Shown here piece by piece: positions 1-64,000 of a stretch of 64,000 nucleotides of DNA; within the stretch, counting starts at the first letter, position 1; each line of letters begins with the position of its first letter. The notes under the pieces are model-generated. The model worked only from the letters and a program-made list of their open reading frames with translations. It did no database searches and had not been told where the DNA came from. Origin of the DNA: an uncultured Naasia sp. (GTDB lineage Bacteria; Actinomycetota; Actinomycetes; Actinomycetales; Microbacteriaceae); NCBI GenBank assembly GCA_913778905.1, contig CAJYYA010000010.1, forward strand, positions 248,001-312,000. Direction: 5' to 3'. Both the position numbers and the translations under genes were made by a program.

Positions 1-15
1 GAACGGTTATCGTTC
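1..15. promoter_or_regulatory. Candidate metalloregulator operator (Zur/Fur-like inverted repeat GAACG-GTTAT-CGTTC)
   Basis: Perfect 5-bp inverted arms 20 nt upstream of a metal-type ABC ATPase; clipped by the window edge. Confidence 0.35.
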
Positions 16-35
16 ACATTAGGTAGGGTGACGGG

Positions 36-713
36 GTGTCAGCCGCAGCCCACGCTCCCGTCCGGCTGGACGTGGTCTCCGCCCGACGAGGTGACCGCCA
101 AGTCCTCAGTCACGTGAGCGCCGAGTTCCTGCCGGGAACGCTCACCGCCCTCATGGGACCCAACGGATCCGGTAAATCGACCCTGTTGGAGATAGTCGCG
201 TCGGTACTCCCGGCGACCTCCGGAAGCATCGACGGCGTTCGCCCGGGTGAGGTCGCCTTCGTTCCGCAGAGGGCGGATGTGTCCGCACACCTTCCCGTCA
301 CGGTCGCCGAAGTCGTGACCATGGGTCGATGGCGTCAGCGCGGGCTGTTCCGTCCGATCCGCCGCCTCGACCGGGCGATCGTCGATGGCGTCCTCGATCT
401 GCTCGGTCTCGACGACCTGCGCGATCGTCCCCTCGAGGCTCTGTCGGGCGGCCAACGCCAGCGTGCGCTGGTCGGTCAGGGGCTGAGCGCCGACGCGCCG
501 ATCCTCCTGCTCGACGAGCCCACGGCGGGAGTCGATGAGGAGTCGGCGGCCGTCATCGAACGCGCGCTCCGCACGAGCGCCGATCGGGGGTCCATCGTCG
601 TCCACGCCACCCACGACGCCACCGCGCCGCGGCGAGCCGACTCTGTGCTCAGGCTGATGGGCGGCCGCCTCGAGCCGAGTGCGACCGCCCCTCCGTCGGA
701 CGAGAACGTGTGA
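36..713 (+). CDS. Metal (zinc/manganese-type) ABC transporter ATP-binding protein
   Basis: Walker A GPNGSGKST, signature LSGGQRQRA, Walker B ILLLDEPT; resembles AztA/ZnuC-type ATPases. Confidence 0.85.
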   Translation: MSAAAHAPVRLDVVSARRGDRQVLSHVSAEFLPGTLTALMGPNGSGKSTLLEIVASVLPATSGSIDGVRPGEVAFVPQRADVSAHLPVTVAEVVTMGRWRQRGLFRPIRRLDRAIVDGVLDLLGLDDLRDRPLEALSGGQRQRALVGQGLSADAPILLLDEPTAGVDEESAAVIERALRTSADRGSIVVHATHDATAPRRADSVLRLMGGRLEPSATAPPSDENV

Positions 714-881
714 CAGTCAGGCCGTGCGGCGGCTCCGGACGACGATGCCGGCGAGGAGGAACAGGCCGCCGGCGACGAGTCCGCCGGTCGCGGGAGACCC
801 CGCTGCGACCGAGCGATCCGAAACATGTATTTGAATAGAGGCCGCGCCCGCTAGGGATGCAGGGGAAGGCGAGGGGCGAGG

Positions 882-2246
882 GTGGTCTGGTACGAGGCGC
901 TGCGCACGCCGATGACGCTGTGGTACGCCTACCACCTCGCCCAAGGTTCCGAGATCCCGAGGCCCCGGGGTTCCACGGCTGTGAGGATCGGACCGGCGGG
1001 CGGGCGCAGAGTCCTGCTCTTCGGGAACGGCCCGTGCCACGGCTGGGGTGTCCGCGACCACGGTCTGGCGCTCGCGGGCAATCTCGCCGGCGAGCTGGCC
1101 CGCCGGTCGCGCGTCGGCACCGAGGTCGATTACGTCGGCGACGAGATCATGAACATCGCGAGTGCGCGCAGCTGGCTGTCCGCGGCGACCTCGGACTCCC
1201 ACGACGCCGCCGTCGTCGTCATAGGTGTGAACGATGCCGTCCGTCTGACGCCTCTCGCGAAGTGGCGGCAGAACCTCGGCCGGCTTCTGGAGGACGTGCG
1301 CCGCGCTCTCGGCGCCGACGCGCCGATCCTGGTCTCCGGGATCCAGCCACCCGGCACCGTGTCGGTTTACGGAGGGCCGCTGGGACGCATCGCGAATCGG
1401 CACGCCGAGCGGCTCAACGAGGTGACCGAAGAGGTCGTCGGGCAGCACCTCGGGGTGCACTTCATGCGCCTCGACGGCCCGGAGGGGCACCTCTCCCGCA
1501 TCATCGGGTCGCCCAAGATGTACAACGCGTGGGCGATGAGCATCGCCTCGGAACTCCTCGTCGCGTTGGCCGGTCTGAAGGACACCCGAGCGGGCTTCGA
1601 CGTCCGTGATTACGTCTCGGACGACGCTGCGGCGGTCCTCGCCCTCCGCGACCGCATCGTGCAGTCCCTGGCGGGGGAGGCCGATGCTCTCGCCGCTGCC
1701 CAGGCGCACTTCGCGGAGGAGGACGCGGTCCTCCTCCGGCAGGAGATCCTTCCCGTCGAGTTGGACGAGGAGGCGTGGTCGGGTCTCGGCGAGGTGGTGC
1801 GGCGAGCCGCGGCGAGCGAACTGGGCGTGTTCACGGCTCTGTCCGGCGAGGCGCGGAAGCGTTTCGGGGTCTCGATCGCGACGGTCACCCTGGTCGACGG
1901 CAAGAAGGCGCGATACGTCGGCGGCGAGGGGGGCAACATGCCCACGTCCGTTCCCTTGGAGCTCACCCACTGCTCGCACGTCGTCGCCACGGATGACGTG
2001 CTCGTGGTCCCGAACTCGCCGCGGGATCCGCGTTTCGCTGACAACCCGATGCTCGATCTGACGCACGTCCAGTATTACGCCGGGGTGCCGCTGCACTCCT
2101 CGACGGGGCAGACCATCGGTTCCTTCTGCCTCATGGACGGCTTCGCCAAGAGCGCCGATCATGTCGATGTCGCCGACCTCAAGGCCTTCGCGCGGCGCGC
2201 GGAGCAGGAGTTGTGGAAGCTCGAACCGGGAGCTGCGGTCGGCTGA
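882..2246 (+). CDS. SGNH-hydrolase-like domain fused to C-terminal GAF domain
   Basis: N-terminal SGNH-like fold signatures (LLFGNGPCHGWG, VVVIGVNDAV); C-terminal GAF (VTLVDGKKARYVGGEG...YYAGVPLHSSTGQTIGSFCLMD); GTG start. Confidence 0.7.
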   Translation: MVWYEALRTPMTLWYAYHLAQGSEIPRPRGSTAVRIGPAGGRRVLLFGNGPCHGWGVRDHGLALAGNLAGELARRSRVGTEVDYVGDEIMNIASARSWLSAATSDSHDAAVVVIGVNDAVRLTPLAKWRQNLGRLLEDVRRALGADAPILVSGIQPPGTVSVYGGPLGRIANRHAERLNEVTEEVVGQHLGVHFMRLDGPEGHLSRIIGSPKMYNAWAMSIASELLVALAGLKDTRAGFDVRDYVSDDAAAVLALRDRIVQSLAGEADALAAAQAHFAEEDAVLLRQEILPVELDEEAWSGLGEVVRRAAASELGVFTALSGEARKRFGVSIATVTLVDGKKARYVGGEGGNMPTSVPLELTHCSHVVATDDVLVVPNSPRDPRFADNPMLDLTHVQYYAGVPLHSSTGQTIGSFCLMDGFAKSADHVDVADLKAFARRAEQELWKLEPGAAVG

Positions 2247-2389
2247 TCCGGCCGACCTCTTCCTCTCGGCGAGGCGCTTCGCCGCTCGGGGCGCGCGGAT
2301 CCTCCGCGCGTAGTATGGCCCTTTCGCGGGGCGTGGCGGGTCGGACTCGATCAGCCCGCTGCGCTCCACTCACGAGAAGGAGCTGCATC

Positions 2390-3145
2390 ATGGCCACATA
2401 CGACGTCGCCGGCCGATCCGCCATCGTCACCGGAGGAGCATCCGGAATCGGGCGGGCCATCGCGACCCTGCTCGGGGCGAACGGGGCATCCGTCCTCGTC
2501 ACCGACCTCAACGCCGACGCGCTCGACGCGGTCGTCGCGGAGATCACCGACGCGGGCGGCACCGCTGCCTCGCTCGCGGGCGACGTGTCGGATCCCGAGC
2601 ATTCGGTCGAAGCCGTCCGTAAGGCCGGTGAGCTCGCCCCGCTCGGCATCGCCGTGAACAACGCGGGCATCGCGGGCCCGTCCGCCCCGGTGGGGGAGTA
2701 CGACCTCGAGGGGTGGCGCAAGGTCATCGAGATCAACCTCAACGCGGTGATGTACGGGATGCGCGCTCAGCTGCCGGTCCTCGCGGAGAACGGCGGCGGA
2801 TCGGTCGTCAACATGGCGTCGATTCTCGGCAGCGTCGGCTTCGCCGCATCGAGCGCCTACGTCACCGCCAAGCACGGCGTGGTGGGGCTGACGAAGAACG
2901 GCGCCCTCGAGTATGCGGACCGCAAGGTGCGCGTCAACGCTGTGGGTCCGGGCTTCATCGAGACTCCGCTGGTGAAGAGCAGCCTCGACGGGGACACGCT
3001 GAAGTTCCTCGAGAGCAAGCACGCGCTGGGACGCCTGGGCCAGCCCGACGAGGTCGCGCAGGTGACCGCGTTCCTCGCGAGCGACGCGGCCAGCTTCGTC
3101 ACGGGCTCCTACTACCTGGTCGACGGCGGCTACACCGCGCAGTAG
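2390..3145 (+). CDS. SDR family NAD(P)-dependent oxidoreductase
   Basis: TGGASGIG, NNAG, SAYVTAKHG (YxxxK), C-terminal LVDGGYTAQ. Confidence 0.92.
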   Translation: MATYDVAGRSAIVTGGASGIGRAIATLLGANGASVLVTDLNADALDAVVAEITDAGGTAASLAGDVSDPEHSVEAVRKAGELAPLGIAVNNAGIAGPSAPVGEYDLEGWRKVIEINLNAVMYGMRAQLPVLAENGGGSVVNMASILGSVGFAASSAYVTAKHGVVGLTKNGALEYADRKVRVNAVGPGFIETPLVKSSLDGDTLKFLESKHALGRLGQPDEVAQVTAFLASDAASFVTGSYYLVDGGYTAQ

Positions 3146-3158
3146 CGGGTGCCGCAGG

Positions 3159-3302
3159 GCTCTCGGTACGGCCTGGCGGCCGACTCGAGCCGTCTCGGTA
3201 CGTCGCTTCGCTCCTCCTCGACGTCCGGACCCCGGAGGTCGAGTAGGGGCCGCGAAGCGCCCCGTACCGAGACCGGCCGAGTAGCGAAGCGTACCGAGGC
3301 CC
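3159..3302. repeat. Intergenic complex repeat family B, copy 1 (GAGTAGCGAAGCGTACCGAG-type, internally inverted)
   Basis: CTCGGTACG...GCTTCGC and GTCGAGTAGG...GCGAAGC...TACCGAG arms; duplicated 167 bp downstream. Confidence 0.9.
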
Positions 3303-3325
3303 CAACCTGAAAGGCCGCGCACTGT

Positions 3326-3472
3326 GCTCTCGGTACGGCCTGGCGGCCTACTCGAGCCGTCTCGGTACGTCGCTTCGCTCCTACTCGACGTCCGGACCCC
3401 GGAGGTCGAGTAGGGGCCGCGAAGCGCCCCGTACCGAGACCGGCCGAGTAGCCGAAGGCGTATCGAGGCCTG
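3326..3472. repeat. Intergenic complex repeat family B, copy 2
   Basis: Near-identical to 3159-3302; last arm carries GCCGAAGGC instead of GCGAAGC. Confidence 0.9.
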
Positions 3473-3518
3473 GGCCGGACCTCAGGCGGGATCCGGCTCG
3501 CATCATTACGGTGTGGCC

Positions 3519-4343
3519 ATGACTCGCATCGACGCCGCTTCCGACTTCTCGCTCACCGATATCGACCCGCGGTCGACACCCGGATTCGAGGGCTCGAAGG
3601 CGGACGGGAAAGCGGCCCTCGAGGCGGGGGCGGCCGAGCTGTCGGAGTTGCAGGAACGGCTGTTCGCGGCCCGAGCCACGCAGGGTGAACACCGTTGCGT
3701 CCTGCTCGTCGTCCAGGGCATGGACACCTCGGGCAAGGGCGGCATCATGCGCCACGTCGTCGGCCAGGTCGATCCCCAGGGTGTGCAGATCCACGCCTTC
3801 AAGGCACCCACCGCCGAGGAGAAGGCGGAGCATTTCCTGCAGCGGATCCGCCGCCAACTGCCCGAGCCGGGCAAGATCGGAGTCTTCGATCGGTCCCATT
3901 ACGAGGACGTGCTGATCGCGCGGGTCCGCACCCTGGCGCCGCCGACGGAGATCGAGGCGCGCTATGGCGAGATCAACCGCTTCGAGGAGGAGATCGTCGC
4001 CTCCGGCACGAGCATCGTCAAAGTGATGCTGCACATCTCGCGCGACGAGCAGAAGGAACGCCTGCAGGCGCGCCTCGACGACCCGACGAAGCACTGGAAG
4101 TTCAACCCGGGTGACATCGACGAGCGCCTGTTGTGGGACGACTATCAGGACGCCTACGAGCGCGCCATCACCCGCACGTCGACTGCGTCCGCACCGTGGC
4201 ACGTCGTCCCGGCCGATCGGAAGTGGTTCGCACGCCTCGAGGTGCAGCGCCTCCTCACCGAAGCCCTCCGCAGCATCGATCCGCAGTGGCCCGCCGCCGA
4301 CTTCGATGTCGAGGCGGAGAAGAGAAGGCTCGCAGCGTGCTGA
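3519..4343 (+). CDS. ppk2: PPK2 family polyphosphate kinase
   Basis: VVQGMDTSGKGGIMRHVVGQVDPQG, FDRSHYEDVLIARV, HWKFNPGDIDER; alternative GTG start at 3513. Confidence 0.92.
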   Translation: MTRIDAASDFSLTDIDPRSTPGFEGSKADGKAALEAGAAELSELQERLFAARATQGEHRCVLLVVQGMDTSGKGGIMRHVVGQVDPQGVQIHAFKAPTAEEKAEHFLQRIRRQLPEPGKIGVFDRSHYEDVLIARVRTLAPPTEIEARYGEINRFEEEIVASGTSIVKVMLHISRDEQKERLQARLDDPTKHWKFNPGDIDERLLWDDYQDAYERAITRTSTASAPWHVVPADRKWFARLEVQRLLTEALRSIDPQWPAADFDVEAEKRRLAAC

Positions 4344-4440
4344 TCGGTTCACGTTCTCCGGGCAGGTCATCCTCGGACGGCGCCCAGCGCCGGGACGTCG
4401 AAGTATCCAGCACAGGTGTCGCGATCCCGCCGGCAACGGC

Positions 4441-5478
4441 TCACCTGCCGGTGACGAGGCCCCAGATGCCGAAGGCCGCGAACAGCATGGGCACCAAGCC
4501 TGAGAGAACGGCTCCTGTCGACGGCCGGAGACGGAGTCGCCGGCCCGGCGCTGCAACCTGCTCACCGGGGCGTCGCCGCTCGTCGGTGTAGCGGCCTGTC
4601 TGCCGGCGGACTTTGGATTCCAAGCCGCCGACCAGTCGCAGCAGGGCGGTGAATCCGTCCGCGCGCCACAGGCGCCACGGCTTGCGGCTGTAGACGACGA
4701 GAGCTCCGTCGATCAGTTCCGCGTCGCAGTCACCGGCCAGGTCGAGCATGAGCGCCATGAGGTCGGGAGCGAAGATGTAGAGCGCGTCCGTCTCGTACCC
4801 GTCGGGGCAGTAGAGCGTGAAGGTGCGATCGAAGTCGCCTTCCAAGCTGAGCCGCTGCGCGGCCCGGAATCGATTTCCGAGGGTGCCGAGCACCCCGCCG
4901 TGCCGGTTCTCCAGAACGATGTGCGGTGTGACCCGGTCGAGCGGGATCTGCAGGATGCCGCCTCGCCGCCGCGGGCGATCGAGACGGGGCGCGATGGTGG
5001 CGGCGGCGAACGGGCCCGGCGGCGTCGCCGAGTCGGGGTCGGAGACCAGCACGTCGGTGACGAAACCGGCGGAGGAGTGCGCCGCGAGGGTTCCGACGAA
5101 GACCTGCGAGGTCGCACCGCGGTCGTCGAAGGAGAAGCCGTTCGCGCGCGCCGCTCTCTCGATGCGGGTCGGCCGCGCGGCATTGCGCCAGATGACGAGC
5201 ATCAGCACCGCTGCGTACACGCCTGTGGCCGCGATGAACCCGTAGAGCACGGAACGCTCGAGCGCGGGGGAGAGCCCGGCGATGGGGACGATGGCCCCGA
5301 TCAGCACCGCCTGGCCGGTCAGATAGACGGCCACGATCGCGGCGATCGACCACCACCGGCGTGAACGCGGAACACTGTTGCGGCGGTAGAAGGCCTCGAC
5401 GTCGGCGATGCCCACCCGACCTCGAAGAGCCGTCAGGTCGAGCGGGGCGCCGGGGTGGTCGTTTCGGCCGGTGGTCAT
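4441..5478 (-). CDS. Hypothetical membrane protein
   Basis: Two N-terminal TM segments plus a C-terminal TM segment; long ORF with ATG. Confidence 0.7.
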   Translation of the reverse strand: MTTGRNDHPGAPLDLTALRGRVGIADVEAFYRRNSVPRSRRWWSIAAIVAVYLTGQAVLIGAIVPIAGLSPALERSVLYGFIAATGVYAAVLMLVIWRNAARPTRIERAARANGFSFDDRGATSQVFVGTLAAHSSAGFVTDVLVSDPDSATPPGPFAAATIAPRLDRPRRRGGILQIPLDRVTPHIVLENRHGGVLGTLGNRFRAAQRLSLEGDFDRTFTLYCPDGYETDALYIFAPDLMALMLDLAGDCDAELIDGALVVYSRKPWRLWRADGFTALLRLVGGLESKVRRQTGRYTDERRRPGEQVAAPGRRLRLRPSTGAVLSGLVPMLFAAFGIWGLVTGR

Positions 5479-5546
5479 GCCTCGACCCTCTCAGATGCCG
5501 CTCCGGAGGGTCGACGCACTAGCCGACCTCCGCGCGGCGAGCCGGA

Positions 5547-5861
5547 TCAGCCGAGACGGACGGCAGTCCCGTAGGCGACGACCTCCTGATAGTTCTGGCC
5601 GACCTCGCTGGTGTCGAATCTCATGGCGATGACGGCGTCGGCCCCGGCGGCGGTGGCGGCGTCGATGAGGCGCTGCTTGGCTTCCTCACGGCTCTGCTGA
5701 AGCTGCTTGGTGAGGCCGGTGAGCTCGCCGCCGACGAGTGCCTTCAGGTTGGCACCGAACTGGACACCGGCGTTGCGGGCGCGCACGGTGAGGCCCGTTA
5801 CCTCGCCGATGACCTCGACGATCTGGCGGCCGGGGACATCGTTCATGGTGGAGATGAGCAT
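5547..5861 (-). CDS. YbjQ/UPF0145 family protein
   Basis: VIGEVTGLTVRARN...SREEAKQRLIDAATAAGADAVIAMRFDTSEV. Confidence 0.88.
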   Translation of the reverse strand: MLISTMNDVPGRQIVEVIGEVTGLTVRARNAGVQFGANLKALVGGELTGLTKQLQQSREEAKQRLIDAATAAGADAVIAMRFDTSEVGQNYQEVVAYGTAVRLG

Positions 5862-6067
5862 GGGTTCACTGTCCCAGCGCGACGCCCCCGGAGTCGACCA
5901 CCGACGCGCCCCCAGTTCACGTCGCACCCGTTCGGGAGCGACGGGCACGGGCCGTGCGCGCCGCGACACCGGGCGGGCGGTTCCGCGTCCTCAGGTGCGC
6001 CCCTTACGCTCACCGTGAGCGGGCTCAGCCAATGGGCCGGAGTGTTTCGAGAACGAGGGAGTCCACC

Positions 6068-7045
6068 GTGGAGTATCGACGTCTCGGCGATTCGGGGTTG
6101 ACCGTGTCGCGGATCATCCTCGGCTGCATGAGCTATGGAGACCCGGCCCGCGGCGGGCACGCCTGGTCGCTGCCGCTCGACGATTCGCGTCCGTTCATCA
6201 GGCAGGCGGTCGAGGCGGGCATCACGACGTTCGACACGGCGAACGTCTACTCGGACGGCACCAGCGAGGAGTTCCTCGGCACCCTGCTTCCCGAGTTCAC
6301 GCGTCGAGATGAGATCGTCATCGCGACGAAGGTGCATGGGCGGATGAGCGCCGGCCCCAACGGATCCGGCCTGTCCCGCGGCGCGATCATGACGCAGGTC
6401 GACGCGAGCCTCCGCCGCCTCGGGACCGACTACATCGACCTCTATCAGATCCACCGCGCCGACCCCGAGGTGCCCGTCGAGGAGACCATGGAGGCCCTGC
6501 ACGACCTGGTGCGTGCGGGGAAGGTGCGTTATCTCGGCGCCTCGTCGATGTGGGCATGGCAGTTCGCACAGATGCAGTACGTGGCCGACCGACATGGGTG
6601 GACGCGCTTCGTCTCGATGCAGGACCAGTACAGCCTGATCATGCGCGAGGAGGAGCGGGAGATGCACCCGTTCTGCATGGATCAGGGCGTCGGAGTGATC
6701 CCGTGGAGTCCACTCGCCCGCGGACGCCTGACCCGTGATTGGGACGAGCAGACGGCCCGCACCGAGACGGACGAGTTCGGCAAGAAGATCTTCGTCCAGG
6801 CCGTCGAAGCCGACCGCCGAGTCGCGTCCGCTGTCGCGTCTGTCGCCGAGGCACGCGGTGTACCTCGGGCGCAGGTCGCGCTCGCGTGGGTCTTGGCTCA
6901 ACCCGCGGTGACGGCTCCGATCGTGGGCGCGACCAAGCCCCACCACCTCGCCGACGCCATCGCCGCCGTGGAACTGGCTCTGACGGCTGACGAGATCGCC
7001 CAGCTCGAGGAGCACTACGTCCCGCACGACCCGGTCGGCTTCTGA
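6068..7045 (+). CDS. Aldo/keto reductase
   Basis: TTFDTANVYSDGTSEEFLG, YIDLYQIHRADPEVPVEETM, PWSPLARGRL; GTG start. Confidence 0.92.
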   Translation: MEYRRLGDSGLTVSRIILGCMSYGDPARGGHAWSLPLDDSRPFIRQAVEAGITTFDTANVYSDGTSEEFLGTLLPEFTRRDEIVIATKVHGRMSAGPNGSGLSRGAIMTQVDASLRRLGTDYIDLYQIHRADPEVPVEETMEALHDLVRAGKVRYLGASSMWAWQFAQMQYVADRHGWTRFVSMQDQYSLIMREEEREMHPFCMDQGVGVIPWSPLARGRLTRDWDEQTARTETDEFGKKIFVQAVEADRRVASAVASVAEARGVPRAQVALAWVLAQPAVTAPIVGATKPHHLADAIAAVELALTADEIAQLEEHYVPHDPVGF

Positions 7046-7102
7046 CCGGATAGTTGCTGCCACAGGTGTCGCAGAAGGCCTCGGCCGTTCAGCCCGACGC
7101 GA

Positions 7103-7576
7103 TCAGTCGACGCTCTTCAACAGGCTCGACTGCATGACGCGGTCGATCTCGATGGCGATGACCACCCGGGACGGGTTCTCTCGCGGTTGCCGGTAGCGCA
7201 CGGCGTATCGAGCCACGGCATCGGCGACCTGGTCGGCAGCGTCCAAGATCCGTGCTCGCCCGGACATGGTGATCCAGCGTGCACCGTCGACCTGGCACAC
7301 ACTCGCCCTGCTGTCCCGTCGAACGTTGAGGACTTTCTGCGACGGGCCGTTCGTGATGATGCGCACGGTACCGATTGCCCCGCCACCTGATGCGTCCCCC
7401 TCGGCGGAGATCGCCTCGTCACCTGATGCGTCCCCCGCGGCGGAAGGGAGGGCGGGTTCGAACGTGAACCCGACGGGCACGACGTGCGGGAACCCGTCGG
7501 CGAGCAGCGTCGTCAGAGTCGCCAGATGGCGCTCGGTCACGAACGCGAGGGCTTCATCGGTCAGCGTCACGGTCAC
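7103..7576 (-). CDS. PPOX-class (pyridoxamine 5'-phosphate oxidase-like, possibly F420-dependent) protein
   Basis: HLATLTTLLADGFPHVVPVGFTFEP...RITNGPSQKVLNVRRDSRASVCQVDG. Confidence 0.75.
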   Translation of the reverse strand: MTVTLTDEALAFVTERHLATLTTLLADGFPHVVPVGFTFEPALPSAAGDASGDEAISAEGDASGGGAIGTVRIITNGPSQKVLNVRRDSRASVCQVDGARWITMSGRARILDAADQVADAVARYAVRYRQPRENPSRVVIAIEIDRVMQSSLLKSVD

Positions 7577-7925
7577 ACCGTCCAACCTAGGCGGGTCCGG
7601 TGCACCGCGAACACAGCGAGAGGCGATGTCAGAAGCGGGCTCTCCCGTCACGACCAGACCGCCGCCCTCATCGATGAGACGGATGCCGTCCATGCAAACC
7701 GTCTCCAGCGCTGGACCCCACCGAAGGAGGGCGAAGGTGGAGGGGACGGCGTATCCGGCAGAAGCCGCGAGAGCGGTTACTCCCGAGGCGGCGCCGCGAA
7801 CGTGACGACCGGATGTCATCGGTCGCGGGACGGGCACATTCACTACACGATCGCAATTGACGAAGCCGTGGGGCTGAAGCGCAGGCTTCGCGAGATCCAG
7901 CCCAGCACGGTAGCGAGAATTGCTA

Positions 7926-7958
7926 GAGCCCGCCCCTCCGCGCGCTCGGGGCGGGCTC
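7926..7958 (-). terminator. Hairpin terminator of the DUF1524 nuclease gene
   Basis: GAGCCCGCCCC-tccgcgcgctc-GGGGCGGGCTC, perfect 11-bp stem just past the stop codon. Confidence 0.7.
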
Positions 7959-7964
7959 GTCGAC

Positions 7965-9458
7965 TTACTCGCAGCCGACCCCGTCGCCGTCTCGGTCGAA
8001 CTTCTTCTGGAAACCGGGGTCGCCCGGTCGGATGGGTGCCGCCCCCGCGGCGCGTACGGCGTCGCAGTTCGCGTAGTAGACCGGCTGGGGAGCAGGTTCC
8101 GGGGCCGGGGCCTCTTGCACCGGTTCCGGGGCAGGCTCGACGACGGGCGCCTGTTCCACGATCGGTGCCGGCTCGGGTGCTGGAGCCGGAACGGGGGTGA
8201 ATGCTGAGAACGGAGCCATCTGATCCGAGCAGTCTTCAAGGATCTTGGCCATCGCGTCGTGCTCGGCCTGCGTCACCCACAACGAGTAAGTGGCCTTGAC
8301 GGCGACTTGACGAGCCACGTAGGTGCAACGGAACGACTTGACCGATGGCAGCCAGGTCGCGGCGTCCCCGTCGTTCTTCTGCGCGCTGGTGGGTCCATCA
8401 ATGGCCATGAGGTTGAGCGGATCGTTGGCAAGGCTGAGCCGCTGATCCTGGGACAGCTGCTGTGCACCCTTCTGCCACGCGTCGGACAGCGCGACGACGT
8501 GATCGATCTGCACCATGGCGCTCGTCGACTCGCCGCGCTTGAACTGAATGGTCTTGCCGGTGTATGGGTCGGCCAGGGTCCCCGAGGTCACCTTGCACGA
8601 CCCCGACAACACCGTCGAGGTGAGGTCACGCTTGAGGATGTCGTTGCGGGTGTCGCATCCGTTGCGATCAACATCCAGCCACGCCGCTCCGAACTTCGCG
8701 ACCCTGTCGTAGCCCGTCTTCGGGGCTCGCCCCTTCACCGCAAGGGTGGCGAGGAGATCGAGGGCTCGGCTCTCCGCCGTCGGTGCCGAACCGGCGACGG
8801 TGATGGTCCCGCCGGCGACGGGCGTGGCGGGGTCGAGATCGATCGTTGCGCTGGGTGAGGGCGTGGGTGTGGACGCGGAGCTCTGAGACGGCGCCGTCGT
8901 CGGGGTCGCAGCGGACCGCGTCGACGTCGCCAGCGCGTCGTCGCTCGCTCGCTCGGTCGTTGGAAGCACCGGCGCGATCATCAGGGCGACCAGCGCACCG
9001 GCGAGGACCACGAGTCCGCGTTTGCGGCCGGGCATGCGCAGCCAGGACATCCGTCCCGTGACGACCACGTAGATCGCGGTGACGACGGCCACGACCGCTG
9101 CGAGGACCACGAGGCCGCGAAGGCCGGATGAAGCGAGAGCGATCGCGCCGAACAGGACGATCAGCGCGATGCCGATCCACGATCCAAGGGGCAGCGAGCG
9201 CAACATCGTCGTCACGGAGGCGACGGACATCGGTTGCGAGAGCGCTGATGCGGGCTTGCCGGGTGAGAGCTTCGCGGCCTCGGACTTCGCGGCCACGGAC
9301 TTCGGTCGACGAGTGGCGGCCTTCGCGACCGCAGCCTGAGAAGCGATGGCGTAGGGATTGGGTGCGTAGTCGGCGGTCCATTCGGAACCGTTCCAGTAAC
9401 GAAGCTGTGCAGGATCCTCTGGAGCGGGGAACCAGCCGGCGGGGGTGGGCAATGTCAC
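7965..9458 (-). CDS. DUF2510 - TM - HNH (DUF1524/GmrSD C-terminal-like) nuclease - Excalibur domain protein
   Basis: N-terminal GWFPAPEDPAQLRYWNGSEWT, TM segments, MVQIDHVVALSDAWQKGA...NDPLNLMAID, C-terminal NCDAVRAAGAAPI...DRDGDGVGCE. Confidence 0.88.
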   Translation of the reverse strand: MTLPTPAGWFPAPEDPAQLRYWNGSEWTADYAPNPYAIASQAAVAKAATRRPKSVAAKSEAAKLSPGKPASALSQPMSVASVTTMLRSLPLGSWIGIALIVLFGAIALASSGLRGLVVLAAVVAVVTAIYVVVTGRMSWLRMPGRKRGLVVLAGALVALMIAPVLPTTERASDDALATSTRSAATPTTAPSQSSASTPTPSPSATIDLDPATPVAGGTITVAGSAPTAESRALDLLATLAVKGRAPKTGYDRVAKFGAAWLDVDRNGCDTRNDILKRDLTSTVLSGSCKVTSGTLADPYTGKTIQFKRGESTSAMVQIDHVVALSDAWQKGAQQLSQDQRLSLANDPLNLMAIDGPTSAQKNDGDAATWLPSVKSFRCTYVARQVAVKATYSLWVTQAEHDAMAKILEDCSDQMAPFSAFTPVPAPAPEPAPIVEQAPVVEPAPEPVQEAPAPEPAPQPVYYANCDAVRAAGAAPIRPGDPGFQKKFDRDGDGVGCE

Positions 9459-9564
9459 TCCTCAACGACCCGGCACCATGCGAGGTCGCGCCACGTTATC
9501 GCCAACACTTGCTGGCTAAACGACAAGAGGACGGCGTGTTGCCCACGCCTGGGGAGGAAACGAA

Positions 9565-10458
9565 TCAGTGTGCGGCGGTCGGGTTCCGTTTGAGCAGTTT
9601 CGAGCCTCCCGTGATCACACCCACGATCACCAAACCGTAGGCGAGCCCGAGGAGGGCGAAGATGATCGTCTCCACGGTCCACGTCACAATCGCACCGGCC
9701 GCCTCGATCGCGTGGGTGATGGAGTGGACGAGGTCGTACGGCGCCGCCCAGAGGGTGGCGTGCAGGTTCTCGATCACGATGTGGCCACCCACCCAGAGCA
9801 TCGCGACGGTTCCGACGACACTGATCACCCGGAACACCGCCGGCATCGCCGCGACGACACGGGCGCCCCCGCGGCGAACGGAACGTTGCGGCGACTTCAT
9901 GAGGCGCAGGCCGATGTCGTCCACTTTGACGAGGAGAGCGACGGCTCCGTAGACGACCACCGTCAGAAGCAGTCCGACGATGAGCAGCGTGACCAGGGTC
10001 ATCCAGATACTGAGCCCGGGCTCGAGGCTCGCGAGGGCGATGAGCATGATCTCGGTGCTGAGGATGAGGTCCGTGCGGACAGCGCCGAAGACGAGCTTCT
10101 TCTCGTCCCGCGGCTCCTCCTCGTTCGCTGCCTCGTGGTGGCCGACGCCGAACCACTGCAGCACCTTCTCCGCGCCCTCGTAACAGAGGAAGCTGCCGCC
10201 GATCACGAGCAGATAGGGGAGCACCCAGGGCGCGAACGCGGTGAGCAGCAGCGCGATCGGTGTGATGATGACGAACTTGTTGACGAGGCTGCCGAGCGCG
10301 ATCTTCGCGACCACCGGCAGCTCGCGAGCCGGGGTGATGCCCTGCACGTATTGCGGGGTCACGGCCGCGTCGTCGATGACCACGCCGGCTGTTTTCGCGC
10401 TCGCACGGGTGGCGGCGGTCAGGATGTCGTCGAGGACGGCGAGGAGACCGACCGACAT
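9565..10458 (-). CDS. DUF808 family membrane protein
   Basis: MSVGLLAVLDDILTAATRASAKTAGVVIDDAAVTPQYVQG, multiple TM. Confidence 0.88.
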   Translation of the reverse strand: MSVGLLAVLDDILTAATRASAKTAGVVIDDAAVTPQYVQGITPARELPVVAKIALGSLVNKFVIITPIALLLTAFAPWVLPYLLVIGGSFLCYEGAEKVLQWFGVGHHEAANEEEPRDEKKLVFGAVRTDLILSTEIMLIALASLEPGLSIWMTLVTLLIVGLLLTVVVYGAVALLVKVDDIGLRLMKSPQRSVRRGGARVVAAMPAVFRVISVVGTVAMLWVGGHIVIENLHATLWAAPYDLVHSITHAIEAAGAIVTWTVETIIFALLGLAYGLVIVGVITGGSKLLKRNPTAAH

Positions 10459-10659
10459 GTGCACACTCCGAAGGATCAGCGGGACGAGAAGCGCCACGAA
10501 CGAGGTGGCCCGACCGAGGCTAGCGGCAGGAGCGCCCCGGAAGCCGGGCCCACGCGTGCGACTGCCAGTCCGAAGACAGGTTCGATCCGACATCTGAGGG
10601 GCCGTCCAGCCAGGCGGGAAAGGGTGGAGTCTCACCTCGACGACGAGAAAGGACGTGTG

Positions 10660-11715
10660 ATGAAAGCTGCTGTCTTCCACAACCAGGAGGATCTCCGCAT
10701 CGAGGAGGCGCCCGAACCTACTCCCGGGGCGGGCCAGGTGAAGATCCGCAACGCCTACGCGGGGATCTGCGGGTCCGACCTGCACGTCTTCTTCGACACC
10801 GCGAACGCCGGTCTCGATTTCACCACCCCGCACCCTGTGACCGGGTCGACGCTGCCGCAGATCCTCGGCCATGAGTTCTCCGGAACCGTCGTCGAGCTCG
10901 GCGAAGGCGTCGGGGATGTCAAGGTCGGCGACCGGGTGGCCGTGTGGCCCGTGTATTACTGCGGTGAGTGCGCGGCGTGCAAGAAGGGGGCGCCGAATGC
11001 CTGCACCAAGATCGGCTTCCACGGATTGACGAGTCACGGCGGCGGGATGGCCGAGTTCACGGTCGTCGACTCCGACAAGCTCCATGTGCTGCCGGAGAAC
11101 GTCGACCTGCGTCTGGGCGCCCTGGTCGAGCCGATGGCCGTCGCGTGGCACGCTGTCGCCCGAAGCGAGATCGGTGCGGGGTCCTCGGCACTGATCGCAG
11201 GCGCGGGTCCGATCGGCATCGGCGTCTACTTCGCCCTCAAGGCCAGGGGCGTGGAGACGATCATCGTGTCCGAGCCGAGTGAGGGACGACGGGAAGCGAT
11301 TCGCAGAGTGGGCGCCCAGCACGTCATCGACCCGTCGAGACAGGACCTCGGAGACACCGTGCGCGAGCTCACGGGCGGGGACGGAGTGGATGCCGCATTC
11401 GACGCAGCCGGTGTGGCCCCGGCCATCACCTCCGGTATCGCGGCGTTGACCCCGTTGGGGAAGCTCGTGGTGGTAGCCCTTCACGGCAAGGCCATGGAGT
11501 TCAATCCGACGCAGCTCGTGATGGGGGAGACCCTGCTCATGGGATCGCTCGGCTACACCCAGGACGACTTCGACGAAGTCATCCGCGCGATGTCGGACGG
11601 TGTCTACGACACCACGGGCTGGGTCGATGTCATCGGCCTCGACGACGTCGAGTCGACCATGCGCGAACTGCACGAGGGCCGCGGCATGAAGAAGCTGGTG
11701 GCCAGCACCGACTGA
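10660..11715 (+). CDS. Zinc-dependent alcohol/2,3-butanediol dehydrogenase
   Basis: GICGSDLH, GHEFSGTVVELGEGV, CGECAACKKGAPNACTK, GAGPIGIGV. Confidence 0.92.
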   Translation: MKAAVFHNQEDLRIEEAPEPTPGAGQVKIRNAYAGICGSDLHVFFDTANAGLDFTTPHPVTGSTLPQILGHEFSGTVVELGEGVGDVKVGDRVAVWPVYYCGECAACKKGAPNACTKIGFHGLTSHGGGMAEFTVVDSDKLHVLPENVDLRLGALVEPMAVAWHAVARSEIGAGSSALIAGAGPIGIGVYFALKARGVETIIVSEPSEGRREAIRRVGAQHVIDPSRQDLGDTVRELTGGDGVDAAFDAAGVAPAITSGIAALTPLGKLVVVALHGKAMEFNPTQLVMGETLLMGSLGYTQDDFDEVIRAMSDGVYDTTGWVDVIGLDDVESTMRELHEGRGMKKLVASTD

Positions 11716-11733
11716 CCCGGCAGCCCCCCGCCC

Positions 11734-11760
11734 GCCCATTGAGCGCAGCGAAATGCAGGG
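11734..11760 (+). repeat. Family A element (GCCCATTGAGCGCAGCGAAATGCAGGG)
   Basis: 18 nt after ADH stop; 12 copies in window. Confidence 0.95.
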
Positions 11761-11770
11761 CCCTCATCCC

Positions 11771-11797
11771 GCCCATTGAGCGCAGCGAAATGCAGGG
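11771..11797 (+). repeat. Family A element
   Basis: Identical 27-mer to the 11734 copy. Confidence 0.95.
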
Positions 11798-11798
11798 C

Positions 11799-13125
11799 TC
11801 AGAACGGCGGCGCACCCGACCCGGGTGGCTCGTCTCGATTCACGACGAGCCACCCGGTCATCGGTTTCGGGGGTGCGCCGACCCGCGGCCGGGGCCACGG
11901 CGCCGGCTTGGTCTCGTACTTCCGGCCCGTCGGCGATGTCCAGCTGAGGACTTCGCCGGGATCGTGCCGGACCCGCCACCTGCCGCGCTCTTTGAGGCGA
12001 TGATGCCCGCGACAGAGGTGCGCGAGGTTGGTCTCGACGGTCTCTCCGTGCTCTTGCCACGGCACCGTGTGATCGATGTCGCACAACACCGCCGATCGGG
12101 AGCATCCGACGAACCGGCAGACCTCGTCACGAGTCCGAAGTAACCGCTTGAGCTCGGCCGGCACTCGGTAGGTCGTCCGCCCGAATGACTTGGTCGCCCC
12201 GTCAGCGGGGTCGGTGAGGATGCGGATGAATCCCGGCGCCTGAGTACACAGCTCTCGCGCCGTCTCCGCGTCGATAGGGCCGTACCCGTCCAGGGCAGCA
12301 GGCGCGTCATCGAGACCCATCGCCGTCAGAACGGGCACCTGGAGCAGCACCTCGGGACGGACGCCGCGCCGCGGGTGACGGAACGACCGCGGCGCCTGGC
12401 AGGAAAGGAGGGACCACCCCCGCTGCGTCGATGATGAGGTCGCGGAAGACATCAGCCTCGAGTTGGGAGAGGGTCCTCGTCTCTCCCTCGACCTTCAATG
12501 CGCGCGCGAGCCCGGTCACCGCGGCGGCCGCACCGACCGCTTGCTCGGCTGGGAGGAGAGCGCCGTACCAGGCCATCCCGTCCGGTGCCGCTTCGAGTCC
12601 GACCCGCCGTTCCTGGACAGCCTCCCGGTGACGTTCGATGAGAGCCTCGGGCTCCAGCGATGCGCGCACGCGCTGCGCCAGACGCTCGAAGCGGGTGATA
12701 CCGAGACCGCTCGCACGGAGCATCTGATCCTCGTACGGCTCGAGCGACGGTGCGGAGAGTCCATCCGACTCGTGCACGAGGGCGCGAGCGTGGATCTCGG
12801 GCAGGTCTCCGACGCGAAGGGCGGCGAGCGTCCGCGGGAAGTCGTGGACCAGTCGACGAGCCAGGTCGAGTTGGGTGTGCGCAGCACGCTCGCCTATCCG
12901 CAAGGCCGCCGCCACCTCCGCTCGAAGGTCTCGCCAGGCGAGGTCGTCGGGCGCCGTCCACGCGGCGCCGGTCTCCTCCGCCGCGATGACACGCAGCCTG
13001 TCGAGCAATTCATACCGCTCGGCGGCCGCGGCACCGGCGCGTACGGCGGAGTCGGCGATCAGGTCGACGATGGCGCGTGACGACGCCGAGACCTCCGCCT
13101 CGTCACCGTCTCCGCCGTTCCGCAT
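11799..13125 (-). pseudogene. DUF222/HNH endonuclease (13E12-type) with frameshift
   Basis: DUF222 part in ORF 12307..13323 frame (start ATG 13125), HNH part (CRFVGCSRSAVLCDIDHTVPWQEHGETVETNLAHLCRGHHRLK) in ORF 11799..12452 frame; frames switch around 12340-12400. Confidence 0.8.
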
Positions 13126-13232
13126 GCTCCTATCGAAGCAGCAACCACCGACACGACAATCCCGTAAACCGCCTCTGATCAGCCAACCTTCGACCACTAC
13201 TTGAAGCGAGTTTCTCTCAGCACCCGCCGCCC

Positions 13233-13259
13233 GCCCATTGAGCGAAGCGAAATGCAGGG
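13233..13259 (+). repeat. Family A element (GCCCATTGAGCGAAGCGAAATGCAGGG)
   Basis: Exact consensus, between HNH gene start and permease stop. Confidence 0.95.
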
Positions 13260-13327
13260 CCGACCGCTCACCGAAACGGCCGCCGAACCCCTTGGGGATC
13301 CGACGGCCGTCACACGAGGTCATGATC

Positions 13328-14608
13328 TCAGCTCAGTCGCTGCTTCTCCGTGCCGCGCACCCGCGCGATTGCGGACATGAGGTGATAGACCACGATCGCG
13401 GCAACCGTTCCGAGGATGATGCCCTGGAACGACAGGTCACCGAACGTGACGGTGAAGTTCGCGATGCCCATGATCAGCGCGATGCCCGCGGTGAGCTGAT
13501 TGACGGGCTTGCTGAAGTCGACCTTGTTCTCGACCCAGATGCGCACACCGATGATGCCGATGAGGCCGTACAGCGCGGTGGTCACACCGCCGATGACTCC
13601 CGGCGGGATGGTGAAGATGATCGCGCCGATCTTGGGGGAGAGGCCCAGCAGGATCGCGGTGATGCCGGCCACCCAGTAGGCGGCGGTGGAGAAGACGCGG
13701 GTCGCGGCCATGACGCCGATGTTCTCACCGTAGGTCGTTGTCGGGGATCCGCCGCCGATGCCGGCGAGCACGGTGGCGGCGCCGTCCGCGAAGAGGGCGC
13801 GTCCGGTGACGTGATCGAGATCACGGTCGATGAGATTGCCGACGCCCTTGATGTGGCCGACGTTCTCCGCGATGAGGGCGAGAACGACCGGGAGGAACAT
13901 GGCATAGACGCCGATGTTTGCGGCCGAGAACTCGGGGGCCGTGAAGGTCGGGAAGCCGACCCAGGCCGCGTCGCCGACCGCGCTGAAGTCGACCTCGCCC
14001 GCGATCGCGGAGGCGATGTAGCCGACGATGACGCCCAGGACGATCGAGAGGCGCCCGAGGAAGCCCTTGAACACGACGGCCGCGAGAACGATTGCGAGCA
14101 GGGTGATGACGGCGATGAGCGGGGACTTCGCGAAGTTGTCGCGAGCCGCCGGGGCGAGATTGAAGCCGATGAGGGCGACGATCGATCCGCTGACGATCGG
14201 AGGCATGAGCACGTCGATCCAGCGGGTGCCGACGAAGTTCACGAGCAGGCCGATGAGGGCCAGGATCGCGCCGGTGATGATGATGCCGGCGAGGGCCGTG
14301 CCGGGCCCGCCTGCGGTGACAGCCGCGCCGATCGGAGCGAGGAACGCGAACGACGAGCCCAGGTAGGAGGGCAGCTTGTTCCAAGTGATGACGAGGAAGA
14401 GCAGCGTGCCGATGCCCGAGAAGAACAGGGTGGTCGCGGGCGGGAAGCCGGTGATGATCGGCACGAGGAACGTCGCGCCGAACATCGCGACGACGTGCTG
14501 CATGCCGAAACCGATGGTCCGAGGCCAGGTCAGCCGCTCCTCGGGCAGGACGATCTCATCCGAGGCGACTGTCTTGCCGTCGCCGTGCAGCTTCCAGAGC
14601 TCTGCCAT
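13328..14608 (-). CDS. uraA: NCS2 family uracil/xanthine permease
   Basis: MQHVVAMFGATFLVPIITG, ALIAENVGHIKGVG, GGSPTTTYGENIGVMAATRV. Confidence 0.9.
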   Translation of the reverse strand: MAELWKLHGDGKTVASDEIVLPEERLTWPRTIGFGMQHVVAMFGATFLVPIITGFPPATTLFFSGIGTLLFLVITWNKLPSYLGSSFAFLAPIGAAVTAGGPGTALAGIIITGAILALIGLLVNFVGTRWIDVLMPPIVSGSIVALIGFNLAPAARDNFAKSPLIAVITLLAIVLAAVVFKGFLGRLSIVLGVIVGYIASAIAGEVDFSAVGDAAWVGFPTFTAPEFSAANIGVYAMFLPVVLALIAENVGHIKGVGNLIDRDLDHVTGRALFADGAATVLAGIGGGSPTTTYGENIGVMAATRVFSTAAYWVAGITAILLGLSPKIGAIIFTIPPGVIGGVTTALYGLIGIIGVRIWVENKVDFSKPVNQLTAGIALIMGIANFTVTFGDLSFQGIILGTVAAIVVYHLMSAIARVRGTEKQRLS

Positions 14609-14753
14609 CTGTTCTCCTCGACGCCCGCGTGGCGCGGATGCGCCGAGTGCGCGCGGGCTGTGACGAGCCTAGGGATCAGCAGAGAATCGGCGTGCCGCGA
14701 CGCGCACAGCACCCCTCACATTCCTTGCCCGAGCCTCGCATCCGTGCCCCGAT

Positions 14754-17700
14754 TCACGCGCCGACTCTCAGATGACGGCCACCACCACGGCGGCGGAGCC
14801 TGAGAATCGTCAACACGCCGCCGGCCGCCACGATGACCAATCCGATCAGGAAGGCAGCCAGACCATCGAATCCGGTCGCAGGGAGCGCGCCCGGCAAAGT
14901 GTTCCTCACCGTCACGGTGAGCCGCTCGGCGTCGGCGGTCGCGAAAACCGCCGAGCGCTCGGAGAACGTGCGATCGCCGGCTTCGATGCTCGTCGATGTC
15001 GCGGAACCGGCGTCGGTCTCGGCAAGGGTGCAGTCGCTGCCGCGGAGGACCGACAGGCTGTATTCGCCACCTGCCCGGGCGGTGAAGTCGGCATTCCCGG
15101 AAGCGATCGCCACTCGCTTCGGCAGGGACGACGCCTCGTCCGGATCGCGCCACGAACACGCGGCGGAGAAGCCGTAGTCGTAGGGTTCCGGTTCGGTCGA
15201 ACCCGGAGTGATTTTCCGGACCGTCAGATCGGTCAGGTCGTACCGGTATGAAGCGCTCAGGATTCCCGCGTCATCCGATCCCACGACCGCGCGGTCGATG
15301 AGGCGACGCTCCGTGAAGGGCGACGGATCGGACTCCCTCACGCTGCAAAGAGCCCCACGCGGCAGCGAGATGGTCTTCAACGCGTCGGGCCCGACGAGTT
15401 CGAGCCGCCCTGAATCGGGCAGCGGCAGCGGAGCGCCGTCCGAATAGAAGCACGCGAGCCGGAAAGCACGGACCTTCCCGGCGGAGTACACGTTGGCCCC
15501 GACACCGGAGCTCGTCAGGGTCATCGGGAGTGCAGCGACCTCGAATTCAGCGCTGAATGCGGCCCCATCACCGGCCGGAGTCACGGTCACCTGCCGCACG
15601 CCATCCGCCGGAACAATCATCGTCGCGTGGTTGTCGTTCTCGAGTCGACTCGTGCACACCGCCCCGATGGGCAGACCGGAGAAGGAGGAGGTGGCATTCG
15701 CCACCACGTCGGTCAGGGTCTGCCACGCAGGCGTCGTCTGAGGATGCAGGACCAGCCCGTTGAACGCGCATGTGGTCGAGACGGCGAACACGTCCGCGGA
15801 GTGCCGAGGGGCGTCATCGCCGCGGACCACCACGCTGATCGTCAGGGGCGCGCTGTCGAAGATGTGTGTCACGACGACGGGTACATCGCCGTCGTCCACG
15901 GTCACCGTCGGGCTGGAGACGACTGTCGAGGTGGCTCCGCCGTCGCTCTGCGACGCGACCTCGCACCGCGCCCCGGCGGGGAGCAGACCGAGCGGCGAAG
16001 AGGCCCGCGGGTCCTGAGGAGTGCCGTCCGGCAGGAAGCCGAGCGTGAGGAGCCCTCCGACACCGACACCGGGAACGGGGACTCCGTTGAACGTGCAGGC
16101 GACCGAGACCGAGGTCGCGGTATTGGCACTCCAGGCAGCGGCTCCGGTATTGACCACGGAGATGTCGACCGAACCGGCATCGAAACGGTTGTCGACGGCC
16201 ACGATCCCGGCTGGCGCCACCTCTATCGTCGGCGGATCGGCGACCGCTGATCGACCATCGACGGAGTAACCGACCACTCCTCCGTTGCCGACCGTCTGAG
16301 TGACGACGCACTCCGCCCCGCGCACGATACCGGCGGACCGACTGGTCCCTCCGACAGGCGGGAAGGTGAAGCGCTGGTCGACGGTCAGGGGACGGCCGTT
16401 GAAGGTGCACGCTCCGATCGAAACGGTGGTGTCCGCATTCGAGAACTCGGCGGCACGGCCCGTCGTGCCGCTCACGATCTCGATCTCATCCGTCGGATAA
16501 ATGGCCCGGATCCGGAGGGTGTCATCGGAGGACGGGCTCACCCTTGCAGCCGCGGCCGAGATGTCGGGGCTCCACCCCCCGGTCGAGCCGGCTCCGTACT
16601 CGGTCGTCGAGCGCCCCGAGTCGGAGACCGCCGTGATACGGCAGTCGGCGCCGTCATCGGCCGCCACCAGGGCGGTTCCGCCTCCGGCCGGGATCTCAAC
16701 CGCGCCGGGGGTGTCGATGCCCCCGATCTCGCAGCTGTAGTCCACCGTGTAGGCGACGTTCGCCGCCGCGCTGCCCGCGCCCGCGTTCTCGAGGGTGATC
16801 GCGAGAGGAGATGCGTCGTAGGTGTTCACCACCGTCGCCGAAGAACCGGTCGCCCCGACGACGACCGTCGAACCGGGGCGGAAGGCCACCGCAACGGCGC
16901 CTCTGGTGTTCATCTCGAAGATCCCGCAGGTCGCGCCCACGGGGACGCCGTCCAAGACAGCAGGGCCACCGAGACGCATGTCGGCGGAGAAGGTGGGGCT
17001 GATCCCCTCGCCGCGGAAGGAGCACGCCGCGGTCACGGGGAAGATGGCGCCCGTCGGTGCCGTTCCCGACCCGTCGACCTGCTTGTCGATGGTGATCGAA
17101 GCGGTCGTGAACGTGTTGGTGACCTCGACCGTGGCGGGCCCTGCCGGTGGGATGTTCACCGGGCGCGGGGATGAGGTCGGTATGCCGCCGACCGAATACT
17201 CGATCACCGAGGCACCCGCCGCGTGCGTTTCCGTCACGACGCAGGACGCTCCCACCGGGATCCCATCGATCCGCGTCTCGAACGATGCCCCGACTCGAGC
17301 TGCGGGAACGCGCACGGTTCCCGAGACGGCAGGGGAGGGGAGGCCGATCACGCGGCCCTCGAACGTGCAGGTCACAGCGAAGACGTTGTCGCCGAGCGCG
17401 AACTCCGAGGACCCTCCGGTCAGCCGCGAGCGTCCCTTTATGACGAGGGCACCGACCTCGTAGGTGTTGACGAACTGCACCGGGTTCGCGCCGCTCACGA
17501 GTGTCACCGAGGTCGTCCCCGGCTCGACTCGCGTCGCTCCGCGGGTGTCGGATTCACTGACCGAGCACGTCCATCCCGCGCGGAGTCCGTCCACCTGCGC
17601 GGGGAAGCCCGGCTCCATGGAGACGGTCTTCGTCAGACGGGTCTCGCCCGTCGCTTCGGTGCAGACGAGGGAAGCCGCCCACGGTCCTCGCGCGAAGTCG

Positions 17701-19436
17701 GCCCCCTGCCCCGTGGTGACGGGGCCCACCGTCACCGAGGCGGAAGGGACTCGACGCTCCCAGATCAGCGCGAATCCGGATGCCGGCTGCTGGGACGTCA
17801 TCAGGGGCAGCATGGCCAGACGGTTGTTCAGTAGGGGAGAGATGAAGGAGCGGCCGCTGCCACCACCGCCACCGGCATCGTCGTTGGCGCCGTAGTCGCC
17901 GCCGGTCCCTCCTTGGAGGCCGCCGCCTCCGCCGCCACCGCCGCCCCCGTGATCGGAGTGCGAGCCGTTGTCGCCGGAGGACTTCCACGAGCAGCCGGTG
18001 CAGCCGCCCGCCGTCGTGTCGACGTGGCCAGAGTTCAGCGTCCAGCCATGGCGGCCGTCGGCGATGCTGGCTGTGCCGGGGATTCCGTTCGCGTTGCCTC
18101 CGTCCCCGCCGTGAGCGTTGGTGAAGAAGGTGTAGTACTTCCCGCCGGGAGCTCCGCCGCCCCCGCTCACGATGAGGGGGCCAACAGGTCCGGTGATGGA
18201 CGAGGCCGTCCCGCCGTCGCCACCGTCGTCTCCGAAGGTCGAGCTCGACGTGCCCTTGCCTCCACCGGCGTAGGTCGGATCGCAGCCTGTGACCGTCTGC
18301 GGTACGCCGGGCGCGTCGTATGAGGCGATCACCATCCCGCCGTCGCCCTTGCGGGCGAGGCCGTCTCCCGAATCGCTCTGACCGCCCATCATCGCAACGG
18401 TGTACTGGGTGACGGCGGGGTCGGGTTCCAGGACGAGTGCGGGCTGACCGCAGAGGAGCTCGCGGGGAGCGCCCCCGATGACGGTGATGGTCCCCGCTCC
18501 TCTGGCATTGGTCCCGAACCACGCCTTCGACACACCGGGTCGAGCGAAGGACTGGCCCCCGCCACCTCCGCCGCCGGCCCCGAAGCCACGGAAGTTGCCC
18601 GCGCCACCGTACCCGCCCCCGGAGGGCCAGCCTCCGCCACCGCCTCCGCCGCCGACCTCGGCACTCTCACCGAAGTAGGCCGTCGGCCCGTCCTGCCCCG
18701 ATGGATGGCTGGTCGACAAGTACCAGGCACCACCGGGACCGCCTGCGCCGTCTGCGCCGCGGTCGGTGTTCGCGAGTCTTCCGTCGCCGGCCGGCGCGCC
18801 CGCGTTACCGCCGCCACCGCCCGGATAGAGCTTGGTCGTCGTCAGACCCACCAGCTCGGTGTTGTTGCTCCCGCCGCCGCCTCCGCCGCCCGCTACGAGG
18901 AACGGAGCACCTGCACCGTCTCTTCCCCAGACCCCACTCGCTCCACCGCCGCCGGCCCCCGGAGATCCGCCGCCGAAGATGGGCTTGACGCGAGCGATGC
19001 CGCCCCGTCCGCCAGGCTGGAAACCCGCTCCGCCGTCCACCCCGGACCCACGGGCACCGAGTTGGAAACTCAATTCCTTCTCGGCGGCGACGTCGATGAC
19101 TGCCAGGACGGCACCGCCGCCGCCGCCCTGTGCCCATCCGGTGGTTCCGCTGCGGGTGAGGGTGGGGGCGACGAAGGGCTCCGCTTCCGCCCCTTGAGCT
19201 CCAGTGAGAAGAACCGAGACCGTGGTGACGCCCGTGGGGATCTCGATAGCCGACGGGTCGTCGCCGACCTGGTCGTGGGTGAACGTGCACGACCCACCGG
19301 AGACCAGTTCGGGACAGGAGAACACACCGGCCGCCGAAGCGGTCGGATCCGACGCGGTGGGGGCGATGGCTGCGAGAGAGCCGACCAGTAGAGCCTCCGC
19401 TGTGACACCTGCGCCGAAGGTAAGCGAGATTCTCAT
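14754..19436 (-). CDS. Large LPxTG surface protein: signal peptide, Gly-rich domain, nine Cys-paired DUF5979-like modules, LPATG anchor
   Basis: Start ATG 19436 (MRISLTFGAGVT); GGGGG-rich N-half; repeated C-T/S-F-x-G...G-A-x-C-x-V-x-E/Q pairs; LPATGFDGLAAFLIGLVIVAAGGVLTILRLRRRG. Confidence 0.85.
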   Translation of the reverse strand: MRISLTFGAGVTAEALLVGSLAAIAPTASDPTASAAGVFSCPELVSGGSCTFTHDQVGDDPSAIEIPTGVTTVSVLLTGAQGAEAEPFVAPTLTRSGTTGWAQGGGGGAVLAVIDVAAEKELSFQLGARGSGVDGGAGFQPGGRGGIARVKPIFGGGSPGAGGGGASGVWGRDGAGAPFLVAGGGGGGGSNNTELVGLTTTKLYPGGGGGNAGAPAGDGRLANTDRGADGAGGPGGAWYLSTSHPSGQDGPTAYFGESAEVGGGGGGGGWPSGGGYGGAGNFRGFGAGGGGGGGQSFARPGVSKAWFGTNARGAGTITVIGGAPRELLCGQPALVLEPDPAVTQYTVAMMGGQSDSGDGLARKGDGGMVIASYDAPGVPQTVTGCDPTYAGGGKGTSSSTFGDDGGDGGTASSITGPVGPLIVSGGGGAPGGKYYTFFTNAHGGDGGNANGIPGTASIADGRHGWTLNSGHVDTTAGGCTGCSWKSSGDNGSHSDHGGGGGGGGGGLQGGTGGDYGANDDAGGGGGSGRSFISPLLNNRLAMLPLMTSQQPASGFALIWERRVPSASVTVGPVTTGQGADFARGPWAASLVCTEATGETRLTKTVSMEPGFPAQVDGLRAGWTCSVSESDTRGATRVEPGTTSVTLVSGANPVQFVNTYEVGALVIKGRSRLTGGSSEFALGDNVFAVTCTFEGRVIGLPSPAVSGTVRVPAARVGASFETRIDGIPVGASCVVTETHAAGASVIEYSVGGIPTSSPRPVNIPPAGPATVEVTNTFTTASITIDKQVDGSGTAPTGAIFPVTAACSFRGEGISPTFSADMRLGGPAVLDGVPVGATCGIFEMNTRGAVAVAFRPGSTVVVGATGSSATVVNTYDASPLAITLENAGAGSAAANVAYTVDYSCEIGGIDTPGAVEIPAGGGTALVAADDGADCRITAVSDSGRSTTEYGAGSTGGWSPDISAAAARVSPSSDDTLRIRAIYPTDEIEIVSGTTGRAAEFSNADTTVSIGACTFNGRPLTVDQRFTFPPVGGTSRSAGIVRGAECVVTQTVGNGGVVGYSVDGRSAVADPPTIEVAPAGIVAVDNRFDAGSVDISVVNTGAAAWSANTATSVSVACTFNGVPVPGVGVGGLLTLGFLPDGTPQDPRASSPLGLLPAGARCEVASQSDGGATSTVVSSPTVTVDDGDVPVVVTHIFDSAPLTISVVVRGDDAPRHSADVFAVSTTCAFNGLVLHPQTTPAWQTLTDVVANATSSFSGLPIGAVCTSRLENDNHATMIVPADGVRQVTVTPAGDGAAFSAEFEVAALPMTLTSSGVGANVYSAGKVRAFRLACFYSDGAPLPLPDSGRLELVGPDALKTISLPRGALCSVRESDPSPFTERRLIDRAVVGSDDAGILSASYRYDLTDLTVRKITPGSTEPEPYDYGFSAACSWRDPDEASSLPKRVAIASGNADFTARAGGEYSLSVLRGSDCTLAETDAGSATSTSIEAGDRTFSERSAVFATADAERLTVTVRNTLPGALPATGFDGLAAFLIGLVIVAAGGVLTILRLRRRGGGRHLRVGA

Positions 19437-19867
19437 TCTGTGGCCCTGTCCGGTGTCTGCGACGACACCGTGCGGGGGACGGGTCGGACATCGTTGGACT
19501 CGCTCGAAGGCGACGACCCGATCGGTATCGTCTCGATACTCGCACCGCGCGGCGTCGAGGGGAATACTCCAGCCGCTCGAATTCGAGATCCGCTCACATG
19601 GGGTCGAGGGATCCCGTTTCGGTCCACGCCTCAAGATCCTCGGAGGAGTAGAAGACCCGCGGCGCTCGACCGCCTTCACCGCGGCCATGGCCCGCCGCTG
19701 TAGCTCGTCGTCACCGGCGAAGCGGACGATCTTCGAGCCGCGGAACTCCTTCGACCCGCGTCGGCGCGATGACGAAGCTAGATATGACCGTTCCCCGCTA
19801 ACGAACCGTTGTGCATCGCGGCGAGCGAACAACCCCTTGCGCCTCGTTCACGTTGGCCGTAACGTAC

Positions 19868-19879
19868 AACCAAATGGTT
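19868..19879. promoter_or_regulatory. Candidate ArsR operator (AACCA-AA-TGGTT) overlapping the regulator start codon
   Basis: Perfect inverted repeat in AACCAAATGGTT, at the ATG of the ArsR-type gene. Confidence 0.5.
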
Positions 19880-20242
19880 TTACATATGCTCACCGACCTG
19901 ACCGACGCCGAAGTCGACCGCATGTTCCGCGCCCTCGCGGATGCCACTCGACGCGACATCGTGCGCCGAACGCTCGTGGCTGAGGCGACCGTGTCCGAGC
20001 TGGCCGGCGCCTACGACATGTCGTTCGCGGCGGTCCAGAAGCACGTCGCGGTTCTCGAGGAGGCAGGTCTCGTGACCAAGCAGCCCCGCGGCCGTGAGCG
20101 CATGGTTCGCGGCAACCCCGATGCCATCGCCCGCGCGCAGAAGTGTCTCGACGCATTCGAGGTGATCTGGCGCGCCCGCGTCGACCGGCTCGACGCGCTA
20201 CTCGCCGAGGAGCCACCCTCGGTGCACCCATCCGACTCCTGA
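19874..20242 (+). CDS. ArsR-family winged-helix regulator
   Basis: MFRALADATRRDIVRRTLVAEATVSELAGAYDMSFAAVQKHVAVLEEAGLV. Confidence 0.9.
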   Translation: MVLHMLTDLTDAEVDRMFRALADATRRDIVRRTLVAEATVSELAGAYDMSFAAVQKHVAVLEEAGLVTKQPRGRERMVRGNPDAIARAQKCLDAFEVIWRARVDRLDALLAEEPPSVHPSDS

Positions 20243-20276
20243 CCATCCCGATCCCGCCCTCCACGAAAGGCCAGCC

Positions 20277-21245
20277 ATGCCCGTCACCACAGTCGAGAAG
20301 GACCTCGACGCGCTGACCCTCACCATCACCGCCGAGTTCGCCGCGACGCAGCAGCGGGTCTGGGACGCTTACATGGATGCGCGCCAGATCGAGCGTTTCT
20401 GGGGCCCGCCGACGTATCCGGCCACGTTCCACCGCCACGACGCCGCGGTCGGCGGGCGCAGCTTCTACTCGATGACCGGACCCGAGGGCGACACCCACGG
20501 CGGCTATTGGGAGTGGACCGCCGTCGACGCGCCGAACTTCTTCGAGGTGCGCGACGGGTTCCTGGGTGAGGACGGCGAGCCCAACACCGAGATGCCGGCG
20601 ATGCTCGCACGTTTCGAGTTCGAGCCCACCGCAGATGGCACGCGCATGGTCACCACCACCACGTTCAACTCGGTCGAGGAGCTCGAGCAGCTCGTCGCGA
20701 TGGGCATGGTCGAAGGCACCCGCGAGGCCATGGCCCAAATCGACGCCGTGCTCGCCGACCTCCGGTCGTTCGCCGCCGACCGCGGGACAGAGGCGCAGAT
20801 CCTCAGCGACACGACGGTCCGCATCACCCGAGTGATCCATGGATCGGTCGAGCAGGTGTGGCGCGCCCACAACGACGAGGCCCTCGTGCGTCAGTGGCTC
20901 CTCGGCCCCGACGGGTGGACCATGCCCACCTGCGAGATCGCGTCGAAGGTCGGCGACACCTACCGCTACGAGTGGGAGCAGGAGGACGGCAGCAACCGTT
21001 TCGGGTTCACCGGCGAGCTGCTCGCGAGCGAGGAACCGCACCGCGCCGTCACGACCGAGTCGATGATCGGGATGGAAGGGTCCGCGACCCGCAACGAGAT
21101 GACCCTCACCCCGGTCGAGGGCGGAACCCTGCTGACCCTGGTCATCACCTACCCGAGCGCCGACGTGCGCGACATGGTCCTCGCCACGGGCATGATCGAC
21201 GGCATGGAGACCAGCTATGCGCGCCTGGAGACCCTCCTCGCCTGA
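20277..21245 (+). CDS. SRPBCC/AHSA1 protein with two tandem SRPBCC domains
   Basis: Two copies of the FAATQQRVWDAYMDARQIERFWGP / IHGSVEQVWRAHNDEALVRQWLLGP block. Confidence 0.88.
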   Translation: MPVTTVEKDLDALTLTITAEFAATQQRVWDAYMDARQIERFWGPPTYPATFHRHDAAVGGRSFYSMTGPEGDTHGGYWEWTAVDAPNFFEVRDGFLGEDGEPNTEMPAMLARFEFEPTADGTRMVTTTTFNSVEELEQLVAMGMVEGTREAMAQIDAVLADLRSFAADRGTEAQILSDTTVRITRVIHGSVEQVWRAHNDEALVRQWLLGPDGWTMPTCEIASKVGDTYRYEWEQEDGSNRFGFTGELLASEEPHRAVTTESMIGMEGSATRNEMTLTPVEGGTLLTLVITYPSADVRDMVLATGMIDGMETSYARLETLLA

Positions 21246-21264
21246 GTCCCTTCGCCCGGCGCCC

Positions 21265-21291
21265 GCCCATTGAGCGAAGCGAAATGAAGGG
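21265..21291 (+). repeat. Family A element (variant ending GAAGGG)
   Basis: 19 nt after SRPBCC stop. Confidence 0.92.
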
Positions 21292-21312
21292 CTCACTGGT
21301 CCAGTAGTGCAA

Positions 21313-21331
21313 TATTCCATCTACTGGGATA
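21313..21331. promoter_or_regulatory. Candidate PadR operator (TATTCCA-TCTAC-TGGGATA)
   Basis: 7-bp inverted repeat with one mismatch directly upstream of the PadR start. Confidence 0.45.
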
Positions 21332-21342
21332 TACATGACCTC

Positions 21343-21690
21343 ATGCCGACCCCACTCAGCTCCACGACGTTCTGGATCCTCACCGCTCTGACCGGCGGTC
21401 GCCGTCACGGCTATGACATCCTCGGCGAAGTCGAGTCGGCGTCCGCCGGCGCTGTCGTCCTGAAGGTGACCACTCTCTACGCAGCTCTCGAACGCATGGA
21501 ACGCGAGGGCCTCATCCACCCCGACGGTGACGAGATCGTCAACGGCCGCGCGCGCCGCTATTACCGGATCTCAGACTCCGGCGACGCGGCGCTCGATGCC
21601 GAGGTGGAATCACTCGAGCGGCAAGCGAGGGCCGCGCGCGAGCGAATCGCGGGTCGCGCCGTTTCGGGCGGACGGCTGGCCTTCGCGTGA
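21343..21690 (+). CDS. PadR family transcriptional regulator
   Basis: FWILTALTGGRRHGYDILGEVE...LYAALERMEREGLI...RRYYRISDSG. Confidence 0.9.
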   Translation: MPTPLSSTTFWILTALTGGRRHGYDILGEVESASAGAVVLKVTTLYAALERMEREGLIHPDGDEIVNGRARRYYRISDSGDAALDAEVESLERQARAARERIAGRAVSGGRLAFA

Positions 21691-23057
21691 GCGCAGAGAG
21701 CGAGCTCCTCCGAAGGCGGTTCGAGCGCCTGCTCCGCTGGTATCCCCATCGATGGCGCGCGCAGCACGGAGACGTCATGCTGTCGACTCTGCTCGACGAG
21801 GCGGAACGTGCCGGCCGATCCATTCCGACGCCTGGTGAACGACGGGCGGCAGCCTTCCACGGGCTCGCAGCGCGGCTCGACACCCGGTCGGCCCTGACTT
21901 TCGGATCGATCGGACTCGTCGGGTCGTTGGTCAGCACCGCCGCGTCCATCTGGGGCTCGTTCGGCGCGGACCCGAGCTTGCTCCTCCACCTCCTGCTCAA
22001 CGGCATCTCCCCGGCGCTCGTATTCATCGCGGTTGTGGCACTCGCGCGTGGCCGCGCTGTGCTCAGCGACGGACGTGCACTCGTTCTCGCCGTGATCGCC
22101 GGAGCCGCCAACATCCTCGGGGCCCTCGCCTCGCTGTCGTGGGGTCTCGCCTTCCGCGCCGCGGATGACGGCGTCGCCGTCACCGGATTGGCGGCCGCGT
22201 GGACACCTCTGATCCTGGCCGGCTTGATCCTGACCGTGATCGGGGTCGGACTCTTCGCCCACGCCGTTCTGCGACGAACGGGCCTGGGGGAGGCGGCCTC
22301 GAGCGGGTTGGCTGCGCTGTTAGCCGTCGTCTCCGCGCCGCTGCTGGGCTATGCGCTCGTCACCCCGTTCAGCACCACCCTGCTCGCGGCAGCCGTGGTC
22401 ATCGGATCGGTCCTCGTCTCGCGTGGCGGCGCGGCACCGGCGGTCCCCGCTTCGACCGCCGTGTCGTCCGCCTGGATGCCAGTCCTGGAACGCCCCATGG
22501 TGGCCGAGGTCCGCCTTCTCGCCATCGTCTCGACGATCGGGGGAGTTGTCGGCCTCGCGTGGGCGTTCACCGGTTCCCTGTGGTCTCCGTTCGGCGGGGA
22601 TTCAACGCAGACCATGCGCGAGGGGATCGCCATTCTCTGTGCGTCGACGCTTCCTCTCCTCACGGCGTTCGCACTCCGAGTCGGCTCGCGCTCCTTGGTT
22701 CGCTGGGCGCACACGTGGGGACCCGCAACCCTCGCTGCCGCAGGGTTCGGGGTCCTCGCGCTCGACTACATCGTCGGAGACGGCGCTGGCGACTTCCCCT
22801 TGGGGATGACGAGCGCAGGCGCCTTGGTCGGCATCGGGATCGGCTGGTTCGCGGCAGCTCGCACTCGTCTGACCGGCTGGCTCGCCGTCGCCATCGGCGC
22901 CACGATCGCCGCAACCTACGCGGTCTCCTTCGGCCCGATCATGACCGCGTATCTCGCCTTCCTGGTGCCATTGGCCGCCATCACGCTCGCCGTCGTCGCG
23001 GGCAAAAATCCCGACCGTGTTCGGTCAAGACCTCCTCTGACTCCAGAACTCGGCTGA
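21687..23057 (+). CDS. Multi-TM membrane protein co-transcribed with PadR
   Basis: 4-nt overlap with padR; many hydrophobic segments. Confidence 0.8.
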   Translation: MSAESELLRRRFERLLRWYPHRWRAQHGDVMLSTLLDEAERAGRSIPTPGERRAAAFHGLAARLDTRSALTFGSIGLVGSLVSTAASIWGSFGADPSLLLHLLLNGISPALVFIAVVALARGRAVLSDGRALVLAVIAGAANILGALASLSWGLAFRAADDGVAVTGLAAAWTPLILAGLILTVIGVGLFAHAVLRRTGLGEAASSGLAALLAVVSAPLLGYALVTPFSTTLLAAAVVIGSVLVSRGGAAPAVPASTAVSSAWMPVLERPMVAEVRLLAIVSTIGGVVGLAWAFTGSLWSPFGGDSTQTMREGIAILCASTLPLLTAFALRVGSRSLVRWAHTWGPATLAAAGFGVLALDYIVGDGAGDFPLGMTSAGALVGIGIGWFAAARTRLTGWLAVAIGATIAATYAVSFGPIMTAYLAFLVPLAAITLAVVAGKNPDRVRSRPPLTPELG

Positions 23058-23075
23058 CCATCCCTCGCCCGGCCC

Positions 23076-23102
23076 GCCCATTGAGCGAAGCGAAATGCAG
23101 GG
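23076..23102 (+). repeat. Family A element
   Basis: 18 nt after stop of the upstream CDS. Confidence 0.95.
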
Positions 23103-23160
23103 CCCCTCTCCCTCTCGCCAGACTCAACGACGGGGCCCGGACTCATACCATCCGGACCCC

Positions 23161-23187
23161 GCCCATTGAGCGAAGCGAAATGCAGGG
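23161..23187 (+). repeat. Family A element
   Basis: Exact consensus 27-mer. Confidence 0.95.
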
Positions 23188-23224
23188 CCCACCATCCCCC
23201 GCATCCCGCCTCGAGACTCGCGGT

Positions 23225-25648
23225 CTAGTTCGCTGCGTACTGCGCCGCCATGGTCGGAATGGTCCACCCACCCGCTCCGAAGGTGTGACCGAATTCGGTC
23301 TCGGCGACCTCGTCGGTGATGCCGAAGAGGGCGTTGGGCCGGGATTCGCTGTCATTCCAGGTGGGGTCGACGACCTGCCACTTGCCATCCATGAACGTCT
23401 TGTTCCAGGCGTGACCGACCATGTATGCGGACCCCGTCATGTAGATGCTGTCGAGGCCGGCGACATCCGAGAGCAGTTTGTAGCCGGCAGCGTAGGAGGC
23501 GCAGACTCCGCGCCCGTCGAGCAGGACCCCCGCGGCGTTCCACGCGCCGGCGTACTGCGGGTCACTCTGCACGTCGCCGCCCGAGCGCAGGCCCTGGTAG
23601 GCGCCATCGTCGTACTCGGCGTTCGCCGCGATCCAGTCGTTCAGCGCTTGGGCCTTGTCGCGGTCGCTTATGTCGTCTCGGACGACCTCACCGACCACCT
23701 GTTGCGCCTTCGCCCACACTTCGTCGCGCTTCGCGGCGAGCTGGTCTTCGGGGTAGTCGTAGGCGATCGCGACGATCCATCCGTCGCCCACCTCGCTCTG
23801 GCCGACGATGTTGTAGCTGCGCACCAGCGCGGCGGGCGTCTGCGAGATGACCGCGGTCATGAGGTCGTAGAGAGAGTAGGGCGAGGCCGGCGCTGCGCCG
23901 AGGTCGATGCGGCTGCTGCCCGCGAGGAGGTTGGCTGCGATGAACTCGCCGGCCGGGCCGAATTGCGAGGTGAACGGGATGCTCACCTCGGGCTGCGTCG
24001 TCGAGACCGGCGCGTTCGGATCGGCGATCTCGGCCGCACGCTGTAGTGAGGCCTGGATCGCTCCCGTCTTGGTGACCGAGTCCGCGGCGAGCTTCTGACG
24101 GGCCTGTTCGACGAACGCGTCCCAGCTGCCGTCTATGCCGTTGAACTCCAGCTCGCGCGTGACGTCGGTGCCCTGCACTCGGATCTGCAGATACCCGGTC
24201 GCCCCGTCGGTGCGCGATCCGGTGACCGTCACCGGCAGCGATGCTTCGCCGTTCGCGAGGGTCTTGACGGAGTTGTAAGCCGGAACCGCGTCGACCGAGC
24301 CGTTGTACTCGGCCGCGAACTTAAAGGGCGAGGCGATGCCGATCGGCAGGAGCGGGTTGATCGGGGTCGCATCGACGCGGTCGACGAACGAACGCGTGCC
24401 GTCCGCCGCGGTCGCGATGACCCCGTAGGCGCCCGGGCCCCACCGGTCGGTGCGCCCCCAGGCGGCCGAGAGGGCGCAGTTCTGCGAGACGTACTCGCCA
24501 AGCAGGTAGCAGTCGCGGGTCTGCCCCTCGGTCGACAGCCAGGACGTGGCGTCGGCGCCGACCTCGCCCAGCTTGTAGAACGAGCTGTTGCCGCGGTCGC
24601 TGATGCTGACCCAGACCGGCGTGTACGTGACGGCGCCATCGATGGGTTGCCATGAGAGCTGCAGGGCGCCGTCGGCGGTGACCGCGTAGTCGACGCGGGG
24701 CGCGGGGAGGGTCTTCGAGTCGGGTTCGATGGTCGCGCGGGTGACGATGGGCTTGTCGTACTTCTCGCCGTCTCGATCGACGTATTGGACGAGGTAGATC
24801 TCGGTGACCGACCAGGATCCGGCGTCGCCGAGTTCGTCGAGCGAGCGTTCACCGTCGAGACTCTGACCGGCGGCGTCATTGAGCAGGATGACCTCGGGGC
24901 GCAGGGTGAGGCTGTTGCCGAGCCATTCGGTGTCGGCGGCGAAGTTCGCGACCTGGGTGAGTTCGGAGTCGAGATAGGCGGCGACGTACTGCGTCGGTGC
25001 CGTGCCGGTGTCGTAGGCGTCGAGGAGCGACTGCCGCGGGTCGAAACGGAAGTTGTACTTCGCCGACTCGTATTCGCCGAGCGTCGTGGGCTCGGTGAAG
25101 CGGTAAGTGTCGGTCTCAGACATGATGGCGGTCGGCAGCCCGCCCGTCGCGGGCGTCGAGGAGAACAGCGGGCCGGCGGTGACGGCTCCGAGCGGAATTG
25201 CCCCGGCGAGCAGGACGGCTCCGACGAGAGCGCCGCGAGCGGAGCCCTTCTTCTTCGGCTTCTTCACGGGGCGGGGCAGCGTGTAACCGGCGGGTGCCTG
25301 CCAGGTCTGGCCGGGAGCGTTGTAGACCGCGCCGGCCGGCGGGGGAGTCGCCCCCGAAGCGGACGCAGAGGGTGCGGATGCGGGTGTCGATGCTGCGACG
25401 GGCGCGCCCGGCATCGCCCCGGCTGGCGGCGCCGTCGCGCTCTCCGCCATGCCGGCGGACGGGGGCGTCGCGTTGCGCACAGCTCCGGCAGGCGGAGGTG
25501 TGCTCGCTGACGGCTTCTCGATCGGAGCAGCCGTAGCCTTGCGCCGCTTCAGCCATCGCGGAACGAATACAGCGAGCAGGATGATGCCCGTCACGGCCAA
25601 CACGACGGCGAGCCCGAAGCCGCCCCATCCCAGAATGGTCTCGATCAC
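23225..25648 (-). CDS. Membrane-anchored transglutaminase-like protein
   Basis: DGRGVCASYAAGYKLL...GHAWNKTFMDGKWQVVDPTWND (Cys-His-Asp); two TM segments with Pro-rich linker. Confidence 0.85.
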   Translation of the reverse strand: MIETILGWGGFGLAVVLAVTGIILLAVFVPRWLKRRKATAAPIEKPSASTPPPAGAVRNATPPSAGMAESATAPPAGAMPGAPVAASTPASAPSASASGATPPPAGAVYNAPGQTWQAPAGYTLPRPVKKPKKKGSARGALVGAVLLAGAIPLGAVTAGPLFSSTPATGGLPTAIMSETDTYRFTEPTTLGEYESAKYNFRFDPRQSLLDAYDTGTAPTQYVAAYLDSELTQVANFAADTEWLGNSLTLRPEVILLNDAAGQSLDGERSLDELGDAGSWSVTEIYLVQYVDRDGEKYDKPIVTRATIEPDSKTLPAPRVDYAVTADGALQLSWQPIDGAVTYTPVWVSISDRGNSSFYKLGEVGADATSWLSTEGQTRDCYLLGEYVSQNCALSAAWGRTDRWGPGAYGVIATAADGTRSFVDRVDATPINPLLPIGIASPFKFAAEYNGSVDAVPAYNSVKTLANGEASLPVTVTGSRTDGATGYLQIRVQGTDVTRELEFNGIDGSWDAFVEQARQKLAADSVTKTGAIQASLQRAAEIADPNAPVSTTQPEVSIPFTSQFGPAGEFIAANLLAGSSRIDLGAAPASPYSLYDLMTAVISQTPAALVRSYNIVGQSEVGDGWIVAIAYDYPEDQLAAKRDEVWAKAQQVVGEVVRDDISDRDKAQALNDWIAANAEYDDGAYQGLRSGGDVQSDPQYAGAWNAAGVLLDGRGVCASYAAGYKLLSDVAGLDSIYMTGSAYMVGHAWNKTFMDGKWQVVDPTWNDSESRPNALFGITDEVAETEFGHTFGAGGWTIPTMAAQYAAN

Positions 25649-25848
25649 GGCGTCAGGTCCTCTTTCTTCAGGGCGCAGGCGGTGGAGAGCGAAGCAGCGT
25701 TACAGACAGCCCGCACGAGCCATCCGGAGCGCAGGCTATCGAACCCATCCTGCCGAAAGCCTCGGACGTTGGATATGGGGAGGGGTGCCCACGCGCGCCC
25801 TGTGGACGGTTCCCTACCGAAGGACGGCCGGTTTCGTAACCTGCCCGC

Positions 25849-26406
25849 GTGAAAGCGTTCAGTCCCTTGGTCCTTCCCGCCGTAGCTATCGCAACCTGTT
25901 TGTCTCTGTCAGGGTGCGTCGATTCGGCCCCCGAGGTTGTGCGGGAACGGTCCACTCCGCAGGAGGCCTCGTCCGCTCCACTGGAGATGAAGGAAGCAGA
26001 CGTTATTGCGGCCGCCGTGCCCGTCTTCATTCAGTACATCGGCGCAGTCGTCGAGGTCGGCTCCGACCACAGCATCGATGCTTCGGTCCTACGCCCGTAT
26101 GCAAGCGATTCCGAAATCGAGGAAGTACGCGGCGTCCAGGACCGTTTGAAAGCCCGCGGGCAGCGAATGAACGGTCTGGTGTTAGTCGAGAGGTCGGTCC
26201 TGCAGGACATGTCCCCAGAAACCGGCACATTCACCCTTTTGATATGTGAAGACCTTTCGAACCTCCGAATTCTCGACGGTGAGGGCCTGGATGTCACTCC
26301 CTCATCACGCTCTTCGTCCTCGACCGTGCAGGTCTCGTTCGAGGGCTGGCCTGACAATCTGCGCATCGACAGGAATATCAAGTGGACCGGCGCAAGCGCC
26401 TGCTGA
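25849..26406 (+). CDS. Small lipoprotein (cassette L, copy 1)
   Basis: Lipobox LSGC; ICEDLSNLRILDGEGLDVTP; C-terminal Cys; paralogous to 41997..42545. Confidence 0.85.
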   Translation: MKAFSPLVLPAVAIATCLSLSGCVDSAPEVVRERSTPQEASSAPLEMKEADVIAAAVPVFIQYIGAVVEVGSDHSIDASVLRPYASDSEIEEVRGVQDRLKARGQRMNGLVLVERSVLQDMSPETGTFTLLICEDLSNLRILDGEGLDVTPSSRSSSSTVQVSFEGWPDNLRIDRNIKWTGASAC

Positions 26407-27179
26407 CCATCGTGGGCCTCGTCGTCCTCCTGGGCTGCGTGGTCACGGGAGGCGAGGCAGCCGCGGCCAACACCGCTGGCTGCGGTGGAGCCAGCGATCT
26501 AAGCGGGGAGTGCTCGACGGGCGCCATAACGGGCGGGGGCGCAAGCGTCGGTGCGCACTCGGACGGATCGGAAACAAACTCACCGGATTGGGTGCCGCCG
26601 GAGGGCTGGTTCAAGTGCAACGGCAGCTGGTGGCCGCCCAAGGATGCGGCTTTCTGGAAGCCGATGTGCCGCGACGAAATCACCGTCACCGGCCCGCCCA
26701 CGCCTTCCATGTCCGACGTCCGCGAGTTCTATCCCGCCTCGACCACGATCAGCTCGGAACCCCAAGGGTGGGCGCTCAAAGGCCGACCATTCAATCTCGT
26801 TGCCGACACCACCCCGATTACCCGAAGCGGAACTGTCCTCGGACTGCCCACCCAGGTCACCTTCACACCGACCCGGTGGAACTGGGACTACGGGGACGGC
26901 ACTACCCAGGCCACGGATACCGGAGGGATTTCCTGGGCCGCATCGGGCCGCAAACGCTTCACGACCACGCCGACCAGTCACACCTACACGACCAGGGGAG
27001 ACTTCACCGTCTCCCTCAGCGTCGACTACAAGGTGACCTATCAATTCGGCAACAACCCCTGGCGCCCCATCGACGGAACCCTCACCATCCCCGCCGGATC
27101 CATGCCTGTCCGCGTCGTCGTCGGCTCCACCGTCCTGACCACCGGCCCCTGCACGAGCACCTCCGCATCGACCTGCTGA
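26382..27179 (+). CDS. Secreted PKD-domain-like protein (cassette P, copy 1)
   Basis: GTG start inside the lipoprotein gene; signal peptide; TRWNWDYGDGTT...TTPTSHTYTTRGDFTVSLSVDY; ends C-TSTSAST-C. Confidence 0.85.
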   Translation: MDRRKRLLTIVGLVVLLGCVVTGGEAAAANTAGCGGASDLSGECSTGAITGGGASVGAHSDGSETNSPDWVPPEGWFKCNGSWWPPKDAAFWKPMCRDEITVTGPPTPSMSDVREFYPASTTISSEPQGWALKGRPFNLVADTTPITRSGTVLGLPTQVTFTPTRWNWDYGDGTTQATDTGGISWAASGRKRFTTTPTSHTYTTRGDFTVSLSVDYKVTYQFGNNPWRPIDGTLTIPAGSMPVRVVVGSTVLTTGPCTSTSASTC

Positions 27180-27183
27180 GGCT

Positions 27184-27492
27184 GTGCCGGCCGACAATGC
27201 CGGTCGCTGTGTTCGCCTTCGTCCATCTTGGAAAGAATCGGCACTACAAGAAGCCCTGCGCCTCACGCCGGGGGATCGAATCGTGCTGACGGGGGAGATG
27301 AGCAGGCCCCGCGACGAGTGGATCGGCGACCTCGCCGCTCGAGGACTGGCGGTCTGGCCCGGCGTCACCAAGAAAGTGCGCCTCGTCGTCGCAGCGGACC
27401 CCGACTCCCAGTCGGGCAAAGCTCGCAAAGCACGGGACTACGACATCGCCATCGTCGACGAAGCAGGGCTCATTTCACTGCTGGCGCGGTGA
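27184..27492 (+). pseudogene. Isolated BRCT domain, probable C-terminal remnant of a DnaQ-like exonuclease
   Basis: LRLTPGDRIVLTGEMSRPRDEWIGDLAARGLAVWPGVTKKVRLVVAADPDSQSGKARKARDYDIAIVDEAGL; no exonuclease domain upstream. Confidence 0.6.
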
Positions 27493-27545
27493 ATTGCGCC
27501 CGATGCTGCAGCGATCGTCGGGTCAAAACCGAAGTGCTCTGACAC

Positions 27546-27575
27546 TGTGCTGATCAAAATCGAAGGATCAGCACA
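27546..27575. terminator. Inverted repeat TGTGCTGATC-aaaatcgaag-GATCAGCACA
   Basis: Perfect 10-bp arms, overlaps stop codon of the minus-strand lipoprotein gene. Confidence 0.6.
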
Positions 27576-28185
27576 TATCCAACTCGGGGTACCGCTGGTA
27601 CCCCGCGACCTTCGGTGCGTCCGGCAGACCGGTGATGATGACGTCGGACTCGAAGCGGACGGGACGTCCCGGGTTGGTGAGGTCGTTGCCCTGCGCATCA
27701 AGAAGACGGACATCGCTCTGGTCTTCGCAGACGAAGGCCCGAAGAAAGCCCGTCTCCGGATCCCACACCTCGACATCGATTCCGACCACCCGCGAGGCGC
27801 CGGTGGTGTGCTCTCCATTCGGGAAGAGCAGCCCGTCGTCCGCCTTCATGCTGGCGAGGAGATCGCCCGCGGTGTAGGGCTCGAGCTCAGAGACCTCATA
27901 TGTCCCTCGGTTCATCGCGGCCGAGTAGATGCCGAGCCAGTGCTCGAACGTTCCGCGCGCGGAGTCGACGATTTCGGTGCTGGGCTCTTCTACCGCGGTG
28001 ATCGGTATCTTCCGCGACTCTCCAGTGTCTAGGTTGACGATGGTTCCGCCACCGCGGGTCTTCAGCGGAGCCGGTGTCGACGGCGCATGCGCCACGACCG
28101 AGCCGGGCGAGATCAGAGAGCAGGACGACAGCAGGGCAATGGAGAGAAGAGCGGCGACGCAGAGCGCGGTCTTGGGGAGATTCAT
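27568..28185 (-). CDS. Small lipoprotein, orphan paralogue of cassette L
   Basis: Lipobox LSSC; VCEDQSDVRLLDAQGNDLTNPGR; C-terminal Cys. Confidence 0.8.
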   Translation of the reverse strand: MNLPKTALCVAALLSIALLSSCSLISPGSVVAHAPSTPAPLKTRGGGTIVNLDTGESRKIPITAVEEPSTEIVDSARGTFEHWLGIYSAAMNRGTYEVSELEPYTAGDLLASMKADDGLLFPNGEHTTGASRVVGIDVEVWDPETGFLRAFVCEDQSDVRLLDAQGNDLTNPGRPVRFESDVIITGLPDAPKVAGYQRYPELDMC

Positions 28186-28316
28186 GCGAGCAACCCAAAC
28201 GCGGTTGCGATGCCGCTTGTCCCAGCGACCACATTCTGGGGAGAACGAGAATCCAGCTCGAAGCTGGGGAGGACGCGGGCGAAATCCCCTCGCCTAGACC
28301 AGCGTGACGATCTTTC

Positions 28317-29309
28317 TCACACCCGGTCGCCGCTGCCAGGCACGGGCTCGAACAACCCCACGCCTTCCCGCCGCGACACCCACCAGGTCAGCAACGCGGT
28401 GACGCCCAGCATGAATGGGATGTCGATCAGCAGGTAGGTCGGATCGACCTCACCCTGTTCCAGCGATGATCTGCTGAACGGGGCTACGAGGAAGATGAAT
28501 AGGTTGTTCGCCGTGTGGATCAGGATCGGCAGCTCCAGGCCGCCCGACTTCCAGACTAAGAAGCCCGCAGACAACGCGAAAGCGCCGACCGAGATCTGGC
28601 CGGCCCAGTCGTATCCGTGCCCGAGCACGAAGATCGGCACCGGCAGCACGATTCCCCACACCGGCGACTTCAGCCAGGTGCCGAGCATCTGTTGCGGCAA
28701 TCCTCGGAAGGCATACTCCTCGGCTGCACACTGCAACGGCGCCAGCACCAGGATGAGGACGTAGCAGAGCACGAGGGACGGGGTGAAGGTCGGCACGACG
28801 AAGTCGTCAGGCGGGTCGACTAGGGCCAGCCCCAGTACCATCACCGCGTAGATCGGGACGATGGAGACCGCCGCGCGCCCGAGCAACCCCCAGCGGAAGC
28901 GACCGACCACGGAATGCACGGAGCCGCGACGCCCACCTCCCCAGCGCGTCCCCAGAATGACCGCGGGGATCATCAGGGCCAACAGCCCGAGCGTGAAGAC
29001 CCAGTCGAAGGGGTTGAGCGGGTCGGCGAGGTCCTCGGAGGGACCCGGGAGCCCCGGAAGCGACATCCCCAGAACGGCGTAGACAACGGCCACGGTGACG
29101 AGCGGAATGAGGGACGCGATATAGAGCCCTAGTGAGACGCCGAGCGTCGCGAAAGGCCGCCACCACTGCGCCGTTCGCGCGGCCTGGTGCGCGAGCCGGT
29201 GGTAGGGGAGTGGGGTCACCACGAGTCCATCAGAACCGCGCAGCGACTGTTCTTCGACCGGAACAGCCGGTGCCTCACTATCGGTCGCGGTCACAGGCCA
29301 GTCGGTCAT
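28317..29309 (-). CDS. CPBP family intramembrane glutamic endopeptidase
   Basis: AAEEYAFRGLPQQ, HGYDWAGQ, NNLFIFL motifs in a multi-TM protein. Confidence 0.88.
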   Translation of the reverse strand: MTDWPVTATDSEAPAVPVEEQSLRGSDGLVVTPLPYHRLAHQAARTAQWWRPFATLGVSLGLYIASLIPLVTVAVVYAVLGMSLPGLPGPSEDLADPLNPFDWVFTLGLLALMIPAVILGTRWGGGRRGSVHSVVGRFRWGLLGRAAVSIVPIYAVMVLGLALVDPPDDFVVPTFTPSLVLCYVLILVLAPLQCAAEEYAFRGLPQQMLGTWLKSPVWGIVLPVPIFVLGHGYDWAGQISVGAFALSAGFLVWKSGGLELPILIHTANNLFIFLVAPFSRSSLEQGEVDPTYLLIDIPFMLGVTALLTWWVSRREGVGLFEPVPGSGDRV

Positions 29310-29450
29310 GCACGTCCCCCGGTCGTCGGTTCCCACCAGTCTGCCTGCGAGACGCCGTGGTCGGGTGGTCATTCACGACTGCGCGAAGCGTCAGACCGCC
29401 GGAATGGAAGTGCGGGGCAATCCTGCGTGGGGAGTGAAGGTGGTCGTCTC

Positions 29451-29768
29451 ATGCAACCACTCGACGGCTTACACACATCCAGCGAGGATGAATGGATGCA
29501 GTCCGACCTCGACGGTGCTCCCGACTGGATCTTTCAACTCGACGGTTCATTCACCCCCTCGAACGACGCGGTCCCTGAACCTGCGCTTCATGCCCTAGAC
29601 GCGGCCGCTGAACGGCGTGCCGCGCACCCCCTCGATCAACAGGCAATCGATGCCCTTCAGACAGCGATTCTCGCGGCGGTGCGAGCAGGTATCGGCGACT
29701 CTCAGATCGCCGCGACGGGCCGAATCTCCGTTGGCGCCGTTCGACGCATCTGTCGCGCAACCCAGTAG
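29451..29768 (+). CDS. Small hypothetical protein with HTH-like C-terminus
   Basis: AAVRAGIGDSQIAATGRISVGAVRRICRA; 105 aa. Confidence 0.5.
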   Translation: MQPLDGLHTSSEDEWMQSDLDGAPDWIFQLDGSFTPSNDAVPEPALHALDAAAERRAAHPLDQQAIDALQTAILAAVRAGIGDSQIAATGRISVGAVRRICRATQ

Positions 29769-29893
29769 ATCCGGAAGGCGCACCTGCTGGAACAGGAACC
29801 GCTCGGCTGCGGCGCTTGGCAACCGCTGAGCTGACGCCGTATCGGGTCAGACACAACCCACGACTTTCGGGGCGACTCTTTCCGCGCCGCGCC

Positions 29894-30742
29894 TCACTCC
29901 AGCGGCCTCAGCAGCCGATCCAAGAATTCCCGCGTCCGCGGCTCCTGCGGATTGGTGAACACCTCGGCCGGGGTGCCGCGTTCGACGACCACACCGCCGT
30001 CGAGGAAGGCGACCTCGTCGGCCACTTCGCGGGCGAACGCGAGCTCATGAGTCACGACCACCATGGTCCAGCCCTCATGCGCGAGCTCGGACATGATCGT
30101 CAGCACATCGCCCACGATCTCCGGGTCGAGGGCAGACGTCGGCTCATCGAAGAGCAGCAGCTTCGGGCGCAGCGCCAGCGCGCGGACAATGCCGACGCGC
30201 TGCTGCTGGCCGCCGGACAGCTCGAACGGATAGGCGTCCCGCTTCGATGCCAGGCCGACTCGCTCAAGCAGGGCGGTGGCCGTCGCGATCGCCTCGTCGC
30301 GCGGTCGCTTCTGCACGATGACCGGACCCTCGATGACGTTCTCGAGAACCGTCTTATGCGGGAACAGGTTGTAATGCTGGAACACCATGCCCGACGCATC
30401 CCGCAGCACGGCGCGCTGCGCGGCGGTCTCGCGCTTCGACAGCTTCGCGGCGAAGTCGATCCGCTCGCCGTCGAGGTCGATGACGCCGGCCTGCGGGGGA
30501 GTGAGAGCGTTCAGCGCGCGCAGCACGGTGGTCTTGCCCGATCCGGACGGACCGATGAGCACCAGCACCTTGCCGCGACGGACCTCGAGGTCGACGCCCT
30601 TTAAGACATCGAGCGAGCCGAACGACGTGCGGAGGCCGGTGGCCCGGAGCAGCGGATCCGCGCCCGACCCGATCGGCGGAACACCGAAGCCCGACGAGCT
30701 CGCACCCGGGGCGGGGGAGGACGACTCAGGCTCGTGCGACAT
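29894..30742 (-). CDS. Polar amino acid ABC transporter ATP-binding protein
   Basis: GPSGSGKTT, LSGGQQQRVGIVRALAL, LLLFDEPTSALDPE. Confidence 0.93.
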   Translation of the reverse strand: MSHEPESSSPAPGASSSGFGVPPIGSGADPLLRATGLRTSFGSLDVLKGVDLEVRRGKVLVLIGPSGSGKTTVLRALNALTPPQAGVIDLDGERIDFAAKLSKRETAAQRAVLRDASGMVFQHYNLFPHKTVLENVIEGPVIVQKRPRDEAIATATALLERVGLASKRDAYPFELSGGQQQRVGIVRALALRPKLLLFDEPTSALDPEIVGDVLTIMSELAHEGWTMVVVTHELAFAREVADEVAFLDGGVVVERGTPAEVFTNPQEPRTREFLDRLLRPLE

Positions 30743-31388
30743 AACGGTCCAACCTCTTCTCGAGCAGGTTCTGCAGAGCCGACAGCCCCAGGCAGATGAC
30801 CCAGTAGACGAGCGCCGCCTCGATGTAGAGCAGCATGAACTCCTGGCTGAACGCGGCGATCTTCTGCGCCTCACGGAAGAGCTCCGTCACCAGGATCAGT
30901 GATGCCAGCGACGTGTCCTTCAACAGGCTGATGAACGTGTTCGACAGCGGCGGCACGGACACGCGCGCAGCCTGCGGCAGGATGATCCGCCGCAAGGTCG
31001 TCGCCCGCGACATTCCGACGGTGTACCCGGCCTCCCACTGCCCGGCAGGCACCGAGAGGATCGCGGCGCGGATGATCTCGGCACCGTATCCACCTACGTT
31101 GATCGAGAACGCGATGACGGCGGACGGCCACGGCGGGATCGTGGCACCGAGCGACGGCAGGCCGTAGAAGATCACGAACAGCTGCACCAGCAGGGGCGTG
31201 CCGCGGACGACGGAGATGACGAAGCGCGCCGCAGCAGACAGGGCGCGGATGCTCGACATGCGAGCTAGCGCGATTCCGAGCGCCAGCACGAGGCCCAGCG
31301 CGAAGGAGATGAGCGACAGCGGGATGGTCCCGAGAATCGCTCCGCGCACGATCGGCCCGAGCGAATCCCAGGCGAGCTGCCAATCCAT
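30726..31388 (-). CDS. Polar amino acid ABC transporter permease
   Basis: RGTPLLVQLFVIFYGLP, GAEIIRAAILSVPAGQWEAGYTVGMSRATTLRRIILPQA. Confidence 0.93.
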   Translation of the reverse strand: MDWQLAWDSLGPIVRGAILGTIPLSLISFALGLVLALGIALARMSSIRALSAAARFVISVVRGTPLLVQLFVIFYGLPSLGATIPPWPSAVIAFSINVGGYGAEIIRAAILSVPAGQWEAGYTVGMSRATTLRRIILPQAARVSVPPLSNTFISLLKDTSLASLILVTELFREAQKIAAFSQEFMLLYIEAALVYWVICLGLSALQNLLEKRLDRYVARA

Positions 31389-31472
31389 CCGTTCATCCTG
31401 CCCGAGCGCACCCGCTCAATCGCTGATTCCCGCCGATTCGGATGCCGACTGGCGGGACGCCTGATACCGAAA

Positions 31473-31508
31473 CGCGACCCCCGGCGGCGTGTGCCGCACG
31501 AGGGTCGC
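31473..31508 (-). terminator. Hairpin after the substrate-binding protein gene
   Basis: GCGACCCcCGGCGGCgtgtGCCGCaCGaGGGTCGC. Confidence 0.5.
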
Positions 31509-31523
31509 GTCGGTCGGTGTGAC

Positions 31524-32366
31524 TTATTGGCTGACGTCGGAGCCGAAGTACTTCTGGCTGATCTTCGCCAGCGTGCCGTCGGCGCGGAGCTCGTCGAGCG
31601 CCTTGTTGAGGGCGTCGGTCAGGGTGTCGCTGCCCTTGCGCAGAGCGAAGGCGCTCTTCGAGACCTCGTCGCTGTCCGCGGCGATCTTGAGGCCCGCGGC
31701 GTCGCCGTTGGTCTGCGAGTCGAGGAAGGTCAGCTTGTCGTTGACAGTCGCATCGACACGGCCCTGCTTGAGCAGCTCGACGGCCTGCGCCCAGCCCTCG
31801 ACGGCCTCGACGTTGGCGCCGTAGGACTGCGCGATCCCGTACCAGTTGCTGGTCAGCGACTGTGCGCTGGTCTTGCCCTTCAGCCCGTCGAACGAGGTGA
31901 TGTCGCTCGACTCGGGGACCACGAGCACGCCGGGCGAGACGGAGTAGGGCTCGCTGAGGTCGTACTTCGCCTCGCGCTCGTCGTTGACTGACACCTGGTT
32001 CGCGATCACGTCGAAACGGCCGGCCTCGAGACCGGCGAAGATGCCGTCCCACTGGGTCTCCTGGAACTCGACGGTCACGCCGAGCTTCTCGGCGACCGCG
32101 TTCACCACGTCGACGTCGTATCCGGTGAGCGGGCCCGATCCACCCTCGTGGAACGAGAACGGACGGTACGTGCCCTCGGTCGCGACGACGAGCTTGCCGT
32201 TCTCCTTCACCTGGTCGAGCGTGAGGCCGGAGGTCGACTCGCCGGATCCGGTGGTCGTGCCGGAGCCGGCCTGTCCGTCCGCGGGTCCACCGGCGCAGCC
32301 GGCGAGAAGCAGAGCGGATGCCGCGACGGCGGCGAAGGCGGGAAGGATGCGCGTGATGCGGGGCAT
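31524..32366 (-). CDS. Amino acid ABC transporter substrate-binding lipoprotein
   Basis: Lipobox LAGC; GKLVVATEGTYRPFSFHEGGSGPLTGYDVDVVNAVAEKLG. Confidence 0.93.
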   Translation of the reverse strand: MPRITRILPAFAAVAASALLLAGCAGGPADGQAGSGTTTGSGESTSGLTLDQVKENGKLVVATEGTYRPFSFHEGGSGPLTGYDVDVVNAVAEKLGVTVEFQETQWDGIFAGLEAGRFDVIANQVSVNDEREAKYDLSEPYSVSPGVLVVPESSDITSFDGLKGKTSAQSLTSNWYGIAQSYGANVEAVEGWAQAVELLKQGRVDATVNDKLTFLDSQTNGDAAGLKIAADSDEVSKSAFALRKGSDTLTDALNKALDELRADGTLAKISQKYFGSDVSQ

Positions 32367-32564
32367 GGTTGTGCTCTCGTTCGTGCGGGAGACGAGTCGC
32401 TTCGCGACGTGCCTTGACAAGCACTGCTGTGCGCGGGGGACTCGAGCGTCTGGTTGACGCGACATCCACATGCAACCAGGGGCGGGCTGAAGTTGTTCCG
32501 GATGTGACGCGATGTGTCGATTGCCCTGTGTCCGATCGCCCCTCCGCGGATGTAAGCATGAAGC

Positions 32565-33026
32565 GTGAGCACTGAGTGGCAGGACCGGATCGACGACTTC
32601 TGGGCATCCGCGAACGACGAATCGACTGCTGTGGAGCGGATGCGCGCGCTCCTGGCGCAGCGTCCGCAGGGCGATCCGGAAGCGCTGTTCGAATGGGCCT
32701 CGGTGCACGACTTCGTCGGGCGCGAGGCGGAGGCCGTTCCTCTGTATGAGGCTGCGCTGGAGAACGGACTCGCCGGGCGGAAGCGGCACGAGGCGTTGAT
32801 CCAGCTGAGCAGTTCGCTTCGGCTGGTCGGGCGGGCTGATGAGGCCGCTGCTCTGCTCGCGGAACGGTGGGAGGGGGCGGAGCTCGATTCCGCGCGGGCT
32901 GCCTTCCGCGCGCTCGCGCTTCGTGACGCGGGGGATGCGGACGAGGCGCTCCTGGTTGCGCTCGGGGCGCTTGCCGGGGCGCTGCCGCAGTACGGGGCGG
33001 CTGTTGCGAGGTATGCGGGGGAGTAG
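32565..33026 (+). CDS. Tetratricopeptide-repeat (TPR_5-type) protein
   Basis: FWASANDESTAVERMRALLAQRPQGDPEALFEWASVHDFVGREAEAVPLYEAAL; GTG start. Confidence 0.8.
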   Translation: MSTEWQDRIDDFWASANDESTAVERMRALLAQRPQGDPEALFEWASVHDFVGREAEAVPLYEAALENGLAGRKRHEALIQLSSSLRLVGRADEAAALLAERWEGAELDSARAAFRALALRDAGDADEALLVALGALAGALPQYGAAVARYAGE

Positions 33027-33036
33027 GCGCGGGGAC

Positions 33037-33063
33037 CTCTGCATTTCGCTGCGCTCAATGGGC
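33037..33063 (-). repeat. Family A element (inverted orientation)
   Basis: 10 nt after TPR stop; CTCTGCATTTCGCTGCGCTCAATGGGC. Confidence 0.95.
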
Positions 33064-33132
33064 GAGGGGCGGCCGGGGAGATGAGGCCGCGAATGTCTGG
33101 TGTGCCGGGCCGGGGTCGGGCAAGCTCGGGGC

Positions 33133-33504
33133 ATGGAAACCGCTGCCATCACCTCGTGGACCTTCGTCTCCGAAGTCCCCATCCCGCCCGACGTCACCGA
33201 GCTGCTCGTCGAGGGTGAGACCGCGTGGGCTGCCTTCACGACGTTCCGTGACAGTGCGATCTTCACGAGCCGGCGCCTCATCGTCCGCGATGCGCAGGGG
33301 ATCACGGGGAAGAAGGTCGAGGTGTATTCGCTGCCCTACTCCGCCATCAACATGTGGTCGTCGGAGAACGCCGGCACGCTCGACCTCAACGCCGAGATCT
33401 CGCTCTGGACCCGCGCCGGCTTCATCAAGATCAAGATCGGCAAGGGCGTCGACATCCGCCGCATCGACAAGCTGATCGCGCACTCCGTGCTCCACGCCGG
33501 CTGA
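33133..33504 (+). CDS. PH domain-containing protein (bPH)
   Basis: ESAIFTSRRLIVRDAQG-type pattern, VEVYSLPYSAINMWSSENAGTLDLNAEISLWTRAG. Confidence 0.85.
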   Translation: METAAITSWTFVSEVPIPPDVTELLVEGETAWAAFTTFRDSAIFTSRRLIVRDAQGITGKKVEVYSLPYSAINMWSSENAGTLDLNAEISLWTRAGFIKIKIGKGVDIRRIDKLIAHSVLHAG

Positions 33505-33546
33505 CGCCGCGCACCTCGGAAGTCCGATCGCTGATGAACGAAGGAA

Positions 33547-33584
33547 GGGCCCGCCGACCACCGTGGCGGCGATCGGCGGACCCC
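33547..33584. terminator. Bidirectional hairpin between convergent genes
   Basis: GGGcCCGCCGA ... TCGGCGGaCCCC. Confidence 0.5.
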
Positions 33585-33604
33585 TCGTCGCGCGGGCTGC
33601 AGTT

Positions 33605-34789
33605 CTAGCTGCCGGCCTTGCGACGCTTAGTGAGAACGGCGCGGGTGATGAAGAGGATCGCGGCCAGGACGATCAGGCCTCCGGCGATGAGGAATGCGGT
33701 GCCGCCGTTGAATCCGGTCTCCGCGAGCTTCGGGGTCACCGCCGCCGGAGCCGGCTCGAGAGTGGGAACCGGCGCCGGGAAAGCCGCTTCGATGGCGCTC
33801 GACACCTGGGCGGTGAGGAAGGCGACGCCCGCTGCGTTCGGGTGCAGCGACCCCGGGAAGCCGATCGTGACCCGGTTCATGTACGGGTCTTCCGAGCACG
33901 CGCTATGCGAGAGCGTCGGGGTCAGGTTGTCGACGAATGTGAAACCGGCCGCAGCCGCCCGGGCAGCGAGCACCTGGTTGAGCGTGACCTCGACCTGGTG
34001 GAGGTACTCGACATCGACGTTCGTGTAGGGGAGGCCGTTCGCAAAGGGAGCGTCCAGACCGTTCAACACCGGCGCGAAGCACCCGGCCGCAGGCGTGTTA
34101 GCGGCGTCAGGGAAGATCGCCGGATAGCCGACGACGATGACCTTCGCGTTCGGAGCAGCAGCGCGGACGGCCACGTAAGCCTCTCCGATGTCCCCCGCCA
34201 CGTTCTGGACAATCTGAGCGGAGACGGTGTCGACTCCGTTCACGACCAGGAAGCTTTTGCAGTTCGGGTCGGTGAACGAGGGCTGAACCGGATTGGGACC
34301 CCACACCGGCCCGTCGGCGCGCTGAGCAAGGCACGCCTGCGCGAGAGCGGTGAATCCCGCGTCGATTCCTCCGACGCTGATGGTCACGACGTCGGTGTCA
34401 GCACTGAGCGCGTCGGTCTGAACAGGCACGGTCGTGGGCGGAGTGCCGCCGTCGGACTGAGCGGTCTCATCGATGTTAGCCGCTCTGGCGTTGCTGCAGC
34501 TGACGTCGGCGGTGAGGTCGAGGCCGAGGTTCGCGGCAACCTGGTGCGGAAAGTTCGCGGACGACTGTCCGCAGAACTCGGCCGGCTGGCCGGTCAACGG
34601 AGTCTGCCCGAGGCCGGCGGCGTAGGAGTCGCCCAGCGACACGTACTCGAGGGAGACCGTCTCATCGGCGGGAGCCTGAGACGGGAGAGCGGAAGCGGCC
34701 AGCGCAGGCGAGCCCAGCAGCATGGCGCCGGCGACAGCGATGACGCCGACGAGCCCGAAGGGGCGAAGGGGGGAAGAAGTCACGCGCAA
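33605..34789 (-). CDS. Cell-wall-anchored SGNH/GDSL hydrolase
   Basis: SLGDSYAAGLG, SVGGIDAGF, SLHPNAAG; C-terminal LAETGFNGGTAFLIAGGLIVLAAILF..KRRK. Confidence 0.88.
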   Translation of the reverse strand: MRVTSSPLRPFGLVGVIAVAGAMLLGSPALAASALPSQAPADETVSLEYVSLGDSYAAGLGQTPLTGQPAEFCGQSSANFPHQVAANLGLDLTADVSCSNARAANIDETAQSDGGTPPTTVPVQTDALSADTDVVTISVGGIDAGFTALAQACLAQRADGPVWGPNPVQPSFTDPNCKSFLVVNGVDTVSAQIVQNVAGDIGEAYVAVRAAAPNAKVIVVGYPAIFPDAANTPAAGCFAPVLNGLDAPFANGLPYTNVDVEYLHQVEVTLNQVLAARAAAAGFTFVDNLTPTLSHSACSEDPYMNRVTIGFPGSLHPNAAGVAFLTAQVSSAIEAAFPAPVPTLEPAPAAVTPKLAETGFNGGTAFLIAGGLIVLAAILFITRAVLTKRRKAGS

Positions 34790-34882
34790 TGGTGACCTAC
34801 CTGCGGGGTACTGCGCCAGAGCGACGCGCCGACTGGGGCGCCGATCCGGAGACCGCCGGCTTGCTTCGCCCCGCGTGATTCC

Positions 34883-35482
34883 TCAGGACGCTGACGCCTG
34901 CTCCCGATGAGCTGTCTCGTCGAGGAAACGACGTGCGTTCGCGCGCCTGCGGATCGCGAAGAGCATGGCTCCGACGAGCACGACGGATGCGAAGCAGATC
35001 GTGGCGAGTGCGAGCAGCCGACGTTCGGCGTCGAACAGATCGGTCGACCGCATGACGATCAGCGCCCCCAGAATCGCGCCCACCGATGCCACCTCAGCCA
35101 GGGCACTGAAAAACGTGATCCGAGCCAGATAGCGGCCCCGAGCGGTTTCGTCGGCAGTGAGTTCCAGTTCGCGACCGCGGAGCACCCGGTACTTGAGTCG
35201 AGCGACCTCATCGTCCGTCCCGTAGAGAGCCGAGCGACTCCGGCTGGCCGCCCTCATCGAGCCGGGCATCCAGGCGACCGCGACACCCATGAGACTCACT
35301 CCCACCCAATTCGCTATCACCGAGACATCGAACGGTTCGCCGTCACCGATCAAGGCGGAGAGCAGCATCCCGATCAGGAGTCCGAGCGCCGCGCCACCGG
35401 CCGCACCGACCACACCCCATCGGAGGAAGTCCTTGCCCCGCCACATCGGCTTGACGTCGACACCGGGCGGGGGAGCGGTCAC
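34883..35482 (-). CDS. Hypothetical membrane protein
   Basis: Four hydrophobic segments; GTG start. Confidence 0.7.
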   Translation of the reverse strand: MTAPPPGVDVKPMWRGKDFLRWGVVGAAGGAALGLLIGMLLSALIGDGEPFDVSVIANWVGVSLMGVAVAWMPGSMRAASRSRSALYGTDDEVARLKYRVLRGRELELTADETARGRYLARITFFSALAEVASVGAILGALIVMRSTDLFDAERRLLALATICFASVVLVGAMLFAIRRRANARRFLDETAHREQASAS

Positions 35483-35569
35483 GCGAGCCTCCTCGATTGC
35501 GGCCAGCCGAATGAGTCGGCTGACCGCAACCTAGCAGCGGTGACGGGGTCCGAGAGCGCCCCTCAGTCC

Positions 35570-37750
35570 TCACTCACCGCGGCGACGGCGGATCTGCAGG
35601 ATAAGGACGATCAGTCCGGCGATCAGCGCGGCGGCCGCGACGATGAGGTACGGCGAGCCGTCGAACCCGGTGCTCGGCAGCGACGGGTTCGGCTGCGGTC
35701 CCGGTTCCGGTCCGGGACCTGGACCGGGCGCCGTCTTGCTGTAGTCAAGGCTGACGGTGAGCACACCGGTCTCGCCGTAGACCGACACGATGGGCTCGGG
35801 GGTCACTGAGGACGACACCAGAGTGGCGAGTGCATTGGCCCCGTCGGACTCGAGGGTGGACCCGCAGGAGTAACCGACCGGGATCCCGCTGACGTAGCCC
35901 ACGCTGGTCCGCTCGGTGAGTCCGGCGGGGATGGTCACCGACACGGGGTCGATGCCCGCGTCTCCGCTCGTGCAGACGAGACGGACCGATCCCTCTCCCT
36001 GTAGCCCGGCACCCGCCCCGGTGGGTACGACGTCCACGCGGAACTCGCTCACCTGCAATCCGTACGTCTCAGTGAGCGTCAGAACGGACGTGGTGTCGGC
36101 CTGCACGGTGATGGACTCCGGCGAGACCGACGATCCGATGAAGGCAGCGCGATCATTACGCCCATCGACGGTCGAGACGACTCCGCAGACCGCCCCCACC
36201 GGAAGGCCGCGGAAGGTTCCGACTCGGGTGGTTCCGGTGGACCCGGCTGCGAGCGCGACGTCACGCACGACGGTCGCCGATCCGACGACGCACGTGGCTC
36301 GGGCGTCGATCCCCGATTGCAACCCTGCGGCCGCGCCATCGACGCGCACATCGATGGCGAGCGTGCCCGTCGGAGCCACCGGCACGCTGTACTCGTCGGC
36401 GAGAAGCACCTCCGACGTCGCTCCGGACGCGATGACGACGGGCGCGGCGGGGGTGAGCACCGATGAGGAGAGCGTGGCGGACGCGTTCGATCCATCAGCT
36501 GTCTGAACCGTCTCGCAGGATGCGCCGTCGACGATGCCGTCGAGGCGCACGAGCAGGCGGGTACCGGACTCCGTGCGAGCCGGCACCGTGAGGTTCCGGC
36601 TGAGCTCCCATCCCCCGAGAGTGCAGGTGACGGTGACGGCGATGGCGCCCTGGTCGCCACCGGCCTCACCGGCGATCGAGACGCTCAGCTCATACGCGCC
36701 CGCAGCAGGGGGAACCAGCGTGCCCGCCGCGCGGAGGGTCACGGTCGAGTCGGTGGCCGCGATCAATTTCTGAGCCTCGGTGCGCGGGGGGTTGGCACCG
36801 TCGTAGAGGAAGACGTTGCCGGCCGGGACGGTGGCGGTCGCCGAGAGGACGAAGCCCTGGTTGGCGACAGCCGGGTCGTAGCCGATGTAGAGCTGCTGGC
36901 CGTTCGAGACCGAGGCCCCCGGGGTGAGCGGTCGCCGGCCTGCAGCGTCCGTGAACACCTCGGTGTCTGCGTTGATGGCGATGGTCGACTGGGCGACACT
37001 GCCGCCGACGGTGTACGGGCCGAAGGGGGTGCCGGGGGTGGGCGTCCCACTTGTCGGCGGGGTGACCGTCAGCGTGGGCTGGACGGGCGGAGCGGGCGTC
37101 GGGTCGACGGCGGCCTGCGCCGCCTCGACGATCGACTTCACGGCTTGGCGCTCCGTGGGGTAGAAGCGATTGACCACGAAGCCGTCCGTGAAGTACCAGA
37201 TGGCACCCTGGACCGCACGCACCTTCTGCGAGGCGCTTCCCGCGACGGGCTGGGCGGGTTCCTGCGGGTAGTAGTTCTGCAGGATCCACTGCACGTAGGG
37301 GAGGTTCGGGACGTTCGCCTCGGTCCACGAATCGAGCTCGTAGTGCACGCCCACGGTCGTGTCGGTGTCGAGGTCGATGCAGTAGGTGGCGACGCGGTCG
37401 TTCGCCCCCGTTCCGGTGGAGAGGATGAGCTGCGCGGTCGTGACCGACCGCTGATCCTGTAATCCGCTGGTGGGGTAGGGGGTCGTCGCCTGAACCCCGG
37501 GCACCTGGCCGCCGTAAAGACCGCTCGAATTCTCGAGGGCGACGATGGTGCTCTCGGTCGTGGCGGACGGCGGGTTGGTGTCGGGGTCCAGGCCCAGTCC
37601 CGGTGCGGCGAGAGCGGGTCCGCCGCTCATGACGACCGACCCGGTCAATGCGAGAAGAACACCCACCAGCGTGACGACGCCGAAACGGCGGACCGCGCCG
37701 TCTCGCCGAATGTTGCGTCCCGCCGAGGATCGACTGCCGCGAATGTCCAT
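35570..37750 (-). CDS. Thioester-domain (TQXA-like) LPxTG surface protein with DUF5979-like modules
   Basis: YCIDLDTDTTVGVHYEL...YVQWILQNYYP; three Cys-paired modules; LPSTGFDGSPYLIVAAAALIAGLIVLILQIRRRRG; start ATG 37750. Confidence 0.85.
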   Translation of the reverse strand: MDIRGSRSSAGRNIRRDGAVRRFGVVTLVGVLLALTGSVVMSGGPALAAPGLGLDPDTNPPSATTESTIVALENSSGLYGGQVPGVQATTPYPTSGLQDQRSVTTAQLILSTGTGANDRVATYCIDLDTDTTVGVHYELDSWTEANVPNLPYVQWILQNYYPQEPAQPVAGSASQKVRAVQGAIWYFTDGFVVNRFYPTERQAVKSIVEAAQAAVDPTPAPPVQPTLTVTPPTSGTPTPGTPFGPYTVGGSVAQSTIAINADTEVFTDAAGRRPLTPGASVSNGQQLYIGYDPAVANQGFVLSATATVPAGNVFLYDGANPPRTEAQKLIAATDSTVTLRAAGTLVPPAAGAYELSVSIAGEAGGDQGAIAVTVTCTLGGWELSRNLTVPARTESGTRLLVRLDGIVDGASCETVQTADGSNASATLSSSVLTPAAPVVIASGATSEVLLADEYSVPVAPTGTLAIDVRVDGAAAGLQSGIDARATCVVGSATVVRDVALAAGSTGTTRVGTFRGLPVGAVCGVVSTVDGRNDRAAFIGSSVSPESITVQADTTSVLTLTETYGLQVSEFRVDVVPTGAGAGLQGEGSVRLVCTSGDAGIDPVSVTIPAGLTERTSVGYVSGIPVGYSCGSTLESDGANALATLVSSSVTPEPIVSVYGETGVLTVSLDYSKTAPGPGPGPEPGPQPNPSLPSTGFDGSPYLIVAAAALIAGLIVLILQIRRRRGE

Positions 37751-37947
37751 GCTTCCCCCTGAGTCCGATTCCCCCTGATCCGCTGGATCGAGTGAGCGCC
37801 GGGAACCCACCGGTGCTCGTTCAGGATCGTAGGGCGTGGCACGCCTGCCGTCGCTCTGACACGACGGTCGAGCGACCTCCTCGTCACCGGAGCGTGTCAC
37901 CCGACTGCGGAGTGTGGACGGAACACGGGGCGTGCCAAGCTGGGGCC

Positions 37948-39537
37948 ATGTCCGAGCAGCAGTCGTCGATGTCTCCGTCCTCTGTCCGGGTGCATGCTCC
38001 CGCCGGAACGTTCATCGGTCGCGACGCGGGTGCTGTGGCCGTCTGGAAGGGCATCCGCTACGCGCAGGCACCCGTCGGACCCTTGCGCTGGCGCGCCCCT
38101 CGGGCCGCTCCCGCAGCTGTCGAGCCGGTGGAGGCGTTCTCCTTCGGGGCGGCATGCCCTCAGGCGCGAAACCAGTTCCTCGATCTCGGAGACGGCGTCG
38201 AACTCGACGAAGACTGCCTGTTCCTCAACGTCTGGAGCCCCTCCTTCGAGGTCTCACCCGATGCCGACGAGAGCGACTCAGGAACGCCCCGCGCACTCCG
38301 CCCGGTGATGGTGTGGGTCCACGGGGGCGCGTACACATTCGGCGCCGCCAGCCAGGCGATCTACGACGGGGCCGCTCTGTCGTCATTCGGCGAGGTGGTC
38401 GTCGTCACGATCAACTACCGGCTGGGCGCCCTCGGCTTTCTCGAGCTATCGCCTTTCGTGATGGAAGGAACCACCGGCGAGCAGTTCGACACCAACCTCG
38501 GGCTGCGCGATGTGCTTCTCGCGCTGGAGTGGGTGCGCGACAACATCACGGCATTCGGCGGGGATCCGGACAACGTCACGCTGTTCGGCGAGAGCGCGGG
38601 AGCGGGAATGACCACCGCCCTGATGACCTCTCCCGCAGCGGAAGGGCTGTTCCACCGGGCCATCGCACAGAGCTCACCGGCATCGTCGATGTACGGGATG
38701 GATCGCGCCCAGTCGGTCGCCCGGAAGGTCTTGGCCGCCCTCGGCATGACCCCGGACCGGGTCGGCGAGCTGCGCGACCTGTCGGCGGACAGGATCGTCG
38801 AAGCCGCCACCCGCGTCTACAACTCCATCCCGTCCGAGGAGCCGGGGCTGCTCGCGTTCGCGCCCGTCGTCGATGGGGACCTGCTGCCCGAACACCCGAT
38901 CCGCGTCCTCCACGAGGGCCGCGCCCATCCGATCCCACTGATCATCGGAACCAACCGCGACGAAGCGACCCTCTTCAAGTTCATGAAGTCGCCGCTCGTG
39001 CCGATCACCGAGCCCACCATCACCGCGATGATGACGCAGCTCGCCACGGAGAATCCCGACGTCGTCCTGCCGTCCCGCGAACAGCTCCTGTCGGCATATG
39101 AGGGTGTGCGTCAGCGGGCGGTCGGGATGGGCATCGCGACGGACATCGGGTTCCGCATGCCCACGGTGTGGCTCGTCGACGGCCACTCCAAGATCGCTCC
39201 GACCTACCTCTACCGGTTCGATTGGGCGACGCCGATGCTCCGTCTGATCGGGATGAACGCCGCGCATGCGACAGAGCTGCCTTACGTATGGGGCAATCTC
39301 GACGTCAGCCGTCGCGATTTCACCTTCCGCCTCGGCGGTCGCCGAACGGGGCACGAGATCTCCGCCCGGATGCTCAGCTGGTGGACGCGTTTCGCTTCTC
39401 ACGGCACGCTCAATGACTGGCCCGCCTTCGGCGACGAGCGTTCGACGCTCATCATCGACAGGTCCGACCGCGTCGTGCACGACCTCGACGCGGCCATCAC
39501 CGCCAGCTGGGGCGCCCGCGCCCTCACGTTCGAGTAG
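37948..39537 (+). CDS. Type B carboxylesterase
   Basis: EDCLFLNVWSP, VWVHGGAYTFGA, FGESAGAGM. Confidence 0.92.
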   Translation: MSEQQSSMSPSSVRVHAPAGTFIGRDAGAVAVWKGIRYAQAPVGPLRWRAPRAAPAAVEPVEAFSFGAACPQARNQFLDLGDGVELDEDCLFLNVWSPSFEVSPDADESDSGTPRALRPVMVWVHGGAYTFGAASQAIYDGAALSSFGEVVVVTINYRLGALGFLELSPFVMEGTTGEQFDTNLGLRDVLLALEWVRDNITAFGGDPDNVTLFGESAGAGMTTALMTSPAAEGLFHRAIAQSSPASSMYGMDRAQSVARKVLAALGMTPDRVGELRDLSADRIVEAATRVYNSIPSEEPGLLAFAPVVDGDLLPEHPIRVLHEGRAHPIPLIIGTNRDEATLFKFMKSPLVPITEPTITAMMTQLATENPDVVLPSREQLLSAYEGVRQRAVGMGIATDIGFRMPTVWLVDGHSKIAPTYLYRFDWATPMLRLIGMNAAHATELPYVWGNLDVSRRDFTFRLGGRRTGHEISARMLSWWTRFASHGTLNDWPAFGDERSTLIIDRSDRVVHDLDAAITASWGARALTFE

Positions 39538-39625
39538 CTCGGCTGGGGGTGCGCGGGCACTCGGCACTCACCGCGCACGGAGGAGCGACACCTGATGTGC
39601 CGCGACGAGCACGTCTCCTCTCCGC

Positions 39626-40285
39626 GCGGTTCTGTTCGATATCGATGGCACCCTGGTCGACTTCAACTACCTGCACATCGATGCATGGGCGCGGGCCTTC
39701 GATGGAGTGGACGAGGCGCCGCCCGCATCCGAGATCCACTCCGCGATGGGACTCGACTCCGGCAAACTCCTCGAACGGCTGCTCGGCGACGCGGCAGGCA
39801 GGCTCGGCGATGAGACCAAAGAGCTTCACAGCGGCTTCTATCGAGAGTCGTCGCAGCGGTTGCGTCGCTTCCGGAGAGTGAGCGAGCTGCTCACCGCGAT
39901 CCGCGAGCGAGGACTCCGCATCGTCCTCGCCAGTTCCGCACCGCAGGAGGAGCTCGACATCCTGCTGAAGGTACTCGACGTCGACGACCTGATCGACGAG
40001 ACGACCACGTCGAGCGACGTCGAGACCGCGAAACCCGAGCCCGACGTCATAGAGACGGCCCTCGAACGGGCCTGCGTAGATGCGAGCGAAGCCATCATGG
40101 TCGGCGACGCACGGTGGGATGTCGAGCCCGCAGCCCGAGCCGGGGTGGACACCATCGGAGTCCTGACCGGCGGTCGCAGCGAGACCGAGCTGAGAGAGGC
40201 GGGAGCTGTCGCGATCTACCGGGACCTGACCGATCTGCGCGAGCGCCTCGACGAAAGCCCGATCGGCGTTCGCGCCGTCGGGTGA
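39626..40285 (+). CDS. HAD family hydrolase (start codon uncertain)
   Basis: VLFDIDGTLVDFNYLHIDAWARAF, LASSAPQEEL, KPEPDVIETAL, MVGDARWDVEPAARAG; no ATG/GTG/TTG in frame before the DxD motif. Confidence 0.8.
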   Translation, partial: AVLFDIDGTLVDFNYLHIDAWARAFDGVDEAPPASEIHSAMGLDSGKLLERLLGDAAGRLGDETKELHSGFYRESSQRLRRFRRVSELLTAIRERGLRIVLASSAPQEELDILLKVLDVDDLIDETTTSSDVETAKPEPDVIETALERACVDASEAIMVGDARWDVEPAARAGVDTIGVLTGGRSETELREAGAVAIYRDLTDLRERLDESPIGVRAVG

Positions 40286-40322
40286 GAGGACGGCGGCCGA
40301 GTCTTCGCCTCCCGACCCTCGC

Positions 40323-40470
40323 CGCTGAACGAATGCAGGGGTGCGCTGAACGAATGCAGGATCCGCCGGCCGAAATGCAGGACGGGTGACGAACAACCCG
40401 CGGAATGGCGCGCTTCTCGAGCTTCCGCGGATTGCCGAGTCCTGCATTCGGTAGGTGATTCCTGCATGTG
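40323..40470. repeat. Family D element cluster: CGCTGAACGAATGCAGG x2, CCGAAATGCAGGAC / GTCCTGCATTCGG inverted arms
   Basis: Direct copies at 40323 and 40344; inverted arms 40370-40383 and 40439-40451; nested CCGCGGAA/TTCCGCGG at 40398-40405/40423-40430. Confidence 0.8.
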
Positions 40471-40505
40471 GTCCACCGAGGGTCGCAGCCGCTCGAGTGG
40501 CCCGC

Positions 40506-41873
40506 TCAGGCCTTCTTGGCCTCGCGCTTCCGGCCTGCACGGGCGAGGAGGAAGAGGATGGTCCCGACGATCGTGTAGCCGATAGCGGTGAGCCAGACGG
40601 CGCCGGACTGCTGGGTCAGGAGCACGACGCTGGCGATGATCGCGATGATGGGAACGACCTTCGGCACCGAGAAATGTTTGTGGCCGACCTTGTCCTTCTT
40701 CAGGATCAGCACGCTGAGGTTCGCGGAGACGAAGACCAGCAGGAGCAGCAGCACGACGACCTCGGCGAGTGTGCCGACGTCTCCGACGAAGCTGAGGCCC
40801 ATGGTTGCGGCGCCGATCACGATGATCGACACCCACGGGGTGCGACGGTTGGGCAGCACCTTCTCGAAGACGGAGGGGAGCAGTCCGGTCTCGGCGAGGC
40901 CGTAGGAGACGCGGCTCGCCATCACCATGAAGAGCAGGGCGCCGTTGGCGATGGCGACGAGCGCGATGAGGCTGAACAGCCACGGCGGGATCGCGACACC
41001 GCTCGCGGATACGACGTCGAGCAACGGCCCGGTCGACTGCGCGAGCTCGGCTGGCGGCAACACGATGACCGCACCGATCGCGATGGCCAGGTACACGACG
41101 GCCGCCGTGCAGATCGCGCCGAAGAGGGCGCGGGGGTAGACCTTCGACGGGTTCCTCACCTCCTCGGCCATGTTCGCCGCAGCCTCGAAGCCGAGAAACG
41201 AGAAGAACGCCACGATCGATGCGGCGAAGGCGCCCTGCAGCGGAGCCACGTCGGGAGCGAATTCGAAGATGCGGCCCGGTTCGCCGTTGCCGCTGCCGAA
41301 GAACACCGCCGCGCAGAAGATGACGATGACCAACCCGCTGACCTCGATGACCGACGCGACCAGGTTCGCGGTGAGCGATTCCTTCACGCCTCGGAGATTG
41401 ATGAGGACGAGGGCGGAGATGAACACGATCGACGCGAGCACGGGGGAGACCGGCAGGACGGCGCTGAGGTAGTCCCCGGCGAACGCGTTGGTGAGAGCAG
41501 CCGCGGTGGTGATGCCGGACGACATCATTAGGAAACCGACGAGGAATGAGATGAACGGCTTCTTGAAGGCCCGCTCGGCGTATCGTGCGGCCCCGCCGGC
41601 GTGCGGGTACTTCGTGATCAGCTCGGCGTAGGTGCCCCCGGTGAGCAGGGCCAGGACGAGGGCGATCAGCAACGGTAGCCAGATCACACCGCCCACATCG
41701 GTGGCCATTGTGCCGACAAGAGTGTAGATACCGGCCCCGAGCGTGTCGCCGACGATGAACGCGAACAGCAGCGGCCCGGTGATCACCTGCTTCAGCTTCG
41801 TCGCGCCGCTCGCGCCCCCTCCGTCGGAGACGCTGGTGCTGCCGGTCGCGGGGACGCCTGCCTGCTCAGTCAT
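40506..41873 (-). CDS. APC family amino acid permease
   Basis: GDTLGAGIYTLVGTMATDVGG, FFSFLGFEAAANMAEEVRNPSKVYPRAL. Confidence 0.92.
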   Translation of the reverse strand: MTEQAGVPATGSTSVSDGGGASGATKLKQVITGPLLFAFIVGDTLGAGIYTLVGTMATDVGGVIWLPLLIALVLALLTGGTYAELITKYPHAGGAARYAERAFKKPFISFLVGFLMMSSGITTAAALTNAFAGDYLSAVLPVSPVLASIVFISALVLINLRGVKESLTANLVASVIEVSGLVIVIFCAAVFFGSGNGEPGRIFEFAPDVAPLQGAFAASIVAFFSFLGFEAAANMAEEVRNPSKVYPRALFGAICTAAVVYLAIAIGAVIVLPPAELAQSTGPLLDVVSASGVAIPPWLFSLIALVAIANGALLFMVMASRVSYGLAETGLLPSVFEKVLPNRRTPWVSIIVIGAATMGLSFVGDVGTLAEVVVLLLLLVFVSANLSVLILKKDKVGHKHFSVPKVVPIIAIIASVVLLTQQSGAVWLTAIGYTIVGTILFLLARAGRKREAKKA

Positions 41874-41996
41874 CCGTCCACTTCAGCGAAGTGCAGGAAC
41901 CGACCGCAAATCCTCCGGGAGATTGCCAGGTTCGCGCTCGCCTCTATCTGTGAAAAGTTCGCTCACGTCCAATCAAATGGTCTTTACCCTGCCCGG

Positions 41997-42545
41997 ATGA
42001 ATATCTTCAGGTGGACGGCCTCCGTTGTGATCGCTTCCTGTGCACTGATGACAATCGGCTGTGCCCCAGGAGAAACAGCCAGCCTCAGCGGACCAATTTC
42101 TAGCACCCCGAATCCCGAACCGACGGAACCGACTGACGCCGACCTGATCTCGAGCGCCTCGAAGCTTCTCGAGGAGTACGGGCACCTCCTCTCTGACGTG
42201 GCCTCCGACCCTGCTCGGGATTCGTCGAAGCTTCATACCCTTCTGACGAAGAATGCCTTCCAAGTCATCGATAGCGACCTCCAGGAGATGTGGGCAGACG
42301 GCCGATACTTCAGCGGCTATCCCTCCTACACGAGCCTGCAGCTGATTCAACGATCACTCGACGGCGATGACTTCCAGGTCCTCGTGTGCAAAGATCTGTC
42401 GGCTGTGAGGGCCTTCCGCGCTGGGGCCGACATCACCCCGGTATCACGGGACAACATCCTCCCCATGGATATGGGGATAGTCCGAGAGCCCGAAGGTCTG
42501 AAGATAGACCGGACGGAAGACTGGGGCGGGCAAGACCCGTGTTGA
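41997..42545 (+). CDS. Small lipoprotein (cassette L, copy 2)
   Basis: Lipobox TIGC; VCKDLSAVRAFRAGADITPVSR; C-terminal Cys. Confidence 0.85.
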   Translation: MNIFRWTASVVIASCALMTIGCAPGETASLSGPISSTPNPEPTEPTDADLISSASKLLEEYGHLLSDVASDPARDSSKLHTLLTKNAFQVIDSDLQEMWADGRYFSGYPSYTSLQLIQRSLDGDDFQVLVCKDLSAVRAFRAGADITPVSRDNILPMDMGIVREPEGLKIDRTEDWGGQDPC

Positions 42546-43333
42546 AGAAGCGGAGCAAACTGGCGGCGACATTCGCGTTGACTCTCCTCCTTGGCTTCAT
42601 GAGTGTCACCTCGGCTTCCCAAGCCACAGCTTCTTCAGGCACCAGTGACATCGACGGAGCTTTCAGAGAAGGAACGGCGGAGTTGACCGTCCATCTGAGA
42701 CCACATGCGGAAGAGGGGACCGCTTTCGACAGTGGGGATCAAGCTGCCACCGTGCCGGAAGGGTTCTATCGGTGCCAGCTGACTGGCGAGATACTGCCGC
42801 TGCGGATCTGGTGGAAGTGCCCTCTCGCGGTTGGCGACACAATGACGGTCACCCAACCGACCATCTCGGACCTGGCGTCGTTCAAGCCGCAGACGCCGAC
42901 GATCGCGGGGGAGCCGGACGGGTGGGCGCTCAAGGGACGTCCCGCGAACTTCATCGCTCCCGTCGATGCGCACGTCGTCGCCGGAACTCTGCTCGGCCGC
43001 CCCGCCGACGTCCGCTTCACCCCGGTGACCTGGCACTGGAATTTCGGCGACGGCTCCACCGCCACCTCGTCGAGCGGCGGTGACACCTGGGAGCACCTCG
43101 GCATGCCGCGCTTCTCGACCACCCCCACCAGTCACGTCTACCGCGAGCGAAGCAGATACACCGTCTCGCTCGGCATCGAGTACCGCGCCGACTACCGCTA
43201 CGACGGCGGCGACTGGAACCCGATCGAGGGCACCCTCACGGTCCCCGTCGGATCAGAGCCGGTCCGGGTCTTCGTCGGATCGACCGTCCTCACCGCCCGC
43301 GGCTGCGATGGACGAGACGCCGCGTCCTGCTGA
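42539..43333 (+). CDS. Secreted PKD-domain-like protein (cassette P, copy 2)
   Basis: GTG start overlaps the lipoprotein stop by 7 nt; TWHWNFGDGST...TTPTSHVYRERSRYTVSLGIEY; ends C-DGRDAAS-C; track ORF start 42386 is probably too early. Confidence 0.82.
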   Translation: MLKKRSKLAATFALTLLLGFMSVTSASQATASSGTSDIDGAFREGTAELTVHLRPHAEEGTAFDSGDQAATVPEGFYRCQLTGEILPLRIWWKCPLAVGDTMTVTQPTISDLASFKPQTPTIAGEPDGWALKGRPANFIAPVDAHVVAGTLLGRPADVRFTPVTWHWNFGDGSTATSSSGGDTWEHLGMPRFSTTPTSHVYRERSRYTVSLGIEYRADYRYDGGDWNPIEGTLTVPVGSEPVRVFVGSTVLTARGCDGRDAASC

Positions 43334-43344
43334 CACGCGCGGCC

Positions 43345-43608
43345 TCAGGCGTGCTCGGCGCCGCGATTCTCTGCCCAGCGTTCGGCATCGCGCGACTGGT
43401 GCGAGGTCAGCTCGGTCGTCGCCCCGCAGTTCGTGCACGCGACCGCGTGCTTCGTTCCGAACGAGAACAGCGGCACGAAGAACAGTGTGAATCTTGCGGA
43501 CCGCTTGAACACCCGCTGCGGGGCATCGATCCCGCAGAAGTGGCAGACGAAGCGGACGATGGCCGTCTCGGATACCGACGGTCTGGTGCCGAAGAGAACG
43601 AAGAACAC
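43345..43608 (-). CDS. Zinc-ribbon domain protein
   Basis: CHFCGIDAPQRVFKRSARFTLFFVPLFSFGTKHAVACTNCGAT. Confidence 0.8.
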   Translation of the reverse strand: MFFVLFGTRPSVSETAIVRFVCHFCGIDAPQRVFKRSARFTLFFVPLFSFGTKHAVACTNCGATTELTSHQSRDAERWAENRGAEHA

Positions 43609-43616
43609 GGATCCGG

Positions 43617-44009
43617 TCAGCCCTGGCTGCTGACCCTGTCTGCGGCGATCGTCAGGATGACACGCTCCTGATCGCGTCCGCCCCACCAGGGGTAGGGCTG
43701 GCCGGTGTACTTCAGCGACAACGCTTCGATGTGCTCCGCGCCGCCCTCGGTCGTCATCGACACGACTCGACCCCGTACCTGGAAGTAGCGGAAGGGATTG
43801 TCCGGATCCTGCACCGCGACGGCCACGCGCGGGTCGCGCTCCACGTTTCGGGTCTTCAGGTACCCGACGACCGTGTTGATCACCACGTTCTCCCCGTCGG
43901 TATCGACCCAGGTCTCCGTGAGCTGCGGCGACCCGTCGGCCATGAGCGTCGAGAGGAAACAGGGAGCCTTACCGCGCAGAAGTCGAAGCAGCTCTTCGGG
44001 CAGTGGCAT
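43617..44009 (-). CDS. PPOX-class F420-dependent-type oxidoreductase
   Basis: PCFLSTLMADGSPQLTETWVDTDGENVVINTVVGYLKTRNVERDPRVAVAV; start could be 44072. Confidence 0.85.
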   Translation of the reverse strand: MPLPEELLRLLRGKAPCFLSTLMADGSPQLTETWVDTDGENVVINTVVGYLKTRNVERDPRVAVAVQDPDNPFRYFQVRGRVVSMTTEGGAEHIEALSLKYTGQPYPWWGGRDQERVILTIAADRVSSQG

Positions 44010-44128
44010 CGGACCTCGGAACACATCGGCGGAACGGACACCGCTACCGACAAGTGTCGATGACGGATTCATCGACCCTAGTCCTCGACACCTCTGCGGT
44101 ACAGGTGCAAGGTGGAAGGATCGGTGGT

Positions 44129-44701
44129 ATGCCCCAGCTTCATATCACCGGTGACGACGCCGCCGACCAACTCCTCTCGAGCGACCCGCTCGCGCTTCTG
44201 ACCGGAATGCTCCTCGACCAGCAGGTGGCGATGGAGACGGCCTTCGCCGGGCCCCTCAAGATCCAGCAGCGCCTCGGCGGCTTCGACGCGTCTCACATCG
44301 CGGGTGAGTCGCCCGAGCGCCTGACGGAGGTGTTCCGCGAGACGCCGGCGGTTCACCGCTACCCGGGCTCGATGGCGGAACGGCTCCGGTCACTGTGCGC
44401 CGAGGTCGACGAGAAGTGGGGCGGCGACGCCTCGGCTATCTGGACGGACGGCGACCCCGACGGTGCCGAGATCCTGCGCCGCCTGAAGGCCCTCCCCGGT
44501 TTCGGCGAGCAGAAGGCGAAGATCTTCCTGGCCCTCCTCGGCAAGCAGTACGACCTCAAGGCGGAGGGGTGGCAGCGGGCGTCGGAGCCGTACAGCGAAA
44601 CCGGCTCGTTCCGCTCGGTCGCCGACATCGTGGATCCGGAGTCGCTCGCCAAGGTGCGCGAGTTCAAGAAAGCGGCGAAGGCGGCGGCGAAGAAGAAGTA
44701 A
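44129..44701 (+). CDS. HhH-GPD-type base excision DNA repair protein
   Basis: LLTGMLLDQQVAMETAFAGP, RRLKALPGFGEQKAKIFLALLGK. Confidence 0.88.
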   Translation: MPQLHITGDDAADQLLSSDPLALLTGMLLDQQVAMETAFAGPLKIQQRLGGFDASHIAGESPERLTEVFRETPAVHRYPGSMAERLRSLCAEVDEKWGGDASAIWTDGDPDGAEILRRLKALPGFGEQKAKIFLALLGKQYDLKAEGWQRASEPYSETGSFRSVADIVDPESLAKVREFKKAAKAAAKKK

Positions 44702-45539
44702 GCCTCTGACCGGGCCGTGCGGGCGCGACGATGGTCGCGATCAGACCGCTCTCGTCGGGAGGTGAGCCGAGCCCGAGCACCTGACAGCGCTCCAGCCCAT
44801 GGCGGTCCCATAGCGCGGCCGTCCACGCGCAGATCGCGGCGTCGAGGAGGTCCTCGCGGTGCTTGAAGGGACCGTCCGCCTCGGGTGACGGTTCGATGAG
44901 CAGTCGGGACGTGACCGAGTGAGACGAGAGGTCGAAGGGCGGATCCGCCGCGGCGAGACGGGCGACTCGGCGGATGAGCTCGTCCGTGATCTCCGCGCGG
45001 ACGCGGCGACCATCGGCTCGAGGGATCTTCGGGTCCCGGGTCTTGTATCGCGGCTTGGCGAGGTCGTAACCGAGTTCCTCGGCTCCCACGATCGTCGTAC
45101 TGGGGTAGCACTCGAACATCACGGCGGCACCTTCCGCGCGAGATAGCACGCCCTGCGTGTAGTCGACTCCCAAGTCCTCCAAGCGGCGCCGCAAGGTCAC
45201 CCCCGACAGCCATTCGAGACCGGTGTGACTGGGGTAGGCGGAGAAGCCCCACCGCCCGTATCGGCGACCGACCTCCTTCTCGCAGTCCCTCATGGTCCTG
45301 GGTGCGTTGTGCACGACGAGCGGAGCGTCGACGGCCACGACGGCACCGGTCCCTCGGGCGTCGACGAGATGGTCCGCGAGGCGTGCCACGACGGCGTCGA
45401 TGCCCCGTTCCCATCCGGCGTCGACGATGCGGCCCGTCTCGTCGGCGACCACGAGCCCCGTCTCCTTCGCCGCGGGGCGTCCCCCTTGCCGGACGGGAGG
45501 GCCGTCGCGCCAGGCCAGGTCGAGACCGATGTATCGCAC
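44664..45539 (-). CDS. DUF429 family protein
   Basis: VRYIGLDLAWRDG...VAVDAPLVVHNAPRTMRDCEKEVGRRYGRWGFSAYPSH; 38-nt convergent overlap with 44129..44701. Confidence 0.85.
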   Translation of the reverse strand: MRYIGLDLAWRDGPPVRQGGRPAAKETGLVVADETGRIVDAGWERGIDAVVARLADHLVDARGTGAVVAVDAPLVVHNAPRTMRDCEKEVGRRYGRWGFSAYPSHTGLEWLSGVTLRRRLEDLGVDYTQGVLSRAEGAAVMFECYPSTTIVGAEELGYDLAKPRYKTRDPKIPRADGRRVRAEITDELIRRVARLAAADPPFDLSSHSVTSRLLIEPSPEADGPFKHREDLLDAAICAWTAALWDRHGLERCQVLGLGSPPDESGLIATIVAPARPGQRLTSSSPPPSPLS

Positions 45540-45612
45540 TCCACGATTCTCGCCCGCATGTCGGATCCTGCTTTTCGCCCCGCGTGACACTCTGCGTTCC
45601 TACACTGACCGC

Positions 45613-46668
45613 ATGCCGTCCTACCGGGTCACGTTGACGATCGGGGATCTGCGCGTCGGGGTGCATCCCGACCGGGTGGTCGCGATCATCGGGGGCCCGG
45701 CGTCGGCGCTCACCGTGCTCGAGGGCACCAACCTCAACGTCGTGGCCGGCCAGGCCCGGATCACCATCCGCTTCACCGCGGACGACGACGATCATGCGGC
45801 ATTCGTCGCCCGCGAGGTCATCCAGGCGGCTACCGCGATCGCCGACGTACGGACGGCATTCGTCACGCGCCGGGCGGAGAACACGTGGTCGGATGTCGAC
45901 GTTCCGCACCCGGTCGTCGCCGATTCGGCGGTACCCCTGGTGCTCCGCCACGGCTACACGGCCGCGCAGATGCGCGCGGCGGAGCTGCCGCATCACGAGG
46001 CCGGGGACCCGCTCATGGCCAGGGCTGCGGCCGGTCTCGCCGTGGTGATCCGCGATGTGGTCGCCGGTCGACGCGGAGGAGGACTCGACGGCTCGGCAGT
46101 GGTCCTCGTCGGACCGGGCAATAACGGGGCCGATGCGCTCTGGGCGGCCGCCGAGCTGAGCGGTGACGGAGTATCGGTGACGGCGATCCCCGCCGCGGGC
46201 GCGAAGGGCATCGACGCCGGATCACGGGCCGCGGCCGTTTCCGCCGGCGTCGCCTTCGCGGCGCTGAGCGAGGTCGCCGAACTCGCGGAACGGTCCGACG
46301 TGATCGTGGACGGACTGTTCGGCATCGGCGCGGCGGGACGCGCCAGCACCGCTCTGCCGGCAGACGCTCGGGACGCGGTCCTGGCCGTGCTGCCGGCTCT
46401 GAAATCCACCCGTCCACCCGTCGTCGTCGCGGTCGACGTGCCGAGCGGGATCGACGCCGACTCCGGCGAGGTACCGGACGCTGACGAGGATGTACACAGG
46501 CCGGCGATCCTGCCGGCCGACGTGACCGTCACCTTCGGGGGTATGAAGGCGGGGCTGCTGAGGGCACCGGCCCGGCGTTACGCGGGGCAGGTCGTGATCG
46601 TCGACATCGGGCTCGGCGAGCAGCTCGAGGCGTTGGAGCCAGCGATCCAGTTGGATCCGCGACGCTGA
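45613..46668 (+). CDS. nnrE: NAD(P)H-hydrate epimerase with extra N-terminal domain
   Basis: AAAGLAVVIRDVV...VLVGPGNNGADALWAAAEL...DVIVDGLFGIGAAGR...VAVDVPSGIDADSGE. Confidence 0.88.
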   Translation: MPSYRVTLTIGDLRVGVHPDRVVAIIGGPASALTVLEGTNLNVVAGQARITIRFTADDDDHAAFVAREVIQAATAIADVRTAFVTRRAENTWSDVDVPHPVVADSAVPLVLRHGYTAAQMRAAELPHHEAGDPLMARAAAGLAVVIRDVVAGRRGGGLDGSAVVLVGPGNNGADALWAAAELSGDGVSVTAIPAAGAKGIDAGSRAAAVSAGVAFAALSEVAELAERSDVIVDGLFGIGAAGRASTALPADARDAVLAVLPALKSTRPPVVVAVDVPSGIDADSGEVPDADEDVHRPAILPADVTVTFGGMKAGLLRAPARRYAGQVVIVDIGLGEQLEALEPAIQLDPRR

Positions 46669-46692
46669 GGGCACTGGACGGCGACGACGCCG

Positions 46693-46925
46693 GTGCCCTT
46701 CATTTCGCTTCGCTCAATGGGCGGGCGGGGAAGCTCCGCCCGTTGAGCGCGGCGAAACGCAGGAGCGGCCTCCGCCCGTCGCGCTCACCGGTGCCCCTCA
46801 TTTCGCTTCGCTCAATGGGCGGGCGGGGATGCTCCGCCCGTTGAGCGCAGCGAAACGCAGGAGAGGCCTCCGCCCCGTTGCGCTCGCCGGTGCCCTTCAT
46901 CTCGCTTCGCTCAATGGGCGGGCGG
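46693..46925. repeat. About 98-bp tandem array (2.4 units) of alternating inverted/direct Family A elements (46696, 46738, 46794, 46836, 46893)
   Basis: CGGTGCCCYTCATTTCGCTTCGCTCAATGGGCGGGCGGGG recurs at 46691, 46789, 46888. Confidence 0.92.
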
Positions 46926-46926
46926 G

Positions 46927-47868
46927 TCAGGAGAGCGGGAACGCCTCGCCGAGGCTGTGACCCGAGGCCCAGGCAGCGCCGACCGAGCTGCGCCCTCCCC
47001 AGCCGTCTCCGCAGACGCCGAGACGCAAGCCTGCGTCGAGCAGATACGGATCGTCGTGCGGGTCTCGTGGCTTGGCGAACGTCCACCGGTGGACATGCGT
47101 CTCGATGGGCTCGACCGAGAGACCCAGAACCCGCCGGGTCGCCTCCCAGACGAGCGGAAGAGCCGCCGACGGATCGTCGAGATGGGCGCGAGCCGTCTCC
47201 GGCGAGCTGTGCACGACGAGCACGGGCGCAGCATCACCTCGCCGGTCGCCGTCGTCGGCGATGAACCCGATGTCGGGGGAGTCGTTCACGAACGCGCCGT
47301 GCAGATCGGCCGGCCACGCGCGCTCTTCGAAGCGCAGCGCGATCGCGATGGTCGGGTCCCACCCCGAACCGTCGTCGAGTCGATCCAGCGACGGTGACGA
47401 CTCATCCACCAGACGCCGCGCTTGAGGATCCGGCATCGCGAGAACGGTAGGCACTTCCGGGTCGACCCGCTCGAATGCGACCTTCTGTCGGACCTCGAGG
47501 TCGCGAGCGAGATCGACGACGAGCGAGCGGAGCCCCGCGGCGGCGCCGTGCCGCATCGGGCCGGTCGTACTGTCGACGATCCCGTCAGGAGTCGCCACGG
47601 CGAAAGTGTCCGTCCATTCACGCGCGAGGCCGCGGGTTAGCCAATCGTCGACGACGGCACGGAACGGGGTGCCGAATTCGGCGGTGAAGTACGACGCTCC
47701 CAGGTCGACAGGGCGTCCGGCGAGTCTGCGTCCCGACATGCGTCCACCGGGTGCTCGTCCTCTGTCGACGACGGTCACGGATCCTCCGCGGGCCGCGATC
47801 GCACGGGCGGCAGCGAGACCGGAGATTCCGGCGCCCACGACGGTGATGGACTGATGCACGGCACTCAT
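46927..47868 (-). CDS. FAD-dependent renalase-like oxidoreductase
   Basis: ITVVGAGISGLAAARAIAARGGSVTVVDRGRAPGGRMSGRRLAGRPVDLGASYFTA. Confidence 0.9.
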   Translation of the reverse strand: MSAVHQSITVVGAGISGLAAARAIAARGGSVTVVDRGRAPGGRMSGRRLAGRPVDLGASYFTAEFGTPFRAVVDDWLTRGLAREWTDTFAVATPDGIVDSTTGPMRHGAAAGLRSLVVDLARDLEVRQKVAFERVDPEVPTVLAMPDPQARRLVDESSPSLDRLDDGSGWDPTIAIALRFEERAWPADLHGAFVNDSPDIGFIADDGDRRGDAAPVLVVHSSPETARAHLDDPSAALPLVWEATRRVLGLSVEPIETHVHRWTFAKPRDPHDDPYLLDAGLRLGVCGDGWGGRSSVGAAWASGHSLGEAFPLS

Positions 47869-48680
47869 CCGCCCATCCTGACCGGCAGCCTCGCCGGGGC
47901 GCTGAATGAAGTCTGGACGCCGGGGGAGAACAGCACCGAATCGGGAGGGGTGTCGGCGAGTCCTGGAAACCCTGCTGCGGCCAGCAGAGTGTCGTCGAGG
48001 TGGAGGAGCTCGGCTCGTTGCACCGGCCATCGCCCGTGCGTGTTGCGGCCGTACCAACTCGCCCCCAGGTGGGTCTCGTGGAAGGCCCACCGGGCGGTGA
48101 GGAACTGCGCGATCGGGTCGTCGTCCATCCGATCGGGGAGTGCGCGAGCGATGAGGTGCGTGGTCGCTCCCCGCGAGGGGCCCGGATTGCGCTTCCGACC
48201 CAGCAACGCATCGGCGAGATGCCGTCGGGAACGGTAGGCATGGAGCTCGGCATCGGGTTCCACCCGCCGCCCCATCGACATCGAGGACCATCGGTAGGGC
48301 AGACCGAACGCCAACCGCGCGGTCAGCACGCTCGCAAGGCGGGTGGCCTCGAGCGAGGCGAATACGACGCCACGTCGCCCCTGCTCGTCGACGGAGTAGA
48401 GCCGGACGTTGATCTCGGGGAACGTGCCGAACCAGGGGACCGGCGGCCCGCCGAAGAATGAGCTGTCCGACAACCGGAATGCGATCAGTCCGACCCAGGT
48501 GGCGCCATCGACGACGTCGGGGCGCGTGCCCGGTGGGAGCATCGGCGCCACGATCTCCGGTGCGACCTTCCAATGCAGGAAGGTCAGATCCGACCACCGC
48601 TGAGTGATGATCCGCCTGCCCGGCAGAGGGGGAGCCGACAGCAGGAGCGGTTCGGCCTCGGTTACGTGGGCATCGCTCAT
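47865..48680 (-). CDS. DUF2071 (YqjF) family protein
   Basis: TQRWSDLTFLHWKVAPEIVAPMLPPGTRPDVVDGATWVGLIAFRL. Confidence 0.9.
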   Translation of the reverse strand: MSDAHVTEAEPLLLSAPPLPGRRIITQRWSDLTFLHWKVAPEIVAPMLPPGTRPDVVDGATWVGLIAFRLSDSSFFGGPPVPWFGTFPEINVRLYSVDEQGRRGVVFASLEATRLASVLTARLAFGLPYRWSSMSMGRRVEPDAELHAYRSRRHLADALLGRKRNPGPSRGATTHLIARALPDRMDDDPIAQFLTARWAFHETHLGASWYGRNTHGRWPVQRAELLHLDDTLLAAAGFPGLADTPPDSVLFSPGVQTSFSAPARLPVRMGG

Positions 48681-48829
48681 GAGCAGGAGCCTAGGCGGGC
48701 AACACGCACGAAACAGGGAGGCGTCAGGATGTCGGCTGAGCGATGCCCACGACACCGCCCTCGAATTATCGGAGTCCAACGGTCGACGCCTCACTCGTCT
48801 CGATATTCCCTCCCCATCGAAAGGCCCTC

Positions 48830-49813
48830 GTGCCAGATCACGCCAGGATCCCGCTCGTCATCGACACCGACACGGCGGCCGACGACTGCTTCGCGCTCCT
48901 CGTGGGTCTCCTCGATCCCCGCGCCGACCTGCGCGCGATCACCATGGTGGCCGGCAACGTGGGTTTCGATCAGCAGGTGCACAACGCGCTGCTCACGATC
49001 GGCCTCTCGGGTCGACTGGGGGAGGTTCCGGTGCATCTCGGTGCTCGCGAGCCCCTTGAACGCGAGTGGATCAGTGCGGCCGAGGTGCACGGCGACGGAG
49101 TGGGCGGTCTCCGCCGCCCCGACAACGGCCGGGACGCGGACGACGAACCCGCCGTCGACGCGCTGGTCCGGCTGGCTCGCGTACACCGGGGGAGCCTGAC
49201 GATCGTCGCGATCGGTCCCCTCACCAACATCGCCCTCGCCGTGCAGCGCGATCCCGAGTTCGCCGCCAACGTCGGGCGGATCGTGATCATGGGCGGATCG
49301 ATCAACGGCCGCGGAAACATCACCGCAGCTGCCGAGTACAACATCTACGTCGACCCCGAGGCCGCCGACGAGGTGTTCCGAGCCGGTTTCGCGGACATCG
49401 TGGTCGTGCCGTGGGATCCGACGACCCTGCACGACGCTGCTTTCGACCGGGCCGCCATCGCCCGGATCGCCTCCGTCGACACGGTGCTGTCCCGCTTCTT
49501 CGTGCGCGCGAACCAGGTGACCTTCGACTTCGACGTCGCAGCCGGCCTCGCCGGGTCGACGCATCCCGACTCGCTGTCGGCGCTCGTGGCGCTGGATCCC
49601 ACCATCGTGACGCGCTCGTCCCGCTACCGGGTCGACGTCGAGACGGTGAGCGAACTCACTCGCGGCGCCACCGTCTTCGACTGGAAACCGGGCGTCGAGA
49701 CGAATGCGACGGGCGTCGAGGCCGTCGACGGAAACGCATTCCTGGACTACATGATCGATCTCCTGGGCCGCACCCCGACAGGTCAGATCGCCCCGGTCGC
49801 CTTGACGAACTGA
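48830..49813 (+). CDS. Inosine/uridine-preferring nucleoside hydrolase
   Basis: LVIDTDTAADDCFALL, TIVAIGPLTNIALAVQRDPEFAANVGRIVIMGGS. Confidence 0.92.
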   Translation: MPDHARIPLVIDTDTAADDCFALLVGLLDPRADLRAITMVAGNVGFDQQVHNALLTIGLSGRLGEVPVHLGAREPLEREWISAAEVHGDGVGGLRRPDNGRDADDEPAVDALVRLARVHRGSLTIVAIGPLTNIALAVQRDPEFAANVGRIVIMGGSINGRGNITAAAEYNIYVDPEAADEVFRAGFADIVVVPWDPTTLHDAAFDRAAIARIASVDTVLSRFFVRANQVTFDFDVAAGLAGSTHPDSLSALVALDPTIVTRSSRYRVDVETVSELTRGATVFDWKPGVETNATGVEAVDGNAFLDYMIDLLGRTPTGQIAPVALTN

Positions 49814-49850
49814 CGACTCGACCCGACCCGGCGACGTGGACAAGAGATGA

Positions 49851-49890
49851 CGAAGGGCCCGGAGCATGTCGCTCCGGGCCCTTCGGTCGT
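49851..49890. terminator. Strong intrinsic terminator
   Basis: CGAAGGGCCCGGAGC-atgtc-GCTCCGGGCCCTTCG followed by gtcgtcttttt. Confidence 0.92.
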
Positions 49891-49914
49891 CTTTTTCGGG
49901 GTCAGGTCGACCGA

Positions 49915-51003
49915 CTACTTCTTCCCACGCGCCTCGGCTTCGCTGTCGACGATCGTCGGGCTGGCCGGGTCGGCGTCTGCGGGATCGGACACGGCGCGGG
50001 TGACGGGCTCCTGCTGGATCTCGTCGCGGTCCTTCTTCTCCCTGTCGCCGCGGGTCTTGCGGAGGCTGAGGATCGTGGCCACTGCAACGGTGGCGGCGAT
50101 GAAGAGGAGCGAGAACCAGATGGGGATCTCGGGAACCCATAGCAGCGGCTCGCCGCCGTTGATGAACGGGACCTCGTTGACGTGGAGGGCGTGGAAAACG
50201 AGCTTGAGACCGATGAAGGCCAGGATGACCGCCAGACCCTGCGACAGGTAGACGAGACGCTCAAGAAGTCCACCGATGAGGAAGTAGAGCTGGCGGAGGC
50301 CCATCAGAGCGAACGCGTTCGCGGTGAAGACGATGTAGGGCTCCTGGGTGAGGCCGTAGATCGCAGGGATCGAGTCGAGAGCGAAGACCAGGTCGATGAA
50401 TCCGATCGCGATGATCGTGAGAAACATCGGGGTGATGAAGCGCTTGCCGCTCTTCTTGACGGTCAGCTTGTCCTCGTTGTACTCATCGGAGACGGGGAGG
50501 ATCTTGCGGACGACCTTGATGAACTTGTTGTCTGCGGGGTCGCCGCCGTGGTCGCCCTTGATCTGCTGGTACGCGAGGACGAAGAGCAGGGCGCCGAAGA
50601 TGTAGAAGACCCACGAGAAGTTCTCGATGAGAGCCGCGCCCACGGCGATGAAGATGCCGCGCATGATGAGCGCGATGATGATGCCGATCATCAGCACCTT
50701 CTGCTGGTAAGCCTTCGGCACCGCGAACCCGGTCATGATGATGAGGAAGACGAAGAGGTTGTCGATCGACAACGCCTTCTCCGTCAGATAGCCGGCGAAG
50801 TACTCGCCCCCGAAGTCCCATCCGCTGACGAACCCGATTCCCACGCCGAAGAGCAGCGCGAGGCTGATGTAGAAGATCGACCAACGAGCCGATTCCGCGA
50901 TAGTCGGCTCGTGCGGCTTCCGCACGTGGGCGAAGAACTCGTAGACGAAGAAGGCGATCGTCACCGCGATGGTGATGAGCCAGATGGTAGGCGTGATGTT
51001 CAC
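49915..51003 (-). CDS. TerC family membrane protein
   Basis: EKALSIDNLFVFLIIMTGFAVP, FALDSIPAIYGLTQEPYIVFTANAFALMGLRQLYFL. Confidence 0.92.
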   Translation of the reverse strand: MNITPTIWLITIAVTIAFFVYEFFAHVRKPHEPTIAESARWSIFYISLALLFGVGIGFVSGWDFGGEYFAGYLTEKALSIDNLFVFLIIMTGFAVPKAYQQKVLMIGIIIALIMRGIFIAVGAALIENFSWVFYIFGALLFVLAYQQIKGDHGGDPADNKFIKVVRKILPVSDEYNEDKLTVKKSGKRFITPMFLTIIAIGFIDLVFALDSIPAIYGLTQEPYIVFTANAFALMGLRQLYFLIGGLLERLVYLSQGLAVILAFIGLKLVFHALHVNEVPFINGGEPLLWVPEIPIWFSLLFIAATVAVATILSLRKTRGDREKKDRDEIQQEPVTRAVSDPADADPASPTIVDSEAEARGKK

Positions 51004-51039
51004 GTCGATGCTCCAGGGAGTCGAGGTTCGAGAATGGAA

Positions 51040-51165
51040 CCAAGGTCTCCTCCACCCGCCTCGCCGCGCCGTGAGACAGGGCCGAAATCGGACCGGCAGC
51101 CCGGGAACCCGAGAAAGAAGGTTCCGTATTGACGGGTCTGCCGCATTGGGAGTACTCCCCTTGTG
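51040..51165 (-). ncRNA. yybP-ykoY family (Mn2+) riboswitch
   Basis: Minus strand: AAGGGGAGTACTCCC...CCGTCAATACGG...GGGTGGAGGAGACCTTGG; GGGGAGUA and GAGACC flank an AAGG/CCTT P1; leader of terC. Confidence 0.82.
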
Positions 51166-51339
51166 CTGTTGGAGGTTATCAGCAGTCCCCGATGGGTTAC
51201 CTGAGCGAAACCCGCTTATCGCCTGCGCCGCTTCGGAGGGCGCACAGGCACCGCGCGGGTGCCGCTCAGAAGACATCCCTAGCGTCCGTCGAGGCGGTCC
51301 GATCGGATCGCCGCTCGTCCGTGAGGCAGGGAGTACGCC

Positions 51340-51828
51340 ATGACCACCGCAACCCAGAAGGAGATCGACGACATCGGCGAGCTCGTCGGCAAGTCGAAGA
51401 TCGCCGTGCTCACCACCGTCGGCGAGGATGGTCGGCTCCTCAGTCGGCCGCTCGCCGTGGTCGAGCGCGACTTCGATCTGAGCGTCTGGTTCTTCGTCAG
51501 CGACGAATCGCACAAGGTGCACCAGATCGAGGCGAATCCGCAAGTGAACGTCTCGTTCGAATCCGGTGCCGGGTACCTGTCCCTCGCGGGCCGCGCATCG
51601 CTCGTCACCGATCGCAACCTGATCGACGAGTACTGGAACGACGGTGCCGAAGCCTGGTTCGTCGACGGCAAGGACGACCCGCACGTCGCGCTGCTCCGCG
51701 TGACGGCGGAGAGCGCCGAGTATTGGGCCAACACCGACCCGAAGCCCGTCGCTCTCCTGAAGTACGCCAAGGCCATCGTCACCGACTCCCGCCCCGACAC
51801 GGGAGAGAACCACAGCGTCGATCTGTGA
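51340..51828 (+). CDS. Pyridoxamine 5'-phosphate oxidase family (general-stress type) protein
   Basis: [54 protein letters not shown]. Confidence 0.9.
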
Positions 51829-51862
51829 CGACGTTTCGATCGACCGTCACGGGGCCGCGCTG

Positions 51863-52270
<408 letters not shown>

Positions 52271-52300
52271 CCGCAGCGCTCGAGTGCGCCGTGCGGGATT

Positions 52301-52327
52301 GCTCCCCAGCCGGACTGTCTGGGGAGC
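52301..52327. terminator. Hairpin GCTCCCCAG-ccggactgt-CTGGGGAGC
   Basis: Perfect 9-bp stem between CDSs. Confidence 0.45.
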
Positions 52328-52343
52328 GGCCTACACTGCCCCC

Positions 52344-52598
52344 ATGAGCGATGCACATCCCGAGAAGGTCACCATGTTCGGCGCCGACTGGTGCGGCGAC
52401 TGCCGCCGGTCGAAGCGACTGCTCGACGCGAAGGGAGTCGACTACGACTACGTCGACACCGAGCAGATCGAAGACGCTGCGTCTCGCGCGAAGGCCATCA
52501 GCGGCCGCACGAACATTCCCGTGATCGTATTCCCCGACGGTACGCACCTCGTCGAGCCGTCCGACGCCGAGCTCAGCGAGAAGCTGGCCACCGTCTGA
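52344..52598 (+). CDS. Glutaredoxin/mycoredoxin-like protein
   Basis: VTMFGADWCGDCRRSKRLLDAKGVDYDYVDTEQ...NIPVIVFPDGTHLVEPSD. Confidence 0.9.
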   Translation: MSDAHPEKVTMFGADWCGDCRRSKRLLDAKGVDYDYVDTEQIEDAASRAKAISGRTNIPVIVFPDGTHLVEPSDAELSEKLATV

Positions 52599-52637
52599 TC
52601 ACACCTCGCACGTTCCGGCGTCACACCGAGGGGCTCG

Positions 52638-53630
52638 TCAGCGACGGGCCCTTCGGTGTCTGACGATCTGCCGGAGCGCGGGCTCCAGGTGCGGATACTG
52701 GAACCGGTAGCCCGCCGCGTTCAGGCGCTCCGGCACGACCCATCGACTCTTCAGCACCAGTTCCGTCTCGGTGCGGATGACCCAGGATCCGATCTCCAGC
52801 ATCCAGCGCCGGGCGGGCACGCCGAAGGGCACCCCGACGACTCGACGCAGCGACGCCATGAGCCCCCGCGAGTCGCTCGGATTCGGGGCGACCGTGTTGA
52901 CCGGGCCCTCGATCTCGGGATGCTCCCTCAAGAAGTTGACGATGCCGACGACATCGTCGAGATGGACCCAGCTGAAGCGTTGGCGGCCACCTCGTGCACC
53001 GAAGCGGTGATACGTGCCCGCCTGGAGTCGTTCACGCGTCGCCGGCCAGTGCCCGTCCAGCTGCGGCCCACCCAGCCCGAAGCGCGTGAGCATCAGCAAC
53101 GGCACGAACGCGCTGCCATCCCCGAGAACGATCGCCATGCGAAGGGACACCCGCCTCGTCGACGGCAGTTCTGGAGCGAAGAACGCGTCTTCCCACGCAC
53201 GGGCGATTCCAACAGAGAACCCTTCGCCGATGTCCCCGCCCGACTCGGTCATGGGTCGATCCTCGGCGTGCCGGTAGATGGTCGCGGTCGATGCGTTGAT
53301 CCACAGCGGCGGGGGAGCGTCACACGCTGCGACCGCCTGCGCGAGCTCCGCGGTGGTCTCGACGCGGCTACGCATCAGTTCCCGCCGATTCTCCGGCGTG
53401 TAGCGGCAGTTGACGCTCTTGCCGGCCATGTTGATCAGCAGGTCGGCGCCGTCCAGGAGAGCGCGGATCGCCCTCGGGTCGCCCCACGCGGCGTCGGGTC
53501 CGCTCCGGCCGATGAATACGACGTCGGCCCCTTCGGCTCGGAACTCGGCCGCGAGCCGTTGGCCGATGAATCCCGACGCACCGGCGAGGACGATCCGTTT
53601 CGGAGCCGGAGACGGATCAGCTTCAGGCAT
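52638..53630 (-). CDS. TIGR01777-type sugar nucleotide epimerase-like protein (DUF1731)
   Basis: IVLAGASGFIGQRLAAEFRAEGADVVFIGRS; INASTATIYRHAEDRPMTES; WVVPERLNAAGYRFQYPHLEPALR. Confidence 0.92.
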   Translation of the reverse strand: MPEADPSPAPKRIVLAGASGFIGQRLAAEFRAEGADVVFIGRSGPDAAWGDPRAIRALLDGADLLINMAGKSVNCRYTPENRRELMRSRVETTAELAQAVAACDAPPPLWINASTATIYRHAEDRPMTESGGDIGEGFSVGIARAWEDAFFAPELPSTRRVSLRMAIVLGDGSAFVPLLMLTRFGLGGPQLDGHWPATRERLQAGTYHRFGARGGRQRFSWVHLDDVVGIVNFLREHPEIEGPVNTVAPNPSDSRGLMASLRRVVGVPFGVPARRWMLEIGSWVIRTETELVLKSRWVVPERLNAAGYRFQYPHLEPALRQIVRHRRARR

Positions 53631-53771
53631 CGGTGGGCCTCGCTTCGATCGGTTCGGGTGGACTGCTCGGGAGCCTATAACCTCGCGCTCGTCGACGCCG
53701 GGGCCGCGGAGCCGGGAGTAGCGGTGAGAGGAAATCAGCTGTCATTCACGTTGGCCCGGGAGGGTTGACGC

Positions 53772-54548
53772 ATGGACATCTCTTCGAAGGGCACGCTTCT
53801 GCGTGACCTGCACACCGCCCCCGAAATCCTCCGCGTCGTCAACGTGTGGGACGCCATCACCGCCCGCGTCATCGTGGACCTCCCCGAGACGAAGGCCCTC
53901 GCCACCGCCAGCCATTCGATCGCCGCCACCCTCGGCTACGAGGACGGCGAGAACATCCCGCTCGACCTGCATCTCGACATGATCGGACGGATCGTCGAGG
54001 CCGCGGGCGATGTGCCCGTATCGGCCGACTTGGAGGCGGGCTACGGCGACGCCGGCGAGACCGTTCGGAAGGCGATCGCGAAGGGCGTCGTCGGCGCCAA
54101 CCTGGAAGACCAGGTCAAGTCGCTCGACGAGTCCGTCGCGGCCGTCGCGGCAGCGGTCAAGGCGGCCGAGGCAGAGGGAGTGCCGTTCGCCCTCAACGCC
54201 AGGACGGACGTATTCCTCAAGGCCGGCGATCGTCCCGCCGAGGACGTGCTGAGCGACGCGATCGCCCGCGGCCGCGCCTACCTCGACGCAGGCGCCGCCT
54301 GCTTCTTCGTCCCCGGCAAGCTCGACGAGGCAACGGTGCAAGCCCTCGTCGGCGAGTTGGGCGCGCAGCGCATCAGCGTCATCGGTGTGCCGGGCGCCCT
54401 GACAGCACAGCGCTTCGAGGAGCTCGGAGCGGCTCGCATCTCCTACGGGCCGTGGACCCAGCGGGTCGCCCTCACGGCTTACCAGGACCTCGCCACCTCG
54501 CTGTACGGGGACGGCGTCATCCCTGAGTCCACACGACCTCTCAACTGA
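53772..54548 (+). CDS. Isocitrate lyase/PEP mutase family protein
   Basis: VVNVWDAITARVI, VSADLEAGYGD, GANLEDQ, FALNARTDVFL. Confidence 0.92.
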   Translation: MDISSKGTLLRDLHTAPEILRVVNVWDAITARVIVDLPETKALATASHSIAATLGYEDGENIPLDLHLDMIGRIVEAAGDVPVSADLEAGYGDAGETVRKAIAKGVVGANLEDQVKSLDESVAAVAAAVKAAEAEGVPFALNARTDVFLKAGDRPAEDVLSDAIARGRAYLDAGAACFFVPGKLDEATVQALVGELGAQRISVIGVPGALTAQRFEELGAARISYGPWTQRVALTAYQDLATSLYGDGVIPESTRPLN

Positions 54549-54685
54549 AGCGGTCCGCCGAGGGCTGAACGGCCGAAGCTGGGAGAGCACTCCCGGTCCG
54601 CTGAAATGACGTTCAGACAGCCCTTTCACTCAGATTCCGGATGGCATTCTGAAATCTCACTGGAAGCCATCTGGGAGGCAATATC

Positions 54686-54958
54686 ATGGGTTTCATCGCG
54701 TTTCTCCTCATCGGTCTGATCGCCGGCGCCATCGCCAAGCTGATCCTGCCGGGCCGTCAGGGTGGTGGCTGGGTCATCACGCTCATCCTCGGTGTCGTGG
54801 GCGCCCTCCTGGGCGGATTCCTCGCCGGCCTGATCGGCGGAGGTGTCGACCTGCAGAACTTCTTCTCGCTCGGCACCTGGATCGCTGCGATCGTGGGCGC
54901 GCTGATCGTCCTGGTCATCTACGGCGCAGTCACCGGCCGTAAGGGCAGCCGCGCCTGA
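54686..54958 (+). CDS. GlsB/YeaQ/YmgE family stress-response membrane protein
   Basis: LIAGAIAKLILPGRQGGGWVITLILGVVGALLGGFL. Confidence 0.93.
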   Translation: MGFIAFLLIGLIAGAIAKLILPGRQGGGWVITLILGVVGALLGGFLAGLIGGGVDLQNFFSLGTWIAAIVGALIVLVIYGAVTGRKGSRA

Positions 54959-54975
54959 CGCGGAAATTCATCGCC

Positions 54976-55027
54976 TCGAGGGCGCCGCTTTCTCCGTTCA
55001 TTCGGAGGCGGCGCCCTCGTCGTTTTC
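54976..55027 (+). terminator. Strong intrinsic terminator
   Basis: CGAGGGCGCCGC...GCGGCGCCCTCG with nested CTCCG/CGGAG then tcgtttt. Confidence 0.88.
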
Positions 55028-55101
55028 AGACGCGGAGCGCACCGTAGGAGACGCGACGGCATGTTCCGCGACATCCACTGCACCGATCAAAGGAGAAGCA
55101 C

Positions 55102-55302
55102 ATGGCTCACGGGGATATCGAGACGATGGACAAGGGCGGCCAATGGGTCAATCGCGTCGAGGGTGACCCCGAACGCTCGGCCAGCTTCAGCTCTCGCGAA
55201 GAGGCGGTCGAGGAAGGGCGCCGTCAGGCCGCCGAGACGGGAACCGTTCACACGGTGCGCGATGCGACCCCGACGGGTGACATCACCGACGAGGCGATCT
55301 GA
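55102..55302 (+). CDS. DUF2188 domain protein
   Basis: GGQWVNRVEGDPERSASFSSREEAVEEGRRQAAETGTVHTV. Confidence 0.88.
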   Translation: MAHGDIETMDKGGQWVNRVEGDPERSASFSSREEAVEEGRRQAAETGTVHTVRDATPTGDITDEAI

Positions 55303-55697
55303 TGGCCACGCCGGACGACCTCCCGTCGACGGTGGAACGCTCCGAGAAGCATGCGCAGGCGCTCTGGTCGAAGACGCACGACTCAGCCGTGGAGAGCTAT
55401 GGGGAGGGGGAGCGGGCCCACCGCACCGCGTTCGCCGCCCTCAAACACGAGTACGAGAAGGTCGGCGATCACTGGGAGCGCAAAGCCGAGAACGGACCTT
55501 CCGACGACCATGCGGCTGCTGGGGGCCGGGACGCCCCCGGAGAGACGAAGGGCGGTGTCGACGCCAACGCCACCAAGGAGCACCTTTCGAAACTCGCTCG
55601 CCGGCTCGACGTGCCCGGCAGGTCGTCGATGAACAAATCCGAGTTGGTCGACGCTTTGCAGAAGGCCAACGCGCGGGAGACCCGGAAGGCGCGCTGA
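55302..55697 (+). CDS. ChaB-like protein with C-terminal Rho-N/SAP-like motif
   Basis: DDLPSTVERSEKHAQALWSKTHDSAVESYGEGERAHRTAFAALKHEYEKVGDHWERK; TKEHLSKLARRLDVPGRSSMNKSELVDALQKA. Confidence 0.85.
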   Translation: MATPDDLPSTVERSEKHAQALWSKTHDSAVESYGEGERAHRTAFAALKHEYEKVGDHWERKAENGPSDDHAAAGGRDAPGETKGGVDANATKEHLSKLARRLDVPGRSSMNKSELVDALQKANARETRKAR

Positions 55698-55730
55698 CCC
55701 TCGGCCACGCTGAGCGTCCACGAACGACAG

Positions 55731-55762
55731 AAGCCCCGGTTCGCGTCTGCGAACCGGGGCTT
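55731..55762. terminator. Bidirectional intrinsic-terminator hairpin
   Basis: AAGCCCCGGTTCGC-gtct-GCGAACCGGGGCTT between convergent CDS and tRNA. Confidence 0.85.
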
Positions 55763-55781
55763 CGTACTGTCTCAACCAGTG

Positions 55782-55866
55782 TGTCCGAGGGGGGACTTGA
55801 ACCCCCACGCCCTATACGGGCACTAGCACCTCAAGCTAGCGCGTCTGCCATTTCCGCCACCCGGAC
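55782..55866 (-). tRNA. tRNA-Leu (anticodon GAG)
   Basis: Minus strand GTCCGGGTGGCGGAAATGGCAGACGCGCTAGCTTGAGGTGCTAG...GGGGGTTCAAGTCCCCCCTCGGACA; acceptor, anticodon CTAGC-TTGAGGT-GCTAG, long variable arm and T arm. Confidence 0.96.
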
Positions 55867-56104
55867 AGGTGTTTCGCGGGCCGAGCTTTGCAGCTCTTTC
55901 CCGCCGAATGAGACTAGCACGCCGGAAACGTGCTCGATGACACGCACCGCCTCCGCGTGGCTCGCCCCCGCATCTGGGACGTGGCCAGGGGGGTACAAAT
56001 CGCCGTGTCGAGCTTCTGTCGAATCCGACAGGCGTGCAACGATTCATGAGTTCGGGGTGCACCAGCGCCCCGGGACGTTCGTGCGGGGAGAGGGGCTGAC
56101 CGAG

Positions 56105-57184
56105 ATGCGGCGTATCACCGCGATACTCCTCCGGCCCGCCGTCAGGCTGTCCCTCGCCGGTCTCGACTCACGATTGGCGATGATCCCGCGGGCGACGGAT
56201 CTGCCGTTTGCGAGCGCCGTCGGTCCGGAACCGCTGCATCTCGCCATTCTGGGGTACGGGGTGGGTCCGGGATGGGGCGTCGCGACCCACGCCTTGGCCA
56301 TGCCGGGGCAGCTGGCACGGGCACTGTCCCATCGCCTCGGGCGCGGTGTCGAGGTCGAGGTGATCACCGAGAACACGACCCTGCCGTGGCTCCTCGGCCT
56401 GCTCGACGAGCTCGATCTCTCCGCCTTCGACGCCATCGTGCTGTCGCCGGGCGCCTACGAGGCGATGTCTCTCATGCCCGTGGCGCGCTACCGGTCGCTC
56501 ATGCAGGAAGCGATCACCCGAGCCGCGACGAAGGACGGCAGCCGCCCCGTCGTCATTCTCGGCATCCCCCCGCTCGACACGGCCGTGAACCCGGAATCCT
56601 TCCTCGGCGCGAAGATCCGGGAGCGGGGAGCGCTGCTCGAGGCGGCTGTGTCCGACGTCGTCGACGACGACCCCGCTGTCGCATTCGTTCCGCTGACGCT
56701 CAAGGGCCCGGTCGTCGACATCCGCGATTCGGCGGCCGATCGCTACCGGGCATGGTCGGAGTCGGTGGCGGCAGCCCTCGCCGCCCGTCTCGCGCCGCCC
56801 GCGCAGATGCCGACTCGGCCGGTCACCCCGCTGCATCGCCTGACGGCGCTCATGCGCTCCGCCTTCGACGCCGATGCGGCACTCGTCGTCAGAGCCGCGG
56901 ACGGCGCGTCCTGGATCGATGCTCGACGTTCCCACCGCGACGTCGCGGACTCCGCCGTTCCACTGCTGCAAGCCGCCGGCAGATCGACCGAGGCGCTCTT
57001 CGAGTACTCCGTCGCCGGGCGTCTGGCCGTGGCCCAGACTCTGCGGTCGACCTCAGGCGGCTTCACCGGTGTGAGCGCGGTCTTCCACCCGGATCCCGCG
57101 TCGGTGAATCGCAGGCTGCTTCGAAACCTCGGTGTGCTCATCGCATCCGAACTCGAAGGAGATCGACCCGTTACGGTGTCGTGA
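56105..57184 (+). CDS. SGNH-hydrolase-like/GAF-like protein (paralogue of 882..2246)
   Basis: LHLAILGYGVGPGWGVATHALAMPGQLARALSHRLGRGVEVEVI; AIVLSPGAYEAMSLMPVARYRSLMQEAI; C-terminal ALVVRAADGASWIDARRS... Confidence 0.7.
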   Translation: MRRITAILLRPAVRLSLAGLDSRLAMIPRATDLPFASAVGPEPLHLAILGYGVGPGWGVATHALAMPGQLARALSHRLGRGVEVEVITENTTLPWLLGLLDELDLSAFDAIVLSPGAYEAMSLMPVARYRSLMQEAITRAATKDGSRPVVILGIPPLDTAVNPESFLGAKIRERGALLEAAVSDVVDDDPAVAFVPLTLKGPVVDIRDSAADRYRAWSESVAAALAARLAPPAQMPTRPVTPLHRLTALMRSAFDADAALVVRAADGASWIDARRSHRDVADSAVPLLQAAGRSTEALFEYSVAGRLAVAQTLRSTSGGFTGVSAVFHPDPASVNRRLLRNLGVLIASELEGDRPVTVS

Positions 57185-58488
57185 TGAGCCGGGACGAGCA
57201 GTTGAGCGAGACCGCGCGCGTCGCACGCGACCTGATCCGCTTCCCCTCCGTCAACTGGGGAGAGGGGCGCAGCGACGGGGAGAAGGAAGCCGCGGAGTAC
57301 GTGGAGGCCTATCTCGCCGCAACGGGGGTGCGGTCGGAATTGTTCGAACCCGAGCCGGGGCGCGTGTCGGTGGTCGCCCGCGTCGAGGGCACGGAACCGT
57401 CGCTTCCGGGCCTCGTGGTCCACGGCCATCTCGACGTCGTGCCGGCCGAGCCTTCCGAGTGGAGCGTCGACCCGTTCGCAGGTGAGATCCGCGACGGGCT
57501 CCTGTGGGGACGCGGGGCGGTCGACATGAAGGACATGGACGCCATGATCCTCACGTCGCTTCGCGAGATCCTCTCCGCCGGGCACAGGCCGCGCCGCGAC
57601 CTCGTGGTCGCATTCTTCGCCGACGAGGAGGCCGGCGGCATCCTCGGGTCCCATTGGCTCGCCGCGAACCGTCCCGATCTTTTCGCAGGCGCCACCGAGG
57701 CCATCAGCGAGGTGGGCGGGTACTCGATCGACTTCGGAGGCCAGCGCTCTTATCTCCTGCAGACGGGGGAGAAGGCGCTGCTGTGGATCCGTATGACGGT
57801 GCGCGGCCAGGCCGCGCACGGGTCGAGGCTCTACCCCGCCAATTCCGTCACGCGTCTGGCCGAGGCGGTCGTCGCGCTCGGTCGTCATGACTGGCCGATC
57901 ACGCTCACCGACACCACGTCGCAGCTGGTCGCCTCGATCGCCTCGATCCTCGGCACGGATCCCCAGCAGGTGGGCCCCGACGAGCTCCTCCTGGCCACTG
58001 GCTCCGCCTCCGGATTCCTCCTCGCCACCGTGCGCACGACGACGAACCCGACCGTGTTGACCGCCGGCTACAAGCACAACGTCATCCCGTCCAGCGCGAG
58101 CGCGCTCGTCGACATCCGCTGCCTCCCCGGTCAGGAGGACGCCACCCTCGCCGAGGTGCGCGAGCTCGTCGGCGAAGACGTCGAGATCGAGATCGTCCAT
58201 CGGGACATCGGCCTCGAGGTTCCCTTCTCGGGGCGGCTGGTCGAGACCATGACCGGTCTGCTCGCGCGTCACGATCCCGACGCCAGCGTGCTGCCCTATC
58301 TGATGTCGGGCGGAACCGACAACAAGGGCCTGTCCACCCTGGGGATCGCGGGCTACGGGTTCGCGCCGCTGCGCCTCCCCGCCGGCATGGACTTCCCGGG
58401 CATGTTCCACGGGGTCGACGAGCGCGTGCCCCTCGACGCGCTCGACTTCGGGCACCGCGTTCTCGGGGATCTGCTGCGCGAGTACTGA
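57184..58488 (+). CDS. M20 family metallopeptidase
   Basis: VVHGHLDVVPAEPSEWSVDPFAGEIRDGLLWGRGAVDMKDMDAM; FFADEEAGG. Confidence 0.93.
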   Translation: MSRDEQLSETARVARDLIRFPSVNWGEGRSDGEKEAAEYVEAYLAATGVRSELFEPEPGRVSVVARVEGTEPSLPGLVVHGHLDVVPAEPSEWSVDPFAGEIRDGLLWGRGAVDMKDMDAMILTSLREILSAGHRPRRDLVVAFFADEEAGGILGSHWLAANRPDLFAGATEAISEVGGYSIDFGGQRSYLLQTGEKALLWIRMTVRGQAAHGSRLYPANSVTRLAEAVVALGRHDWPITLTDTTSQLVASIASILGTDPQQVGPDELLLATGSASGFLLATVRTTTNPTVLTAGYKHNVIPSSASALVDIRCLPGQEDATLAEVRELVGEDVEIEIVHRDIGLEVPFSGRLVETMTGLLARHDPDASVLPYLMSGGTDNKGLSTLGIAGYGFAPLRLPAGMDFPGMFHGVDERVPLDALDFGHRVLGDLLREY

Positions 58489-58648
58489 CGGCGTCGGCCC
58501 GGCTCCCGCGACCCGCCCGTGACAGGCCGGGCGGGCGACGCGGTGCGCTCTATCATTTCGGAGGCCCGATGCGCCGCCGTGATCTCGGGCGCCGGCCACC
58601 CCATCCGGACGATGTCGCCCGGGCCGTGACCACTGCAGAAGGCTCCCC

Positions 58649-59542
58649 GTGCAATTCTTCGACGCCATCATCCTGGGCATCGTCCAGGGCCTCACCGAGT
58701 TCCTCCCCATCTCGTCGAGCGCGCATCTGCGCATCGTCGGGCAGTTCCTTCCCGGGGCTCAGGACCCCGGGGCGGCGTTCACCGCGATCACGCAGCTCGG
58801 CACCGAGACGGCCGTCCTGGTCTACTTCTGGAAGGACATCGTCCGGATCGTCTCGCGGTGGTGGCTCGCTCTGTTCGCGTTCCGGGACGCGGCCGGCGCC
58901 GTGCGGGTGCCCCGCAACGACCCGGATGCCCGCATGGGCTGGTTCATCATCCTCGGTTCGGTGCCGATCGTCGCGCTCGGACTCCTGTTCCAGGACGAGA
59001 TCGAGACGACCTTCCGCTCGCTCTGGATCGTGGCGTTCACCCTGATCGGGTTCGGCGTCCTCCTCGGCATCGCCGACTACGTCGGGCGCCAGAACCGTGC
59101 GCTCAAAGACCTCACCGTGGGTCACGGCATCGTCTACGGCTTCGCACAGGCCCTGGCCCTTATCCCCGGCGTCTCCCGCTCCGGCGGCACCATCACGGCC
59201 GGACGTTTCCTCGGCTACTCCCGCGAGGCAGCTGCTCGGTACTCCTTCCTGCTCGCCATCCCCGCGGTCTTCGGCAGCGGCCTGTACCAGCTCTACAAGG
59301 TGGTCAAGGAGCCCTGCACGCAGGCCGTGGCCGACGCCACCGGTGGCGCCTGCACCCCGGAGGCGTTCGGAGCGCTCGAGACGGCTCTCGCCACGGTCAT
59401 CGCCTTCGGCATCGGTCTCGCGGTCATCGCGTTCCTGCTGCGGTACATCTCGAAGCACTCCTTCCTGCCGTTCGTCATCTACCGCGTCCTGCTCGGCCTC
59501 GTGCTGATCGTCCTCCTCGCGACAGGCACCATCCCCGCCTAG
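58649..59542 (+). CDS. uppP: Undecaprenyl-diphosphate phosphatase
   Basis: [61 protein letters not shown]. Confidence 0.95.
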
Positions 59543-59571
59543 ATCGGATGTTCCGGCACAGACCGCACGTT

Positions 59572-59612
59572 CCGGCGAGCACATTCCGCCGAAACGTGCG
59601 GTTGACCCGTCG
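59572..59612. repeat. Family C inverted repeat (ACCGCACGTTCCGGCG...CGCCGAAACGTGCGGT)
   Basis: 16-bp arms with one mismatch, about 30 nt after the uppP stop. Confidence 0.75.
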
Positions 59613-59680
59613 GCAGTGTCGTCACGACCGGCCTCACCCTCCGTCGGGGCATCTTCACGCAGGAGGTTCATGATGGTCTC

Positions 59681-60712
59681 GTGAGCAACCTCGACAGGGA
59701 CCCCGCGGAGGTGGATGCGCCACCGTCCACTCGCCCGCATCGCCCGTCCGCCCGAGACGACGTCGCCACCCCTGCCGTCGAGATCCTCGAGCCCCGTGAG
59801 GTGCCCCTCGGCGGGCCCCGCGCGATGACCGTGCGGCGGACCCTGCCTCAACGGGCACGCTCGCTCATCGGCGCCTGGTGCTTCGTCGACCACTACGGTC
59901 CCGACGACGTCGCCCTGAGCGGAGGGATGCGTGTCCCCGGGCATCCGCACACCGGCCTCGCCACGGTGACCTGGATGTTCGAGGGGGAGGTCGAGCACCG
60001 CGACACCCTCGGCACCGTGCTGACGGTCCGGCCCGGTGAGGTCAATCTGATGACCTCCGGCGCCGGTATCGCGCACTCCGAATTCTCCACTCCGGATACG
60101 ACTCGCATCCACGGTGCGCAGCTGTGGCTCGCGTTGCCGGATGGCGAACGCAACGGGCATCGACGCTTCGAGAACTATGCGGCCCCGTCGGTCCCTGTCG
60201 CAGGTGGCCGGGTCCGGGTGTTCCTCGGGTCTCTCGCCGGGTCAACCTCCCCGGTGCGGACGTTCAGCCCCGTGGTGGGAGCGGAGATCGTTATCGAACC
60301 GGACGCGACGGTCTCGCTCTCGACCCACGCCGCGTTCGAGCACGGGATCCTCATCGATACCGGTGCGGTCATCCTCTCCCGCGACGACGGGATCGAGGCG
60401 GCCGTCGAACCCGCTCACCTCGCTTACGTCCCCACCGGGTCCGCCCTGCTCACCCTTCGAGCCGGGCGGGACGGGGCACGCGTGCTGCTCATCGGCGGCG
60501 AACCTTTCGGCGAGTCGATCGTGATGTGGTGGAACTTCATCGGCCGGTCACACGACGACATCGTCGCCCACCGCGCCGCCTGGCAAGCGCGCGTCGACAG
60601 CCTCGCGTCGGGGGAGCGGGACGCCGACGACTTCGGCGACTTCCCCGAGGTCTGGAGCCACGTCCTCCCCGCACCGGAGTTGCCCACCGTCCGGCTCAGG
60701 CCGAGAGCCTGA
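59681..60712 (+). CDS. Pirin family protein
   Basis: GAWCFVDHYGPDDV, HPHTGLATVTWMFEGEVEHRDTLG, GEVNLMTSGAGIAHSE. Confidence 0.93.
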   Translation: MSNLDRDPAEVDAPPSTRPHRPSARDDVATPAVEILEPREVPLGGPRAMTVRRTLPQRARSLIGAWCFVDHYGPDDVALSGGMRVPGHPHTGLATVTWMFEGEVEHRDTLGTVLTVRPGEVNLMTSGAGIAHSEFSTPDTTRIHGAQLWLALPDGERNGHRRFENYAAPSVPVAGGRVRVFLGSLAGSTSPVRTFSPVVGAEIVIEPDATVSLSTHAAFEHGILIDTGAVILSRDDGIEAAVEPAHLAYVPTGSALLTLRAGRDGARVLLIGGEPFGESIVMWWNFIGRSHDDIVAHRAAWQARVDSLASGERDADDFGDFPEVWSHVLPAPELPTVRLRPRA

Positions 60713-60757
60713 CCACGTGATCCCCTTCCGCCCTCACAAACACCGACAGGAGTCGTC

Positions 60758-61054
60758 ATGACCGAAGAGAACGTCACCATCACGCTCGATCGCGAGGCCC
60801 ACCGCTTCGTGCTCGAGTCCGACGGCATCGCCGCGGGAGTCATCCAGTTCACCGACGACGGCACGAACTGGCGGCTCGACCACACCATCGTCGACGATCA
60901 GTGGGAAGGACGCGGGTTCGGCAGCATGCTGGCGCGGGCCGCCCTCGACGGCGCTCGCGAGGAGGGCCGTGGCGTCATCCCGCGCTGCAGCTTCGTCGCC
61001 GCCTATGTGAAGCGTCACCACGACTGGGACGACATCCTGCAGCCTGACTCCTAA
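60758..61054 (+). CDS. GNAT (YidJ/Gcn5-like) N-acetyltransferase
   Basis: WRLDHTIVDDQWEGRGFGSMLARAALDGAREEGRGVIPRCSFVAAYVKRH. Confidence 0.9.
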   Translation: MTEENVTITLDREAHRFVLESDGIAAGVIQFTDDGTNWRLDHTIVDDQWEGRGFGSMLARAALDGAREEGRGVIPRCSFVAAYVKRHHDWDDILQPDS

Positions 61055-61128
61055 CCCCTTGTACGGGTATTCCGGCTCAGTTGGTACGCCGGAACGTTCT
61101 CCCTCGGCCGGAATACCCGTACAAGGGG
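61055..61128. terminator. Large bidirectional inverted repeat, 22-bp perfect arms
   Basis: CCCCTTGTACGGGTATTCCGGC (61055-61076) and GCCGGAATACCCGTACAAGGGG (61107-61128). Confidence 0.8.
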
Positions 61129-61131
61129 GGG

Positions 61132-62115
61132 TCAGCGGGGGCCGGGGTCGCGGCCGTCGGCGTAGCCGTCTCGGCCGTCGCCGCGGCGGCGCAGGTATCG
61201 CTCGAATTCCTGCGCGATGGCTTCGCCGCTCGCCTCGGGGGAGTCGACCGTGTCCCGCGCCTGCTCGAGCTGCTCGATGTAGGCCGCCATGTCCTCGTCG
61301 TCCCCCGCGAGGGCGTCGATGCCGGACTCCCACGCCGTGGCCTCGTCTTCGAGGTCGCCGCGCGGCACCGGCACACCGGTGATCTCCTCGAGCTTCTCGA
61401 TCAGGGCGAGCGTGGCCTTGGGGGAGGGCGCATTGTGCACGTAGTGCGGTACCGACGCCCAGATCGAGATGGTGGGGATCCCCACCACGTCCGCGACGTC
61501 GGCTATGACCGACAGGATGCCGACCGGGCCCTCGTACGAACTGCGCTCCAGCCCGAACTCGTGTCGGAGCTCGGCGCTCTCGCTGCTCGCGAAGACCGAG
61601 ATCGGACGCGTGTGCGGCACGTCGGCCAGCATGGCTCCGAGCACCACGATGCCCGTGATGTCGTGCACGAGCGCCTTGTCGAGGATCTCGGCCGCGAAAT
61701 TCTTCCAGCTCCGCGAAGGCTCGCTGCCGAGCATGACGAAGATGTTGTCGACCCGCTGCAGGGCACCGACGATCGAGTCCGGATCGTCGGCGTTCTCCGC
61801 CCCGCTCACCGGGGCCTCCGCCACGACGGCCGGGGGGAGCACCTCCGGCTCTTCCGCCGTCGGACCGTAGAGCGTCGCGGTGGGCCAGCGGAGCCGACGG
61901 CGGCCCTCTTCGTCGGTGTAGACCACGGGCCGGGTGAACTGGTAGTCGAAGTACTGCTCGGGGTCGAGCTCGTAGAGCGCTTCCAATCCGAGGCTGTCGC
62001 GGAGAACGGTCACGGCTCCCGACGCGGCGTCACCGGCGTCGTTCCATCCCTCGAACGCGACGACGAGCAGGCGTCCGTCGCCGAAGCGAGCGGGGGAGCT
62101 GCTCTCTTCGCTCAT
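61132..62115 (-). CDS. PAC2 family (proteasome assembly chaperone-like) protein
   Basis: LLVVAFEGWNDAGDAASGAV...WASVPHYVHNAPSPKATLALIEKLEEITG. Confidence 0.92.
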   Translation of the reverse strand: MSEESSSPARFGDGRLLVVAFEGWNDAGDAASGAVTVLRDSLGLEALYELDPEQYFDYQFTRPVVYTDEEGRRRLRWPTATLYGPTAEEPEVLPPAVVAEAPVSGAENADDPDSIVGALQRVDNIFVMLGSEPSRSWKNFAAEILDKALVHDITGIVVLGAMLADVPHTRPISVFASSESAELRHEFGLERSSYEGPVGILSVIADVADVVGIPTISIWASVPHYVHNAPSPKATLALIEKLEEITGVPVPRGDLEDEATAWESGIDALAGDDEDMAAYIEQLEQARDTVDSPEASGEAIAQEFERYLRRRGDGRDGYADGRDPGPR

Positions 62116-62265
62116 ACGTCTCGTCCTCACGGTCGGGCCCGTCTCCAAGCGAGGTGGGCATCTCTCCAGGATAGTTGCCGTCGAGCGCGCTCCCGTTGGC
62201 CGTCGCCGCGGGGCCGCGCCCGCGCGGAACGGAACCGAGACGCCCGCCTCGTAGACTGGGGGCCC

Positions 62266-62964
62266 GTGACTCCAGCTCTGCCCGCCGCCGTCCTCTGGGA
62301 CATGGACGGCACACTCATCGACAGCGAGCCCTACTGGTTCGAGGCCCAGGCCGACCTGGTCGCGCGATTCGGCGGGACGTGGAGCGACGAAGAAGCTCTC
62401 GAACTCGTCGGAGCCGGCCTCTGGCTCACCGCCGAGGTCATGCAGCGCAAGGGGTGCCCCTGGGACGCCGACGCCATCGTGGACCATCTCACCGATGCTG
62501 TTCTCGAGGGGATCCGCCGCGAAGTGCCCTGGCGACCCGGAGCGCGCGAGTTACTCTCCTCGCTGCGAGAGCGAGATGTCACGACGGGCCTGGTCACGAT
62601 GTCGATCCGCCGGATGGCGACCGAGGTCGCCGAGGCCGCGAGTCAGCACCTCGGCGGAACCGCGTTCGACGTCATCGTCTCAGGCGACGACGTCGGCGTT
62701 CCGAAGCCCGACCCGGAGGCCTACCTGCTCGCCGCCGCGCAGCTCGACGTGGAGATCCGCGACTGCGTCGCCATCGAGGATTCCCCGACCGGCCTCACGG
62801 CCGCCGTCGCGTCGGGCGCCGCGTCCATCGGCGTCCCTTTGATGCTGCCGATCGCGGACGGTCCGACGCACACGCTGTGGTCGACGCTCGACGGTCGCAC
62901 CCCCGAAGACCTCGCCGTCGTGCTCGCCGAGCGCACGGCCCAGAACAGCACCGGAGGTGCGTGA
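62266..62964 (+). CDS. HAD family hydrolase
   Basis: VLWDMDGTLIDSEPYW, VTMSIRR, KPDPEAYLLAA, AIEDSPTGLTAAVASG. Confidence 0.92.
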   Translation: MTPALPAAVLWDMDGTLIDSEPYWFEAQADLVARFGGTWSDEEALELVGAGLWLTAEVMQRKGCPWDADAIVDHLTDAVLEGIRREVPWRPGARELLSSLRERDVTTGLVTMSIRRMATEVAEAASQHLGGTAFDVIVSGDDVGVPKPDPEAYLLAAAQLDVEIRDCVAIEDSPTGLTAAVASGAASIGVPLMLPIADGPTHTLWSTLDGRTPEDLAVVLAERTAQNSTGGA

Positions 62965-62965
62965 G

Positions 62966-64000
62966 ATGTCGATGTCCGGCCCTTTCCGCGAGGGCGACCG
63001 CGTTCAATTGACCGGCCCGAAGGGGCGGCTCAACACGATCATCCTGGCCTCGGGCAAGCAGTTCCACAGCCATCGCGGAACGCTCGACCACGATGCTCTG
63101 ATCGGCCTTCCCGACGGTTCGGTGGTCGAGAACTCCGCCGGGGTGAAATACCTGGCCCTGCGACCGCTGCTCAACGACTTCGTCATGTCGATGCCTCGCG
63201 GCGCGGCCATCATCTATCCGAAGGACGCAGCCCAGATCGTGGCCCGGGCCGACATCTTCCCGGGCGCGAAGGTCGTCGAGGCGGGCGTCGGTAGCGGTGC
63301 TCTGAGCCTCTGGCTCCTGCGCGCTCTCGGAGAGAGCGGCTCGCTGGTCTCCTTCGAGCGCCGAGAGGAGTTCGCGGATGTCGCGCGAGGCAACGTGGTC
63401 GGGTTCACAGGGCAGGACCCGGCGAACTGGCGGATCGAGATCGGGGACCTCGTCGAACGTCTGCCGGATGCGGTCGAGGCGGGCTCGATCGATCGCGTCG
63501 TGCTCGACATGCTGGCGCCCTGGGAGTGCATCGACGTCGTCTCGGACGCGCTGACCCCTGGGGGCGTCCTGCTCTGCTACGTCGCCACGGTCACCCAGCT
63601 GTCCCGCGTCGCCGAGGCGATCCGCGGGTCCGGATTCTTCACCGATCCCGAGTCGAACGAGACCCTCGTGCGCGGCTGGCACGTCGAGGGCCTGGCCGTG
63701 CGCCCCGACCACCGGATGGTCGCGCACACCGGCTTCCTCATCACCGCCCGACGACTGGCGCCGGGCACCGAGCTGCCCCAGCCCCAGCGCCGCTCCTCGA
63801 AGACCAGCTACGGCGACGAGGACGTCGAACTGTGGACCCCGGGGGCAGTCGGCGACCGGACGGTCAGCGACAAGAGTCTCCGTCGGCGGGTCCGGGAGGC
63901 GAAGGCGGGCGCGGCGGCCTCGCTCGCTCGCGAGAACGGCGACGCGGACGAGGTCGAGGTGGTCGAGGTGGAGGGCGAATCGCCCTCCGAGAGCGGCGAC
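62966..64000 (+). CDS. trmI: tRNA (adenine-N1)-methyltransferase, 3' end beyond the window
   Basis: IYPKDAAQIVARADIFPGAKVVEAGVGSGALSLWLLRALG; LDMLAPWECIDVV. Confidence 0.93.
   Translation, partial: MSMSGPFREGDRVQLTGPKGRLNTIILASGKQFHSHRGTLDHDALIGLPDGSVVENSAGVKYLALRPLLNDFVMSMPRGAAIIYPKDAAQIVARADIFPGAKVVEAGVGSGALSLWLLRALGESGSLVSFERREEFADVARGNVVGFTGQDPANWRIEIGDLVERLPDAVEAGSIDRVVLDMLAPWECIDVVSDALTPGGVLLCYVATVTQLSRVAEAIRGSGFFTDPESNETLVRGWHVEGLAVRPDHRMVAHTGFLITARRLAPGTELPQPQRRSSKTSYGDEDVELWTPGAVGDRTVSDKSLRRRVREAKAGAAASLARENGDADEVEVVEVEGESPSESGD

Follow-up and report, generated by a model that had tools for sequence, protein, structure and literature searches.

A paired lipoprotein and PKD-domain cassette of actinobacteria with a hypervariable core between constant ends

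The LIP-PKD cassette, in which a gene for a predicted lipoprotein (LIP) overlaps a gene for a putative secreted protein with a PKD-like domain (PKD), has a hypervariable core, centred on LIP, between constant ends that are formed by the promoter and signal peptide on the left and the PKD domain on the right. The diversity of LIP is due to the exchange of old alleles by recombination, not to rapid point mutation. I propose, at somewhat less than an even chance, that the two genes encode a cell-surface module in which the part conferring specificity can be swapped, its diversity being kept by allele-specific conflict. A literature search found no paper describing the module, which agrees, as far as the literature could be searched, with the claim of a first-pass annotation that this is not a described system.

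The window, a stretch of 64,000 nucleotides from an uncultured Naasia sp., contains two cassettes and a third, solo LIP gene (Table 1). The first-pass annotation had read copy 1 as a lipoprotein gene overlapping the gene of a protein with a PKD-like module and had seen the arrangement recur as copy 2. ORF coordinates bear out the 25-nt overlap and the recurrence, and PF00801 (PKD) scores 27.5 and 30.4 bits in the two copies, above the Pfam cut-off of 23.5. The C-x7-C tail of PKD with its terminal Cys, and the Cys that ends LIP, are likewise present in the sequence as described. LIP copy 1 terminates in TGASAC and has conserved Cys133 and Cys185, and the GTG start of its partner is assembled from the G of AAG and the first two letters of the Trp codon TGG. 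PKD copy 2 most likely starts at GTG 42539, overlapping LIP by 7 nt, or at TTG 42542 (4 nt). The solo gene, which the first-pass annotation had missed, resembles LIP at E 2e-8 and scores 103 bits against the LIP profile. None of the window LIPs matched any Pfam family, DUF576 and DUF6318 included, and the PKD genes in this genome number two in all. As paralogues, copies 1 and 2 are old, with amino acid identities of 31% in LIP, 30% in the N-terminal part of PKD and 50% in its C-terminal part; they are so old that by themselves they would not have shown the constant-variable-constant pattern. Directly 3' of PKD copy 1, an ORF at 27184-27492 (+) consists of a BRCT domain alone, which resembles the C-terminus of DEDDh exonucleases or LigA and is possibly the remnant of a larger gene.

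Table 1. Features of the LIP-PKD cassettes and the solo LIP gene in the window
Feature	Position	Strand	Description
LIP copy 1 (lipoprotein gene)	25849..26406	+	ORF, GTG start, 185 aa
LIP copy 1 layout			lipobox LSGC in residues 1-23; linker 24-48; predicted NTF2-like domain 49-185 (nt 25993-26403)
LIP/PKD copy 1 overlap	26382..26406	+	25 nt, out of frame, LIP stop against PKD start
PKD copy 1	26382..27179	+	ORF, GTG start, 265 aa, WNWDYGDG
PKD copy 1 head			Sec signal peptide; variable; Cys34/Cys44 hairpin; G/P/S-rich linker (to about residue 105)
PKD copy 1 constant part	about 26690-27176	+	PKD domain and C-x7-C tail, last residue Cys
Solo LIP paralogue	27568..28185	-	205 aa, ends ...LDMC, no PKD partner, beside copy 1
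LIP copy 2	41997..42545	+	182 aa; E 4.1e-12
PKD copy 2	42539..43333	+	E 2.5e-55, 41% identity

The LIP-PKD pair is ancient and dedicated, far beyond chance. From 150 drawn genomes of the window's family, about 100 loci were taken and profiles were built from them; 104 of the 150 genomes have a relative of PKD. The first-pass annotation had proposed a dedicated pair, a claim that a PKD family living mostly without a lipoprotein neighbour would have overturned. Instead, a profile search of the family shows 106 of 114 PKD ORFs to be preceded immediately by a LIP homologue, and 107 of the 129 PKD genes listed outside it directly follow a lipoprotein gene (DUF6318 or window-type LIP) on their own strand. 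Outside the family this slot is mostly filled by Pfam DUF6318 (PF19843), although 40 of the 136 DUF6318 genes listed are orphans. Under the chosen start codons, 103 of the 106 family pairs overlap by at least 1 nt, most commonly by 25 nt (39 of 106). In the window (26379-26406) and in the family, the modal overlap fixes two frames at once, so that LIP ends in W-x-G-x-x-x-C and PKD starts M-[GDV]-R, with the Trp codon TGG providing the start codon. PF00801 matches 83 of 102 family PKD proteins at E<=0.01. The PKD protein was found in 151 of 198 genomes of the order and in 172 of 198 genomes of genus g85; at class level 147 of 297 genomes have a match, the weak ones of which may be other PKD proteins.

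The eight family PKD ORFs that lack LIP comprise two fragments, two genes cut by transposase genes (L080 and L109, both truncated at the variable head) and four genuine cases, L099 and L128 of genus g48 among them. Solo LIPs and LIP arrays outnumber solo PKDs. At L048 (G043:C1:901686-910438), five tandem solo LIPs precede a LIP-PKD cassette with an HtrA gene adjoining, and the same genome has about seven tandem cassettes at L047. In G203 (L217, L221) a single PKD gene is accompanied by about ten genes for DUF6318 lipoproteins, most of them orphans in tandem. A mirror-tree comparison of paralogues gives r 0.65, which within-genome shuffles reach in 3 of 2000 trials; this indicates that cassettes mostly duplicate as units and is silent on binding.

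Paralogous cassettes within one genome reveal the core most directly. Over the final ~500-600 bp of PKD their nucleotide identity is 95-100%, and it is often as high in the first ~50-100 bp of the cassette, yet their LIP proteins are only 28-55% identical. The DNA of the core has sharp edges, within which identity is about 35-50%, the level of unrelated flanks. Across the order, with rows G461 and G470 excluded as alignment artefacts, 36 of 40 pairs whose PKD domains are at least 85% identical in nucleotides have a 300-nt core at or below 55% (16 genomes, 7 families). Likewise, among 41 cassette pairs whose PKD domains are 85-99.9% identical in protein, the median LIP identity is 40% (range 25-71). 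Every core includes the C-terminal portion of LIP, and most extend into the head of PKD. The head can, however, stay constant while LIP changes, as in L170 and L173 (LIP 43%, head 86%), so the polymorphism resides mainly in LIP, whose alleles are not tied strictly to the head. A constant region is joined to a variable one, which recombination exchanges along with the adjacent gene, as in polymorphic toxin/immunity systems.

Orthologous loci tell the same story at species level. One genome per species was available, and polymorphism within species is thus judged from close species. At syntenic loci of congeneric species, neighbouring proteins are 68-93% identical, LIP 32-53%, the PKD head 30-60% and the PKD domain 53-85%; in genus g85, both flanks keep 80-100% DNA identity around an unrelated core. 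At the rpsA-LIP-PKD-exonuclease locus of close species, dS is 0.03-0.17 for rpsA, 0.31-0.60 for the exonuclease gene and 0.41-0.73 for the PKD domain, against 1.57 to saturated for LIP. With omega (dN/dS) of about 0.1-0.4, and about 0.2-0.4 at this locus, and with saturated dS, the LIPs are old functional alleles under purifying selection, not genes in decay. The LIP tree has two allele lineages (support 100/99) that cut across species. Furthermore, the exonuclease tree joins L170 and L173 (support 100/100), a grouping that the LIP tree rejects (AU p 6.7e-5, a value to be read in the knowledge that the rows were picked after the identities had been seen).

Other readings were considered and rejected. 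Positive selection by point mutation does not explain the diversity of LIP, omega being 0.1-0.3 with dS saturated. Gene conversion of the PKD domain alone is ruled out at orthologous loci because the genes on both sides keep species-level dS. LIP and the PKD head do not behave as a matched specificity pair: their partial correlation given the PKD domain is 0.09, and L170 and L173 contradict the idea. Because head variation and LIP alleles do not go together, LIP and PKD need not be paired allele by allele, which counts against the proposed module.

LIP is a predicted bacterial lipoprotein with an N-terminal signal peptide and a lipobox Cys, the latter present in 99% of the 101 aligned members. 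Its mature domain is, in the AlphaFold2 (AF2) model of copy 1, a predicted NTF2-like fold, with helices on a curved antiparallel sheet (mean pLDDT 87.7; >=95 over residues 51-180 and about 98 in the domain), and Foldseek matches it to Tim44, PARC6 and VirB8-type folds at E about 1e-5 to 1e-3. DUF6318 is a predicted distant relative of LIP, as suggested by a profile comparison spanning the entire domain (hhalign probability 84.7, E 6.7e-6), and occupies the same slot upstream of PKD in other families. It differs in that the DUF6318 model picks up neither the window LIPs nor any other protein of the window's genome. The search found no paper on DUF6318, a family named but uncharacterised. The PKD protein model has a mean pLDDT of 81.4 and is low in the head, a G/P/S-rich stretch of about 90 aa. 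Its PKD fold resembles that of the Clostridium collagenases ColG and ColH (Foldseek probability 1.00, TM to target 0.60-0.71), but the similarity is to the PKD domain only, and the protein is without a protease or collagen-binding domain.

The cysteines bear on a suggestion of the first-pass annotation that did not hold up, namely a surface complex covalently linked by disulfides between C-terminal cysteines. The C-terminal Cys of LIP is invariant (101 of 101), and Cys257 and Cys265 of PKD occur together in 95 of 102 proteins, as such a link would lead one to expect. However, LIP has exactly two cysteines after the lipid-modified one in all 101 members, and the number in PKD is even in 99 of 102, cysteines usually being lost or kept in pairs. 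Intramolecular disulfides would account for all of these, with no unpaired Cys left to cross-link. Internal disulfides in both proteins are thus the parsimonious reading of the sequences, and a covalent link is very improbable.

The geometry of the cassette raises the possibility of a polymorphic effector/immunity pair in reverse, in which the PKD head would be a secreted antibacterial peptide, the PKD domain its constant delivery part, and LIP a membrane-anchored immunity protein encoded first. The variable parts of the two genes adjoin each other, with the constant part lying distally, a mirror image of the geometry of polymorphic toxins. Orphan LIPs, which would be spare immunity genes, are common whereas intact orphan PKDs are rare, and L048 has an array of six LIPs before its PKD. 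A close parallel with a reverse domain arrangement is TslA of Staphylococcus, a lipase toxin secreted by the type VII secretion system (T7SS) and neutralised by TilA, a lipoprotein (DUF576 tandem lipoprotein) whose gene has tandem homologues upstream (PMC10730906). As in the LIP-PKD cassette, a lipoprotein gene lies directly upstream of the gene for a secreted protein with an N-terminal variable part, tandem lipoprotein paralogues occur upstream, and the membrane-anchored partner is outside. The differences are in the parts: TslA is T7SS-secreted and has a lipase domain, whereas PKD has a Sec signal peptide and a low-complexity head in place of a lipase-type N-terminal domain, and LIP has no DUF576 match and a predicted NTF2-like fold. 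The T7SS immunity genes esaG and tipC offer a second parallel, since their tandem paralogues recombine via conserved 5' and 3' blocks around a variable middle (PMC9484751). Conserved ends, variable middle and recombination are alike; in the LIP-PKD cassette, however, the conserved 3' block sits in the second gene (PKD), and the cassette occupies fixed chromosomal loci across an order. TslA/TilA and these recombining immunity arrays are the nearest known layouts. Yet Pfam finds no recognisable toxin domain in 102 PKD proteins, the head is about 90 aa long, G/P/S-rich and of low model confidence, and no tracking is seen between its alleles and those of LIP. The missing toxin domains and the missing tracking argue against a simple effector/immunity pair, which on the sequences appears distinctly unlikely.

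The genomic setting suggests a different alternative. At about 38 loci, the gene order, with names read from sequence, is nitrilase, aminotransferase (opposite strand), LIP, PKD, HtrA-type serine protease and GT2 glycosyltransferase, and many genera keep the cassette at a single fixed position in the chromosome, adjoining the HtrA-type protease gene. This site also suits an envelope housekeeping role and so counts against the conflict reading: LIP and PKD might, for example, serve the neighbouring protease as client or cofactor, or act in cell-wall assembly, with a fast-evolving, weakly constrained lipoprotein. The purifying selection on LIP and the near-universal presence within genera are consistent with this. 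Fast evolution, however, can produce neither a saturated LIP dS next to genes with dS 0.03-0.6 nor the sharp edges of identity seen when paralogues are compared, and it leaves the conflict between the LIP tree and that of the neighbouring gene unexplained. Moreover, the window's genome keeps HtrA and the aminotransferase without a cassette between them (about 60 bp between ORFs; L220 3296-6300; G000:C12:250500-260500), both of its cassettes being located away from this site. A housekeeping pair is thus an unlikely explanation.

Genus g85 has the cassette flanked by rpsA on one side and a 5'-3' exonuclease gene on the other. A tRNA or other RNA gene was considered as the cause of the near-identical upstream stretch there; no tRNA was found, and the stretch is rpsA. 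The adjoining rpsA genes (L145, L170, L189 and L193) encode proteins 99-100% identical between species, and their low dS stands in species whose other genes show dS 0.3-0.6. Carriage by mobile elements was rejected: the cassette was not found in the phage collection, a pattern-limited scan of IMG/VR with single proteins as queries did not find LIP, and plasmids gave one partial match only. PADLOC anti-phage defence models gave no match at E<=0.1, and PHROGs models none pointing to defence, which counts against the conflict reading.

Old alleles swapped inside constant ends usually mark recognition in conflict, as in toxin/immunity systems, phage receptors and self-recognition. In the swappable surface module proposed here, the constant arms would allow homologous recombination of the cores. 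LIP would be the membrane-anchored subunit carrying specificity and may engage its secreted partner via the short, disulfide-stapled N-terminal hairpin of PKD, which in turn would present a constant domain outward; putative tethering of PKD by LIP is plausible. Diversity would then be kept by allele-specific conflict, most likely phage exclusion or immunity to competitors' envelope-acting factors, and extra solo LIP genes, as in the window, would broaden the repertoire. I infer both the predicted contact between LIP and PKD and the conflict role from sequence patterns. A bolder version, which I hold tentatively and consider rather unlikely, is an order-wide self/non-self or phage-exclusion locus at which the many old alleles of LIP would decide the phages or neighbours that are tolerated.

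For a lone surface lipoprotein, the nearest known job is that of exclusion lipoproteins such as Ltp of phage TP-J34, a prophage-borne superinfection-exclusion lipoprotein (PMC3952083). Ltp and LIP are both small lipoproteins sitting on the outside of a Gram-positive membrane, with exclusion as the role suggested for LIP too; Ltp differs in having no PKD partner, LIP is not found in phage collections, and the likeness is one without homology shown.

Nearly universal across a large actinobacterial order with environmental and host-associated members, the locus consists of two protein families that are both uncharacterised. The LIP family and DUF6318 now have a partner, a predicted structure and a role that can be tested, which would point work on phage-host interaction and competition in Microbacterium and its relatives at one small locus. 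The exceptions in genus g48 (L099 and L128), where PKD occurs without any LIP in the genome and next to what appears to be ribF, could tell what PKD does alone.
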